A stretch of DNA of 47,385 nucleotides, from IMG/VR virus record IMGVR_UViG_3300005600_000009, positions 1 through 47,385 of that record; one strand, 5' to 3'. Origin of the DNA: a virus. A program made the translations under genes and the position numbers. The notes beneath the pieces were generated by a model. The model saw only the letters and a list, made by a program, of their open reading frames with translations. It was not told the origin of the DNA and did not search any database. Within the stretch, counting starts at the first letter, position 1. Each line of letters begins with the position of its first letter. This document shows, piece by piece, positions 1 to 47,385 of the stretch.

Positions 1-60
1 AACAACATCGCACCAATCCATCGGCTTGACGATAGCGCCGTTAACCGAGCAACTAATAGG
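1..60. repeat. Terminal direct repeat, left copy
   Basis: These 60 bases are identical to the last 60 bases of the window (47326-47385). The tail-tip gene stays open when the two copies are merged, so the molecule is circular or circularly permuted. A 60-bp exact overlap could be a physical terminal redundancy or an overlap left by assembly of a circular graph; the sequence alone does not decide. Confidence 0.95.
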
Positions 61-186
61 CTGCACAGATGACCGCTTATAGTCCGGAGTGCGAGACTTG
101 ACCCAATCTTCAACGCTCATCCCGTGGTCGCGGTAAACCTCTTCAGGCTCTCCGGGCATGATGCTCGAATAGACACTAATAGTCAT
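1..186 (-). CDS. N-terminal part of the tail-tip (J-like) protein, across the circle join
   Basis: Read on the minus strand, the reading frame of the gene at 44860-47385 continues through the join into 61-186. It ends upstream at a TAA codon at 199-201. The ATG at 184-186 is the best start and gives an N-terminus beginning MTISVYSSIMPGEPEEVY. The join adds about 55 residues to the part visible at the right end, for about 883 residues in all. The start overlaps the last codons of the NlpC/P60 gene, the usual order in lambda-like tails (K then J). Confidence 0.85.
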   Translation of the reverse strand, partial: MTISVYSSIMPGEPEEVYRDHGMSVEDWVKSRTPDYKRSSVQPISCSVNGAIVKPMDWCDVV

Positions 187-574
187 AATAGACAACCTTT
201 AGAAAACGCTGCTCAAAGTGCCTCAAGTTTACCAGACGTGGGCCGTGTCCGCCGTTTCCTGGCTCGTCGGTTTCGAGAATCATTCTCTTTCCGTCAACAT
301 CAACGACAATGGCGATGTGTGTGCAGAGCTTTGCACGAAATGCACACGCGATTGCGCCGGGATAGGGTCGTACCTCTCGATAATTAACCGCCTCGGCTTG
401 CATTGCCTCGGTTAGCGCTTTCTTATCGGTCGCCTCGACTGATCCGTGAACAGGCATCCAAGGCTTGCCGAAGAGGTGCACGCGGGCCAAGCGGACAAAG
501 CCGTAACAATCTGCCCCGCTCTGCGTGCGCCCGTTGGCGACGTATGGGATAGCCATTAGATCGTTTAGGGTCAT
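176..574 (-). CDS. NlpC/P60-type tail peptidase (lambda K-like)
   Basis: Predicted papain-like cysteine peptidase of the tail tip, thought to cut cell-wall peptide bonds during DNA entry. The 132-residue protein carries the nucleophile in the motif DCYGFVRL (Cys23) and a later His86 in THIAIVVD, the usual Cys-His arrangement of the family. The start was placed at the ATG whose last base overlaps the TGA of the preceding gene (ATGA), which removes 18 upstream codons. The downstream neighbour is the J-like tip protein, as in lambdoid tail clusters. No separate Mov34-type domain precedes it. Family assignment is confident; the biochemical role is inferred from family and position. Confidence 0.85.
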   Translation of the reverse strand: MTLNDLMAIPYVANGRTQSGADCYGFVRLARVHLFGKPWMPVHGSVEATDKKALTEAMQAEAVNYREVRPYPGAIACAFRAKLCTHIAIVVDVDGKRMILETDEPGNGGHGPRLVNLRHFEQRFLKVVYYDY

Positions 575-1059
575 CAGATGTACCTCAGGCCGGGGGCGAT
601 GTCTGCTGTATAGCGCAGCCTCGGCCACAGAGTGTTAAGCAAATCATAGTAGCCCGCCTCAATTTGAGCCATTATCCCCTCAAACGTCCCGCCCCTAAGC
701 GTCATTTTGATTGGCGTCTTTGCTGGCGCGGTCAAGTCATTCGACAGAAAAACCCTGTAATTTACAGGAACCTCTTTGTCAGCCTCAAGTGCTAATTCTA
801 CAGCTTCCTGAGCTTTGCCCATTACGTTAGCAATAGAAAACGTCAGCGTCTGCTGTCCTCGCGTGTCCTTGGACGGCTCACGATACTCGAACGGGCCAGC
901 CTGAAACGTGACTGTCTCGCCAGTCTCAAGGGTTGCAGTCAGGTCTTCGTAAGCTGCCACCACTCGGATAGGGTCATAGTCAGGAACAAGGATTTCCATA
1001 GTGGCCAGGATAACCTTATCCGAAGGCGCGGAAGCATAGACGGTTTCTATGATGCTCAT
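574..1059 (-). CDS. DUF1833-like minor tail protein
   Basis: A 161-residue protein resembling the DUF1833 family of siphophage minor tail proteins, which sit between the tape-measure region and the NlpC/P60 gene. It is rich in beta-strand pattern (for example ILVPDYDPIRVVAAYEDL), consistent with a small tail-tip ring component. The start is the ATG that overlaps the TGA of the tiny upstream gene; an in-frame ATG nine bases further up would disturb this overlap. The end overlaps the next gene as ATGA. Assignment rests on remembered family pattern plus position. Confidence 0.7.
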   Translation of the reverse strand: MSIIETVYASAPSDKVILATMEILVPDYDPIRVVAAYEDLTATLETGETVTFQAGPFEYREPSKDTRGQQTLTFSIANVMGKAQEAVELALEADKEVPVNYRVFLSNDLTAPAKTPIKMTLRGGTFEGIMAQIEAGYYDLLNTLWPRLRYTADIAPGLRYI

Positions 1060-1166
1060 ACGGGCCACCAGTAATTCACAGCGAGGTCGAACGGATCATC
1101 TGGCGCAAGGTTTATCGCTTCATCAATCACGGTTGCGTATTGCAACAGTAAGTCGTAATAGCTCAC
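1056..1166 (-). CDS. 36-residue micro-gene in the tail operon
   Basis: A GTG-started frame of 36 codons, tightly coupled on both sides. Its GTG overlaps the TGA of the preceding minor tail gene (GTGA), and its own TGA overlaps the ATG of the next gene (ATGA). It fills exactly the space between two tail genes that otherwise would not touch. The product begins MSYYDLLLQYATVIDEAINL and ends in two tryptophans (NYWWPV). It is acidic, with an amphipathic helix pattern. No family is recognised; a small tail assembly or tip component is a guess from location only. Confidence 0.65.
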   Translation of the reverse strand: MSYYDLLLQYATVIDEAINLAPDDPFDLAVNYWWPV

Positions 1167-1627
1167 GGCCACTCCTGATTGATCGCTATATCAATAATGC
1201 TTGCCCCAAGAATGAACTCCTGCCCGAACTCATACCAGTCTTTCGAAAGAATCGGACGCTCTCGGATCTCTACTTGCGCTGTGTAGTTCCAGTAATCCGA
1301 ATTGTCCAGTCTTGGGCCGGAATACATCTCTGTAAAACGGCACTCATAGGGCGCGATATTGCCAACTGGTGTCTTTAGGTCAATATTGAACCAGTCCGCG
1401 CCATCGGTTATGTCGTAGGCAAACCAACCTTCAAATATCTGCGCTTGCGGTTCATTGAATCGAAATTGTAAATTGACGTTAGATGGCACAGACTGAAAGG
1501 TTCTGCGCTGCCTTGCCCTACCTGTTCGCATGGTTGTTCTGGCGAAGGGGCTCACATGGTTAATGTCGTAGCCGTTACGGCTAATCGTTGCCGCTGGCAG
1601 AGAGCTTGGAAAGTCAACCGTTGCCAT
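1163..1627 (-). CDS. Minor tail protein (lambda M-like position)
   Basis: A 154-residue protein just after the tape measure, the position of lambda gpM and the distal tail proteins. It has the composition seen in that class: an arginine-rich region (TGRARQRRTFQSVP), a WF aromatic patch near residue 80 and an EVRERP segment near the C-terminus. Its ATG overlaps the tape-measure stop as TAATG, so the two are translationally coupled. Function as part of the baseplate or distal tail ring is inferred from position and general similarity. Confidence 0.65.
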   Translation of the reverse strand: MATVDFPSSLPAATISRNGYDINHVSPFARTTMRTGRARQRRTFQSVPSNVNLQFRFNEPQAQIFEGWFAYDITDGADWFNIDLKTPVGNIAPYECRFTEMYSGPRLDNSDYWNYTAQVEIRERPILSKDWYEFGQEFILGASIIDIAINQEWP

Positions 1628-3606
1628 TATGTGCCCTGCCTTCTAATTCCGGTTGTTTGCTGCATGGCCCTAAAGAATCGGCCACCACTCACAACGTCAT
1701 TCACCATAACATCCACAATACGCCTGCCTTCTGAATCTTGGCTTTCTCTCACCTCAGTTCCAGCGGGCGCGTTGTTGACGTTTACAATCACGTCGTTTGA
1801 TGCTGATTCACCAGCCATCATTTTGTTGTTACTAATCTGCCCCGTAGCACCAGGCGTAAACAGCTCCGGCCCGCGCTCACCAACAAGGTAAGACGCACCG
1901 CGTTGCACTTGGCCGCCGTCTGCGCGGGCTCCTTGATATTCTTGGCCTTGAATCTCACTTATTTGAGCAGCAGCGAGAGCCCCGATAGAGAACGCCAAGG
2001 GCACCTTAACAAAAGCTGGGACAGTAGGATCGCCAAGAACTGAAGCAATGGCGAGCGCGGCGGATATTGCGGCTTGAGCTGAGGCAAGATTCTGGTATCT
2101 CTGAAATGCGTCCTCGCCACCTTTTTCAGCAATTGCAGCAAGGTTGCCAAAGAAATTCCCTACTAGCCCGAGGCTCTTTTCTTGCCCCTCGGTTAGTATT
2201 TGATTGCTTTCGGCCTCTAGGTTTCTAAGCTCTTCGTTCCTCTGTTTTCTTGCTTCAACAATCAGCCTATTAAGCTCTTCCTCATTCTCAATAACGCCAG
2301 TCCTGAGCCCGTCACGAAGCGACATAACGCGCTCTTTGTATTCCATTTCAATGGCGTATTGCTCATCTAATCCGCGCTTAGTCGCCTCTGCTTCCTTGCG
2401 AAGCTGATCAATAATCTTTTGCCCGCGATCCTGTGCGCCTACTTGGCCTAACAGCGGGTCTTCTTCTGCGGTGATTTTGGTCTGTTCGCGGAGGGCTTCA
2501 AGCTCTTTTTGTTCTGCCTTATAAGCCTCAATACGGTCAAAGCTGGCGTTAATCTGGGCTTTTGCCAGTCTTACAGCGTCCTCGTCTGCACCATTGGCGG
2601 CAAGACGGCCAGCCTCATACAGCGCAAGCTCTCTTTCGTTAAGCCCTACAGTTTCGGCCTGGACTCTCAGGGATTCGGCAAGCTGCTTAACTTCATCTGT
2701 GGCATCGCCGGTAATGCCGGCAAGCATGTTGTCAAACTCTTCCTGAGCCTTTGACGCGGCTTTTTCGGCTGTCTCAATATCGCCCGCAAGAACGGTGATC
2801 TCTTCCTGAGTCTCGCGCAAGTCTTCCGCATTGAACACATCCGCAAGGCTCTGGTCTTTCGCGGCCATGCGCTGAAGTTTCAGTAGATTCTCTTCTACCC
2901 TGCGTAACTCTTCAAGCTCTTCGCGCTGCTCGCGGATCTGCTCGTTTGTTTCTTGTTGCGCACGCGCCCGCTCAAGTTGCAACGCCTCGCGCTGGTTCTT
3001 GGTCAACTCGCTATAGGATATATTTAGCTCATCAATGCGCTCTCTCAGGCTTTTTGTGGCTTCTTCGCCCGAACCCATGCCGCGCACAAACGCGCCCGCC
3101 AAAGCAGAACCGATAGCGATAACAGCACCTAATACGGCACCGCCAGGGCCCATGATGCCCGCCAACTGACTAGCTTGCTGGCCAAAGGCAACCAAAGCAT
3201 TCTGGCCCGCTCCAACCTGAACCGCAAAGTCACCAATTTGATAACCGGCCTGCTGAACAGCCCCGCCCATTGGCCTGAACGCCCCACGAACACGACCGGC
3301 GGCACTAGCAACGCCAATTGTCTGAGCCCGAAGCATCTGCACGTTCTTGCTGTACTGAGCAAGGCTGATCGTTCCACGCGACAATTCAGCATCCAGAACC
3401 TTGATGGATTGGTTATATTGCTGTTGCGCACGGTAAGCGGGGTCTATTTGCGCCCTGAGTCGAGCGTAGGACTGACTGAACTCGCCGGTTGTTTTGGTTA
3501 GCTTGAGCGTACCGGCTTGCATTTGCTCAATGGCAGACGTGGCAGACTTTATCTGACTGCTATCAGCTTCAATCGTGAAGTAAATGCTGCCGATGTCCGT
3601 CGCCAT
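1627..3606 (-). CDS. Tail tape measure protein
   Basis: A 659-residue protein that sets tail length and is ejected with the DNA. A hydrophobic, glycine/alanine-rich segment lies at about residues 149-175. It is followed by a long charged coiled-coil region (about 190-300 and again 340-470), then a second hydrophobic stretch near 510-550. The C-terminal GERGPELFTPG motif is typical of lambda-type tape measures. It follows the G/GT chaperone pair, as expected. At roughly 0.15 nm per residue, the lambda relation, the tail would be near 100 nm long; that figure is an inference. Confidence 0.93.
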   Translation of the reverse strand: MATDIGSIYFTIEADSSQIKSATSAIEQMQAGTLKLTKTTGEFSQSYARLRAQIDPAYRAQQQYNQSIKVLDAELSRGTISLAQYSKNVQMLRAQTIGVASAAGRVRGAFRPMGGAVQQAGYQIGDFAVQVGAGQNALVAFGQQASQLAGIMGPGGAVLGAVIAIGSALAGAFVRGMGSGEEATKSLRERIDELNISYSELTKNQREALQLERARAQQETNEQIREQREELEELRRVEENLLKLQRMAAKDQSLADVFNAEDLRETQEEITVLAGDIETAEKAASKAQEEFDNMLAGITGDATDEVKQLAESLRVQAETVGLNERELALYEAGRLAANGADEDAVRLAKAQINASFDRIEAYKAEQKELEALREQTKITAEEDPLLGQVGAQDRGQKIIDQLRKEAEATKRGLDEQYAIEMEYKERVMSLRDGLRTGVIENEEELNRLIVEARKQRNEELRNLEAESNQILTEGQEKSLGLVGNFFGNLAAIAEKGGEDAFQRYQNLASAQAAISAALAIASVLGDPTVPAFVKVPLAFSIGALAAAQISEIQGQEYQGARADGGQVQRGASYLVGERGPELFTPGATGQISNNKMMAGESASNDVIVNVNNAPAGTEVRESQDSEGRRIVDVMVNDVVSGGRFFRAMQQTTGIRRQGT

Positions 3607-4417
3607 TATTTCGCCTGCCTTGCCGCTAGTGCCTTGAACTTAGCCGATACGTCTACGGTTCCACCATCTTCGTAATAAGGCGGCGATTCCATAGAATCGT
3701 TTGATCTATTGAATTGTACCACGTAAGCCCGCGACATGTTACGTATGGTTGACGCCTCCCAAGGGGTTAGCTCTACGCCTGACAGTTCGCACCATGCCTT
3801 GATTTCCTGCATATCCAGTTGAAGCAATCCGCCATTCGGGCCAACAACCTCAAGCATCAAATCAATCAGGTATCGAAAGCCCGCCACGTCGGGCATGTTC
3901 AGGTAGTTAGAGGCCGCGTCCTGCTTGAAGTAATACCGGCGCGGCTTCTTCTGTCCTTTCGGTGCAGAATCCAGCCACGCCAGATGCTGCACGTAGAGAA
4001 TCAGCTTTTCGTGGGCTTGCCGAAAAAAATATCATGGCTCTGAACAACGCTGTTAACTTGTTGCGCCATCCAGAAGTAGCCAGGGTCACTCAGCAGAGAC
4101 AAAGCATTCTCTCGGCTAAACTCCAGCCGTTCACCGTTGCGTGGTACGCAATTATCTTCCTCGTCGGTTGTCCAGCCGCTCACCATATACGCACTTAGGA
4201 TAGTTTCGATTCGTGCGCCATAATCGTCGTCGGATTCGCCTTCTTCTTTCTGGTTCTCGCGGACAGCCTGAAGCATGGCCCGCTTTCCGGCCTTGGTGTC
4301 ACGGCGAATAACGTGAAACGTAATGCCAAGCGGCTGCCACGTGGAAGGATGGCGGATCTGAACGTCTACCGGCTCGTCTGCGTTACTAATCTCAAGTGAG
4401 CCAATATCAATAGCCAT
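3606..4417 (-). CDS. Tail assembly chaperone fusion (GT-like) made by -1 frameshift
   Basis: Longer form of the tail chaperone. Ribosomes reading the upstream G-like frame (4001-4417) meet T TTT TTC at 4022-4028. A -1 slip there continues into the frame that runs to the stop at 3606, so base 4022 is read twice. The fusion would hold 132 residues of the first frame plus 138 of the second, about 270 in all, joining ..HDIFF to RQAHEKLILY. The second frame has no convincing start of its own: the only candidate is a GTG at 3992 without a good ribosome site. In lambda and relatives the GT form binds the tape measure and recruits tube subunits. The arrangement is visible; its use in vivo is inferred. 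Confidence 0.8.
4001..4417 (-). CDS. Tail assembly chaperone, short form (G-like)
   Basis: A 138-residue acidic protein directly upstream of the tape-measure region and downstream of the major tail tube gene, the classical place of lambda gpG. The N-terminal part (MAIDIGSLEISN) precedes a region with a lysine/arginine patch (RRDTKAGKRAM) and a helix-rich C-terminal half. Its last codons contain the T-rich slippery run that leads to the fused form, so termination at 4001 gives the abundant short product. It is a non-virion assembly factor by family. Confidence comes from order plus the frameshift site. Confidence 0.8.
   Translation of the reverse strand: MAIDIGSLEISNADEPVDVQIRHPSTWQPLGITFHVIRRDTKAGKRAMLQAVRENQKEEGESDDDYGARIETILSAYMVSGWTTDEEDNCVPRNGERLEFSRENALSLLSDPGYFWMAQQVNSVVQSHDIFFGKPTKS
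4022..4028 (-). promoter_or_regulatory. -1 ribosomal frameshift slippery heptamer
   Basis: On the minus strand the heptamer is T TTT TTC in the zero frame, an exact X XXY YYZ site, preceded by an A that makes a run of seven T. It lies five codons before the stop of the short chaperone frame, and the -1 frame downstream is open for 138 codons. Both tRNAs can re-pair with at most a wobble change. Confidence 0.8.
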
Positions 4418-4507
4418 AAATATAACCTCGCAAGTTATGCGCGCATGAAAAGGCGGGGCAGGCAGGCGCGAAACTGCTTTTCGGGGATGACCCTAGCCCC
4501 TAACTGG

Positions 4508-4960
4508 TTACGGGGTGACGCGGATGATGGTGCTATCCAGTTCTACCGTCGTGTTAGCGGAGACGATGTTGTTGGCAGCGCCGACCTGAGTGTCATAGCT
4601 CATGATCTTGCCTTGGAAATACTGAACCTCGCCATCCTGAAGGGTAACTTCAAAACTATGCACGGTATCCACTTCAGTGCCGTCAGCACCTTCAATCAGC
4701 ACGGTCTGGCCAGCATCAGAGGGGTCACGGCCAAGCGTAAGCTGCATGGATCCGTAGTTAACTGTGCCCTTGAACTTCCGTGTGACTCGGGTGCCGATGT
4801 CGTTGAAGGTGACGAGTTCGTAGGTAGCGCCAAATGCGCCCATGTCGGAGATTTCGCCAACGTTGGTATAGGTCAGAGCTTCATAGCCTGCCTGATCCTC
4901 AGTTGCCGGTTGGTCTGCTACAACAGCAAGCGTCGCGCCTGCACTGGTTTGAACGGCCAT
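4508..4960 (-). CDS. Major tail tube protein
   Basis: A 150-residue protein of the tail tube fold class, expected to polymerise as stacked hexamers around the tape measure. It lies directly upstream of the G/GT chaperones. The central block LTLGRDPSDAGQTVL matches a block in a second tube-like protein at 5712-6095 (TLYRDSNDAGQEA). A ribosome site GGAG lies nine bases before the ATG. A promoter-like box and a terminator lie upstream, so it may be transcribed separately at high level. Which of the two paralogues forms the main tube is not decided by sequence; this one is closer to the chaperones. Confidence 0.8.
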   Translation of the reverse strand: MAVQTSAGATLAVVADQPATEDQAGYEALTYTNVGEISDMGAFGATYELVTFNDIGTRVTRKFKGTVNYGSMQLTLGRDPSDAGQTVLIEGADGTEVDTVHSFEVTLQDGEVQYFQGKIMSYDTQVGAANNIVSANTTVELDSTIIRVTP

Positions 4961-5000
4961 ATGAGTGGCTCCTTATAACGAATTGATTGCAATCCCTTGC

Positions 5001-5023
5001 TATTGTACAGCGTTTCGTTATAA
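5001..5023 (-). promoter_or_regulatory. Promoter-like restart box before the tail tube gene
   Basis: Minus strand shows TTATAACG, then GCTGTACAATA with a TACAAT -10-like hexamer, 50-60 bases before the tube gene. The same GCTRTAYAAT core occurs at 9211-9223 and 12960-12970, each time just downstream of an accessory-gene island and its terminator. No good -35 hexamer is visible here, so a phage-modified polymerase or activator may be needed. Confidence 0.45.
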
Positions 5024-5061
5024 GGGGGAATAGTGCTGCGGTGTGTTGCGGGGAGACAAAG

Positions 5062-5084
5062 AAAAGCCCTCCACAGTGAGGGCT
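5062..5084 (-). terminator. Intrinsic terminator at end of accessory island A
   Basis: Minus strand carries AGCCCTC, a six-base loop and GAGGGCT, followed by TTTTC. It ends transcription after the membrane-protein gene at 5091-5369. A near-identical stem (AGCCCTC/GAGGGCT) closes the island at 12999-13022. Confidence 0.8.
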
Positions 5085-5090
5085 TGTTCA

Positions 5091-5369
5091 TTACATTAAT
5101 GCGGAGTAAAGCCACATCAGGCCAATTATCACTGTTATCCGTATGTATCCCTCAATAACAGCATCTGTGAATTTCTTACCCTTAGCCTCTGGTGAGCCAT
5201 GATAGGTAAGTAGAGACATTAGACCTGAAATGCCAAGCGCGTGAGCATAACCAATTTCAGGAAGTCCAAACGGAACAACAAACCAAGACCAGCCAAGAGT
5301 TACAGCAACAGCCGAATAAAAAGCCATCGCCACTAAAGCAGTGAATCCACCAACAATTTTGAGCAACAT
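5091..5369 (-). CDS. Small membrane protein, accessory (moron-like)
   Basis: A 92-residue protein with three hydrophobic stretches: about residues 5-25, 27-56 (GWSWFVVPFGLPEIG onward) and 74-91. It is probably an integral inner-membrane protein. It has its own ribosome site (AGGAG, nine bases before the ATG) and is isolated by terminators on both sides, between the two tail-tube genes. This is how independently expressed accessory genes are carried in tail operons. No family is recognised; superinfection exclusion is a common role for such proteins but is not shown here. Confidence 0.7.
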   Translation of the reverse strand: MLLKIVGGFTALVAMAFYSAVAVTLGWSWFVVPFGLPEIGYAHALGISGLMSLLTYHGSPEAKGKKFTDAVIEGYIRITVIIGLMWLYSALM

Positions 5370-5390
5370 TAACTAATTCTCCTGATTAAT

Positions 5391-5422
5391 AAAAACCCAC
5401 CCCAACCATAAGCCAGAGCGGG
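5391..5422 (-). terminator. Terminator between the two accessory genes of island A
   Basis: Minus strand CCCGCTCTGGC pairs, with several G-U pairs, with GGTTGGGGTGGG, followed by TTTTTATTAAT and then the ribosome site of the next gene. It resembles the terminator at 5655-5689 in sequence and in the TTAAT that follows it, as if the unit had been duplicated. Confidence 0.65.
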
Positions 5423-5428
5423 CAAAAG

Positions 5429-5635
5429 TCATTTTGAACGACGCTTTAGTCCGTATTCCCGCTCAAGAAACCTTGAAAACGGACCGCCATTAGATATGTC
5501 ATGTCGCAGAAGTTTCATTAAGTGATCGTCCTGCTCATAGCTTCCCCTGACTATTTCGTCAAACTCAATAGCTCTCTTGACGCCCTCTTTAGCTAGGTCA
5601 TCTACGCTCTTGCTATTCTTTTTAAATGGCCACAT
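5429..5635 (-). CDS. Small charged accessory protein, unknown
   Basis: A 68-residue protein (MWPFKKNSKSVDDLAKEG...). The start was chosen because GGAG lies seven bases upstream; the longer frame would run back through a terminator into the preceding tube gene. It is mostly helical and charged, ending in KRRSK, with no membrane segment. It lies alone between two related terminators in island A. No family recognised. Confidence 0.6.
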   Translation of the reverse strand: MWPFKKNSKSVDDLAKEGVKRAIEFDEIVRGSYEQDDHLMKLLRHDISNGGPFSRFLEREYGLKRRSK

Positions 5636-5654
5636 ACATAATCTCCACATAATT

Positions 5655-5689
5655 AAAAAACCCACCCAAAGCCTAAGCCCTGAGCGGGT
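5655..5689 (-). terminator. Terminator at entry of accessory island A
   Basis: Minus strand ACCCGCTCAGGGC, loop TTA, GGCTTTGGGTGGGT, then TTTTTT. The arms pair fully if G-U pairs are allowed. It lies just downstream of the second tail-tube gene. Its counterpart at 13769-13800 follows the MuF gene. Confidence 0.75.
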
Positions 5690-5693
5690 CACA

Positions 5694-5718
5694 GTCCAAT
5701 AACGATTCGATCTAAGAA
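5694..5718 (-). repeat. Island entry repeat, copy A
   Basis: A 25-bp sequence covering the stop codon of the tube paralogue and the bases after it. It matches 13807-13831, at the stop of the MuF gene, in all but three or four positions. On the minus strand it starts TTCTTAGATC and ends GTTATTGGAC. In both places it is followed within a few bases by a terminator, a TTAAT and the ribosome site of an accessory gene. Confidence 0.75.
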
Positions 5719-6095
5719 ATCGCCACACCATCATGAATCCGAATAACCGCATTAGAAGTATTCACGTTATCAATCAGTCCGGTGATCGGAAGTGACTTCC
5801 CGTAAGCCTGAAACGTCAGTACGCGGCCATCAGCAAGGGTGATAGAAGCTGGAACGATACCGCCGCCGTTGATGCTGGCTTGGATAGCTTCTTGGCCTGC
5901 ATCGTTGCTATCGCGGTACAGGGTAATGGTGATATTGCCAAAGTCAGGTTTTCCAGGGTAGGCGCGTGTTGCAGCCTGTCCTAAGTCCTGAAACAGCACG
6001 TCGGGCACGTCGCCATCGGCAATGGTGTATTGCGTGACTTTGCCGACTACTTCGCCGTTGAATACGAACTGAGTGCCTTGGGCGTCGATTATCAT
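5712..6095 (-). CDS. Second tail-tube-like protein
   Basis: A 127-residue protein with the tube block TLYRDSNDAGQEA and a C-terminal half (ASITLADGRVLTFQAYG) that aligns with the protein at 4508-4960 (SFEVTLQDGEVQYFQGK). It lacks about 25 N-terminal residues relative to that paralogue. It overlaps the terminator-protein gene upstream as ATGA and ends at accessory island A. It may be a tube variant, a tail completion ring or a neck-proximal adaptor. Paralogy is visible; role is inferred. Confidence 0.7.
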   Translation of the reverse strand: MIIDAQGTQFVFNGEVVGKVTQYTIADGDVPDVLFQDLGQAATRAYPGKPDFGNITITLYRDSNDAGQEAIQASINGGGIVPASITLADGRVLTFQAYGKSLPITGLIDNVNTSNAVIRIHDGVAIS

Positions 6096-6478
6096 TGATC
6101 CTCCGTAAACACCCGAACATTAATCTGATACAGCGGCCTGTCATTCTCAAGATAGAACGGGCCTTGCTGGTTGCCTAGCATCTCAAACTTGATGACGCCT
6201 GCCACGGTTCCTGTGCCTCGGAACGCCTTAACAATGGCCGTTGCTGCATCGCCTACTGCAACGGTATTTGAAATACTGGCAGCAAGCAGAGTAATTGTAA
6301 CGTCATACTCCTGCTTAAATGTATCGCTGTTTCCGTCGCCAGTATGCCTGAACACTGCAACCGGCGTATTTTGATTTAAGTCGTCATCGTGCCATCTGTG
6401 GTATCTGGGAGAGTACCCAGAAAGCAGGCCAAGGTTATCAAGGTACAATGCCGTTCTCTCCAATACTTCGGTACTCAT
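6092..6478 (-). CDS. Tail terminator protein (lambda U-like position)
   Basis: A 128-residue protein between the HK97 gp10-like gene and the tube genes, where the tail terminator normally lies. Alternating beta pattern and a C-terminal strand (RPLYQINVRVFTEDQ) fit the small ring-forming fold. Coupled at both ends through ATGA overlaps. The family call depends mainly on gene order. Confidence 0.6.
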   Translation of the reverse strand: MSTEVLERTALYLDNLGLLSGYSPRYHRWHDDDLNQNTPVAVFRHTGDGNSDTFKQEYDVTITLLAASISNTVAVGDAATAIVKAFRGTGTVAGVIKFEMLGNQQGPFYLENDRPLYQINVRVFTEDQ

Positions 6479-6885
6479 AGCCCCATAACCCTTTTGATAA
6501 TGGCATCGGCATCTTGCTGGATCATCTCAGTAACGCCTTTCTCAAGAAATCTTGGCTCACCATTAGGCGACCACACAAAGCCGAGTCGTTTCGGTGAGCG
6601 CGGGACATTCAGCCCTTTCAGCTTGCCCTGAGCCTCATGCACGTAAATGGCATAGTTTGCACCATATCCAAGCTCACCCCGTACAATATTGCCAGTAGTC
6701 GTCACCTTGCGATACTGGCTATTGATCAGGTTAGACGTGGCCACTGGTGTCAGCTCTGCCGAGTACCCTTGAGCGGCAATCATCAGTTCTGTGATAACAC
6801 GCTCAAGATCAGGCCCCGCCATGCCATTGAGCTTCCGGCGCAGCTCCTGAAATACCCTTGTATCACCTGTGACTGTGGCGGCCAT
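6475..6885 (-). CDS. HK97 gp10-like neck/tail completion protein
   Basis: A 136-residue protein with the characteristic YGANYAIYVHE motif near the middle, followed by a proline-rich loop and RFLEKG, the pattern of the HK97 gp10 / tail completion family. It acts at the head-tail interface, on the tail side. The ATG is coupled to the TAA of a 26-codon gene (TAATG). Confidence 0.8.
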   Translation of the reverse strand: MAATVTGDTRVFQELRRKLNGMAGPDLERVITELMIAAQGYSAELTPVATSNLINSQYRKVTTTGNIVRGELGYGANYAIYVHEAQGKLKGLNVPRSPKRLGFVWSPNGEPRFLEKGVTEMIQQDADAIIKRVMGL

Positions 6886-6965
6886 TAGACGCCCAGCTTC
6901 TCGCCGTTACTTGAGCCACCACCAATACAATTGTCTGTTGCTTTTCTAATATTCGTTACCTTCAT
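6885..6965 (-). CDS. 26-residue micro-gene in the head-tail joining region
   Basis: A frame of 26 codons beginning MKVTNIRKATD and containing a GGGSS run. Its ATG overlaps the TGA of the head-closure gene (ATGA) and its TAA overlaps the ATG of the gp10-like gene (TAATG), so all three would be translated in series. It is too short for a fold; it may be a structural peptide or simply maintain coupling. No family recognised. Confidence 0.55.
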   Translation of the reverse strand: MKVTNIRKATDNCIGGGSSNGEKLGV

Positions 6966-7288
6966 GTCATCACCATATACTCAGTAGGCTCAGAAAACTG
7001 ACTCATATCAAACTCAGTCACCTTTCGGATGATTTGCGCTTCTGCGTCACTCGGGTTAGGCACAGCAGTCTGATCACCCTTGGCGATATACCAACCACGT
7101 TGCAATTCCTCTAGCGTAAAGAACGTGGAAGCAGGCACAAACTCGACGCCCTCATCATCCTTCTGTGTATCGCCGGTATCTTTCCACACGGCATCCACTA
7201 GGCGAGGCGAGCTAAACGACGGCTGTCCGTAAGGATCGCGTCCTGTCATCTCCCACACAGTGATCGTGTTCGTATCCCAATAGGTCAT
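6962..7288 (-). CDS. Head closure / head-tail joining protein
   Basis: A 108-residue beta-rich protein (MTYWDTNTITVWEMTGRDPYG...) of the size and pattern of head-closure proteins that plug the portal vertex (SPP1 gp16 / lambda FII type). The phrase YGQPSFSSPRLVDAVWKD is typical of this class. The start ATG overlaps the TAA of the connector gene (TAATG); an in-frame GTG six bases earlier is less likely. Role inferred from order and pattern. Confidence 0.65.
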   Translation of the reverse strand: MTYWDTNTITVWEMTGRDPYGQPSFSSPRLVDAVWKDTGDTQKDDEGVEFVPASTFFTLEELQRGWYIAKGDQTAVPNPSDAEAQIIRKVTEFDMSQFSEPTEYMVMT

Positions 7289-7710
7289 TACCACCAGCTC
7301 CTACGGCGTCCGCTACGCGGGTAGATGTTGCCTTTGCGCCCGCCTGGGCCTGTTGATGCTATGTAGGTGGTGCTGTCACGCTGAAGCAAGCTAGTGACGC
7401 AGCCATACTCATCAAACTGCAATACCTGAGAGCCCCAAGGGCTGGAGTCGAGGCCGCTACCGCCCTCTCGATACGTGCGACTTGCGCCCGTTGGTGAGCG
7501 CTCAGACTGGACGTTGCCCTTTGCCGTACCATAGACCATGTGAGCCGCGCCATACAGCTTCAGTAGCCGCTGAGTGGCGTCAGGTACGCTATTGGCGTCA
7601 AGACACGCGTCCGCTTGGTCCAGCGTTGCAATAATGTCGTCAATGACCGAATCCGGCAGCGTCGTAGGCTGCACGGCCTTTACGTCTGCGGCTGTGATTG
7701 TAACTGCCAT
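7288..7710 (-). CDS. Head-tail connector (adaptor) protein
   Basis: A 140-residue protein with a helical N-terminal half (TAADVKAVQPTTLPDSVIDD, then a helix ending at KLYGAAHMVYG) as in HK97 gp6 / DUF4054-type adaptors that bind the portal ring. The C-terminus is unusually basic and tryptophan-tipped (SGRRRSWW). The start is the ATG that overlaps the TAA of the preceding gene (TAATG), dropping 12 codons. Confidence 0.65.
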   Translation of the reverse strand: MAVTITAADVKAVQPTTLPDSVIDDIIATLDQADACLDANSVPDATQRLLKLYGAAHMVYGTAKGNVQSERSPTGASRTYREGGSGLDSSPWGSQVLQFDEYGCVTSLLQRDSTTYIASTGPGGRKGNIYPRSGRRRSWW

Positions 7711-8549
7711 TATGGGATCTCCGTGCTGATTTCGCCTTCGTACCACGTCAGAAAGTATTGGGCACGAGCAACGCTGCTTGATGTGTTCTCAATCTGAATC
7801 AGAAATGAGCTATTTGGAGGGACAACGCGCTCATAGCCTTCAGGTATGGACGATGCCACTCTTTGTCCTTGAGCGCCACCTCCGAAAAAGTATTCTGGTT
7901 CGCCGGACAGCGTGCCAGTGTCGCTAACCGTTACATCCTTGGTGGCTGTCACGGTCGTTGCAACAGGCGCTTTCAGGTTCCAGTTGCTGATGGTTAGCGG
8001 CGTACCACCTGATACCGTTGGATTAGCGTAAATCCTGAGCGCCAACTCTTCCCCGATATAATCAAAGATTCGCAGCTTGGTTAGTACGGTTTTTGCGCCA
8101 ATGCCGAAATAAATGTTCCGAGTGCCGCCAGACGGGATAGTTGCGCCCAATGGCCAAGCCGTCCGAATGTAATACTGCACGCCGTTCTTGATGTTCAGCT
8201 CCGTAAAAGGCTGAACCGTGATGGCCTTATTGCCATCAATAATGCGGCTGTCTGAGAACGGATTAAGCCTAATTGCTCCATCAGTATCTGCCTGCACATA
8301 CAGCGTGACAGGCCCGCCACTTGACCAAGCCCATGCGCCGGATTGCTCTCCGTCTACCTTTGCCTCACGGCCAAACGGGATGCGCGTACCAACTTCACCA
8401 TCCGGCTTTGTTGCAGAAAGCGACAACCGAACATCACCCCCAGAGCCAGCAGGCACAATCAGCAAAGGCGTTCCGACCTCAATACCGGACTTGGCGTAAA
8501 CGTCAGTCCAGTCTGGGCCTATCTGGATGGGGGTGATCGAGTCAGTCAT
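7710..8549 (-). CDS. Putative virion (capsid surface) protein
   Basis: A 279-residue beta-rich protein with low cysteine content, lying between small head proteins and the connector. It contains two similar-looking halves with strands of the type GTPLLIVPAGSGGDVRLSLS and ends WYEGEISTEIP. The composition (G, T, S, V rich) is that of decoration or head-fibre proteins. No family recognised with certainty; location supports a head-associated virion role. Confidence 0.5.
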   Translation of the reverse strand: MTDSITPIQIGPDWTDVYAKSGIEVGTPLLIVPAGSGGDVRLSLSATKPDGEVGTRIPFGREAKVDGEQSGAWAWSSGGPVTLYVQADTDGAIRLNPFSDSRIIDGNKAITVQPFTELNIKNGVQYYIRTAWPLGATIPSGGTRNIYFGIGAKTVLTKLRIFDYIGEELALRIYANPTVSGGTPLTISNWNLKAPVATTVTATKDVTVSDTGTLSGEPEYFFGGGAQGQRVASSIPEGYERVVPPNSSFLIQIENTSSSVARAQYFLTWYEGEISTEIP

Positions 8550-8551
8550 GG

Positions 8552-8833
8552 TTACAGGCCAAGTTCAGACTTGAGCTTCTTAACACCCCAGCGGCCATCT
8601 GGTTCTTCGCCAGTCTGGTCCTTGTAGAGCGCTTGCAGCTCTTCCAGTTCGTCGTTGTTGGGAGTTGCCACTTCCAGCTCTTTCGCGGGCTTTGACTCCA
8701 TAACGTTCTTGACCTCACCAAACCGCTGCCAGTGCGATGGCGGCTGGCTGTTCAGGTTCAACTTTGAACCCGGCATGATCATGCGACCATCAATCTTCAG
8801 GCCCAATCCGGTTACGTGAAATTCGCGCTTCAT
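8552..8833 (-). CDS. Small head-region protein with HeH/SAP-like C-terminus
   Basis: A 93-residue protein. Residues 1-50 look like a small beta module (GLGLKIDGRMIMPGSKL). The C-terminal helix-extension-helix pattern (LEELQALYKDQTGEEPDG then WGVKKLKSEL) resembles the HeH/SAP-like tail found on several phage head proteins next to connectors. It may be a nucleic-acid-binding or assembly module. Call is tentative. Confidence 0.5.
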   Translation of the reverse strand: MKREFHVTGLGLKIDGRMIMPGSKLNLNSQPPSHWQRFGEVKNVMESKPAKELEVATPNNDELEELQALYKDQTGEEPDGRWGVKKLKSELGL

Positions 8834-8836
8834 GTC

Positions 8837-9184
8837 TTAAAACTCCAGCAGTTGTGCAACGATGTCAGTACCGCCAGTGACGGCAATAGTGCCTTGCAGG
8901 TACTTTGAGATAGTGTCGAGCTGAATGGCCTTGATCTCACCGTCAGCAATCGGGCCAATGTCGTAGCCGCCTGATACGTCCACGTTGCCAACGCCTCTAA
9001 CAGGTACGGTAGTGCCGCCGTCGCCATCAATGTTGACGGTAAGCGGGCCGCCTGTGCCGTTGTTCAGCACCAACACCTGGCGCTTGGATGAGTTGTAGGT
9101 GAACGTGTCAGATGCAGTGAGAGTGGTTTCGGTCACGTCTTTCGCGCCCAAACCGGTCATGTCGGTTGCTGTGATGGTTGCCAT
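8837..9184 (-). CDS. Putative head decoration protein
   Basis: A 115-residue beta-rich protein (MATITATDMTGLGAKDVTET...) with a repeated pattern of short strands and glycine turns. The start is the ATG preceded by AAGGGC; the alternative upstream start adds ten codons lacking such a site. It is the first gene after the homing-endonuclease island, behind a terminator and a promoter-like box, so it probably followed the capsid gene before the endonuclease entered. Role inferred from place. Confidence 0.5.
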   Translation of the reverse strand: MATITATDMTGLGAKDVTETTLTASDTFTYNSSKRQVLVLNNGTGGPLTVNIDGDGGTTVPVRGVGNVDVSGGYDIGPIADGEIKAIQLDTISKYLQGTIAVTGGTDIVAQLLEF

Positions 9185-9210
9185 TGGAGTGCCCTTGTGG
9201 TGAATATAGG

Positions 9211-9223
9211 TCAATTATACAGC
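9211..9223 (-). promoter_or_regulatory. Promoter-like restart box after the HNH island
   Basis: Minus strand GCTGTATAATTGA contains a perfect TATAAT. It follows the terminator at 9224-9250 directly and precedes the decoration-like gene. The GCTRTAYAAT core is shared with 5001-5011 and 12960-12970. No clear -35 is seen because the terminator stem occupies that region. Confidence 0.45.
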
Positions 9224-9250
9224 AAAAGGCCCTGAGTTGTAGTCAGGGCC
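9224..9250 (-). terminator. Terminator after the HNH gene
   Basis: Minus strand GGCCCTGA, seven-base loop, TCAGGGCC, then TTTT. It ends the endonuclease island in the direction of late transcription. Confidence 0.85.
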
Positions 9251-9261
9251 GGTGAAATGAG

Positions 9262-9999
9262 TTATGTGGCGTCGGAGAGCCATTCTAGGGGTTCGGTGTA
9301 AATCATGCGATTACACTTCTTTGCATTCAGTGACCTAGGAATAACTTGCAGGTTCCATCCTGTGTGCAGTCCGAAAGCTTTCCTTGCCATTAATGGAATA
9401 CAGTGATCTATCTGCCAGTCAAAGCCATGAAGCCTTGCCCTTTCGTCAACCAAAGAGACGCATTCAGAATGGACAAATTCATCAAATTCAGAGTAGTAAT
9501 TTGGCACTCTCTTTTTCTTTTCCGCCTGCCTTAAATCATTGTAGGCTCGAGCTTTGTGTCTATTTTCCATGTAATGCTTGCGCCTTGTTTCATTTATCGC
9601 GTCTCTATTGTTTAAGCCCCACTCTCTCGCCTCTGCCCTTCTCTTCTCTGCATTCTTCCTGTAGCTTTTCTTTCTAATAGAGGATAGCTTGTGCTTGCTC
9701 TTTTCTCGGTATCTGCGCGCGTACATTAAATGCTTTTCTGGATCTTCGTGATATCTCTTTCTATTCGCTTCTCTCAGTTCCTCTCTGTGTCTTTCACGAA
9801 ACTCCGCCTCGTACTTTTTGTACCTATCAGGGTCTTCTTTTCTGTATTGATTCAGTTTCAGCTTAAGGCACTCGCTGCACCCTCCCCCAGCGTATCGAAA
9901 AGCAATATGCCCGCGCTTACACGGAATGCCTGTAAAGTATTTGTTTTTTCCGAGGGCTTTTGCTTCTGAATTACTTTTTGGCAACTGATTGTTATCCAT
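9262..9999 (-). CDS. Free-standing HNH homing endonuclease
   Basis: A 245-residue basic protein. The N-terminal region has a zinc-knuckle-like set of Cys/His (CKRGH and CSECLKLK). The middle (about 50-150) is a long run of arginine/tyrosine-rich helical repeats (ERHREELREANRKRYHED type). The C-terminal HNH core reads IDHCIPLMARK, then GWNLQVIPRSLNAKK, with the expected D-H, N and N-K residues. It sits alone between major capsid and decoration genes with terminators on both sides, typical of a mobile endonuclease that cleaves the equivalent site in a related phage. Start chosen for GGAG six bases upstream. Confidence 0.88.
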   Translation of the reverse strand: MDNNQLPKSNSEAKALGKNKYFTGIPCKRGHIAFRYAGGGCSECLKLKLNQYRKEDPDRYKKYEAEFRERHREELREANRKRYHEDPEKHLMYARRYREKSKHKLSSIRKKSYRKNAEKRRAEAREWGLNNRDAINETRRKHYMENRHKARAYNDLRQAEKKKRVPNYYSEFDEFVHSECVSLVDERARLHGFDWQIDHCIPLMARKAFGLHTGWNLQVIPRSLNAKKCNRMIYTEPLEWLSDAT

Positions 10000-10040
10000 C
10001 AGCTTCTCCATTTCGTCAAGACCGACTAATATGGTATCAC

Positions 10041-10064
10041 AAAAAATCCCCGGTGTTGCCCGGG
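10041..10064 (-). terminator. Terminator after the major capsid gene
   Basis: Minus strand CCCCGG, loop GCAAC/A, CCGGGG, then ATTTTTT. It separates the capsid gene from the HNH gene. A weak -10-like CATATT follows. Confidence 0.85.
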
Positions 10065-10086
10065 GACTTTCGTCAGTGCCTATATT

Positions 10087-11151
10087 TTACGGAATTTCCC
10101 GCGCATATAGGACTCCAGATTTTCCTGTATAGTCGGATTTTATTTCGAGTCCGACATTTGACCAGGTCAGGAAGTTGTAGTTGTCGAACGGATTAAATCG
10201 CTGAAGCGGAACCGTAGTAACAGCCATGCCCACCAGCGGGCGGATGAACATGCTATCCAGAACCACGCCAACCACTTCGTTGCCAGACAGGCTACGGTCC
10301 ATCTTGATGTCAGCAACACCAGCCAGCTCGCGCAGGGTTTGCAGCACGGTCTTGCCGCTGTCACCCGCGTCGGTGCCGTAGTATTGCTCAAAGTTGGACT
10401 CAATCTCTGCCGAGATGTACCAAGTGATGTCATTGGCGACGTTGTTGGTAATCCGCAGGCTATCCCGCATGCTGATCCAAGCCTTCCGGATGGCAGCGGT
10501 ATCAGTGCTGGTGGCGAAGTTGATGTTCAGGCCGTCCGCGTCCAGATCGACGTCCACAGTCTTCGTGGATGTCTTGATACCGTAGGCACTGGTGCCCTTG
10601 AACGATACGTCAACACCGTTGTAGATGTGGTCGGCGATCTTGTCCTGCATGGCGCGTACTGCGTTCGCCTGGTCATCAATCAGACCGTCGAAGCCTTCAG
10701 ACCGCTGACCTTCCATCTCCATCCACTGACGGCCAAAGCTGGTCTGATGGATGACTTTGATGGAGCTGTCATAGTCGTAATCGGCCTTATCCAGCTCTGC
10801 CGGGGTCTGCCCACTCAGGGAGCTGGTCACGATGCCGGAGTCAGACGCACGGCGGTAGATGTGCTCTACTTTCCCTACAGGAAGCGACTTGGCCAGAGGC
10901 ATCAGGTCGTTCATGAGAGTCAGGTTGTTGGCGCGCATCAGTTGCTTGGTCTGGTTCTCGAACTCCCGATATACGTCCTGGGGGATGATCGCGGCAGCGT
11001 TACCAGTGAAGCCAGACTGGCCACGGTTGGTTTCTACCAGATGGGCGTTAGCCTTCCAAAAAGCGTTTCGCATCTGGGTAACGTGGTTATACTGGGCCTT
11101 GTGGTTCACACCACCCATGCCCTTTTCGAAATCTTTGCTAAAGTAAAGCAT
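10087..11151 (-). CDS. Major capsid protein (HK97 fold)
   Basis: A 354-residue capsid subunit of the encapsulin-like branch often labelled DUF6260. It has no long cleaved scaffold N-terminus. Typical parts are the QIPQDVYREFENQ-like N-terminal segment (here AIIPQDVYREFENQ), a central ADYDYDSSIKVIHQTSFGR stretch, and a C-terminal domain with NFLTWSNVGLEIKSDY. It follows protease-scaffold and a decoration-like gene and precedes the connectors, as in HK97-like head modules. The strong terminator behind it fits high expression. Confidence 0.88.
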   Translation of the reverse strand: MLYFSKDFEKGMGGVNHKAQYNHVTQMRNAFWKANAHLVETNRGQSGFTGNAAAIIPQDVYREFENQTKQLMRANNLTLMNDLMPLAKSLPVGKVEHIYRRASDSGIVTSSLSGQTPAELDKADYDYDSSIKVIHQTSFGRQWMEMEGQRSEGFDGLIDDQANAVRAMQDKIADHIYNGVDVSFKGTSAYGIKTSTKTVDVDLDADGLNINFATSTDTAAIRKAWISMRDSLRITNNVANDITWYISAEIESNFEQYYGTDAGDSGKTVLQTLRELAGVADIKMDRSLSGNEVVGVVLDSMFIRPLVGMAVTTVPLQRFNPFDNYNFLTWSNVGLEIKSDYTGKSGVLYAREIP

Positions 11152-11164
11152 TATCAGTTACTCC

Positions 11165-11635
11165 TTATGCGGTAGCCGGGTAGCCAGCGGTTGCGACACG
11201 AGCGCGAACGCGGGCAGTTGAGCCAGAAGGCGAAGCGGCCTCTTCAGCGTAGAACAGGACAACTTCAGGAGTTGCGCCGGTCACGGTGGCTACCTTGCAG
11301 GTGCCATCGCCGTTTGAGGTCAGCGGAGAATCAGCAGCAACGGTCTCACCATCGGCCACAACAATGTTGTAGGTTTCGCCAGGCTGCGGCCAGAAAGCGC
11401 CGGAGTCTTGGCCAACGGTCAGAGCATCGGTGACGCTCTTCTGCTCGATGATGTTCATGTCGGCAATGCGATATGCGCCACCTTCACCCTCGCCGTCGTG
11501 GTTGACCCACTCGCCAGAGGACTCAAGTACCAAGTGGCCCGGCAGAATGGTCTCGCCAGAAGCTACAGGGCGCTCCTGATAGATCGGCTTTACTTTGTCA
11601 GCCGGACCAGAGAAAACAACGTTTGCAGTAGTCAT
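11165..11635 (-). CDS. Head decoration / capsid-stabilising protein
   Basis: A 156-residue beta-rich protein between the protease-scaffold and the capsid gene. It shows a short conserved-looking N-terminus (TTANVVFSGPADKVKPIYQE), then GHLVLES and DGETVAADSPLTSNGDG, the pattern seen in small capsid-stabilising proteins that trimerise on HK97-fold shells. Its tail is Ala/Arg/Ser rich (RVRARVATAGYPA). Role from position and composition. Confidence 0.6.
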   Translation of the reverse strand: MTTANVVFSGPADKVKPIYQERPVASGETILPGHLVLESSGEWVNHDGEGEGGAYRIADMNIIEQKSVTDALTVGQDSGAFWPQPGETYNIVVADGETVAADSPLTSNGDGTCKVATVTGATPEVVLFYAEEAASPSGSTARVRARVATAGYPATA

Positions 11636-11645
11636 GTTCTACTCC

Positions 11646-12935
11646 TTATTCCGGCAGGTCGTCAGACAGTTCGTCGGACTTGTTGGTTTGGTGATAAGCC
11701 GGAAAGATACCGTGTACGCCAGCAGGCTTGGCTTTCGCGGCCAGCTTTTGCAGGGCGTTCACATCAAGGCCCTTGGCGGTTTCTTCGTCCAGCAGATCAG
11801 CATTCACCACCTGCTCAACAAGTCCGGCTTTCTCGACTTCGTCACGCTTGGCGGCGTTGGCTTTCATCTCTTCGACTTGATCGTTCACCGGCTTAACGGC
11901 GGCGTCCAGATCCTCTTTGGTAAGCTGGTTAGACGCAAGCTGCTTAACCTGCTCCGCCAGCTCATTGAATTGCTCTTCAGTGATAGGCATCTCGCTATCC
12001 TCATCGTGGTTTACAGACATTGCGTCTTCAGGTTTACCGCTCACCAGACCGCGAACGGCCTCGATGATACGATCTTTCATGGCATCGAAGCGGGACACGC
12101 TGTCTGACCGCTCAATGGCCTTCATGAGATGATAGGCGGCATAGTCTACGCCTTCCTGTGCTTCTTCGGTCATCTCACTCATATTCAGTGTGTAGTGCTG
12201 AACTTCGATCTCATCACCAGCCGAGTTAACCATCATGCCCACGCCCTGTTCTGGCGTAGCGGCTCCTGGCTCATTCAACAGGATTGCATCATGGTCAAAG
12301 TCCATATTACGGGCGATCCAGTCGTAGTCCTCCTGATTATCAACCATCTCAGGCTCAAGTAGCAGTCCGGTGGATGTGTGGATAGGCTCGCCTTTGTTGA
12401 TGGCTTCCAGCAAGGCGCGGCCTTTCTCGGATTCCTTGGCGCGGGCAACGTCGATTACCTTATCCAGCATGACGCGGTTGCCTTCAATGCGGACGTTCTC
12501 ATTCCAAGCGCCAATCCAGTATTCGTTGATTGCTTCCGGCTCCATGGCAGAGACGTATTTACCGTTTACCATTGGATGGCCAGCAGGGGCAGGCTTTCGA
12601 TTTAGGGAGGCGTAAGACTTTTGGATTTCATCGGCAGGGTATAGGCCGCGATTCATGACCACTCCGAACGGGAGTGTGGCGGAAGGCACAATGATTACGT
12701 CACGCTCATTGCGCTTCTCTGTACGGATCTTGTCCGCATTGACCTTGGTCGTTACGTTCACCCGCAGCATATTGGATTCCCGCTTGAAGTATTCGATCTG
12801 GGCAAGGCGTTTATCGGCCTCCGCTTTTGTAGGCTTGCATTCCAGTTTCTTGCCGTCTTTTGAGTAAATGCAGTATTCCGCGCCTTCCTTGCGGACGACG
12901 TTGGTCTTAAGTTGTGCGTTGCGGTTTACCTGCAT
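11646..12935 (-). CDS. Prohead protease fused to scaffold (DUF2213-like)
   Basis: A 429-residue protein of the DUF2213 type. Residues 15-52 form a small module (YCIYSKDGKKLECKPTKAEA) also found at the front of other phage proteins. The protease part carries a GHP at 119-121 and HTSTG at 186-190, matching the His and Ser of self-cleaving S78-like maturation proteases. From about residue 310 the chain becomes acidic and coiled-coil (ITEEQFNELAEQVKQLASNQ), the internal scaffold that is degraded during maturation. Order portal-MuF-protease-capsid supports this. Confidence 0.82.
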   Translation of the reverse strand: MQVNRNAQLKTNVVRKEGAEYCIYSKDGKKLECKPTKAEADKRLAQIEYFKRESNMLRVNVTTKVNADKIRTEKRNERDVIIVPSATLPFGVVMNRGLYPADEIQKSYASLNRKPAPAGHPMVNGKYVSAMEPEAINEYWIGAWNENVRIEGNRVMLDKVIDVARAKESEKGRALLEAINKGEPIHTSTGLLLEPEMVDNQEDYDWIARNMDFDHDAILLNEPGAATPEQGVGMMVNSAGDEIEVQHYTLNMSEMTEEAQEGVDYAAYHLMKAIERSDSVSRFDAMKDRIIEAVRGLVSGKPEDAMSVNHDEDSEMPITEEQFNELAEQVKQLASNQLTKEDLDAAVKPVNDQVEEMKANAAKRDEVEKAGLVEQVVNADLLDEETAKGLDVNALQKLAAKAKPAGVHGIFPAYHQTNKSDELSDDLPE

Positions 12936-12959
12936 ATAGCCATGACCTACAGTTTTCTG

Positions 12960-12990
12960 TATTGTATAGCATTAGCGGTTATATGTACAA
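12960..12990 (-). promoter_or_regulatory. Promoter-like region before the protease-scaffold gene
   Basis: Minus strand TTGTAC, 18 bases containing ATATAACC, then TACAAT inside GCTATACAATA. The TATAAC..TACAATA layout matches 5001-5023. It lies between the terminator of island B and the protease start, so it would restart head-gene transcription. Confidence 0.5.
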
Positions 12991-12998
12991 CAAGGCGT

Positions 12999-13022
12999 AA
13001 AAAAGCCCTCTCGGTGGAGGGC
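12999..13022 (-). terminator. Terminator at end of accessory island B
   Basis: Minus strand GCCCTC, loop CACCGA, GAGGGC and TTTTTT. It is closely related in its stem to the terminator at 5062-5084. Confidence 0.85.
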
Positions 13023-13051
13023 TTGGTGGTTACTGGTTACGATCGCTCTTT

Positions 13052-13192
13052 TCATTCAGCGTAGCAGCGCTCACAACAATTGCACTTTTCATAATACAAG
13101 TCATCTGGGCCGCAAACGTTTTTTGCCTGCTTTTGAGGACAATAATCTAGCTCTGCCCCTTCCTGCTCTCCACAGGATTCGCATATACTCAT
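13052..13192 (-). CDS. Cysteine-rich 46-residue accessory protein
   Basis: A 46-codon frame with a strong ribosome site (GGAGGGG, seven bases before ATG). The peptide has eight cysteines: CESC near the N-terminus, single Cys in YCPQ and VCGPDD, then CNCCERC near the end. It is probably a small zinc- or metal-binding protein. It lies downstream of the 176-residue gene within island B and just before the island terminator. No family recognised. Confidence 0.65.
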   Translation of the reverse strand: MSICESCGEQEGAELDYCPQKQAKNVCGPDDLYYEKCNCCERCYAE

Positions 13193-13218
13193 ATTAGCCC
13201 CTCCGTCGGCTGGGGTGG

Positions 13219-13749
13219 TTAGCAGAACCTCACGTATCCAGACTGAGAGCCATCAAGAAACAGCCGCTTCATGTCAAAATACTTTTCTTTGAACCACTCA
13301 TTATCATGGTTATCCGCCGCATCAGAAAATGACTCAAAATCGTCAGCTAATTTTTTGCAGCACTCGGGACCTATGTAACCCTCGCAATCGCTGAAATTTA
13401 TTAGTTCGTAGAATGGACCTCCGTCAGAGTTTAGAGTAGCGACAAAATGCGGGTGGTGGAATGCATAAAGCCTACCCATGAAGTCGTTTTCTCCTGGTTT
13501 AGGCTCTTCTGTATTCTTTGGCGCGTATCCAGCTAATTGGGCCAGCATTTCTCTAAACACCCCATACCTACCATACCCGCAGCCAAAGTGCGCATCAGAT
13601 AGCTCTCCTTCGTAGTATTCACCATCAACAAGGCTGCCCAGCCTGTCTGCGAAATGTCCGCCGAATACGCAATCCAAGTCATCAACCTCGCTAACTTTTG
13701 GATCTTCTATCCTTTTTGCGTTTTTAACTGCATAAACATCAAGTCCCAT
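13219..13749 (-). CDS. Accessory protein of unknown function (MGLDVYA type)
   Basis: A 176-residue acidic protein starting MGLDVYAVKN. The start is set by AAGGAG upstream and removes seven codons. The chain has aromatic and histidine-rich stretches (GGHFADRLG, FHHPHFVATLN, HDNEWFKEKYFD) and scattered cysteines. Proteins opening with MGLD or MGxD plus Y/V are common as unassigned single genes in phages and bacteria. It sits in island B between MuF and protease, isolated by terminators, so it is likely an independently expressed accessory (host-interaction or defence-related) gene; the function is unknown. Confidence 0.65.
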   Translation of the reverse strand: MGLDVYAVKNAKRIEDPKVSEVDDLDCVFGGHFADRLGSLVDGEYYEGELSDAHFGCGYGRYGVFREMLAQLAGYAPKNTEEPKPGENDFMGRLYAFHHPHFVATLNSDGGPFYELINFSDCEGYIGPECCKKLADDFESFSDAADNHDNEWFKEKYFDMKRLFLDGSQSGYVRFC

Positions 13750-13768
13750 TACTATCTCCTTATTAATC

Positions 13769-13800
13769 AAAAACCCGAACTCAGCCTAACCAAGCTCGGG
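13769..13800 (-). terminator. Terminator at entry of accessory island B
   Basis: Minus strand CCCGAGCTTGG, loop TTA, GGCTGAGTTCGGG, then TTTTTGATTAAT and the ribosome site of the accessory gene. The layout is the same as at 5655-5689. Confidence 0.78.
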
Positions 13801-13806
13801 CGATCC

Positions 13807-13831
13807 GTCCAATAACAGTTTGATCTAAGAA
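13807..13831 (-). repeat. Island entry repeat, copy B
   Basis: Counterpart of 5694-5718; both begin at the stop codon region (TTCTTAGATC on the minus strand) and end GTTATTGGAC. It joins the MuF gene to the island-B terminator. Confidence 0.75.
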
Positions 13832-14709
13832 TCTATGCCGCCATAACCAAGGCGCTCTTTGGTCTGCAGAGCCTTCTGTTGCGCCCTGTCGTTAAGAAGG
13901 TTGCCGTTTTCGTCTACCAGCACGCCGACCTGGGAGCAGCGACACTGAATCGAGTTTGACGCCACGCTGTACCACTCGCGCACCTCATCCGTGGTAAATA
14001 TATCGCCATGCCTTGCGATATGCCAACTACGTGAAGTGGGCAGCAACGCAGATAGGTGCATTAGCCGCGTCCGAATCCCTAGCCTTTCCTCGGCATCCTG
14101 GTTCTCATCCCAAACCGCTCTACGCTGCGCCCCCGTAATCTCTGTCCGCGCTATCCGCTCTGCCCTGGACTGCGCAACGTCGAACCGATCACGGATAGTT
14201 CTAGCAGTCTGTAGCGGGTTCTGGCCATCCTCTACAGCCTGAGACAGTACACGGTTTAGGTCTGCTCCGGTCTGATCCTCAAAGCCCTGCATCTGCTCAA
14301 AAACCCGCGCCCGCACGAACGCCACGCGGGTCTGGTAAGGACTGGATGCGAGAACGCTGGAAATGTTGCGCTGATAGTCTTGTGTGAGCCCTTGCAGGTT
14401 CGTCACTGCGTTGGCCGTGCCCACCTCATAGCCTTGCACTGACTCATCCGTTACAGCCGTGCCTAGCGTCTCGCGTAACTTGGCCTTGATTTGGCGGATG
14501 ATGTCGGCAAGGCGCGAAACGTCAATCAGGTACTCGTAACGGCGTCGGTTTACCGTGTACTCGTTTACCGGCACCTCAGACCATAGCTGCAAGGTGAAGC
14601 GCTGCGTCTCTTTCAGTGCCTCGCGAATACGCTTCTCTGCCCGCTGAGTTCGGCGGGTTTCGGCTAGTGGACTCTTAGCGTTGCGCGGAAGGACTGGTTC
14701 AGCCACCAC
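13825..14709 (-). CDS. MuF-like minor head protein
   Basis: A 294-residue protein of the Mu gpF / SPP1 gp7 family, a portal-associated head protein thought to enter the cell or aid DNA ejection. The family region shows AERIARTEITGAQRRA, followed by SRSWHIARHGDIFTTDEVRE and the cysteine-bearing SIQCRCSQVGVL. The N-terminal half is helical and basic. It starts with GTG codons overlapping the end of the small gene downstream of portal. No fused toxin domain is seen after the MuF core; the extra C-terminal part is only about 40 residues. Confidence 0.85.
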   Translation of the reverse strand: MVAEPVLPRNAKSPLAETRRTQRAEKRIREALKETQRFTLQLWSEVPVNEYTVNRRRYEYLIDVSRLADIIRQIKAKLRETLGTAVTDESVQGYEVGTANAVTNLQGLTQDYQRNISSVLASSPYQTRVAFVRARVFEQMQGFEDQTGADLNRVLSQAVEDGQNPLQTARTIRDRFDVAQSRAERIARTEITGAQRRAVWDENQDAEERLGIRTRLMHLSALLPTSRSWHIARHGDIFTTDEVREWYSVASNSIQCRCSQVGVLVDENGNLLNDRAQQKALQTKERLGYGGIDS

Positions 14710-14935
14710 GCTTCCAACCTAGCAGCACGTACAGCGGACCAACTGTTATAGATGTCGCAACATATTGGCTGGCCGCATTCTCATTAGATTGAATAACCCT
14801 TACAGCGATAATGTAATGCTTCCTGTTTTCGCTATAATCGTCGGCAAACCATCCAGTCTTTGCAAAAGCGCCACCAACAATAAGTCTGCCAAAGGTTTTT
14901 ACGAAGCTCTTTGTTTCCTTGTGCAGATCCTTCAT
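14699..14935 (-). CDS. Small protein between portal and MuF, unknown
   Basis: A 78-residue protein (MKDLHKETKSFVKTFGRLIV...). It has a basic N-terminal helix, a central KHYIIAVRVIQS strand-like segment and a hydrophobic C-terminal stretch ending GWKRGG. Coupled to both neighbours (its ATG overlaps the portal stop as ATGA; its end overlaps MuF). No family recognised; it may be a portal-proximal accessory. Confidence 0.6.
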   Translation of the reverse strand: MKDLHKETKSFVKTFGRLIVGGAFAKTGWFADDYSENRKHYIIAVRVIQSNENAASQYVATSITVGPLYVLLGWKRGG

Positions 14936-16278
14936 TCCTCACCCTCCCCAAACGTAGCCACATCCCCGCCACTAAACTCAAACCCGCCCGTATCGGCAAT
15001 CTGCTCAGCCGTAAACGGTACAGGCTCCCCGCTTCCCATCATGTTGCGGTTAGTCTCGGACATCTTCTTAGCGTTGTCCAGCTTCTCGGACAGGGTTTGC
15101 TCTGTCAGGTCCGGCCAATCAAGATACCAATCCTTTTTAGGCTTGATCACGCCAACCTGCATTAGATAGCGGATGCAGTCATTGATCTGCGGAATGACGA
15201 ACGTTTCGCGTCGGCTCATGACGATAGAGTCGTATTCCTTCGCGTCTTCCGTACTGGCCCGCTCACCGGTTTGGTTGCCGATCAACACAGGAAGTGGATA
15301 GTTCTCGCTGGCTGCGGCTTCCTGGAGTGCGATATTGAAGAACTCTTTCGGATCAGGCAGCGTAATGGTCAGGTTCTGTGCGTCGATGCCCTGAAGGCTT
15401 AACCCCTTATCCAGTCCGCTGTTAAAGTCCGCAAGCACCTCATCCAGCTTATCCGCCATGCCTTCAACGTCAGTGCCGAGCATCTTAGCTAGATTAGGCA
15501 GGTCTGCTTCCTTGTCAATGTTCAGCTTCATGGGTGCGCGGGCCGTCTTCCAGAAGCCCTCACCGCCAGCGCCTACGATCTTCTCGCATGTAAGCAGAGC
15601 GTTAAAGCCGCCCTGCAAGCACGGAACACCGTAGATAGTCCCATCGTCCGCACCCTCCGCCCAGATTTGCACACGGGAGGGGTGCACGGTCATCACGCGC
15701 CCCGGATTCTGCCCGGAATGATCGCCGATAGCCGTTTCGTTAAACTGATACATGGACGGCTCGCCATAGGTCGGGCTTTGCGGGTTCGTGTCCCACTGTG
15801 ACGGCTCAAGCTGGCTTTCGTAGCATGGGATAACTTTGACTAGGCCACGGATGCCGCCTGGCACGCGATCAACCGGCTCATCTGGCCGCTTGTTGTCCGC
15901 AAATATGTAGATCAACCCGGAATACTTGCCCACACGGTTGCGCATGTCCGTTCCTTTGAGCATCTTCCAGAAGCGGGTTCGGTCGAATAGCTCTTTGACT
16001 TCCTTTTCCCATGGCGTCGAGTCGTGCGGGTCTTCGCTTTCCAGCAGCGTCGGGTAGGTCTGCCATGCACGGTCAACCTTACGCTCTACCATCGCCTTGG
16101 CAATACCGTTGCGGCGATACATCGACCAATAGTCAGAGAACGGAATGAAATCAGGATAGCCGTAGTCAGCCCACGCTGTCGGTCGCTTGGCGTCTACGCT
16201 GTACGGCTGGATAGAAGATAGGAAATTGCGCATGAGCATATTGGCTACCAATGCGCGGGCTTGCTGGTTGTCACTCAT
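14932..16278 (-). CDS. Portal protein (DUF1073-like)
   Basis: A 448-residue portal subunit; twelve copies would form the ring at the packaging vertex. The N-terminal portion with FIPFSDYWSMYRRNGIAKAM and the later GEGFWKTARAPMKLN and ASENYPLPVLIGNQTGERAS segments match the DUF1073 portal group. C-terminal sequence ends in an acidic glycine-rich tail (SGGDVATFGEGEE). Directly after TerL and before MuF. Some databases label this family with the name of anti-CBASS protein Acb1; order, length and motifs here support portal. Confidence 0.88.
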   Translation of the reverse strand: MSDNQQARALVANMLMRNFLSSIQPYSVDAKRPTAWADYGYPDFIPFSDYWSMYRRNGIAKAMVERKVDRAWQTYPTLLESEDPHDSTPWEKEVKELFDRTRFWKMLKGTDMRNRVGKYSGLIYIFADNKRPDEPVDRVPGGIRGLVKVIPCYESQLEPSQWDTNPQSPTYGEPSMYQFNETAIGDHSGQNPGRVMTVHPSRVQIWAEGADDGTIYGVPCLQGGFNALLTCEKIVGAGGEGFWKTARAPMKLNIDKEADLPNLAKMLGTDVEGMADKLDEVLADFNSGLDKGLSLQGIDAQNLTITLPDPKEFFNIALQEAAASENYPLPVLIGNQTGERASTEDAKEYDSIVMSRRETFVIPQINDCIRYLMQVGVIKPKKDWYLDWPDLTEQTLSEKLDNAKKMSETNRNMMGSGEPVPFTAEQIADTGGFEFSGGDVATFGEGEE

Positions 16279-16314
16279 GGCGGTTACTCGTAACAGTGTT
16301 TTCGGTAGTTTACC

Positions 16315-17907
16315 TTATCTGTGGCGCTTTTTCAGTAGCATTCCGACTTGCGGACCCCTCTTCTCAAGAGCGAATGCCATCATTACGGAGTCAGCCAGGT
16401 TAGGCGATTTTGTGCCCTCTGGTGCCTTGTTGATCTGAACCTTTCCGCGCGTCGATTTCTTGTATGTTGGCTGGCTTAGCTCTGCCTGCAATCGGCTTAA
16501 GTGCTGACACTCGCTACTTATGCTAATCAAGTCGTCAGGCGTCCAGTCTTTGCCCTGCGTGATCGCCTCATGGGTTCGCTTAAACCGCTCCCGAAGATGC
16601 CACCAGCACTGAGCCTTGTAGTTGTCGAAGAACTGGCCATTTGTGCGGCCCTTTATGTAATCCTTATCCTTATCGACAACTTCGCTACCGCCGTGGAACG
16701 CCTCTACTTCAACCTTGTTTTTGCGGTCCTCATTGATAGCCCTTGAATCACCGCGAACGCCAGCGCCGAGGCCGTCAGAGTCATATCTGATTGTGTAGCA
16801 TTCCCACTCGTCGCAGTGGTCGAACGCCTTTTGTGTCGTACCGTATATGTCTTCTACGCTTGATCCGTGCCACTCTCTAACGTCGCTAACCATGACGCCA
16901 TTTCGCAAGGTTTGCGCATTGCTGTCCTTGCCGAGGTCTGCCACGTCTAGGGCTGTCAACTTCTCGCCAGTAGGATCAAAGCCTAGCTTCTTGTGTGCAT
17001 CAACTGCTGACTGCACCCACGCTGACGGAATCAATACGCCATCAATAGATGCGCTAAAATCTATGTCTATTTCTTGAGCGACAGTAACGGGGTCAAGAAT
17101 TTCAAGCTGCTTAGCGTACCAGCCTTCATCTTTACGCGGATCTTCCCGCCAATGAAAGCGGAAGGTATCGAACTTCCCAGATAAGACGCGCTCGGCAAAC
17201 GGGTTGGCCAGCCCGTTAGGGGTTGATATATCAATACGGCAGTTTGTAGTCTGGGATAATGATGCTTCCACTAGCTGAGGGCGCTCAAGAAACGCGGACT
17301 CATCCACAAAGTATATGGACGCACGATCACCACGGCCTATCCCGTCGCCAGCCTCACCAACCATAACGGAGCCGGTAGAGGGGAACTTTATGCGCATATG
17401 CGGATCTGTTACGCCTTGCTGAAAACCACCCCTGAACTCTGGCGGCAACAGCTTGCAGAACATGCGCCCTTTGTAGAATAGGCTTTTGGGTGCGCCAATC
17501 TTGTCTACGTATTCTTCTTTACGGCTACCGAACCCGATAACCAGATCATCGTGTGTAATGCAGAGGGTGCATCCTAGCGCAACGGACAGCCATGACAGCC
17601 CCATGTCACGACTCTTCACCGTTGGGCCTGGGTTCTGCTCTCTCCAATTGCGCAAGGCCCACTCAATCCACTCCACTTGTCGCGGGAACAGTATAAACGG
17701 GATCATTGGCGGGAGGTTGCGTTCTGCGTTGCGCGGGTCGAATGTGCAGCCCCAATCGGTTATGAACTGAGCAGGATTGTCACGATAGAAAGCAAGCAAG
17801 GCCGGAAGTCTTTCAGGTTTGGCCCTGATTCGTTCCAGCCTCTCAGCCCGTTCTGCAAACACGCGGGAGTAATCGGGGTTGCGGTAATCAAACCACTCAG
17901 GAGCCAT
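16315..17907 (-). CDS. Terminase large subunit
   Basis: A 530-residue packaging motor. The ATPase part has a deviant Walker A KSRDMGLS (98-105) after PTV, and Walker B IYFVDES (198-204). The nuclease part has LDVADLG (Asp321 and Asp324), [10 protein letters not shown] (about 374-383) and a late Asp in PNLADSV. It would cut concatemers and translocate DNA into the prohead. The start overlaps the small-subunit stop by 11 bases. The packaging type (headful or site-specific) cannot be read from this alone. Confidence 0.93.
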
Positions 17908-18382
17908 CCATCATGTCCTGATACGCTCTAGCCGCATCTTGCGGGCTCATGTCTTGCGACGGTTTGACTGTGGTTGTTTGCTTTACTTCTGACTTCTCGG
18001 ACAGACCAAGATCACGAGCAATGATGTTGGCATTTAGCAGGTCAGCGGCAGCCCCGGCAAACTTCTGGGAATAGATGACTTCTTCCGCCTTGCGTACGAC
18101 ATCAGAAAAATCATCTTGTTTCCGCCATTGCCCCCATGTCTCTCGGGTAATATCAAGGAACAGGCAAAGGCCGCTTAGCGTCATAGCCCGCATCTTAGGC
18201 ATTGTGCCTTCTGTAACTTCGCCTTGATAGCTAAACAGCTTTGATTCCCAGAGAGGGTTATCTTCTACCCACTGGAAGTATTCACAACAGGCATCCCACA
18301 AGGCATCCGCAGACGCGAACAGCTTATCTCGCCCATGCTTTGTTCTGGCTTTCCAGAATTGATTGCCTTTTGGTGCTGCCAT
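17897..18382 (-). CDS. Terminase small subunit
   Basis: A 161-residue DNA-packaging protein. It shows the recognisable family phrase [14 protein letters not shown], then [35 protein letters not shown] and [18 protein letters not shown]. It would recognise the packaging start site and load TerL. Upstream lie fibre-like genes rather than the usual control region, so the packaging site is probably in or near this gene or in the noncoding block at 22.1-22.5 kb. Confidence 0.88.
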
Positions 18383-18391
18383 GGATACCTC

Positions 18392-18697
18392 TTAACCGTA
18401 ATACTTGGCTACTTTAACCACAACATCAGGAGAAGTCGCACCACTCAGCACCACATCGAACGGCTGCTCAGCGGGGAAGCCGAAAGACTGCGGATACTCA
18501 GGCGCGGCAGTGAATGACCAATCGGTAGCGTTGTCCGGAAGATAATCATCGTTCTCATCTTTGAACTTGAACTGGATAGTTCCGCCGCCAAGATCAGCCG
18601 CGCTACCGTCGGATGCGACCATGCCAATAGCATAATTGCCGTTAAGCCCGCCCACTGACTCCGTGGCGTTTGCTGTAAATGTTGCGATTGTCTTCAT
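18392..18697 (-). CDS. Small beta-rich virion-associated protein
   Basis: A 101-residue protein (MKTIATFTANATESVGG...) with glycine-rich loops and beta pattern, ending VVKVAKYYG. It is coupled by ATGA to the preceding 388-residue fibre-like gene and lies just upstream of TerS. No family recognised; probably a fibre or capsid-surface component of the same module. Confidence 0.55.
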   Translation of the reverse strand: MKTIATFTANATESVGGLNGNYAIGMVASDGSAADLGGGTIQFKFKDENDDYLPDNATDWSFTAAPEYPQSFGFPAEQPFDVVLSGATSPDVVVKVAKYYG

Positions 18698-19860
18698 ATC
18701 CGCTTCCTCGTGGAGCTGTGCATAATTCGCTTGTGTGATTTTAGCATACGCCTTGGGTTAAATCCTTGTATGGCCACAATCACAAGCAGGCCCTGAACCT
18801 GAGTGAGCGGAGAGCCATCCCCATCTTCGGCGTCCATTGTGATGGCGTACGAATCGGCTGCCAGCTCAGGCAACTGGATAGACCATGCCCCGTTTACAGG
18901 TGTTGGCGTGTACTCAACAGCGTTAACCGTGACCACTACGTTCTGCGCATCCCCTGCCCAACCAGTGATAACCGGCGTTGTGTCGCCCGTCTGTCGGCTA
19001 TTCACCCTGATGTTGTAATCCGGAGCCGCCAGCGTAGTCAGCGTAGTGCTAGCAATCGGCCCACGGCCATCATCGTTTACGGCGCTCGTTTCGATTAAGT
19101 GTGCAGTGGCAGCGGGAAGGCTGGTAAGACTAATCGGGCTGGTAACTGACTGCCACGATCCGCCATCTACGCGATACTCAAACCCTGTAGCGTCACCGCC
19201 CGAATGCGTGAACGGCAGGCTAATAGAGTTATAGGTGATTGTCTCGCTACCATAAACAGGCGCGTTAACTGGTGGTTGCAAAGCATCCGTCGTAAAGCTA
19301 AAGCTCTCAGCCGCACCATTGCCAATCGAATTAACCGCCCTAACCTGCCCACTGTAAGCCGTATGAGGATCAAGGGTGGTGATGCTAATGGTTGTCGTGA
19401 ACGTCGTCCACGCGCCGCCGTTAAAGCTGTATTCGTAGCTATCCGCGTCATCCAGGCTGTAAGTCGGAGACAGGCTGGCAGAGCTCTTGTCCTTGGTGAT
19501 GGTGCCGATTGTCCATGCGCCTTGAGGAACAACCGTCACAGGAACTTCTACGGTGTACGCCTCCCAATCACCATATACCTGATCGCCGTCATCGAACCAG
19601 CGGCCCTCAAAACTGCCCTCAGTGTCAGCAGTAATCAGGCCGGAGCTGTCTACGCTCAGATTCCCGAGGCTATTAACGTCGTCCCACTCAAAGATGTCCC
19701 CCGCAACAACGGGGTGTGTTGTTTGATACGCAACACTTGCCGGATCATCCGTAATCGGGTCAACCATCGTGACGCTTGGGTATACCGTCCCAGCATACGC
19801 GCCGAGGTACGATACTTGTACTGTGCGGCTCGATAGGCTGGAGACATTAACCGTTGTCAT
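18694..19860 (-). CDS. Fibre-like protein with FnIII/Ig-type domains
   Basis: A 388-residue protein built from at least three beta-sandwich units. About 5-110 is an Ig-like unit (VSLS, TVYPSVTMVDP). Two FnIII-like units follow at about 115-195 and 200-280 (YEYSFNGGAWTTFTTTIS and FEYRVDGGSWQSVTSPIS align). A final Ig-like unit spans about 285-365 (GAWSIQLPELAADSYAITMD). The last 20 residues are abruptly basic (NPRRMLKSHKRIMHSS...). It could decorate the virion or bind host surface sugars. It lies upstream of TerS, coupled to its neighbours by ATGA overlaps, an unusual place for fibre genes. Confidence 0.65.
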   Translation of the reverse strand: MTTVNVSSLSSRTVQVSYLGAYAGTVYPSVTMVDPITDDPASVAYQTTHPVVAGDIFEWDDVNSLGNLSVDSSGLITADTEGSFEGRWFDDGDQVYGDWEAYTVEVPVTVVPQGAWTIGTITKDKSSASLSPTYSLDDADSYEYSFNGGAWTTFTTTISITTLDPHTAYSGQVRAVNSIGNGAAESFSFTTDALQPPVNAPVYGSETITYNSISLPFTHSGGDATGFEYRVDGGSWQSVTSPISLTSLPAATAHLIETSAVNDDGRGPIASTTLTTLAAPDYNIRVNSRQTGDTTPVITGWAGDAQNVVVTVNAVEYTPTPVNGAWSIQLPELAADSYAITMDAEDGDGSPLTQVQGLLVIVAIQGFNPRRMLKSHKRIMHSSTRKRI

Positions 19861-21002
19861 GCGTTGTCCTCAAGGTTCTGAGTGAACACAAAGCCATAGT
19901 TGTTCGAAGCGCTGTAGCCCTCGACTCTCACCGCGTCACCGACTGACCCACTTGAGGCGTTAATGGCTGAGATCACCCCGCTCGCGTCACTTGCGATAGA
20001 CGAGCCTGAGTAGACCTCTGTTCCGCCTGAAACCAAATTGATGTTGATTGACCAGTCGGACGCCTGAACCGCTGTGCCGTCTTTCTGAACGGTGATTGCG
20101 CTAATTCCTGGCACCTGACTCGCTGCCGTGGTCGCCTCTACTAGTGTCGGGCTGGCTTGTACGTTGGGCGTGCCCTCGTCGTCTTCGGCCAGAATGTAGT
20201 AATCGTAAGGCGTGTTAGCGGAGCCGGTGCTAAAGACAAGTGTAGCACTATTGCTTGCGGCTCCTGATTTAGCTTCAGGAGCCGCCGAACCCGTCGAGTC
20301 TTGGCCGGCCTTAACCTGCGCAGCACTCGGGGCGCTTGCGCCGTTAGCGAGTCGTACGCCATAGATTGTACCTGCTTCGTTCAGTGTGGCTGCAATGCTA
20401 TGCCCTGAATCCGTGGTGTTCGTTACGGCAGGCGCGCTGGTGAAGGTTGGTGCCGTGGTGTCGGCGGCTGGAGTTACCTCCTCAATATACCACGACTTAA
20501 CATACACTGACCCGCCAGATATTTCTCTTCCCTGTAGATCAATACTGGTAACGCCAGAAACTTGAAACTCCCTTGGAGTCTGACTGGCATCATTTGTCTG
20601 TATAAATTGCTGCTCGGTGCCGCCATTAACTCGAAGAGAAATTGTACGCCCACTATTTGGGTTTGGAGCCAGCACAACAACCTTATACGTTTTCGCAGAG
20701 TCTAGGCCGCCAACTGTGCCGCCTGACTGCCAAGTTCCGCCAGAAACGCGCCAGCAATCATCGCTCAGCTCGTCGTCCCACGTTGCGACAGTCCATGATG
20801 GCGGTGAGTTGCCAAACAAATCGTTGAGCATGCTCATTGAAGATGGGGTCGTGAGCGTAAGTGAGCTGGCCTCATCGTTCGGGCCAACTACAGCGGCGTC
20901 AGTCAACCCCTCGTAGACTTGGTTAAAGGTCTTGGTCGGGCTGGAAAAGGTGTCTTCGTCAAAAGATGACGGCGGTAGGTTATAGTGAAAATAATAAATC
21001 AT
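19857..21002 (-). CDS. Fibre-like protein with carbohydrate-binding-type domains
   Basis: A 381-residue beta-rich protein. Around residues 75-175 is a unit with SGGTWQSGGTVGGLDSAKTY and GRTISLRVNGGTEQ, reminiscent of carbohydrate-binding or discoidin-type sandwiches. A bacterial Ig-like region follows (DTTAPTFTSAPAVTNTTDSG, residues about 185-290), and a C-terminal unit ends FVFTQNLEDNA. No transmembrane or signal segment. Coupled on both sides by ATGA overlaps, so the three fibre-like proteins are made together. Confidence 0.6.
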   Translation of the reverse strand: MIYYFHYNLPPSSFDEDTFSSPTKTFNQVYEGLTDAAVVGPNDEASSLTLTTPSSMSMLNDLFGNSPPSWTVATWDDELSDDCWRVSGGTWQSGGTVGGLDSAKTYKVVVLAPNPNSGRTISLRVNGGTEQQFIQTNDASQTPREFQVSGVTSIDLQGREISGGSVYVKSWYIEEVTPAADTTAPTFTSAPAVTNTTDSGHSIAATLNEAGTIYGVRLANGASAPSAAQVKAGQDSTGSAAPEAKSGAASNSATLVFSTGSANTPYDYYILAEDDEGTPNVQASPTLVEATTAASQVPGISAITVQKDGTAVQASDWSININLVSGGTEVYSGSSIASDASGVISAINASSGSVGDAVRVEGYSASNNYGFVFTQNLEDNA

Positions 21003-22099
21003 ACCAAGCCCTCTGGTAATCCATTAAGAACCGCAACTCGGCGGATCTCGTAATATTCTTCACGTGCGTCCTGATCTGTCCACTGGCCGCCAGTCCATGA
21101 GTCATTGCCGCCAAGGGCAAACGCATTCCACTTCGGCATCGGGTCTGAGGTGGTTTTGACCCATCGAACCGTCTCGCTATCAACAATCAACTGATCGTCC
21201 AAATACTGCCGGAAAATTCCGTCTGACGCATTGGGCGCGGAATTCATCTTCACGTAGAAGGCTATCTTGGTAAACGTGCCAGCGGGGCCGAAAACCTGCT
21301 CGTGGGTGACGACTCCTTCGGTCGGCAAGAAACCACCGTTCAGCTTGTCAGGAATCTGAGGACTCCCACCTGCTGCAAGATTGCCCTGCATATCGTTAGT
21401 CCAGTTCATAGAAATATCGCCAAGGCTTCCTTGCGATATGTCCCTGCCAACGTCGCCAATGTCGGAATTACTCATGCTGTAGTTATCGCCATGAGGGCCG
21501 CCCCGGAAAAAAATCCCGTTTCGCAAGCCGTAGTTTCCTGAGACTGCCCAGTCCCAAAGGAACAGTGGCCCTTGCTCGCCACCGCTAAACGCTTGCCAAA
21601 AATTGCTAGTCTCACCTGTTGAGCTAAAGATGCGGAATACCTTGGAAGCCGCTGTCGCGCCATCGCCACTTGTCCAGCCGTCCATAAAAGCAATTTCAAA
21701 CTCGACGTACATTTCATCCGAACCAACTGAAAACAACTTACCAATGTTGGCGTTAGACCCGAAAGTATTTGTCGGATGCCACTCACGCCAAACGCGCAAC
21801 GCCTTACCTGAGCCGTTTAGGATGGAGGGGGCAATCTCTAGGTTCGGGTTCGCGCTGTAGCTGTCACCTGAATTGTAAAGAGCATCCCAGCCAGTCGGAA
21901 GTGAGTCGCCATCCCAGCTGAACAGCGTAGAATCACTAGGCTCTGGCGCTACCCAATCGGCTTGAGCGTCGAACGTGTCTTCAAAAAGCCAATCGCCGGA
22001 CGGCTGTGCTGGCGCATCATAATCCGACTCAAACCCGCCGCCCTGCTTTGCTCTAAACGGTATCTTTCGCCCTGGATTTTGTTGGTTGATTGCTGGCAT
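20999..22099 (-). CDS. Fibre-like protein with jelly-roll (polysaccharide lyase-like) domain
   Basis: A 366-residue protein and the first gene after the noncoding block. The N-terminus (MPAINQQNPGRKIPFRAKQG) looks like a virion-attachment peptide. From about residue 45 it has the concanavalin-like pattern of polysaccharide-lyase and glucanase folds: DEMYVEFEIAFMDGWTSGDG, WDWAVSGNYGLRNG and GTFTKIAFYVKMNSAPNASD. It might bind or cut capsule or exopolysaccharide. Catalytic residues cannot be assigned by eye. Ribosome site CGGAG precedes the ATG. Confidence 0.6.
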   Translation of the reverse strand: MPAINQQNPGRKIPFRAKQGGGFESDYDAPAQPSGDWLFEDTFDAQADWVAPEPSDSTLFSWDGDSLPTGWDALYNSGDSYSANPNLEIAPSILNGSGKALRVWREWHPTNTFGSNANIGKLFSVGSDEMYVEFEIAFMDGWTSGDGATAASKVFRIFSSTGETSNFWQAFSGGEQGPLFLWDWAVSGNYGLRNGIFFRGGPHGDNYSMSNSDIGDVGRDISQGSLGDISMNWTNDMQGNLAAGGSPQIPDKLNGGFLPTEGVVTHEQVFGPAGTFTKIAFYVKMNSAPNASDGIFRQYLDDQLIVDSETVRWVKTTSDPMPKWNAFALGGNDSWTGGQWTDQDAREEYYEIRRVAVLNGLPEGLV

Positions 22100-22137
22100 G
22101 GCTCCGGCCTGTCAAGAGGTTTTGGCCATTATCGCAT

Positions 22138-22162
22138 AAAAAAAGCCGCTGTAATAGCGGCT
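22138..22162 (-). terminator. Intrinsic terminator ahead of the late operon
   Basis: Minus strand AGCCGCT, loop ATTAC, AGCGGCT and seven T. It lies about 40 bases before the first late gene and ends the structured noncoding segment. Late transcription started upstream must read through it. Confidence 0.88.
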
Positions 22163-22511
22163 GAATCTATCGTGGCTCTGTGGCCTTCTAACTTTCCGTG
22201 TCGCTGGTACTTGCGCCTCACAGCCGGCTAGTGTTGGGAGTGTGGTGGCCTGCTCGCTCGTGCAGACTTCCAGTTTTATTGATTCGGCTGAAACCGACGA
22301 CAAGTGAGGGTGAAACACCCGCTATTCGCTACTCGCAGACTTGTCCGCTGCTCACCACACTGAATAGGGCTCTGGCATTCAGCTACAACCGGCATAACTA
22401 CCCTTCGCGTAAAAACCAAAGCCCTAATCAGTGCCCGCTAGTATCGCCTAACGGGGCGCGTGTAACGTGACGCCTCTCGGCGTGATACAAGTTCGCAACT
22501 TGTCATTGCCC
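22138..22511 (-). ncRNA. Predicted large structured noncoding RNA (late-operon leader candidate)
   Basis: About 375 nt without a convincing gene, bounded by a promoter and a terminator on the minus strand. Predicted helices (plus coordinates) are: hairpin 22487-22503 (7 bp, 3-nt loop); hairpin 22470-22483 (5 bp, GAGA loop); long helix 22416-22431 with 22360-22375 (16 bp, one U-U mismatch and one U-G); helix 22353-22361 with 22239-22247 (9 bp, perfect); nested inside it 22339-22345 with 22299-22305 (7 bp) and hairpin 22308-22320 (5 bp, 3-nt loop); then the terminator stem. A 5' GGGC may pair with GCCC near 22454. It resembles no RNA class I can name. By place it parallels the lambda pR' leader (6S RNA), and may act in antitermination, packaging or host regulation; that is inference. 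Confidence 0.7.
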
Positions 22512-22515
22512 GTTA

Positions 22516-22545
22516 ACTATAGCTCAACGTTCGCACTATTTTCAA
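22516..22545 (-). promoter_or_regulatory. Sigma70-like promoter for the noncoding RNA / late operon
   Basis: Minus strand TTGAAA (22540-22545), 18-base spacer, TATAGT (22516-22521); each hexamer has five of six consensus bases. Predicted start is a G near 22509-22511. The -35 overlaps the stop codon of the preceding gene. Confidence 0.7.
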
Positions 22546-22808
22546 TCCTCCCAAAAATCCTGAACTTGATAGCTGTCAGGAACATCAAAATGATCAGAAT
22601 AGTCATCATAAAAAATCACATTACACCCCTTGTGCTCCTGAAGAAAGGACAAAAGCATCGCCTCTCTAACCAGAACTTCCTTTCTCTTTAAGTAATTACC
22701 AAGCTCAATTGCGTCAGAAAGGTTATCAATGTCTCGAAAAAATTGAATTTTGTCTAAATTCCTCGCAACCTCGCAATCTTTGCAAGCAACACCAGATATT
22801 ATCCCCAT
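22542..22808 (-). CDS. Last leftward early gene, unknown, CxxC motif
   Basis: An 88-residue protein with an early CKDC motif (residues about 9-12) and a helical middle (LSDAIELGNYLKRKEVLVRE), ending acidic (DFWED). Start at the ATG preceded by GAGG; a TTG six bases earlier is rejected. It is the gene immediately before the late promoter, the place where lambdoid phages carry the antiterminator Q. It has no visible similarity to Q families, so only the position is suggestive. Confidence 0.6.
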   Translation of the reverse strand: MGIISGVACKDCEVARNLDKIQFFRDIDNLSDAIELGNYLKRKEVLVREAMLLSFLQEHKGCNVIFYDDYSDHFDVPDSYQVQDFWED

Positions 22809-22810
22809 AA

Positions 22811-23248
22811 TCAAAACCTCACAGTCCCAATAACCCCAACCATCTGATGGCTGAATATAAACTTCGGTGATACATGCGCATCATAGCCTATGTACGGGAT
22901 AGGCGTCGGACAGTAACGCGGGCCGTTGCCATTGTCGCCAAAGCACTCTCGATAGCCGTGGCTTACAGCCGCAATCACGCCAGCGTGCAACCCCTTATAG
23001 CTCCACCGGAAGTCATAGCCGATCAAGTGCGTGTCGCGGTTGTAAGAGTTCTTGAAGCGTGCCACCACGACGTTCTTGTAGTTCACGCCAACAAGGTTAT
23101 GCACCTCGTTATACTCACCCTCGACAAAGTGCTTGCTCCAGGCTCCTAGGTAGAGTTCGTCGGATTTGGCGTTAGCTGAGTAGACCGCCAACACAAGAAC
23201 GATTACTGACAACACCAAGCACGGAAAGTCTTGCTTTGTTATTTTCAT
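22811..23248 (-). CDS. Exported protein, probably small outer-membrane beta-barrel
   Basis: A 145-residue protein with an N-terminal signal sequence (basic start, hydrophobic LVLSVIVLVLAVYS, cleavage near SANA). The mature part has alternating strands and aromatic belts: ELYLGAWSKHFVEGEYNEVH, FKNSYNRDTHLIGYDFRW and YIGYDAHVSPKFIFSH. This suggests an 8-stranded barrel like PagP/PagL-type proteins. It has two cysteines in ECFGDNGNGPRYC, likely a disulphide. It may alter the cell surface or block superinfection; the role is inferred, the export signal is visible. Confidence 0.65.
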   Translation of the reverse strand: MKITKQDFPCLVLSVIVLVLAVYSANAKSDELYLGAWSKHFVEGEYNEVHNLVGVNYKNVVVARFKNSYNRDTHLIGYDFRWSYKGLHAGVIAAVSHGYRECFGDNGNGPRYCPTPIPYIGYDAHVSPKFIFSHQMVGVIGTVRF

Positions 23249-23808
23249 TGGTTGCGCTCCTTGAGTTCGTAGCGGGCAAGGATGGCATCGGCTGCAATTT
23301 TAAAGTCTTTTTTAGACCCATAAACGTGAGTTTCTAGCAAATCTGACAACTCCTCCCGCTCCCTCTCGGCCTGGGTTTTGAGGGGGCGGAACCCCGTTCC
23401 TTGCGTCCAATATGCGTGCTCACCAGCAATTTCATCGCCATCCTCGTCGATTTGACCGGCGCTGATTTCTGCCAAAAACTTGTGCGAGCTATAGCCGCGA
23501 ACAGTTGCTCTAAACCACTCGCCATGCGGATTGATCTCACACTCACACCCAACAGGCGGCAACCCCTCACCATCCCATTCGGGATTGTCAGTGGGCTGGG
23601 AGGTGGGGCGCGGGATGACCGGCATGTTTGATGGTGAGCGTTTAATGCGATTATCGCCATCTGACTGGAGATGCTTCCAGCTGCCGTCAATTGGATTGAA
23701 ATAATACCAATCATCGCCAATGCGCTTCCCCCATACGCAGATGCTATTTTCCACGTAATGCGTAGCCCCCTCCGGAGCTTTACTCCAATCAATATCTGTC
23801 GGCTTCAT
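23245..23808 (-). CDS. Unknown early protein with APEGATHY-type N-terminal module
   Basis: A 187-residue protein. The N-terminal 50 residues (IDWSKAPEGATHYV, then DDWYYFNPIDGSWKHLQ) form a module shared with the plus-strand protein at 33972-34655 (IDWTEAPKGTTHKH). A middle part (LPPVGCECEINPHGEWFRAT) looks like a small beta domain common in phage hypotheticals. The C-terminus is helical (SDLLETHVYGSKKDFKIA). No function known. Confidence 0.6.
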   Translation of the reverse strand: MKPTDIDWSKAPEGATHYVENSICVWGKRIGDDWYYFNPIDGSWKHLQSDGDNRIKRSPSNMPVIPRPTSQPTDNPEWDGEGLPPVGCECEINPHGEWFRATVRGYSSHKFLAEISAGQIDEDGDEIAGEHAYWTQGTGFRPLKTQAEREREELSDLLETHVYGSKKDFKIAADAILARYELKERNQ

Positions 23809-24020
23809 GGTTTGTGTCCTTTTGGTTGTGTGGCCGCCTCAGTGGGCGGCTCAGGAATCTCAAGATTAGTTGGCATCCAATGAGTGTCGCCATCTTCAGG
23901 ATCAACCTCGTGCCATGGATATGGCCCCATGACTCCACCAGTTACGTCAGGATCAAAAATCCATACAAGTTTTTCGTCTCTTGTTGGAAGCCGATCTTTA
24001 ACACTGATCCAATTTGTCAT
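23805..24020 (-). CDS. DUF551-like small protein
   Basis: A 71-residue protein with the DUF551 signature: NWISVKDRLP at the N-terminus and THWMP followed by a proline-rich IPEPP near the end. Widespread in phages and prophages, function unknown. ATG at 24020 lies two bases after the stop of the tiny membrane peptide gene; a GTG at 24029 is an alternative. It ends by overlapping the next gene. Confidence 0.75.
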   Translation of the reverse strand: MTNWISVKDRLPTRDEKLVWIFDPDVTGGVMGPYPWHEVDPEDGDTHWMPTNLEIPEPPTEAATQPKGHKP

Positions 24021-24022
24021 CG

Positions 24023-24115
24023 TCAGCACCAGTCATCACAAGGGCCGTCGCTATCATCATCTGACGGCCAAGTTAAAAGGCAAGCAACCGCAATCCAGAA
24101 TAGCCACCAAAACAT
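24023..24115 (-). CDS. 30-residue membrane peptide
   Basis: A 30-codon frame beginning MFWWLFWIAVACLLTW, a strongly hydrophobic, tryptophan-rich segment, followed by an acidic DDDSDGPCDDWC tail. This is a single-span topology with an acidic end. AAGGGCGG lies upstream, and its stop is two bases from the next ATG. Short peptides of this sort in early operons can inhibit host membrane enzymes, but no homologue is recognised. Confidence 0.5.
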   Translation of the reverse strand: MFWWLFWIAVACLLTWPSDDDSDGPCDDWC

Positions 24116-24127
24116 AACTAACCGCCC

Positions 24128-24313
24128 TTAAAGGGCGGCAGCTTCGAGGATTTCGCGGCGCTTCTTGCGGTCGCATGGGTAGAAGCCTTTGCGTACACGC
24201 TCAACAATGTCTTTTCGGATAACTTCATCGGTGAATGTGTCTTCGTTGATGGTGCGCGGGCCTTTGGCCATTGCTGCTTTGTACTTTTTGATTTCGTTCT
24301 CAAGTGCGTTCAT
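24128..24313 (-). CDS. Small early protein, unknown
   Basis: A 61-residue charged protein (MNALENEIKKYKAAMAKG...), with an N-terminal helix and a C-terminal part FYPCDRKKRREILEAAA. Its ATG overlaps the TGA of the MTKRYFT peptide gene (ATGA), so the two are coupled. No family recognised. Confidence 0.6.
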   Translation of the reverse strand: MNALENEIKKYKAAMAKGPRTINEDTFTDEVIRKDIVERVRKGFYPCDRKKRREILEAAAL

Positions 24314-24396
24314 GTCTGTTCTCCGCTGTTGTGTTGTCTCTCTATGGTTCCCATTATCGCAACACTGCCCGGAGTTGTGAAATATCGTTTTGTCAT
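24310..24396 (-). CDS. MTKRYFT peptide (28 residues), paralogue of 26544-26712
   Basis: A 28-codon frame starting MTKRYFTTPGSVAIMG. Twenty-three bases over its start (CTTATGACAAAAC...TATTTCAC on the minus strand) recur with two changes at 26690-26712, where the frame reads MTKQYFTAGRG. The stop is embedded in the ATG of the next gene (ATGA). No clear ribosome site. It could be a leader peptide or a regulatory element; the repetition argues that the segment matters. Confidence 0.5.
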   Translation of the reverse strand: MTKRYFTTPGSVAIMGTIERQHNSGEQT

Positions 24397-24415
24397 AAGC
24401 AGGCGGTGGTTATAA

Positions 24416-24625
24416 CTAATACATGTATAGCTGTATTGGCGAAACCAAACTGTCAAAGCCGTGCAGCTTCCCGCACTCAGAGCAAGACACCTCAATTTGA
24501 AGAACAAAGTCAGGGCTAGACGGTGCTTCCATGCCAGGCGAAATTACAATGTAAGATCCATCCTTCATGATAACTGTTGCCATCTTAAATCCGCCACATT
24601 GACAGTAATCGCTTTGCACAATCAT
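24416..24625 (-). CDS. Small zinc-ribbon-like protein
   Basis: A 69-residue protein with CQCGG near residue 8 and CSECG near residue 48, giving a four-cysteine zinc ribbon. Beta strands (MATVIMKDGSYIVISPG, FVLQIEV) lie between. GGAGG lies seven bases before the ATG, which overlaps the previous TGA (TGATG). Function unknown. Confidence 0.6.
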   Translation of the reverse strand: MIVQSDYCQCGGFKMATVIMKDGSYIVISPGMEAPSSPDFVLQIEVSCSECGKLHGFDSLVSPIQLYMY

Positions 24626-24840
24626 CACTCAACCTCCCTAACCGGAATAAAATAAACACACTCATACGCATAACTCGGAGCTGGCATCACACTCACAGGC
24701 TCCCAGCCGTCAGCCTCCAGGAAGCCAGCGTACCGCTCACACCGCTCACGCTGCCTGCATGGGACGCTGTTATTCATGCCAGTGCAGAGGCGGGCTGGTA
24801 GGTTGTGGCCGCGTGGGGCTGGTGGGTGCTGCGTCTTCAT
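24625..24840 (-). CDS. Small early protein, unknown
   Basis: A 71-residue protein (MKTQHPPAPRGHNLPARLC...). It contains an arginine-rich RQRERCERYAGFLEADGWE region and an aromatic C-terminal strand (SYAYECVYFIPVRE). Three cysteines are spread without a clear zinc pattern. Coupled to neighbours by overlaps. No family recognised. Confidence 0.55.
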   Translation of the reverse strand: MKTQHPPAPRGHNLPARLCTGMNNSVPCRQRERCERYAGFLEADGWEPVSVMPAPSYAYECVYFIPVREVE

Positions 24841-25001
24841 GGCTTCCCCGGCTTTACCAGATCAATAATATTCATCGGCCATAACAGCGACGTCCAGACC
24901 GCCTCGTTTAGCGTGATCTCTTTGTCATCATAAGCAAACGCGGCATCGATGCCGGTTGCAATTAGGCCGCCGAGCCAGATGTAGAATAGTGGTTCTGTCA
25001 T
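24837..25001 (-). CDS. 54-residue membrane protein
   Basis: A 54-codon frame: MTEPLFYIWLGGLIATGIDA (a hydrophobic span), a short acidic loop YDDKEITLNEA, then a second hydrophobic stretch VWTSLLWPMNIIDL. Start lies three bases after the preceding gene's stop, with AAGG just upstream; the TGA overlaps the next ATG (ATGA). It is likely a two-span inner-membrane protein; function unknown. Confidence 0.6.
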   Translation of the reverse strand: MTEPLFYIWLGGLIATGIDAAFAYDDKEITLNEAVWTSLLWPMNIIDLVKPGKP

Positions 25002-25003
25002 CC

Positions 25004-25288
25004 TTAGCGCTCCAGTTTTGTGAGTAGTTCGGCAGCTTCATTGGTTACCATAACGCGCTTTCTTGCCTGGCTCATGTTGTACTCGCTCGCATTAAGCACA
25101 CTTACACACTCCCGCAAAGCCTCCACCAGTTCGGCGTGGTGGTTTGGGCGGGTGTAGACAGGAAATGCCTCCCCGTAATACTTCGGATCGCGCCCTTTAT
25201 CCCCGCTATCAAAAACTTCAAGCTTTTCTGTACCAAGATGAGGTATAAGCCACGCAACTTCTTTCTCGCTAGTATGCTTATCGCTCAT
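25004..25288 (-). CDS. Small early protein, unknown
   Basis: A 94-residue protein with the recurrent phage phrase YTRPNHHAELVEALRECVSV near the middle, followed by a charged helix. Related wording (NHYAELEEALADAIEAL) occurs in the plus-strand protein at 31075-31377. The start overlaps the upstream gene by 11 bases. Function unknown. Confidence 0.6.
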   Translation of the reverse strand: MSDKHTSEKEVAWLIPHLGTEKLEVFDSGDKGRDPKYYGEAFPVYTRPNHHAELVEALRECVSVLNASEYNMSQARKRVMVTNEAAELLTKLER

Positions 25289-25577
25289 TGTGATTCTCCT
25301 CTGGCTGCCGCACTGGAGACTTCAACCCCGCCATAACCTCATCAAACGATCCGGCGGGCTGGTGGTTGTCAAGTTTGCGAAGTTCAGATCCATCGATGCA
25401 ACAGTTCATCCCTTCATCCAAGAGGTCTAGCCTGATCAAACCATAGAATTCCGATGAAAGTCCGATCACCCCAGCTTTTTGACCGATGTATTTTGAATGC
25501 CCAGCAGCAACAATCACAACCTCATCCCCAGCCCGCAAAGGCCGTCCGTTGATGTCGTGTCCCAAGATCTCACTCAT
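25278..25577 (-). CDS. Small SH3/KOW-like early protein
   Basis: A 99-residue protein whose first half (GHDINGRPLRAGDEVVIVAA, then GQKAGVIGLS) has the turn and strand pattern of SH3-like barrels in which small proteins hold nucleic acid or partners. The C-terminal tail is charged. Start at the ATG overlapping the preceding coding end; a GTG lies three bases earlier. Function not known. Confidence 0.55.
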   Translation of the reverse strand: MSEILGHDINGRPLRAGDEVVIVAAGHSKYIGQKAGVIGLSSEFYGLIRLDLLDEGMNCCIDGSELRKLDNHQPAGSFDEVMAGLKSPVRQPEENHNER

Positions 25578-25758
25578 CACCTGCCTCCTTGTTGATCTGG
25601 GCTAGTAGGGCTGCCATGTGCGCTATCGTTTGGTTATCAAAGAATATGGTGCTTAGATGCTCGCTGTTATCAATCTGCACTTCGTGATCTTCGTCAATGC
25701 GCCAGAAGACAACAAATTTGCCTGCGCCTGATGCAAACCACTCTGTAGGTAAATCCAT
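25570..25758 (-). CDS. Small acidic early protein, unknown
   Basis: A 62-residue acidic protein (MDLPTEWFASGAGKFVVFWR...), beta-like first half and a helical second half (IAHMAALLAQINKEAG). Ribosome site GGGAGAGATGAG precedes the ATG. It overlaps the next gene by eight bases. No family recognised. Confidence 0.55.
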   Translation of the reverse strand: MDLPTEWFASGAGKFVVFWRIDEDHEVQIDNSEHLSTIFFDNQTIAHMAALLAQINKEAGDE

Positions 25759-25791
25759 CTCATCTCTCCCGTCTGTTAAGTCATTCCTGAA

Positions 25792-25965
25792 TCAAAACGA
25801 AATCAACACAAAAAGAACACAACCCGAAATTATAAGCACCCATTTGTTGCCCTCTGCCAATGCATACAGGTAGCCTTTTCCTGCTAACTCTTCGTTAAAA
25901 AGAATGGCCAGAGCTGGCGCAACAAAAAAGCACAAGGCCAAAGCAAATAAAAAAACTAAGAACAT
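25792..25965 (-). CDS. 57-residue membrane protein
   Basis: Starts MFLVFLFALALCFFVAPALA, a membrane span, then a loop (NEELAGKGYLYALAEGNK), then a second span (WVLIISGCVLFVLISF). Start fixed by GGGAG upstream; the longer frame adds nine codons without a site. Probably a two-span inner-membrane protein; it lies in the early region, so a lysis role is less likely. Confidence 0.6.
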   Translation of the reverse strand: MFLVFLFALALCFFVAPALAILFNEELAGKGYLYALAEGNKWVLIISGCVLFVLISF

Positions 25966-26061
25966 GATTATCTCCCGTCTGTTAAACCACACCCAAAGGC
26001 TACGCTCATGGGGTGCGGTGGTCTAAGACTTTGTGGTTATGGTTGGTTGGGTTGTTATGAA

Positions 26062-26325
26062 TCACTGTGGCGGGTCTTGCATATACTCAAGGAACTCTAG
26101 CGGGTCCATCTCTAACGCCATTCTGGCAACTTCCCTGCATTCATTCTCATCTAGCAAGAAAGTAGTATGCTCTACGCCATCAACTTCGAGTGTTTTATTT
26201 CCAGATATTTCAAATAGCGCCTTGTCGTATGCGTGCAACCGCTCTTTCAGCTTCTGGATAATGCAGTCGGGGCAATTGTCCGGATTTCTGTCAGACTCAA
26301 GAACGTGAACTATGCAAACTGTCAT
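26062..26325 (-). CDS. Small early protein, unknown
   Basis: An 87-residue acidic protein. A CPDC-type motif (NPDNCPDCIIQKLKERL) near residue 18 begins a helical stretch, and the C-terminus is acidic and helical (CREVARMALEMDPLEFLEYM). The ATG is coupled to the previous TGA (ATGA). No family recognised. Between this gene and the next one on the left, 25993-26061 holds a GC-rich hairpin (CCGCACCC with GGGTGTGG) and nothing else evident. Confidence 0.58.
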   Translation of the reverse strand: MTVCIVHVLESDRNPDNCPDCIIQKLKERLHAYDKALFEISGNKTLEVDGVEHTTFLLDENECREVARMALEMDPLEFLEYMQDPPQ

Positions 26326-26492
26326 TTCACCACCTCATACCTATCAGACTCAACGAACCCACCGCCAAGCGTAAAGCCTTCAGGAGTTAACCGCTCAACC
26401 CTAACGCGCCACTCGCGCCCTGCTCGCATCGTAAACCTTGGAAGCGCGGTGTCCCGAAGGAATCGCACCGTTACCATATTGAGGCGGCTCAT
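26322..26492 (-). CDS. 56-residue early protein, unknown
   Basis: A 56-codon frame coupled on both sides by ATGA. The peptide is basic and beta-like (MSRLNMVTVRFLRDTALPRF, then EWRVRVERLTPEGF and GGGFVESDRYEVV). It may form a small barrel. No family recognised. Confidence 0.6.
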   Translation of the reverse strand: MSRLNMVTVRFLRDTALPRFTMRAGREWRVRVERLTPEGFTLGGGFVESDRYEVVK

Positions 26493-26629
26493 AATGCCGC
26501 CCTGTATTTGCTTTCGATCTCGTGAATTGCTCTGCGCACTTCATCACAAGGGAGATCGTTGCACATCATGAAGTCCAGTGATTTGTAAAGGGCGGTCAGG
26601 CATTCCTGGTCGTGTGGGCGCATGTTCAT
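26489..26629 (-). CDS. 46-residue early protein, unknown
   Basis: A 46-codon frame starting MNMRPHDQECLTALYKSLDF, helical throughout, ending ESKYRAAL. A good ribosome site (GGAG, seven bases before ATG) supports it. Its TGA overlaps the next ATG. It overlaps the end of the MTKQYFT frame by about 86 bases in another phase. Confidence 0.6.
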   Translation of the reverse strand: MNMRPHDQECLTALYKSLDFMMCNDLPCDEVRRAIHEIESKYRAAL

Positions 26630-26712
26630 AATCTTTCTCCATCTCTGTTATGTCTCTCGATGCAGTAATCATCTCAAATCCCCGTCCTGCCGTGAAATAC
26701 TGTTTTGTCATA
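26544..26712 (-). CDS. MTKQYFT protein (55 residues), paralogue of 24310-24396
   Basis: Frame starting MTKQYFTAGRGFEMITASRD and continuing TEMEKDYEHAP, ending RSPL. The start region duplicates that of the MTKRYFT peptide 2.3 kb away. The last third overlaps the better supported gene at 26489-26629, so the functional part may be only the first 30 residues. Confidence 0.45.
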
Positions 26713-26765
26713 AGCCTTGCCGTTCTTATGCCTAAAGGTGTCGGGTGTTCGGTTGCGTTACGCAA

Positions 26766-27410
26766 CTAAATCAAGTCTTTGACGTTATAATCCAGCGCCC
26801 TCCAATCCATCGAAGGCCCCTCGCCTCTCTCCAGTCTCCGACACTCAGCATTAAATACCTTCCGTAGCGCCCTCAGATCGTCGTCACGCCATCTTGGCAT
26901 CTCATGCGGCCCATTAAGCCAGTCAACCATTTCGTTGCCGTAGCGGTCTCTGAGACGCGCCTCGTATTCCTGGGCGATTGTCTCCGCTCCCTTGGCGTTG
27001 TTTTTGTCTGGTCTTCGGTTTGCTCTATTGCACCCGCTGCCTTGAAGGTGGCAATTCCGTGGATCAATCCTCAGCTCTGTGCACGCCCCTACTGAACGAT
27101 AGTGGCCAGCATCCCAAAAACTCCCGCATTGATCACGCCCGCAGGATATGCACGGCCTGCCCTTATCGAGAAGTCTTATCATCTTCCGGAAGGCCGCCTG
27201 GGTGAGCTGATCCTCACTCTGTTTCTTTGGTGCTGGCGGATTCGGGTTCATGGCCTTGCGTATATCCTTCAGCCGCTTCTCTTCCGCCTTTTCCTTTCCG
27301 TGATCTGCCATGCAGTCTATGGAGCAATAGCCTCGCTTTTGGGTGTAGTCGGTACACTTGCTGGCTGGAGGTAGCTCTTTTCGGCACTGGGAGTATTTGC
27401 AGCGTCTCAC
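26766..27410 (-). CDS. ninG: NinG-like recombination protein
   Basis: A 214-residue protein of the NinG/Rap family (lambda Rap aids RecBCD-type and phage recombination and can cut branched DNA). The N-terminal zinc region has Cys at 4, 9, 19 and a CSIDC pair. The family core reads CISCGRDQCGSFWDAGHYRS, then CHLQGSGCNRAN and YEARLRDRYG, and ends with a helical RALRKVFNAECRRLE. It follows NinB and DnaB in the leftward operon, the same module as the lambda nin region. Confidence 0.88.
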   Translation of the reverse strand: MRRCKYSQCRKELPPASKCTDYTQKRGYCSIDCMADHGKEKAEEKRLKDIRKAMNPNPPAPKKQSEDQLTQAAFRKMIRLLDKGRPCISCGRDQCGSFWDAGHYRSVGACTELRIDPRNCHLQGSGCNRANRRPDKNNAKGAETIAQEYEARLRDRYGNEMVDWLNGPHEMPRWRDDDLRALRKVFNAECRRLERGEGPSMDWRALDYNVKDLI

Positions 27411-27718
27411 TGCTTAGATCTCCTGAGAAGTTGAAACTTCGATCCGCAATTTTTGCACTTAGCTCTCATAGACCCCGATCTCGTCTGGCTAAGCTCTCCA
27501 CCGCATTTTTTGCAAGATACCGCCTTTACCCTTTCTGCCATTTTTTCATTTACAGCGAAAATGTCTCGTTTTTTTGGTTTCGTGTACCCCAGCGCGACAC
27601 AAATTTTTCTATATTCCTCAGAAATCCACTCTCCGTCAGGCTCATGGTGCAGGCCGTCACCCATCATGTCGCCAAGTTTCACTAATTGGCTATGCAGAAA
27701 CTCTCTACCTAAAGACAT
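27407..27718 (-). CDS. Zinc-ribbon early protein
   Basis: A 103-residue protein. The N-terminal half contains KLGDMMGDGLHHEPDGEWIS, a phrase I have seen in unassigned phage proteins. The C-terminal half is a zinc ribbon (CKKCGGEL then CKNCGSKF, 17 residues apart) with a basic end (RRSK). It could contact nucleic acid or RNA polymerase. The ATG overlaps the previous TGA (TGATG). Candidate regulator by structure only. Confidence 0.65.
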   Translation of the reverse strand: MSLGREFLHSQLVKLGDMMGDGLHHEPDGEWISEEYRKICVALGYTKPKKRDIFAVNEKMAERVKAVSCKKCGGELSQTRSGSMRAKCKNCGSKFQLLRRSKQ

Positions 27719-27942
27719 CACTTAACCTCCATGCCCCAAAACCAATTAAAGTGCGCTTTTGCCTCATCAGGAGGAAAACGATAATCCTTGCAGTGCTTGG
27801 GGCAATTCCATACAAGCCCCTCATCGTCTTCTACAACTCCCGCGCCATCGCAGTCTTCGCAGACGTAATCTCCCATGTTTCTAATCGCCTCGTAGAAAAC
27901 GTGATCAAACCTCGGCTTTGTGTTCACTTTGATGATTTTCAT
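27718..27942 (-). CDS. Small protein with CxxC cluster
   Basis: A 74-residue protein (MKIIKVNTKPRFDHVFYEA...). It has a CEDCDGAG motif, as in one DnaJ-type repeat, and later CPKHC, a likely zinc site. It ends FWGMEVK, whose codons include GGAGG and so supply the ribosome site of the next gene. Start set by the ATGA overlap with NinB. Confidence 0.6.
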   Translation of the reverse strand: MKIIKVNTKPRFDHVFYEAIRNMGDYVCEDCDGAGVVEDDEGLVWNCPKHCKDYRFPPDEAKAHFNWFWGMEVK

Positions 27943-28382
27943 TTCACCTCCATCCCTTCCCATTGTGGGTCAGTCAATTTAAATCCCTTGCCTGTCCAGT
28001 AGACGTAAATATCGTCTAGGAATTGCTTATGCTCTTTTACTTTCATCAGCCTCGTTACCGGAAAGTCAATCGGCGCTTTCATGATCTCCAGCTTCTGCTC
28101 ATAGGCTAACGGCTTCACCACCTTGTCATACTGCTGCTTAAAATCGTCGTTGTTTCTGAGTATCGGAATACCAAAGTGAAGTTTGTTGTACGCCCGGTAT
28201 TCTTCAAAGGTCTGATCGCCCTGCTGTGATAGCTCCATATTCCACATCTGCTGTAGGTTGTTCTGCTCTAGGCTTCGCGGTGCGCCTTTGGTCAGGCTCA
28301 TGGTAGACGGCAGCTCCGCATTCTCAAGGCGGCGCATGGCCATCTTGCGGTCTTGCTCTGTGCGGATTGCTATTGAGGCCAT
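27939..28382 (-). CDS. ninB: NinB-like recombination mediator
   Basis: A 147-residue protein with SLEQNNLQQMWNMELSQQG and the tail of the NinB/Orf type. Lambda Orf (NinB) loads recombinase on SSB-coated DNA. The position between DnaB and NinG supports the name; sequence recognition by eye is moderate. ATG overlaps the DnaB stop (TGATG). The C-terminus ends EGMEVK, again carrying a ribosome site for the gene that follows. Confidence 0.6.
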   Translation of the reverse strand: MASIAIRTEQDRKMAMRRLENAELPSTMSLTKGAPRSLEQNNLQQMWNMELSQQGDQTFEEYRAYNKLHFGIPILRNNDDFKQQYDKVVKPLAYEQKLEIMKAPIDFPVTRLMKVKEHKQFLDDIYVYWTGKGFKLTDPQWEGMEVK

Positions 28383-29716
28383 CAAAAATCCCTCGCATTA
28401 CGCTTTCCGCCGCTTTCCTGCTCCTCAATCACTGACTCTACGTCCGGCCTGTATTCCAAGTTATCAAACCTCTGGTAGCGTCCCCGCCAAGCCAGGCAAT
28501 CTGTACCAACTTCAATGGCCCGTCCCTTGCCGGTGATAATTTCTGCCGTGCCTTTCAGCGGTGAGTCGTCATAGTAATAATCATCCCGATACACAAACGC
28601 GATAATATTCGCGTCCTGCTCAAGTGCGCCAGATTCACGAAGGTCTGACGGAATAGGCCGCTTGTTTTTCCGCTCCTCGCATTTCCTGTTAAGCTGAGCC
28701 ACGGCCATAATCGGAATTCCGAGTTCTTTTGCTAGGCCCTTTAACCCACGCGAGAGATTGGCAACTTCGTTCTCTCGGTTGTCGCCTTTACTCGTCATGA
28801 GCTGCAAATAGTCAATCATAATTAGGCTAAGCCCATGCTCTCGCTTAATCTCATAAGCTCTTGCCCGCATCTCTGCAATTGTTAGGCTGTGCCGATCGTC
28901 AATAAATAATTTCTTCCCCTTTAGGCAGTGAACCGCAGAGGATAGCTTAGGCCAGTCATCCTCTTGCATTTTCCCCGACATGATTCGCCCAAAGTCAATG
29001 CGTCCCGCCGATGCCAAGGTTTTATCGCCAAGCTCTTTGGCCTCCATCTCAAGACTAAACACCAGAACGCTTTCGCCTTGCCTTGCATTGTGCTCACAGA
29101 TGTTCATTGCAAACGTTGTTTTACCCTGTCCCGGTCTGCCTGGAATCAAAATTAAATTGCCCGGCTTCATGCCCATCCAGCGGTCATCAACGTCTTTAAA
29201 CCCTGTAGACAATCCGTCAAATTGATCCTCGCCAAGCTCAAACCGTCGCTCAATATCCTTGAGGCTTTCGACCATCACCTCATCAATAACCTTCAGGGTA
29301 TCTTCTTTCTGGTCGCTGCGGATCTTCATCACAGCATCGCAGACAATCTCATAGGCCGTCTCTGGATCTTCCGTCGAGGCCCAGTGCTGAACCTGTATTG
29401 CGAAATCCTTTAGCTTTCGACTAATCGCCAGCCGCTTTAGCTCTTTGCAATAATCGCCAACATTCTGTGGCTTAGGGCTTGACGCAATGTCGTTTGCCAG
29501 ATCCGTAAAGCCTTCATAACCCTTCCGCTCAGCTTCGTCCATGACGGACACAAAGTCAGGGTTTAGGCCCCGCTCGAACAGCTCAGAGGCGATAACGAAG
29601 AAATCACGATAAGCTACCCCAAAGTCTGAAGCATCCAGCTTGCTGAACACTTCAGCCGCAGCGCCCTCCGTTAAGACTGCGTGTAATATGGCAACCTCGT
29701 AGTGTGGTGCTTTCAT
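28382..29716 (-). CDS. dnaB: Replicative DNA helicase (DnaB-like)
   Basis: A 444-residue helicase of the DnaB family. The N-terminal domain spans residues 1-120 and a linker runs to about 165. The RecA-like core has Walker A GRPGQGKTT (193-201), Walker B SLIMIDYLQL (297-306), a conserved AQLNRKCEERKNKRP loop and a late DLRESGALEQDANI. It unwinds the fork, probably loaded by the O-like protein upstream. Typical DnaB length is about 450, so it is intact. Confidence 0.93.
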   Translation of the reverse strand: MKAPHYEVAILHAVLTEGAAAEVFSKLDASDFGVAYRDFFVIASELFERGLNPDFVSVMDEAERKGYEGFTDLANDIASSPKPQNVGDYCKELKRLAISRKLKDFAIQVQHWASTEDPETAYEIVCDAVMKIRSDQKEDTLKVIDEVMVESLKDIERRFELGEDQFDGLSTGFKDVDDRWMGMKPGNLILIPGRPGQGKTTFAMNICEHNARQGESVLVFSLEMEAKELGDKTLASAGRIDFGRIMSGKMQEDDWPKLSSAVHCLKGKKLFIDDRHSLTIAEMRARAYEIKREHGLSLIMIDYLQLMTSKGDNRENEVANLSRGLKGLAKELGIPIMAVAQLNRKCEERKNKRPIPSDLRESGALEQDANIIAFVYRDDYYYDDSPLKGTAEIITGKGRAIEVGTDCLAWRGRYQRFDNLEYRPDVESVIEEQESGGKRNARDF

Positions 29717-29717
29717 G

Positions 29718-30473
29718 TCAATCCCTTAGATATTTGTTCTCGATAACCTTAATGAAGTTGGTTTTCTTCACCAGGAAATCAAAGTCAGCCGCCCACTCTG
29801 TCACATCGCCGGTAAGGAATGGCTGGTTAGCGGCCCGCTTAAAGTATCGCGCCCAAAAGTCCAGGCTGTTGCACTTCATGCTAATTACGTCGTTGGCTGT
29901 TGGTATGTTCACAGACTCAGACCACCGCGATTTCATAGCCCGCTTTCGGGTGTCGTTTATGTTGACCACCTTTGGCAGCATCGGCAAATGCTCATGGTAG
30001 AGATCGACGATTTCCTGAAATGGCACGCCCTCCCCCTTGGGGGATATAGGGGGTTTATTCTCTTCTCTTCTCTTCTCTTCTCTAGGTAACGGAGAAGTAA
30101 CGCTGACACCGTTACTATTATCGTTACTTTTTCCCCTGTGCTTTTGCTGTCTTTTTGCTGTAAGTGACCGTTCCTTGGCGGTTTTCCCGTTATGGCGGTC
30201 AAAGTTTTGCAATTGAACCTGTGTGCCCTCTTCAACCATCCAACTGCAAGAAATCATCGCATCACAAAAACCAGTAACGCCAACTCGCCTATCTAGTAAC
30301 ATTTTAGTAACGCTCGGAGCGTTACCTTTTTCGCTCTGCTCATCGAACCAAGCCCAAACCCTAAGCAGTTTGCCGACAACCGCATCAGGATCAATGCCTA
30401 GCTGTTCAGCCATAGCCCAAACTTCCGGCTTGTCAGAAGTCGATTTCTCAAACTTCAGCCAGTCGCCAGCCAT
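29718..30473 (-). CDS. Phage replication initiation protein (O-like)
   Basis: A 251-residue protein. The N-terminal 85 residues (MAGDWLKFEKSTSDKPEVWA, then GKLLRVWAWFDEQ) are a winged-helix-type domain of phage replication organisers. A basic linker (SLTAKRQQKHRGKSNDN) and a repeat-encoded PREEKRREEN follow, then a C-terminal helical domain likely binding DnaB. The gene lies directly before dnaB and carries GTAACG iterons, as lambda O carries its origin. It would bind those repeats and load the helicase. Confidence 0.75.
   Translation of the reverse strand: MAGDWLKFEKSTSDKPEVWAMAEQLGIDPDAVVGKLLRVWAWFDEQSEKGNAPSVTKMLLDRRVGVTGFCDAMISCSWMVEEGTQVQLQNFDRHNGKTAKERSLTAKRQQKHRGKSNDNSNGVSVTSPLPREEKRREENKPPISPKGEGVPFQEIVDLYHEHLPMLPKVVNINDTRKRAMKSRWSESVNIPTANDVISMKCNSLDFWARYFKRAANQPFLTGDVTEWAADFDFLVKKTNFIKVIENKYLRD
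30065..30084. repeat. TTCTC pentanucleotide tandem repeat
   Basis: About five units of TTCTC on the plus strand form a pure pyrimidine tract (purine on the coding strand, encoding KRREE-type residues). Just to the left (30030-30057) lie CCCCC-TT-GGGGG and another G-run. It directly abuts the first GTAACG iteron and may be part of the origin, for example the unwinding or strand-asymmetric element. Confidence 0.75.
30086..30325. other. Candidate iteron origin of replication inside the O-like gene
   Basis: Seven exact GTAACG hexamers in either orientation (30086, 30097, 30110, 30122, 30274, 30307, 30320) plus one GTAACA (30296). Spacings are near 11-13 or 22 bp, i.e. one or two helical turns, in two clusters of four. 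The hexamers fall in more than one coding phase, so the protein sequence does not explain them. By analogy with lambda, the O-like protein would bind here. Confidence 0.65.
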
Positions 30474-30676
30474 TACTTCTCTCCAAGCGCTACAAATTCA
30501 GATACCGACATGCCGAAAATGTCAGCAATCGCCTCTATTGTCTTGCCGCCTGGAACCGTTGTTCCGTTGGCCATGCGATTTACATAAGCCCTAGACACGC
30601 CCATCTGATCCGCCAGCCACGTTTGCCGCTGATTGATTTCTGCCAATGCAAGCCGAATTGATTTACCAATATCCAT
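30473..30676 (-). CDS. Cro-like HTH transcription regulator
   Basis: A 67-residue HTH_3 protein: QTWLADQMGVSRAYVNRMAN is the helix-turn-helix, followed by IEAIADIFGMSVSEFVAL. It is the first gene of the leftward operon and sits next to the divergent control region, so it probably binds the dyad at 30701-30719. Small size and lack of a C-terminal oligomerisation or cleavage domain favour a Cro-type function over a CI-type repressor. Confidence 0.85.
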   Translation of the reverse strand: MDIGKSIRLALAEINQRQTWLADQMGVSRAYVNRMANGTTVPGGKTIEAIADIFGMSVSEFVALGEK

Positions 30677-30697
30677 TAACTTAATCCTCTATCGTTG

Positions 30698-30726
30698 TTG
30701 ACACTATATTGGCAAGTGTATACTAT
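30698..30726 (+). promoter_or_regulatory. Rightward early promoter with internal operator dyad
   Basis: TTGACA (30698-30703), 17-base spacer, TACTAT (30721-30726). Within the spacer and overlapping both elements lies ACACTATATTGGCAAGTGT (30701-30719), an ACACT/AGTGT dyad. Bound regulator would block polymerase. A leftward -10-like TATAGT overlaps at 30703-30708, without a good -35. Confidence 0.75.
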
Positions 30727-30764
30727 TGGGGTTACTTAATGCAACAAAGGAAAGGAGAAACATT

Positions 30765-31082
30765 ATGAGCGATTGCAAGTGGACTGATGGACCTTGGCGC
30801 GTTGGCGTATATGGTCCAAATGGGTGCTATACAGTTGGCACGTTTCGCGGAATGATGACGGCCATGATTGCGCACTCTGTGAACTACGAAGATCAGCGGG
30901 AAGAGGCTACCGGAAACGCCCACCTAATAGCCTCAGCACCAGATCTTTACGAAGCTTTGGTGGCGCTGCGCCATGAAATGATTGAGTCAGGAAACTATTA
31001 TGCTTATGACTTTGATTGGCCCTTGGTGAAGCACAAAGTTGAGACCGCTTTAGCTAAAGCAAGGGGTGAATCATATGAATAA
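30765..31082 (+). CDS. Small early protein (TDGPW/APDLYEAL family)
   Basis: A 105-residue protein (MSDCKWTDGPWRVGVYGPNG...) with the widespread phage phrase GNAHLIASAPDLYEALVALR. Start set by AAAGGAGAAAC upstream. It is the first gene under the rightward promoter. Related to the next gene in its TP-W start and helical end. Function unknown although the family is common. Confidence 0.75.
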   Translation: MSDCKWTDGPWRVGVYGPNGCYTVGTFRGMMTAMIAHSVNYEDQREEATGNAHLIASAPDLYEALVALRHEMIESGNYYAYDFDWPLVKHKVETALAKARGESYE

Positions 31083-31377
31083 ACACACGCCGACGCCATG
31101 GGAAGTGGTTGACCACAAATGGCCAGGTTGCGGTACAAGGTTTCATGTGTTTGGAGCTACTACGTCAGAGCCGTACACAGTTGCAGATATGATCGACGGA
31201 GGACCAGAGGGAATGGATGAGGCAAACGCTCATTTTATTGTAAAAGCCTGCAATCACTACGCAGAGCTTGAAGAGGCCCTAGCTGACGCCATAGAGGCAC
31301 TTGAGGTTGCTGGCGAATGGCTTGCCGCCAAGACATCACAGGAAATATTAGACCGTGTTCGCAATGACACCCCGTGA
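31075..31377 (+). CDS. Small early protein, relative of the preceding gene
   Basis: A 100-residue protein starting MNKHTPTPWEVV with ANAHFIVKACNHYAELEEAL in the second half, parallel in layout to 30765-31082. ATG preceded by AAGGGGTG; overlaps the previous gene by eight bases. Function unknown. Confidence 0.7.
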   Translation: MNKHTPTPWEVVDHKWPGCGTRFHVFGATTSEPYTVADMIDGGPEGMDEANAHFIVKACNHYAELEEALADAIEALEVAGEWLAAKTSQEILDRVRNDTP

Positions 31378-31492
31378 ACGAGAACTCATACTCCTAGCCC
31401 TAAAGGAGCTATACCACGCCAGCTATTCGGTAGAGCGTAGGGAGGAGTGTGAGGAACTGATGAGGAGGATTGATCATGGAAAGCTGGACTGA
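31364..31492 (+). CDS. 42-residue early protein
   Basis: A 42-codon frame (MTPRERELILLALKELYHAS...), one amphipathic helix pair rich in Glu and Arg, ending DHGKLD. It overlaps the previous stop and the following start. No ribosome site beyond coupling. No family recognised. Confidence 0.55.
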   Translation: MTPRERELILLALKELYHASYSVERREECEELMRRIDHGKLD

Positions 31493-31661
31493 AACAGAAA
31501 ATAATTTGCCGCCTGAAGGCTTGGTTGTAAAGACAAAGATTCATGACGGCCAAGGACGCAGAAACGAGCAAAGACTTTGCAGAAGTGGGAGCTTGTGGTG
31601 GTTTGAAGATGGCAGTATGTACGTCTACTACATTCCGACACACTGGACTTATGCTCAATAG
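31476..31661 (+). CDS. DUF551-related small protein
   Basis: A 61-residue protein with ESWTETENNLPPEGLVVKTK, LWWFEDGSMYVYY and a terminal PTHW, a variant of the DUF551 pattern seen at 23805-24020. AGGAGG lies seven bases before the ATG. Function unknown. Confidence 0.65.
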   Translation: MESWTETENNLPPEGLVVKTKIHDGQGRRNEQRLCRSGSLWWFEDGSMYVYYIPTHWTYAQ

Positions 31662-31720
31662 TGAATGACGTAACCCGCTACTACACAGAGTTAGCAAGAC
31701 TAAACAAACAGGAGAAAGAG

Positions 31721-32383
31721 ATGAGCGAATTGACAGAAAAGCAACTGGAAGCGCTGAAGAAGTTGCGCGAACCATTCCCGTCAAATCAGATTAGCTGGCT
31801 TCCTAAGCCCACGCGGGCACAGACTGAGGAAGTAAAGCGGGACTTCAAGAAAGGCGTTCGTTGTGACAAGTGCGGAGCCTGGCACCACCCGCAAGTTGTT
31901 CACCTTGAGTACGTTGGACACGCGGCCCTGACTGATCGGTTTCTTGACGTTGACCCAATGTGGAGTTGGGAGCCGTTTGCAACTGACGAGTCAGGATTGC
32001 CAGCGATTGACCGCGATGGCGGGTTGTGGATTAAGCTCACTGTTTGCGGTATGACCCGTATCGGCTACGGTGACGCGCCCGGCAAGATGGGCGGTGATGC
32101 CATGAAAGAGCGCATTGGTGACGCCTTGCGTAACGCTGGCATCCGTTTTGGTGCAGCCCTTGACCTGTGGCACAAAGGCGACCTTCATGCGCATGAGAAC
32201 GGCAATGCAGCGCCGGAGCCGGAAGCCAAAGAGCCGGAAGCGCCAAAGGAAGAAATCTCAGATGATCGGCTTGCTAAAGCTATTGAGCGGATTAACGCCG
32301 GAGAGTTTACGCTTGCCAAGCTGCACGCAAAATTCCAGCTTACCGATGAGCAGATGAAGACTCTGGAGGAGGGCGTAAAATGA
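31721..32383 (+). CDS. Rad52-superfamily-like annealing protein
   Basis: A 220-residue protein. Residues 1-45 are a helical lead (EPFPSNQISWLPKPT). A zinc-like CDKCGAWHHP lies at about 48-57. The core has VGHAALTDRFLDVDPMWSWE, LWIKLTVCGMTRIGYGDA and GDALRNAGIRFGAALDLW, the Sak/Erf-type signature of phage single-strand annealing recombinases. The C-terminal tail is acidic with a small helical domain. It sits before an exonuclease and an SSB, a Red-like set. Start at ATG behind AGGAG; a GTG at 31661 is possible. Confidence 0.75.
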   Translation: MSELTEKQLEALKKLREPFPSNQISWLPKPTRAQTEEVKRDFKKGVRCDKCGAWHHPQVVHLEYVGHAALTDRFLDVDPMWSWEPFATDESGLPAIDRDGGLWIKLTVCGMTRIGYGDAPGKMGGDAMKERIGDALRNAGIRFGAALDLWHKGDLHAHENGNAAPEPEAKEPEAPKEEISDDRLAKAIERINAGEFTLAKLHAKFQLTDEQMKTLEEGVK

Positions 32384-33033
32384 TCAGGTGTAGCTCTATC
32401 AGTAAGATCATGACCAAGCCCCGCGCCAAAAGCGAGGATTGGTCAGAGACGGCAAAAGCGGCCATGCTGGAGATTGCAAGGGAGCGCCTTTTTAACGTGC
32501 GCAAAAGCCTTGATGATGTAAAGTGCATTGAAAAAGGCCGCATGTGCGAAGATGAAGGCGTCCAGCTTTACAACGATGTATTCATGTATGACCTGAAGAA
32601 AATCGAGGCCAGCGAGCGCCGACACAACGGGATAATTACCGGAGAGCCTGACCTGATCGCCACTGGATCTCAGAAGGGCGTAGATATCAAGGTTGCTTGG
32701 TCGCTACTAACCTTTCCACTTACGGAAAGCCAAGCCGGAAAGAAGGACTACGAATGGCAGGCACGCGGCTACATGTGCCTGTTTGATTTACCTGAATGGG
32801 AGATTGCCTATTGTGCGATAAACACCCCTGAAGAACTACTTAAGCCTTGGGATGATATGGCGCATCATTACATCGATGAGTCCATACCGATGCACCACCG
32901 CATTACTGTGGCCAGCTTTAAGCGTGATCTTGAGATAGAGCGCGAAATGCTGGAGAAGTGCGACAAGGCAAACAAGTGGATTGATGAGGCCGTAAAGGCT
33001 TTTGCGGAAGAGCACGATAACTATTTAGTGTGA
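32380..33033 (+). CDS. YqaJ-like exonuclease (PD-(D/E)XK)
   Basis: A 217-residue nuclease. Catalytic pattern: Glu in EDEGVQLYND (about 57-59), GEPDLIA with Asp91, VDIKVAW with Asp102 and Lys104, and Gln127 in YEWQARGYM, as in lambda Exo/YqaJ enzymes that degrade 5' ends of double-stranded DNA. Partner of the annealing protein just upstream, whose gene it overlaps (ATGA). Confidence 0.85.
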   Translation: MIRCSSISKIMTKPRAKSEDWSETAKAAMLEIARERLFNVRKSLDDVKCIEKGRMCEDEGVQLYNDVFMYDLKKIEASERRHNGIITGEPDLIATGSQKGVDIKVAWSLLTFPLTESQAGKKDYEWQARGYMCLFDLPEWEIAYCAINTPEELLKPWDDMAHHYIDESIPMHHRITVASFKRDLEIEREMLEKCDKANKWIDEAVKAFAEEHDNYLV

Positions 33034-33042
33034 GGAAATAAC

Positions 33043-33348
33043 ATGGCTACTTATGGCGTAAATCTGAAAATCGACGTAAGCAAAATCGACAAAAGCAAGC
33101 TGTTTAAAGGCGAGAAGGGAAACTATCTTGATCTGACCGCGTTTATCAACGTGGACAAGCAAGGCCAGTACGGTGACAACGGAATGGTTACGCAGAACTG
33201 GAAGGATCAGCAGAAAGGCGAAGGCCCGATTCTAGGCAATGCTAAGGTGTTCTGGCGGGATGATGGGGGGCAGGCGCAACCTGCACAGCAGCAACAACAG
33301 AGCCAGCCAGAACCTGATGACGATATGTCGGACTCAATTCCGTTCTAA
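33043..33348 (+). CDS. Single-stranded DNA-binding protein
   Basis: A 101-residue compact OB-type protein. Beta-rich first 75 residues (GVNLKIDVSKIDKSKLFKG, then LDLTAFINVDKQGQYGDNG), a glutamine-rich linker and an acidic tip ending DDDMSDSIPF, the SSB C-terminal motif that recruits partners. It completes the annealase-exonuclease-SSB module. Confidence 0.85.
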   Translation: MATYGVNLKIDVSKIDKSKLFKGEKGNYLDLTAFINVDKQGQYGDNGMVTQNWKDQQKGEGPILGNAKVFWRDDGGQAQPAQQQQQSQPEPDDDMSDSIPF

Positions 33349-33370
33349 TTCAGAAATTTACATTTATGTC

Positions 33371-33397
33371 AGCGGCTTCTAAAGAGGCCGCTTTTAA
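33371..33397 (+). terminator. Terminator after the recombination module
   Basis: AGCGGCTTCT pairs with AGAGGCCGCT through a two-base loop, followed by TTTAATT. It lies 22 bases after the SSB stop. Genes beyond it need readthrough or a promoter in 33400-33460, where I see only weak candidates. Confidence 0.75.
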
Positions 33398-33472
33398 TTC
33401 CAAAACAATATTTCCCCTCCCACCGCCTAGCGTTTAGGCTTTGGTGTGTGGATAACGAGAGGAGAGGATGAG

Positions 33473-33799
33473 ATGGATGACCTTGAGTATTGGGAAGAGA
33501 TGGTTGGCGAAAGTTTTTGTGAAAACGATGTTGAATATGATTCAGATAAGGTAAAGCTTGTGGCAAAGGACATGAGCGCTGCGCACGAGCATTATGGGCA
33601 GGCATTTTACCAGCCGCCAGTTAGTGAGCATCCTGTATTTGCTGAACTGGAGTCACTAAAAAACGAACTTGAGAAAGAGAAGTCAAAGGCAACATGCAGG
33701 GTGTGCTCTGGAACAGGTCAAACTAGAGACGCCGTTGGAAGCTCTCATGTCGCTATTAGTGATTGCTGGAAGTGCGGCGGTCAAGGTAGGCACGTATGA
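33473..33799 (+). CDS. Early protein with DnaJ-type zinc repeats
   Basis: A 108-residue protein: acidic N-terminal region, a helix (ELESLKNELEKEKSKAT), then CRVCSGTGQ and CWKCGGQGR, two CxxCxGxG repeats that would bind one zinc as in DnaJ. Start fixed by GGAGAGG upstream. Function unknown; perhaps a host-protein contact domain. Confidence 0.7.
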   Translation: MDDLEYWEEMVGESFCENDVEYDSDKVKLVAKDMSAAHEHYGQAFYQPPVSEHPVFAELESLKNELEKEKSKATCRVCSGTGQTRDAVGSSHVAISDCWKCGGQGRHV

Positions 33800-33975
33800 C
33801 AACTAAACACCACCGCCAAACCGCCGCAGAGCTAGGCATCTGGGACAGCAAAGCAGAGGCTAGGTTTCTAGAGATTATGCAGCAGCACGACACGGATATT
33901 GAACTGGAACGCGCTCGGGTTAGTGAGCGTGAGTGGGCTTTGGAGCATCAACTGATGATGGAGAGGATGAAATGA
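33796..33975 (+). CDS. 59-residue helical early protein
   Basis: A 59-codon frame, coupled at both ends by ATGA overlaps. Charged helical sequence (FLEIMQQHDTDIELERARVS) typical of a coiled coil. No family recognised. Confidence 0.62.
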   Translation: MTTKHHRQTAAELGIWDSKAEARFLEIMQQHDTDIELERARVSEREWALEHQLMMERMK

Positions 33976-34655
33976 AAATTGATTGGACGGAAGCCCCAAA
34001 AGGCACCACGCACAAGCATAAAACACAAAACGACAAGGGCGGGATATGGGAGCGGTGGGTTAACAACGAAGTCTATCATTGGATTGGTGGCGATTGGAGG
34101 TTTTACAAGCCCCAAAACTATTGTGCTGACTGGGAGCGCGTAAAGCGTCCGCAGTGCATTGACGACGCCACCCCCGCCGAATGGGACGCCGCCAGCCGTG
34201 CAGCGCGTGACCTAAAATGGCTTGCAGAGAACGTGAAAGAGTGGGCAGAGGGGGCGACAGGTATTCGCAGAGACAGGCAAGAAGGCTGGTATGCATTTGT
34301 GTACGGCGACTGCAATTCTGATGATCGTGAGTGGTTCACTAAGGCCGAATGGCTTAACGCTATAGGCGATTCAGAATACCTCAAAATCGCGCAGGAGCGC
34401 ATGAACGATGAATCCGTGCCGGTAACGGTTAAGCAACTCCGCTACCTCGACAACGATGGCCGCGACTGGATAGATGAATGTGCAGCGACCATGACGGTTG
34501 ACGAGTTTCGAGGAGCTATGAAGTTTACGATTGGCAAGTATGTTCGCCGTGCTGGCAAGAAAGACGCCATTGAGTCAGAGATCCGCAAGATTGAGGATTA
34601 CGCTAGGCGGTGGGCTGAGTATGAGCGGGATATTGAGTTGGAGGAAAGGAAATGA
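33972..34655 (+). CDS. DUF3310-like early protein with APKGTTH module
   Basis: A 227-residue protein. Residues 1-60 carry IDWTEAPKGTTHKH and WRFYKPQNYCADWERVKRP, a module shared with 23245-23808. The C-terminal 65 residues (DWIDECAATMTVDEFRGAMK, then KYVRRAGKKD and YARRWAEYE) match the DUF3310 (SaV-like) pattern, often found with phage nucleotide metabolism genes. It is coupled to the genes on both sides. Function unknown. Confidence 0.65.
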   Translation: MKIDWTEAPKGTTHKHKTQNDKGGIWERWVNNEVYHWIGGDWRFYKPQNYCADWERVKRPQCIDDATPAEWDAASRAARDLKWLAENVKEWAEGATGIRRDRQEGWYAFVYGDCNSDDREWFTKAEWLNAIGDSEYLKIAQERMNDESVPVTVKQLRYLDNDGRDWIDECAATMTVDEFRGAMKFTIGKYVRRAGKKDAIESEIRKIEDYARRWAEYERDIELEERK

Positions 34656-34831
34656 AAAACACAAAGACAGCAGAAAAAATTAAGAACCACATCAAACAGT
34701 ACATTCAATACTATCAGGAGTGCAAAGCCTGCAACCCGCCCGAGTTGGTTTTGAGTGACTATCAAATTCGGCACCTTGATCCGCGTCCAAATGAAATGAT
34801 CTTTGGGTTCACATGGAGGCGTTACCCGTGA
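34652..34831 (+). CDS. 59-residue early protein, unknown
   Basis: A 59-codon frame (MKNTKTAEKIKNHIKQYIQY...) with a basic helical first half, CKAC in the middle, and an aromatic C-terminus (EMIFGFTWRRYP). ATG overlaps the previous TGA; its end overlaps the clamp gene, to which it supplies the ribosome site GGAGG. Confidence 0.62.
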   Translation: MKNTKTAEKIKNHIKQYIQYYQECKACNPPELVLSDYQIRHLDPRPNEMIFGFTWRRYP

Positions 34832-35811
34832 AAGTTTTTGTAAACGCAAGAGACCTTGCAGCCGTTATGAAGTCAGCTTGTAAAATTGCCAAGCCAAAAG
34901 CCATGAATCCGGTTATGTCTCATGTTGCTGTTAGCTTTGATGATGGCCTATTAACCATCACGGCTAATGACGGAAAGCGCACATACTCTGAATGGCTCAA
35001 GGCCGATGGAGATGCTGGTCGTTGCACCATCGAGGCTGACAAGCTGATGCGAGCCTGCATGGCCATTGGTGACAATGAAGCTACATTGCAGCCAGAAAGC
35101 ATCAGTGGCGGGAAAAGCAAGTTGCAACTATCGAGCGGGCATTATTCGGAATTTCCGCAGCCAGACTATGAGTCTGGAACTGATGTTGCGGTGACTGCTG
35201 AGCGCTTATGCGAAGTAGCTAAAGAGTTGACATACGCAACTCCAGGCAATCACTGGCGCACGATGATCAACGGCCTTCACCTTGGCGGTGATTGCGCGGC
35301 TGCTACAGATTCGTTTGTGCTGGCTTGGCGGAAAATCGACTATGACGGCAAGGAGATCACAATTCCTGCGGAGAGCGTTCGCCATATGAGCGGACTTTCT
35401 GGCAAAGTATCTGTTTCTGAATCCATGTTGATTATTGAGGGCAGCAGCAGCCGATTTACTACAACGCTGCTAGGCGAGAAGTACCCGGACTGGCCGAAAA
35501 TGATACCTAAATCATTTGATGCAGAGGTAGCCGTAAATGCCGACGAGTTTATTGAGGCAATGAAAACGGTTCAGATCGGCGGCGAAAAAGCCAAGTTTGA
35601 TTTCGGTGACGGCCAGGTGTTGATATCAAACTCAGGAGCAAGCGTTACTTGTGATTGCGCCAGTGATGCGGAGTTTTCTAACGGATTCCATCTTCAGTAC
35701 ATGATTGACTCGGTGATAGCCGCTGGCAGAAATGATGTAACTCTAAAGTTAAATTCTGCTGGGCCGTCCATGATCGATGACCAGCAATTGATAATGCCGG
35801 TAAAATTTTAA
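34828..35811 (+). CDS. dnaN: DNA polymerase sliding clamp (DnaN-like)
   Basis: A 327-residue beta clamp; bacterial DnaN is about 366. It shows the three-domain repeat pattern: domain 1 VFVNARDLAAVMKSACKI, domain 2 VTAERLCEVAKELTYAT, domain 3 VNADEFIEAMKTVQIG. The C-terminal DQQLIMPVKF corresponds to the MPxR/K-type end. The GTG at 34828 with GGAGG upstream is chosen over the ATG at 34813. It would tether host Pol III or another polymerase to phage DNA; no polymerase gene is present here. Confidence 0.85.
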   Translation: MKVFVNARDLAAVMKSACKIAKPKAMNPVMSHVAVSFDDGLLTITANDGKRTYSEWLKADGDAGRCTIEADKLMRACMAIGDNEATLQPESISGGKSKLQLSSGHYSEFPQPDYESGTDVAVTAERLCEVAKELTYATPGNHWRTMINGLHLGGDCAAATDSFVLAWRKIDYDGKEITIPAESVRHMSGLSGKVSVSESMLIIEGSSSRFTTTLLGEKYPDWPKMIPKSFDAEVAVNADEFIEAMKTVQIGGEKAKFDFGDGQVLISNSGASVTCDCASDAEFSNGFHLQYMIDSVIAAGRNDVTLKLNSAGPSMIDDQQLIMPVKF

Positions 35812-35820
35812 GGAGTAAGC

Positions 35821-36021
35821 ATGGCAGACGAAATCGACAAGGCAAACGAACTGGCAGAGATGCACCTGAAGGCCGCACTCAAGAACGCACAGAACGTCAC
35901 AGGCAATGAGAGCCTTACTGGATGGTGTAAGAATAACTGTGGAATGCCAACGCACGGAGCCTACTGCTCAAAAGAGTGTAGACGTGATCATGAGCTGCTA
36001 ATGAGAAATGGGAGGGCGTGA
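35821..36021 (+). CDS. DksA/TraR-type zinc-finger protein
   Basis: A 66-residue protein: helical MADEIDKANELAEMHLKAAL followed by WCKNNCGMPTHGAYCSKECR, a four-cysteine finger. This is the layout of short TraR/DksA-like proteins that bind the secondary channel of RNA polymerase and change promoter response. AAGGAG lies upstream. It may help redirect host transcription. Confidence 0.75.
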   Translation: MADEIDKANELAEMHLKAALKNAQNVTGNESLTGWCKNNCGMPTHGAYCSKECRRDHELLMRNGRA

Positions 36022-36024
36022 GCG

Positions 36025-36264
36025 ATGAATGAAATACACTTAGAGCTGACCATCGGGATTTTGTACTTAGCTGTTGCTATGTGCGTGCTAGCTCGTGGAT
36101 ACCACAGTACAAATTGGTATGTGTCAAGTCAGCGGGGCGAAGAGCTAAAAGATATATTTGCATGTTACACGGTTGCAATTGCTTGGCCGTTCTTTGGTGC
36201 GATCAAGTTGATCTTCTGGTCTTTTCGGTATTTGCATAAGTTGATGGTTGAGGCCACAAAATGA
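36025..36264 (+). CDS. Small membrane protein
   Basis: A 79-residue protein with two hydrophobic spans (TIGILYLAVAMCVLA and YTVAIAWPFFGAIKLIFW) around a polar loop. It is probably an inner-membrane protein with both ends cytoplasmic. No family recognised. Confidence 0.6.
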   Translation: MNEIHLELTIGILYLAVAMCVLARGYHSTNWYVSSQRGEELKDIFACYTVAIAWPFFGAIKLIFWSFRYLHKLMVEATK

Positions 36265-36443
36265 CCTACACCCCACCCCCAATGAACCACAACAAAGTCA
36301 GCCCTGAGCATCGGTATGCGTGCATAGACAGGTCGAAGCCGGGGGAGCCTTGGTTGTCGCTGGACGAATCGAACTCATGCGGCCATTCTTATAGGCAAAC
36401 AGACCCACATTGTCAGAATTGTAAGTGGAGGGACGATCCATGA
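36261..36443 (+). CDS. Small cysteine-containing early protein
   Basis: A 60-residue protein (MTYTPPPMNHNKVSPEHRYA...). Cys residues lie in YACIDR, SNSCGHSYR and PHCQNCKW, a possible zinc site. Coupled on both sides by ATGA. No family recognised. Confidence 0.6.
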   Translation: MTYTPPPMNHNKVSPEHRYACIDRSKPGEPWLSLDESNSCGHSYRQTDPHCQNCKWRDDP

Positions 36444-36604
36444 GCCTAGATAAAGCGATCAAGCACGGCAAAGAAAAGCGCAAACGCTACCGAGGCAGCA
36501 AAGCGGTTGATCCAAGCTGCCGAAATCACGGCGGCTGTCCAGCTTGCGAAAGCGCCCGCCAATACAGAACCGAAAAGCGCAAGCCTGCACCGGATGGAGA
36601 ATAG
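36440..36604 (+). CDS. Conserved small basic phage protein
   Basis: A 54-residue basic protein starting MSLDKAIKHGKEKRKRYRGS, with CRNHGGCPACESAR after it. I recognise this pattern from many phage early operons; function unknown. The four-cysteine and histidine cluster may bind zinc. Confidence 0.7.
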   Translation: MSLDKAIKHGKEKRKRYRGSKAVDPSCRNHGGCPACESARQYRTEKRKPAPDGE

Positions 36605-36606
36605 CC

Positions 36607-36825
36607 ATGCACAACCCAGAACAGGAGGCATTAGAACGTCAAGAGCTGCACAATGACGCAAAGAAGGCACAGATCCGCGATGCCCTGAAGCAAGGGCCGG
36701 GATTCGCCAACGCCATCGCAAGCCGAATGGGTGAAAAGTCTGATGGCAAGTTTGTGCAGTTGCTTCATGAGATGGTGGACGATATGGAGATTTCGTTTAA
36801 TTGGCTGCGAGGTTGCAAGCTATGA
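36607..36825 (+). CDS. Small helical early protein
   Basis: A 72-residue protein (MHNPEQEALERQELHNDAKK...) with a winged-helix-like C-terminal half (DALKQGPGFANAIASRMG, then FVQLLHEMVDDMEI). Start set by GGAG seven bases upstream. Possible DNA-binding regulator; low certainty. Confidence 0.6.
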   Translation: MHNPEQEALERQELHNDAKKAQIRDALKQGPGFANAIASRMGEKSDGKFVQLLHEMVDDMEISFNWLRGCKL

Positions 36826-37037
36826 CCCTACAAGACTACGCCAAACAACACGGCATCCAATGGAAAGCCGTTGAGCGCGATCTAACAGAGATCATCAAGT
36901 CACATGACCGAGAGGCAGAGCCGCTATACCGTAACCGCCTGTACGGCCTGAGAGCTGGCAGGCTGAAGGCCAGGGCGCATGAGTTGCGGGCGGTGTTGGA
37001 GTATACGGGGAATGAAGTGCAGGGGTTTAAAGATTGA
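36822..37037 (+). CDS. Small early protein, possible DNA-binding
   Basis: A 71-residue protein starting MTLQDYAKQHGIQWKAVERD, which looks like a short helix-turn-helix entry, followed by a basic helix-rich part (RLYGLRAGRLKARAHELRA). ATG overlaps the previous TGA. Function unknown. Confidence 0.58.
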   Translation: MTLQDYAKQHGIQWKAVERDLTEIIKSHDREAEPLYRNRLYGLRAGRLKARAHELRAVLEYTGNEVQGFKD

Positions 37038-37068
37038 CCTGCTTATAACTATAAAGTCTTTCACAAAT

Positions 37069-37082
37069 GCCCTTTCGAGGGC
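37069..37082. other. TTCG-loop hairpin in an intergenic gap
   Basis: GCCCT-TTCG-AGGGC, a compact hairpin inside the 85-base gap between two early genes. TATATT follows directly on the plus strand. It has no T-run, so it is not an obvious terminator; it may be an RNA processing or stability element. Confidence 0.5.
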
Positions 37083-37122
37083 CTATATTGTCTATACACA
37101 AACACGAAAACGGAGACGAATT

Positions 37123-37293
37123 ATGACCAGATACACAAAAGAGCAGCTCGCAGCTATGGCAGCGATTGCACTGGAAGATAAAGCAAAGGGCGGCATGAAG
37201 TATATGCAGCTTACGCTTCAGATTATGCTGCACACCGGGTTGCCGATTGAAGAAATCGACCGCCGCATTGAGCAACTGGCAGTGCAAGCTTAA
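37123..37293 (+). CDS. 56-residue helical early protein
   Basis: A 56-codon gene (MTRYTKEQLAAMAAIALEDK...) with CGGAG upstream. Helical with alanine- and methionine-rich parts. First gene after the hairpin gap. No family recognised. Confidence 0.6.
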   Translation: MTRYTKEQLAAMAAIALEDKAKGGMKYMQLTLQIMLHTGLPIEEIDRRIEQLAVQA

Positions 37294-37295
37294 CT

Positions 37296-37382
37296 ATGAC
37301 CCCAACAGACTGCGCATTCATAGCCGCACTATTAACCGCCTTCATCGCCGTCATGGCCTGTGCATGGGAACCGAAGAGATGA
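37296..37382 (+). CDS. 28-residue membrane peptide
   Basis: A 28-codon frame: MTPTDCAFIAALLTAFIAVM then ACAWEPKR. A single membrane span with a short basic tail. Its TGA overlaps the next ATG (ATGA). Function unknown. Confidence 0.5.
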   Translation: MTPTDCAFIAALLTAFIAVMACAWEPKR

Positions 37383-37603
37383 AACCACTTAACTACAGCA
37401 GCGACCCATACAGCGACTTGAACGAAGCGCGCCGTGCACTGTGGTCAGCCAAGGATATGCTAGGCGCAGCTAACGCAAGTTCAGACCGTTATAGTAAGTC
37501 GTTTTGGATGGGGCGGATCAACACATACCGCGCAGACTTGCGCAAGATTTCTCACCGTGTACGGGCAGAATTGGCAGACAGGCAAGCGAGGGCAGGGAAA
37601 TGA
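37379..37603 (+). CDS. Small early protein, unknown
   Basis: A 74-residue basic protein (MKPLNYSSDPYSDLNEARRA...), helical with an arginine-rich C-terminus (RKISHRVRAELADRQARAG). Coupled by ATGA at both ends. No family recognised. Confidence 0.6.
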   Translation: MKPLNYSSDPYSDLNEARRALWSAKDMLGAANASSDRYSKSFWMGRINTYRADLRKISHRVRAELADRQARAGK

Positions 37604-37926
37604 GAAAGTACAGAACCCAATTCGAAAGCGGCCTGACCACCATGATTCCTGCACACCATGAATCAGAGCTTAGAGAGCGGGCACAAGCCTTTTACCCACA
37701 CGACAGGCTGACAGAGTACGTCGAAATCTTCCCGCCTGTATTCCGCAAGCCATCTGAGGAAATGCCGCCATTGGGCGTGCAAGTCTGGGTTCAATACGAC
37801 AACGGCCATGAGGGTGTTAACTGGACTGAGGATTTAATCGGCGGTGAAGCCTTCCGTGAGGACGAGGGCAAAGTGGTTGGTTGGATGCATCTGTCAGAGG
37901 CAGGGACTCACAGTGCGTTCCAGTGA
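37600..37926 (+). CDS. Small early protein, unknown
   Basis: A 108-residue protein. A C-terminal beta segment (PPLGVQVWVQYDNGHEGVNW, then KVVGWMHLSEAGTHSAFQ) resembles the DUF551-type modules common in phage early genes. Coupled by overlaps. Function unknown. Confidence 0.58.
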   Translation: MRKYRTQFESGLTTMIPAHHESELRERAQAFYPHDRLTEYVEIFPPVFRKPSEEMPPLGVQVWVQYDNGHEGVNWTEDLIGGEAFREDEGKVVGWMHLSEAGTHSAFQ

Positions 37927-38116
37927 AGCCGGCTTCCTCCCACTCCTAGCCCTGGCCTTTTGGGTCGGCGCTACGGTTTGGGAGCAGGCAGAGTTTATGC
38001 CAGATCCTACCTACTGCCATACTGTAACGGGTTTTGAGTATCGGGGCAGGGATGAGAGTGGTAGGCCGGAGTTTGATTATCCAGAGAGGAGAGTATGTTA
38101 TGAGCATGAGAGATGA
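37913..38116 (+). CDS. Membrane-anchored small protein
   Basis: A 67-residue protein with a GTG start (AGGGA upstream). A hydrophobic segment follows the first few residues (GFLPLLALAFWVGATVW), then a polar part with two cysteines (YCHTVTGFEYRGRDESGR, VCYEHER). Probably inserted in the inner membrane with a periplasmic tail. Function unknown. Confidence 0.5.
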   Translation: MRSSEAGFLPLLALAFWVGATVWEQAEFMPDPTYCHTVTGFEYRGRDESGRPEFDYPERRVCYEHER

Positions 38117-38837
38117 GTTTGAATTGGTTGCATCGCGGCTAGGTTACAACCTAACGATGGCGGAGCATGAAACCGGAGAATACCACTATCCGGTAACTCA
38201 GGATGCATGGGATATCTGGCAAGAAGCAATTGAAGCCGCCCAAGCGCCCGCAAGTGGGGAGGTGGAGCCGGTGGCGTTTGCAGCGGTAAATGGTTCTAAA
38301 AGCGATGCAGTTGCCGGACTGTTCCAGACAGAAGAACTGGCCGAGCTTGGCGCTCAAAGAATTGGGGGTGATGTCAGGCCTTTGATATTCGGTGACACCC
38401 ACCCGCCAGCCGCAAGGCAGGTGCCGGAGGGGTTTGTTCTGGCGGAGCGACACTTCACCCCGGAATACGTGATTGAAGCAGGCAAGGAGTGCTTGCGGGC
38501 ACTTGAAAAGGCTGGCTGCAATGACACCCGAACCATTGTCCAAGCAGTTTTTCAGGACATGCTTTTAGCTATTGAACGGAAACTCACCACCACGCCCGAA
38601 ACGGTTGGGGGTGGGATAGAGCCAGACCTGATGTGGGACGCAGAGAGCCCTGAAGAATCGTGCAGGGATAGCGCCTTTGAATTTGCTGATGATCGCGCAT
38701 CGGATATGCCGGCTGACGAAACCATGATCGTTAATGTCATGTGCGCAAAGATGCTGCCAAGCCGCCAGATGAAGATTTGGATAGACGAGAACGAAGACCT
38801 TCAATGGGAATGGATCACCCCACCACAAGAGCAGTGA
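38100..38837 (+). CDS. Mosaic early protein, unknown
   Basis: A 245-residue acidic protein composed of modules found in many phage hypotheticals: an N-terminal helical part, a middle EPVAFAAVNGSKSDAVAGLF stretch, RQVPEGFVLAERHFTPEYVI, and an acidic C-terminus (DENEDLQWEWITPPQEQ). Start at ATG with GGAG eight bases upstream. No function recognised. Confidence 0.65.
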   Translation: MSMRDEFELVASRLGYNLTMAEHETGEYHYPVTQDAWDIWQEAIEAAQAPASGEVEPVAFAAVNGSKSDAVAGLFQTEELAELGAQRIGGDVRPLIFGDTHPPAARQVPEGFVLAERHFTPEYVIEAGKECLRALEKAGCNDTRTIVQAVFQDMLLAIERKLTTTPETVGGGIEPDLMWDAESPEESCRDSAFEFADDRASDMPADETMIVNVMCAKMLPSRQMKIWIDENEDLQWEWITPPQEQ

Positions 38838-38840
38838 GCA

Positions 38841-39245
38841 ATGAGTGACGTGCAGAAAAAGCGCCTGGAAAACGCAAATCAGTTTATCCGTGAGATCGGC
38901 ACCCGTGGCCGTCGGTTTTTCTACGATCAGAAATCTGACCGATACGCCCGCCTCAAGCTCGATGGGCGGGGCCGGGTCTGGTTCATGGATGACTACACCG
39001 GTAAATGGATCTACACACACCTGAGAAATCGACGGTGGAGGGGGTTCAGCCATGGCGGCACGTTGCGTTCTTTGGTTGAGCGCCTGTGCGATCACATAAA
39101 GAAGGGTGCTGAGCTGAATCCCCGATATTTTGATCTCCGGCCGCATAGTTGCTCCGGCCACCCATGGGGATACCCGCACGAAGACTACCCGGAACTGAGA
39201 GCTGCTGCGATCAGACTGGGGATAATGCCCAAGCAGGAGCAGTGA
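38841..39245 (+). CDS. Conserved early protein, unknown
   Basis: A 134-residue basic protein (MSDVQKKRLENANQFIREIG...). It has aromatic/arginine motifs (RGRRFFYDQKSDRYARLKLD, WIYTHLRNRRWRGFSHGGTL) that suggest nucleic-acid binding. It is seen in a number of phage early regions. Function unknown. Confidence 0.65.
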   Translation: MSDVQKKRLENANQFIREIGTRGRRFFYDQKSDRYARLKLDGRGRVWFMDDYTGKWIYTHLRNRRWRGFSHGGTLRSLVERLCDHIKKGAELNPRYFDLRPHSCSGHPWGYPHEDYPELRAAAIRLGIMPKQEQ

Positions 39246-39248
39246 GCA

Positions 39249-39437
39249 ATGAGAACTCAACACAACTATCACCAGAAAGTATGCAGCCACACCCACCTGT
39301 ACGGCGTGAGGAAGTATTACCGCCGCCATGTGTGCAGTCACACCCGAATGCCAGCAGCGGGCACGCGAGAGGCTTTCTACATCGTGAGCACCGGGGCGAG
39401 TAAGGAGCGGGTTCATGGGACTGAGGGAGGTGCGTGA
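39249..39437 (+). CDS. Small His/Arg-rich early protein
   Basis: A 62-residue basic protein with two CSHTH/CSHTR elements (KVCSHTHLYGVRKYYRRH, VCSHTRMP), possibly one zinc site. Its TGA overlaps the next ATG (TGATG). No family recognised. Confidence 0.5.
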   Translation: MRTQHNYHQKVCSHTHLYGVRKYYRRHVCSHTRMPAAGTREAFYIVSTGASKERVHGTEGGA

Positions 39438-39808
39438 TGGGCCGAGATACAATTAGAAGCCTCGCCAGGAAGTCAGGCGCCCTAGATACAAGCGATTACG
39501 GCGTTAGTGTTTGGGCAGTCAACGAAATCACCACCCTCCGAGCCAAGCTGGAGAGGGCAGAGGCTCGGGTTTCAGATTTAGAAATGGCTCTCGACTGTCA
39601 TTTACAAGAATTTGAACAATCTGAAGCCGCTATTCTCCGCAAGCAGGCAGAGGCGGTAGAGGTCATGTCTGCGGAGCTGGAAGACGAAGCTAAGTGGATA
39701 ATTAACGAGCGCCACGGAAACTACCAGCGGTATTACGCTAAAGCTGGAAAAGCCTATGCCCAACGCCTCCGCACACAAGCGGAGCAGATGGAGAAGGGAG
39801 GCGAGTAA
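39437..39808 (+). CDS. Coiled-coil early protein
   Basis: A 123-residue protein. A short start (MGRDTIRSLARKSGALDTSD) precedes a long coiled coil with heptads (TTLRAKLERAEARVSDLEMA and onward). Such proteins are frequent near the end of phage early operons. Function unknown. Confidence 0.62.
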   Translation: MGRDTIRSLARKSGALDTSDYGVSVWAVNEITTLRAKLERAEARVSDLEMALDCHLQEFEQSEAAILRKQAEAVEVMSAELEDEAKWIINERHGNYQRYYAKAGKAYAQRLRTQAEQMEKGGE

Positions 39809-40134
39809 TGAGACCAAACAGCGAAGCATGGAGCGAGGCAGAAAGCCAGGCTTTGATAGAGCTTGTTAGCGAAGGATGGGCAACTTGTGATATTGCAAAG
39901 CAACTAGAAAGAACGGAAGGAGCGGTCAGGCAAAAGGGTTATTATTTTGGGCTCAAGTTTCCTAAAAAGAAACGGCGCGCTCCAAAGCCTGGATCTTTAT
40001 CGTGGGATAAGGTCGAGCAAGTCAGATCGCTTTACAAACTTGGCATGCCAATTAAAGACATTCGTGAGCAAGTTTGCCCGGAGGTCACGCATAATTGTGT
40101 GTATCTGATTGTGACGAATAGGCGGAGGGTTTAG
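39808..40134 (+). CDS. GcrA/Myb-like helix-turn-helix protein, last gene of the rightward operon
   Basis: A 108-residue basic protein. Residues 6-46 (WSEAESQALIELVSEGWA, then CDIAKQLERTEGAVRQKGY) match the GcrA/SANT-type trihelical DNA-binding pattern. A second HTH-like part (WDKVEQVRSLYKLGMPIKDI) follows. Its place at the end of the early operon, convergent with the lysis genes, makes it a candidate transcription activator or late regulator. That role is inferred. Confidence 0.65.
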   Translation: MRPNSEAWSEAESQALIELVSEGWATCDIAKQLERTEGAVRQKGYYFGLKFPKKKRRAPKPGSLSWDKVEQVRSLYKLGMPIKDIREQVCPEVTHNCVYLIVTNRRRV

Positions 40135-40424
40135 CTATCCGTATTCTCGGGAATAAAGAGGCTGTGCATTTTCCCTCTGTGCAGCTCTTTTTCCCTTTCT
40201 TCCCTAGCCCGCTCCCGCTGGTTTCGTTTACACTGGAAGTAGAAGTTGACAGCAAAGGTAAGAATGCCAAGGAAAAGGGTTATCCCCATGACCCACTGAT
40301 TAAACGTAACCGCTCCCCACGCAAAGCCTGCACTATTCGCAATGTAGGACGACTGAGGAGCCAATGACTCAGCCTTAATATGTAAACTTGGGAGGGTTTG
40401 TTCCATGAAACTTTTAAGCGACAT
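40131..40424 (-). CDS. Holin candidate
   Basis: A 97-residue protein with one clear membrane span (WVMGITLFLGILTFAVNFYF at about 44-63). A strongly charged C-terminal tail (KRNQRERAREEREKEL) follows, as in small class III or P2/Mu-like holins. It ends the lysis block and converges with the early operon (four-base overlap of stops). The N-terminal part is amphipathic. A second membrane candidate lies at 42352-42528, so assignment of the true holin is open. Confidence 0.6.
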   Translation of the reverse strand: MSLKSFMEQTLPSLHIKAESLAPQSSYIANSAGFAWGAVTFNQWVMGITLFLGILTFAVNFYFQCKRNQRERAREEREKELHRGKMHSLFIPENTDS

Positions 40425-40500
40425 ATACCACTGGCTCGTTTGTCAATTGGTTGCTGCGTTTCTTCGCATTGTAGCAAAGATTCCTATTTGGGGCTAAACG

Positions 40501-40510
40501 AAAGTGTAGC
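40501..40510. repeat. AAAGTGTAGC flank, left
   Basis: Direct repeat of 10 bp found also at 41787-41796, immediately outside both ends of the metallophosphoesterase gene. On the minus strand it reads GCTACACTTT and could include a -10-like TACACT. Confidence 0.6.
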
Positions 40511-41758
40511 CTAAGAATACGCCCCAACCATCTCACTAGGCTGGCGTTCGTAGTATTTGCCACCGGACTGGGCGATATTGGTCACGGGTATCACTTGCGA
40601 GTTTGAGCATCCTGACGGAACATGAATGTCGTGTAAGCTAAAGCCAAGCTGCCACTGCTCACCGTCGCAGAATGAAGCCTCTAGCTTGTGGCCGCAGCCA
40701 TGCTGAACCCAGGTTCTAGTGCCATTCTGCAAAGTCTTTACTGGCCATGTCTGGATGTGGTGAATGTGCCCAGAGACTCCGGCCAACTCAAAATTTCGAT
40801 ACATCGGATAATGAGCCGCTACAAAGCAATCAAAATAAACCTTGTAGTTCTTCGCCACCTCTTTCTTGATGTCGTACTTGCCGCCCGCCGCAAGGTCTGC
40901 CTTGCTGATGTAGTTCAGCTCAAACTCATCAAGGCCAAGCATCTTGCGCGTATCCCAACCATGAAGATCAGCGAGAAGCGTTCTCATGGCCGGAGTTTCA
41001 TCCATCAAATGCTTCACCAAGCGCAATTCATGATTGCCCTCTTGGAAATCTATCTGAGCATTAGGAGCCGCTTCTCTAATCTCTCTAAGCAGTTCGTGGC
41101 CAGCTTTAATCCGGCCAATAACATCCCAATGACGCGGATCAGTAGTGTATTTGCCAAACTCAGGCAAATCGAAAAGGTCTCCGTTAATGCAAATAATATC
41201 GGGCTGGCAGCGTTTGATCGTATCCATGAGCACGCGACGATAAAATGGATCACAATCAATATCGTGTAAATCGCTACACGCCAGAATAGTTTGAATGCGA
41301 GACGATGAAGGGCGGGCATAATCAGAACCCCAGTTGTGGCGCTCGTTGGCCTTTCTGTAATGGTCATTTGACCGATGCTTGGCTATGTGCCGTTCAAGCT
41401 GATGCTGTTGCCTGGAAAGCGCTACACCGGCCTGTCGGATGAACTCTGAGAACGTGCCGAATATGTGGCTCCATGCGGAGTCAGGGATTTGCGTTTCAGA
41501 TCGGAAGAAATTTCGAGTGATATGGCGTGATGGGTTGGCTAACTTGAGGCTTCGGAGCGTTTCAATTAATTGTTCTTCTGTCCACGTTCGTGAGTGGTCG
41601 CCTATCATCTCATCTATCAGTCGCCTTTCTGCGGCTTCTGAGTGATCAAGCGGGCCGGTTGTTTCGTGCCCATTCTCGCACAGCCAGCGCTGTTTTTGGG
41701 TTCGTGAGCATCTGCCGTTTTTACTTGAAATCGGGGCTGTACATTTTGGACAGTACAC
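40511..41758 (-). CDS. Zinc-ribbon metallophosphoesterase
   Basis: A 415-residue protein. Residues 1-30 form a zinc ribbon (CPKC, later C and CENG). A helical region resembling a DNA-binding module runs to about 150. The calcineurin-type core then has CSDLHD (161-166), GDLFD (193-197), GNHE (241-244) and GHIHH (330-334), a complete metal site. It probably hydrolyses phosphodiesters, nucleic acid or signalling nucleotides. GTG start with AGGAG eight bases upstream. It splits the lysis cassette, between spanins and holin, and is flanked by a 10-bp direct repeat, suggesting insertion as an accessory gene. Confidence 0.8.
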   Translation of the reverse strand: MYCPKCTAPISSKNGRCSRTQKQRWLCENGHETTGPLDHSEAAERRLIDEMIGDHSRTWTEEQLIETLRSLKLANPSRHITRNFFRSETQIPDSAWSHIFGTFSEFIRQAGVALSRQQHQLERHIAKHRSNDHYRKANERHNWGSDYARPSSSRIQTILACSDLHDIDCDPFYRRVLMDTIKRCQPDIICINGDLFDLPEFGKYTTDPRHWDVIGRIKAGHELLREIREAAPNAQIDFQEGNHELRLVKHLMDETPAMRTLLADLHGWDTRKMLGLDEFELNYISKADLAAGGKYDIKKEVAKNYKVYFDCFVAAHYPMYRNFELAGVSGHIHHIQTWPVKTLQNGTRTWVQHGCGHKLEASFCDGEQWQLGFSLHDIHVPSGCSNSQVIPVTNIAQSGGKYYERQPSEMVGAYS

Positions 41759-41786
41759 AAGCCTACTCCTGCAACGGATTCAGGCT

Positions 41787-41796
41787 AAAGTGTAGC
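41787..41796. repeat. AAAGTGTAGC flank, right
   Basis: Second copy of the 10-bp direct repeat, upstream of the metallophosphoesterase ribosome site. A further similar block ACGAAAG occurs next to both copies. Confidence 0.6.
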
Positions 41797-41842
41797 ACAT
41801 AGGTACGCTACAAACGAAAGAAAGGCAACGATTAACGCGGCC

Positions 41843-42085
41843 TCAGTCACTTGAATATAGCTGCCTCTCGGCTTTTTGTGCTGCATTGCATTTCTCCAGC
41901 AACTTAGATTGAGCTATCCCCCAGTCCTTATAATGCCCCAAAGTCTCGCCACCGCGTTTTGACCAACCACAATCAGCCATCATTCTCGGCTCTGGCTTGA
42001 TCTTTACTATCTTTGTTTCGGTCTGGGTAGCGCAACCGCTCAGGGACAACCATAGCGCGGCAATCAAGATATTCCTGGCTAGCAT
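41843..42085 (-). CDS. Outer-membrane spanin lipoprotein (Rz1-like)
   Basis: An 80-residue protein with a lipoprotein signal (MLARNILIAALWLSLSGCAT; lipobox LSGC, Cys18). The mature chain is about 62 residues. It starts inside the end of the Rz-like gene in another phase and extends past it, the overlapping arrangement seen in many Rz/Rz1 pairs. It would link to the inner spanin and fuse inner and outer membranes at lysis. Confidence 0.8.
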   Translation of the reverse strand: MLARNILIAALWLSLSGCATQTETKIVKIKPEPRMMADCGWSKRGGETLGHYKDWGIAQSKLLEKCNAAQKAERQLYSSD

Positions 42086-42383
42086 CTTTTAACGCCTCCT
42101 TCATGTCAAGGTGCATAGATTCATAGCGCCGGTCAATGCTTTGCTCTGTTTTTGATAGCAGTGAGCCAATCTCCTGCCTCAAGGCGTTCTGCCCGTCAAG
42201 GTAGCTGACTTGATTCTCTAGGCTGGATATTTCGCGGGCCTGATCTTCGGCCTTCTGTTCCAGTCCGCCAAACTCTTTCAGCTCGTACCAAAACCAAACA
42301 CCGCCACCAATAACCGCCAAGGTTGATATGATGGACAGCCAGCCGGAGCCTTTACTCGTCAGGAACTTTGTTAATGCGCCCAT
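41973..42383 (-). CDS. Inner-membrane spanin (Rz-like)
   Basis: A 136-residue protein: N-terminal membrane span (GWLSIISTLAVIGGGVWFWY, about 14-33), then a periplasmic coiled coil (LEQKAEDQAREISSLENQVS...). The C-terminus is charged and ends AENDG. The start follows a GAGCGAGAGA site; the longer frame is rejected. Partner of the overlapping lipoprotein gene. Confidence 0.8.
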   Translation of the reverse strand: MGALTKFLTSKGSGWLSIISTLAVIGGGVWFWYELKEFGGLEQKAEDQAREISSLENQVSYLDGQNALRQEIGSLLSKTEQSIDRRYESMHLDMKEALKDASQEYLDCRAMVVPERLRYPDRNKDSKDQARAENDG

Positions 42384-42528
42384 TCTCTCGCTCCTGCATC
42401 CACTTATACAAAGCCAGCACAAACACATGCAGGCCAATGAACGGAATGTGCGCCTCTGGATTGGTCAGCACGATGAAGCTGCACATTGCCATGTACCATA
42501 GTAGCATGGCCTCGTTTGCGTATTTCAT
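42352..42528 (-). CDS. Small two-span membrane protein (second holin candidate)
   Basis: A 58-residue protein (MKYANEAMLLWYMAMCSFIV...) with hydrophobic stretches at about 6-24 and 30-46, then a charged tail (KWMQERENGRINK). It is coupled to the endolysin (TGATG) and to the Rz-like gene, the classical holin spot. Short charged-tail two-span proteins fit class II holins or pinholins. Start at the ATG overlapping the endolysin TGA. Confidence 0.6.
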   Translation of the reverse strand: MKYANEAMLLWYMAMCSFIVLTNPEAHIPFIGLHVFVLALYKWMQERENGRINKVPDE

Positions 42529-42884
42529 CAGTACGTCCAAAGCACATGCGTGGGCTTGGTGGGGTCGTTGTCGGCGTGAATAAACTTATTACTCACACCA
42601 ATACGCTTAAAGCCTGCCCGTTGCAGACCACGCACCACGCGCCACTTCTCAAAACCACTGCGAGCGATTATATCAACCGCCCGCCCCTTGGTGTGCGCCG
42701 AATCCTCTACGCCGCCAACATTCTCGTTATGCTTCTCGCAACGATATGCAGACGACAATCGGAAAGGAACATCAGCCAACTCTCTAGCATGGTCAAGCAT
42801 GGACAAAAACTCGGAATCCATATCCGAGAACCCGCCGCCGCAGCCACACTGACAGCTAAACTCGCTAGGGTTAAAGTATTTCAT
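42528..42884 (-). CDS. Endolysin, peptidase M15-type
   Basis: A 118-residue enzyme of the peptidase M15_3 group, predicted to cut peptidoglycan cross-links. Zinc ligands are visible: SAHTKGRAVDI with His64 and Asp71, and His103 in KFIHAD. A cysteine-rich N-terminus (SCQCGCGGGF) and SSAYRCEKHN precede. No signal sequence, so it depends on a holin. Its start overlaps the TGA of a 12-codon leader frame (ATGA). Confidence 0.85.
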   Translation of the reverse strand: MKYFNPSEFSCQCGCGGGFSDMDSEFLSMLDHARELADVPFRLSSAYRCEKHNENVGGVEDSAHTKGRAVDIIARSGFEKWRVVRGLQRAGFKRIGVSNKFIHADNDPTKPTHVLWTY

Positions 42885-42919
42885 AAACGCTCTCGACTCT
42901 TAACGCTGTATGATGGCAT
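42881..42919 (-). CDS. 12-codon leader frame before the endolysin
   Basis: A frame reading MPSYSVKSRERL with a very good ribosome site (GGGAGGAAAG) just before its ATG. Its TGA overlaps the endolysin ATG (ATGA). The endolysin has no ribosome site of its own, so translation is probably delivered by this leader. The peptide resembles the N-terminus of a different M15-type endolysin group, so it may be a recombination remnant. Confidence 0.5.
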   Translation of the reverse strand: MPSYSVKSRERL

Positions 42920-42966
42920 CTTTCCTCCCAGCCCTTTACGATCTAGGGCGCCTGAATTATGGCTGT

Positions 42967-44820
42967 TTAAACCACTGAATTCCCAAAAACTGTCACTCGA
43001 ACCTTCTGAGCGTCATAATATGCGCCAGCAAAAGACCCGAGCCGCCTAACCTTGATTTGATCAGTTGTTGAGGTGCTTCCGGTTGCGGTGACAACAACAG
43101 CATCGACCGAATCAACATTTGTTGACCACGAAATACAGCGCTCGTTTGATGGCAGCGCGTTTGAGTAATTGACGACATATTGGCCAGTTGACGAGCGAGT
43201 CACTGAGTCAACATTAAATGAGTCCAGAATAGATCCATCAGAACCATTAAACGCAACCCAGGCAAGTGCTGTGTTTTCCGAGTATGTAGATGGGTAAGAG
43301 TAGTCTGCCAGCATCCCAAAGGAGGCGGGGATGTTATTCCCTGTGATGTTGTTTTTTATGCTCTGTCCTGTAGCGCCATTTGGGATAATGGAGCGGGCAG
43401 AAACCTTACCAGTAAAGCCAGACCCAAGGGTAATGAGGTCAACAACATCATTTGCAGAGCCTGTAATAGTGTCAACGGAAAGCGAGCCAGCGCCTGCCAT
43501 AGTGACAGCACTGTCGCAGTATTCAACGTGAAACCCTTTAAGTGCAAGCGAGTCATTATCCATGATAACGCCTGCCGGGATTGGGTTTGTTGTTGTGCCC
43601 GCCATTGTTGCACCGTGAATATCCAGAACAAACCCTCCAACGGCGCTGATAGTGCTCACCTTAATGCCAGCTTGAGAGACAGCCGTCGAATCAGAGAAAA
43701 TCTCAATATCAACTAGCGGCAAGTAAGCTGCGCCACCAAAGCCATTTTGATAAAGAAGTCCGTACTGGGTCGTGCCGTCAAACTGCAATACAGTATCCCG
43801 AAGCCCGCAAGTTTCCTGCCATGCGTCTGACAAAATCAGAGCGGTCATGTTAAATCCGCGCCCATCTACATAGCAGTGTTCCAGCCTTGAGCCAAACATG
43901 GAGTTTGTCCCGTTAACAAAATGGAACATATAGCTATCAGAGAATCCAGCGAAGGGCCTAAATACAAGCCCCCGACCATTCGGGCCTGATATTGCCACCC
44001 TGTTAGGCCCATCAATAGTTTGAGACAGCAGACAGACTCCGGTTTTCAGCTTAACTATCGCACCCTGCCCACCATCTACAGCTTGTGCAGCCCAATCAAC
44101 TGCGGCTTGCAGGGCGGCATAGTCATCTGTTGAGTTGTCTACCTTGACGCCAAACCACTCGCCTCTAATGTTTGAGAAGTCAATTTCCTGCCGGACGGAT
44201 GCGCCGCTCGCACCTGTCGGGTCGGAAGATGGAGCAATATATACTCCCTGTTGCGGGTCTGCCGCAACTTCAGTGGACATATCAGAAGAATCAAACCTAA
44301 ACGGCCCGCCGCGAAGCCCGGAAAGATTAACCTGATCTCCATCAGAAAGCGTCAACGCCTCAATCTCCGCAACACTCTCAACCCGGATGACGCGGCTGTC
44401 TAGCTCGGTCTGAACGCTTTCCCCGGTATCCGTATTAACCTGATCTGCTCCTGTTGATTGCAAAAGATCCTGTCGCAAAGCAGCATCACCACGCGCAACA
44501 AGGTTTGAATCAACGTCCGGCAAAGTTGCGGTTGTAGTATATGGAAGTGTTGCGGTTGCAGAAGGGCTGTAGAATTCACCATCATAGCGAATGATAGTGT
44601 TGTAGGTTGTTAGCTCAATACCAGCGGAATAGTCCTCAATGGCATTATCAACGCCAGTGCCACGAAAGCCGACTTGATTGGCCAGAGTAACACGAGGATT
44701 GCCAAACCGATCAGGCACGGTCGGATCAGTTAGGTTGTTGACCAGCTCATCAAAGACTTCCGAGTTATCAGAAAGGTCGCGCGGATCAGTAGAGCCTAGC
44801 GGGTTGCCTGTGTTGTACAT
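42967..44820 (-). CDS. Tailspike / tail fibre with beta-helix
   Basis: A 617-residue receptor-binding protein. The N-terminal YNTGNPLGSTDPRDLSDNSE stretch is a known virion-anchoring module of phage spikes. A coiled or Ig-like connector runs to about 150, and SDGDQVNLSGLRGGPFRFD is a typical entry motif. From about 220 to 500 short repeated strands (FSNIRGEWFGVKVDNSTDD onwards) suggest a pectate-lyase-like beta-helix. The C-terminal 100 residues form a separate beta domain. It may degrade host polysaccharide; no catalytic pair can be assigned by eye. It follows the tip protein gene. Confidence 0.8.
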   Translation of the reverse strand: MYNTGNPLGSTDPRDLSDNSEVFDELVNNLTDPTVPDRFGNPRVTLANQVGFRGTGVDNAIEDYSAGIELTTYNTIIRYDGEFYSPSATATLPYTTTATLPDVDSNLVARGDAALRQDLLQSTGADQVNTDTGESVQTELDSRVIRVESVAEIEALTLSDGDQVNLSGLRGGPFRFDSSDMSTEVAADPQQGVYIAPSSDPTGASGASVRQEIDFSNIRGEWFGVKVDNSTDDYAALQAAVDWAAQAVDGGQGAIVKLKTGVCLLSQTIDGPNRVAISGPNGRGLVFRPFAGFSDSYMFHFVNGTNSMFGSRLEHCYVDGRGFNMTALILSDAWQETCGLRDTVLQFDGTTQYGLLYQNGFGGAAYLPLVDIEIFSDSTAVSQAGIKVSTISAVGGFVLDIHGATMAGTTTNPIPAGVIMDNDSLALKGFHVEYCDSAVTMAGAGSLSVDTITGSANDVVDLITLGSGFTGKVSARSIIPNGATGQSIKNNITGNNIPASFGMLADYSYPSTYSENTALAWVAFNGSDGSILDSFNVDSVTRSSTGQYVVNYSNALPSNERCISWSTNVDSVDAVVVTATGSTSTTDQIKVRRLGSFAGAYYDAQKVRVTVFGNSVV

Positions 44821-44859
44821 ATTCCTGAACCTTCTATCAAGTTAATTGGTTATATCGTA

Positions 44860-47385
44860 TCACGGCGGGCTGTTGTCGTCATCGGCGTACACGCGCTCAT
44901 CGTAATTCGTGGCGCTAACCGATACCTCTAACGGGCCATTAGGGTTGATCTCTGTTATCAGCGCTGGGAAATGCCAGCGGTCAGTTGTACCAAAGTAAAT
45001 ATGCGTCGGTTCACGGTTGCTCGGCAGTACGGCAGGCCAAGGTTGCGGAATACTAACAAGAATCGTGTACTCATCCGGCCCTTGCGTTGCAGTGTATGGG
45101 CCAACGGTATCTCCGTTCTCGTCTCTGTACGCAACTACGTGCGTTTTACCGGCCTCAAACTCTACCGGCTCTGAAACCGTGATTCGATCAGCCTGAATAC
45201 CCTCAAGGATGCAGACCTTGCCATAGCCAGGAATATCGTCTAGCAACGGCACGTAGGACAGATAGGAACTGTTAAGCGCGTCCAGCTCTGTTCTGAAGTC
45301 ATATGTCCAACGGCGGTAACGCTGCGACCTTCTGCGTCTCATGCCAATACGCCAAGCCCGCGTTTCGTCTGTAACGCCATCCAGCTTGATCTTATCAAGT
45401 TTGATTCCTTGGTCGCCAGGCAAATAGCAGCGCACGGTTTCGGTTGTCCACGTATCGGCCTTGGTGTACTCAACCTCTACGCCGTCAGGCTCATCTACTT
45501 GCTTGGCCTGAAACGTCCTCTGTAGGTTTCCGGTCATGTTCTCAGGGCTGTACCCTTGCTCAAACGTAGTGCGCGGCTCGTCTCTGACTGGCGTGATAAT
45601 GCCACGGTCTAGCGTCATCTCAGCAAAGCCAGCGCGAAGGATAGTGTCGATAGCGCTTTTTGCGGTGGTATCGCTGAACACGTAATCAAACGTATCGCCC
45701 CTTGGCGTCCATATATTTTCGTACCGCTCAAGCTCGTCAAGGTCGATCTGGTCGTCATCATACCCGAGAGACTTGGCCACATACGCAGCCGCCGCGCTGA
45801 TCTTTCGGGTTGCAGTCTCGGCAGTGAAAGCGCCTCCGCTGATCTCTGGCAGCTTACGCAGACCTTCCAGATTAATCCGATTGTTGGATTGACTGGAGAT
45901 TTCGTCAGAGCCTGTAATGGTGACTGACATTGTGGTTATGTCGTCATAGCTGGTCACGGTTGGCAGCTTAGATCGAAGCGCGGTAACTTCCAGCCTATCC
46001 AGTGATGTCACGGAAACGTCTTCTGCGCCAAGACGGCCAATCCTAACCTCTGGCCTGATTGCACTTGGCAGGTTTACGGTAAACGTGAAGCCCAATTGAT
46101 CCCGCGTACTGCCTGATACGGTTTCAGTCTGTGAATTCCAGCCAAGGTCACCAACCTCGCGCCACTCAATCTCAATGGTCCTTGACCGACTGTTAATAGA
46201 CTCGCCATCTACTACGCCAAGCCCTTGAGGCGCAAATATATCAACCTCAAACTTGTCAGTTGTTTCGCCTTCAGGGCAGGCCACGAATGGCCCTGCGCGG
46301 TTAGCCGTGAAGGTTGCCGCATTCCAGATAATCTCAAGCGTCAGGCTTGTATTAGGCAGGTTGCCAGTCCAGTCAGGATCAACGGCATTACTCGTTAGCC
46401 TGCGCTCAACATCAATGGAGAAGCCGCCGAACGCATCCAGCAAAAGGTATTGCGTGCCAGCCTTATCAATGGACATAGAGCCAGATCCAGCTGTTGCATC
46501 AGTTACCGGCGTCCCGCCTGTAGTCTCTAGCGTGATCTCAGTCTTTCCGGCATTAATCGTTGTTATGACATAAGTGCCATTAACATTGACGTCTGACTCT
46601 ACGTTAACGGTAAGGCCCGCAACTAGATGTTGAAAGTTGCCCTGAAACACATCGCCAACAGCCCCGCCACCATCCACAACCGTAATGGATTGCGTCATGG
46701 TGATCGCGCCGGTAATGCCAGGAGTCCACAGCGATCCAACCGTAATGCCGGTTATCGTATCGCCTGATGCTGAGCCTGAACCGAAATAAGTACGTTCGTC
46801 ATAGGTGACGCCTTTCAGCCGAATGCCAGCCGCCGAAGTGGTGGAGCCAACTTCAGGAGACGCGAACCAGTTCTCATGATGCGGAATGCCTGACAGGTCA
46901 GCGCCTGGCTCGTGAATCTGGTAACTTGCGCCGGACAGCTCAGAAAAGGCGGTTTCGCCAATCCTGACCTTATCAGAATTAATCTCATATGAGCCTTTTC
47001 CTACCGACAAAAGAAGCCGCAAAACCTGTGTAGTAGTGTCTGCATAGTATCGACGCGGCTGGTTCAGGTAGTCAGGGTAGCGGATATACAGGCCCATGCC
47101 TTCAGGCACAGCCTGCCCAAGTCTTGCCGTATTAGCGCGTGCATCAGACGGAGAAAGTTGTGCACCCTGATTGCCTTGGCCTTGCTGCCCCGGAATATCT
47201 GGAAGCAGGTAGTTGAAGCCCGCCTGAATGGCAACGTTAATAGAACCAGCCCAGAACGGGAATATCACGTTTAGTGTGTCGCCATAAGGCACAACACGAA
47301 ACTCGACGTTATCCGATTCGCGTATAACAACATCGCACCAATCCATCGGCTTGACGATAGCGCCGTTAACCGAGCAACTAATAGG
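44860..47385 (-). CDS. Tail-tip central protein (J/TipJ-like), continued at window start
   Basis: The bulk of the receptor-tip protein, about 883 residues once the join is closed. It contains hydrophobic segments near the N-terminal third (VIFPFWAGSINVAIQAGFN), as in J proteins that start with a tip-anchoring part. Long beta-rich regions follow, then a hub region with RRRRSQRYRRWTYDFRTELD, and finally SVSATNYDERVYADDD, the typical C-terminal phrase of TipJ-type proteins. It lacks extra C-terminal FnIII repeats; receptor binding is probably delegated to the separate tailspike. Confidence 0.85.
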   Translation of the reverse strand, partial: PISCSVNGAIVKPMDWCDVVIRESDNVEFRVVPYGDTLNVIFPFWAGSINVAIQAGFNYLLPDIPGQQGQGNQGAQLSPSDARANTARLGQAVPEGMGLYIRYPDYLNQPRRYYADTTTQVLRLLLSVGKGSYEINSDKVRIGETAFSELSGASYQIHEPGADLSGIPHHENWFASPEVGSTTSAAGIRLKGVTYDERTYFGSGSASGDTITGITVGSLWTPGITGAITMTQSITVVDGGGAVGDVFQGNFQHLVAGLTVNVESDVNVNGTYVITTINAGKTEITLETTGGTPVTDATAGSGSMSIDKAGTQYLLLDAFGGFSIDVERRLTSNAVDPDWTGNLPNTSLTLEIIWNAATFTANRAGPFVACPEGETTDKFEVDIFAPQGLGVVDGESINSRSRTIEIEWREVGDLGWNSQTETVSGSTRDQLGFTFTVNLPSAIRPEVRIGRLGAEDVSVTSLDRLEVTALRSKLPTVTSYDDITTMSVTITGSDEISSQSNNRINLEGLRKLPEISGGAFTAETATRKISAAAAYVAKSLGYDDDQIDLDELERYENIWTPRGDTFDYVFSDTTAKSAIDTILRAGFAEMTLDRGIITPVRDEPRTTFEQGYSPENMTGNLQRTFQAKQVDEPDGVEVEYTKADTWTTETVRCYLPGDQGIKLDKIKLDGVTDETRAWRIGMRRRRSQRYRRWTYDFRTELDALNSSYLSYVPLLDDIPGYGKVCILEGIQADRITVSEPVEFEAGKTHVVAYRDENGDTVGPYTATQGPDEYTILVSIPQPWPAVLPSNREPTHIYFGTTDRWHFPALITEINPNGPLEVSVSATNYDERVYADDDNSPP
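47326..47385. repeat. Terminal direct repeat, right copy
   Basis: Exact copy of positions 1-60. It lies inside the tail-tip gene. Confidence 0.95.

Follow-up and report, generated by a model that had tools for sequence, protein, structure and literature searches.

The closest described counterpart of the locus reported here is the pR′-6S-tR′ region of lambda and phage 21, with its antiterminator Q. The Q protein of phage 21 binds TGAGCA repeats, in which the key C:G pairs lie at −21 and −13 (PMC6606751), and pR′ regions diverge strongly among phages (PMC6266700). AlpA is an antiterminator as well; its sequence does not resemble that of Q, and it presumably binds in the interval from −35 to −10 (PMC7969949). 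An RNA, too, can prevent termination, as described for the put element of HK022, which acts in cis without phage proteins (PMC9378689). Finally, large noncoding RNAs have been described, namely GOLLD, ROOL and other large ornate RNAs, among the reported sources of which are phages (PMC12286853).

We analysed one virus record of 47,385 bases (IMGVR_UViG_3300005600_000009), referred to as the window over its whole length, and within it the stretch 22138–22545. A first-pass annotation, made from the letters alone, had proposed a new class of phage RNA for this stretch or, alternatively, a leader of the late operon comparable to lambda pR′-6S-tR′. The latter is the best supported reading: 22138–22545 probably, though far from certainly, represents a late promoter, leader and terminator, and would thereby be a functional analogue of pR′-6S-tR′ in a lambda-like phage. 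This assignment rests on the position of the stretch, on its promoter and terminator frame, on the junctions of 18 out of 18 relatives and on a motif resembling a Q-binding site.

Gene order and elements of the junction

The minus strand of the record displays a lambdoid gene order. Genes for an O-like replication protein, a DnaB-like helicase, NinB/Orf and NinG lie upstream of the stretch, from which NinG is separated by small genes, a PagP-like gene and a 90-aa ORF. Downstream on this strand come three genes either without family or with an fn3 domain, then TerS (phrog_606), TerL, portal, head and tail genes. With early genes on one side and late genes on the other, the stretch therefore lies at the early/late junction, on the late strand, with the nin region before it and the late operon behind it. 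The gene order also suggests that the record is circularly permuted, because the tail genes run on from its left end to its right end.

Six-frame translation of 22138–22545 yielded no convincing protein frame, and the ORFs of 68–90 aa in this stretch had no Pfam match. The promoter-like site at its upstream end shows 0 mismatches and is among the best three in 11 kb, and the terminator at its downstream end takes rank 7 among the terminator-like sites of the whole record in our own ranking (table 1). The first-pass description of a gene-free stretch separating the replication genes from the late operon, flanked on the minus strand by TTGAAA-18-TATAGT and by a 7-bp stem with T7, is thus borne out by gene order and by the elements themselves.

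Table 1. Features in and around the early/late junction of the window (47,385 bases, IMGVR_UViG_3300005600_000009).
Feature	Position	Strand	Remarks
PagP-like gene	22811–23248	−	phrog_3600, lipid A acylation
90-aa ORF	22542–22814	−	directly upstream of the stretch, where relatives have Q; unknown, not Q-like
Promoter-like site TTGAAA-18-TATAGT	22516–22545	−	−35 at 22545–22540, −10 at 22521–22516; expected start near 22509
Q-binding-site-like motif GAAC-N2-TGAGC	22522–22532	−	in the spacer; TGAGC flush with −10, C at −13
Putative leader RNA	22138–22509	−	about 370 nt, untranslated; fold z −4.29, without protein frame
Three small 5′ hairpins	22434–22503	−	22503–22487, 22483–22470, 22455–22434
Main hairpin	22357–22434	−	CACUGA.UUAGGGCUUUGGU ... 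GCCAGAGCCCUA.UUCAGUG; 78 nt, imperfect
Small hairpin GGGUG-UUU-CACCC	22308–22320	−	pair probability 0.97; unremarkable by chance
Intrinsic terminator AGCCGCT-ATTAC-AGCGGCT-T7	22162–22138	−	39 bases ahead of first late gene
First gene past terminator	20999–22099	−	opens late operon

The genes on both sides of the stretch deserve a brief description. The PagP-like gene is approximately 35% identical to genes in two of the related loci (L007 and L087) and approximately 30–37% identical to genes in Vibrio phages; together with the 90-aa ORF, it looks like cargo. Although it occupies the place of Q, the 90-aa ORF gives no Q-like fold; its AlphaFold model is of low confidence (pLDDT 65) and has no viral fold match. 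On the other side, the three genes between leader and TerS (18694–22099, minus strand), one with an fn3 domain and the others without family, have a relative among the TerL kin only in a 100% identical contig (L002), and may be virion decoration or tail-related cargo.

The −35 element of the promoter-like site overlaps the stop codon of the 90-aa ORF, and the late promoters of two relatives, L086 and L101, likewise overlap or abut the end of Q. These two promoters, in phages with a PF06530-type (21-type) Q, carry TGAAC-N3-TGAGC flush with their −10, to be compared with the GAAC-N2-TGAGC of the window, in which there is one base less between the halves. Taken by itself, the motif is no rarity: 1.67 Mb yielded 30 matches, against 25 expected. 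Inside a promoter and just before a terminator, it was found in the window, L086 and L101 only, among 117 sequences. Set beside these promoters and the sites of phage 21, GAAC-N2-TGAGC is a candidate Q-type site, which we grade as suggestive only, because it was spotted after the fact and its spacing is off by one base. As for a pause element of the −10 type in the initially transcribed sequence, minimal A2/T6 matches occur at about +8 and about +16, as chance predicts.

Fold of the putative leader

The 374-nt sequence gives a more stable fold on the minus strand than its shuffled controls do (z = −4.29; 0 of 100 shuffles matched it), and the segment 22460–22301 is the best of 117 segments scanned over 9.5 kb (z −8.2). 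Nearly all of this signal sits in the main hairpin, for which the minus strand gives −41.3 kcal/mol and z −7.6, with pair probabilities of 0.83–0.99 and 31 pairs, 7 of them G-U, versus −24.6 kcal/mol, z −4.3 and zero G-U pairs for the plus strand. Owing to this difference in z and in G-U pairs between the strands, the hairpin is more in keeping with an RNA of the minus strand than with a simple palindrome in the DNA. The other parts score −1.9 (5′ part, the three hairpins of which have pair probabilities of 0.53–0.95 and which is not clearly above chance), −2.4 (P3 domain) and −0.8 (3′ part), and the whole sequence between the main hairpin and the terminator scores −0.3.

The first-pass annotation had counted at least six helices and far more pairing than expected. 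Its long helix, 22416–22431 with 22360–22375, is real (pair probability 0.86–0.99), but the claim does not extend to the whole, which consists of one hairpin at z −7.6 and a weak remainder. Nor does the 9-bp perfect helix AGUGUGGUG/CACCACACU stand as a notable structure: chance alone would produce about 0.3 helices of this length in 375 nt (our own estimate, 375^2/2/4^9), and this one competes with the base of the main hairpin and is absent from the minimum-energy structure. Two further candidates were rejected. An RNA switch, in which AAUAGCGG (22326–22319) would pair with the terminator segment CCGCUAUU, is equalled by 107 of 1000 shuffles, and the likeness of GCCTAAC ... GTTAAC at 22446–22516 to an integron attC site, noted by eye, breaks down at the right-hand core, which does not fit.

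The near-chance fold outside the hairpin (z −0.3) is what would be expected if there were no distinct RNA gene here, and the stretch were an intergenic region with a terminator of early transcription, one imperfect inverted repeat and a promoter-like site present by chance; the repeat would then be a remnant or, within a longer message, a site for RNase III. Promoter-like sites are indeed common (15 found versus 10.8 expected), and so are terminators at this junction in relatives. However, approximately 370 gene-free bases in a dense phage genome, together with an exact promoter-like site whose distance and strand are right and whose spacer bears a Q-site-like motif, make this explanation quite improbable in our judgement.

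Relatives of the putative leader and of the junction

No sequence relative of the leader was retrieved. Rfam families, including GOLLD and ROOL, gave no match at gathering thresholds (the best relaxed match, at E 1.6, was terminator-like and due to chance), and neither tRNA nor tmRNA was detected in the stretch. Comparison by blastn gave no match to phages or plasmids, and only the terminator palindrome or chance matches against approximately 80 TerL-related loci and the whole records of approximately 50 of them. Four exact-pattern scans of public viral and genome collections returned either nothing or matches of 16–20 bases, which we take as chance, those in L114 and L116 falling inside protein genes; scans with the neighbouring proteins yielded no close relative of the junction. 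This lack of sequence relatives fits the strong divergence of pR′ regions mentioned above. It also leaves the proposed new phage RNA class unsupported, since there is no relative to show conservation or covariation, and a single hairpin exceeds chance. Likewise, no positive evidence emerged for a packaging RNA or for membership in the HK022 put or EAR elements.

Structured gaps before TerS in three relatives (L008, L010 and L014) were considered as homologues and set aside, the likeness being architectural at best. The gap of L014 reads as a lipoprotein-like gene and a terminator; one of those of L008 reads as coding, and the hairpin RNA and tRNA of this prophage are missing from its sister L088. 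L007, the sole TerL relative in which a PagP-like gene and TerS flank the gap, has a terminator there, with a fold not above shuffles. Across 75 relatives, the strongest hairpins were not systematically located at the junction.

The architecture of the junction, on the other hand, recurs. TerL relatives with longer records have the same lambdoid order, and 18 of them, distinct after deduplication, carry a Q recognised by comparison with three Q proteins (PF03589 or PF06530). All 18 show the same succession of Q, noncoding DNA, an intrinsic terminator 48–297 nt past the Q stop, and late genes. The 5 kb ahead of TerL contain late-strand terminators at 1.8 times the density observed downstream of this gene, and the Q leader of L046 (3259–3520) is about as well folded as that of the window (z −3.9). 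From the Q-bearing relatives, the terminator density and the L046 leader, we infer that a promoter–leader–terminator unit is the normal content of the junction in this phage group. The L046 leader might also serve as a model for structured late leaders.

The same junction also harbours RNA genes. A Sib antitoxin RNA (RF00113, type I toxin–antitoxin) lies between Q and the late genes of a Hafnia psychrotolerans prophage (L089, 6705–6851), tRNAs are found there in L033 and L102, and L008 has a structured stretch or hairpin RNA (5140–5430) right before a tRNA-Arg (CCU), missing from its sister prophage L088. Because the junction collects accessory RNA genes in relatives, the main rival of a late leader is a stand-alone small RNA, or ‘moron’ RNA, equipped with a promoter and a terminator of its own, acting in trans on host or phage RNAs and carried in a cargo cluster beside the PagP-like gene, the late operon being served by read-through from upstream or by another promoter. 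The cargo-like appearance of the flanking PagP-like gene and 90-aa ORF agrees with this, and a private promoter and terminator are typical of a small RNA gene. However, a cargo gene that spreads would usually be expected to have relatives, and none was found; just 39 bases separate the terminator from the first late gene; and the same promoter–terminator frame is present in relatives that lack an RNA of this kind. A stand-alone RNA, moreover, gives the Q-site-like motif of the promoter no role, and we accordingly regard it as unlikely, while still to be taken seriously.

Two other structured stretches were observed in relatives. In L102, a Citrobacter prophage with its tRNA at 1500–1571, a structured noncoding stretch without Rfam match (1652–2029, z −5.1) lies behind the Q terminators. 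L010 has a strong hairpin (8560–8625), with a direct repeat of GGTAGAGATG nearby, in the gap upstream of TerS (8480–8640, z −8.2).

A probable late gate and its counterparts

If the stretch is a late promoter, leader and terminator, host RNA polymerase would start near 22509, make a short structured RNA of approximately 370 nt and stop at 22138. A phage antitermination factor made early would let the polymerase past this stop, with the TGAGC/GAAC motif between −35 and −10 as its presumed loading place, and the late operon would then be made from this promoter, from 22099 to 1 and, provided that the record is circular, continuing downwards from 47346. The large leader hairpin may be where RNase III cuts, or may make the polymerase pause.

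No Q antiterminator gene is recognisable in the record, with PF06530 and PF03589 giving no match and a local profile of 21-type Q giving nothing credible (a search with PF06323 matched nowhere, and carries no weight on the absence of Q); no AlpA-like protein was recognised in the family scans of the window. The leader is thus to be viewed as an analogue, and not as an established member of the Q-dependent class, because no Q gene can be recognised. This absence counts against a late gate, as do the position of the leader ahead of three family-less or fn3 genes instead of a lysis cassette, the post hoc nature of the motif, and the nearest TerL relatives (L006, L008 and L088), which have no comparable cargo-free promoter–leader–terminator unit.

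A missing Q gene could also mean that the leader itself is the antitermination element of a late promoter, put- or EAR-like yet unrelated and larger, acting in cis without a Q protein by binding the polymerase that made it, which would then pass its own and later terminators of the late operon. The RNA begins right at the promoter and carries a strong strand-specific hairpin, and put offers a precedent for such action. Nevertheless, put RNAs measure approximately 70 nt, consist of two stem-loops and are located downstream of early promoters (PMC9378689), no similarity was detected, and an element active at all times would, at the late promoter, abolish the timing of late genes, so that this reading appears very improbable.

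The stretch most likely provides the leader and terminator of a late-gene gate that is ordinary in kind and unusual in detail. If so, a late-gene gate without a recognisable Q in an uncultured lambda-like phage points to a novel antiterminator, be it protein or RNA. In this phage group, the junction would retain its promoter–leader–terminator design through changes of Q, of leader sequence and of cargo, and would also be a place where accessory RNAs gather.

Among known systems, GOLLD and ROOL have in common with the RNA of the window that they are large and noncoding; the latter has no Rfam match, is smaller, and has most of its fold at chance level. HK022 put is likewise a structured RNA near a phage promoter and ahead of terminators, and differs in the features given above, including its activity without phage proteins. 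The AlpA-controlled alpBCDE promoter of Pseudomonas aeruginosa is similarly followed by an intrinsic terminator ahead of its operon (PMC7969949), whereas the window has no AlpA-like protein among its recognised families. From lambda and phage 21, the window departs by the lack of a recognisable Q, by one very strong hairpin in a leader of greater length than most found in relatives, and by three family-less or fn3 genes past the terminator, where lysis genes would be. As judged from its sequence, it presents the arrangement of a pR′–tR′ region, a putative sigma-70 promoter with an intrinsic terminator within a few hundred bases, before the late genes, and it resembles pR′-6S-tR′ in its place after the nin region and ahead of the late operon, in its frame of late-strand promoter, leader and terminator, in its structured leader and, more tentatively, in the Q-site-like motif between −35 and −10.
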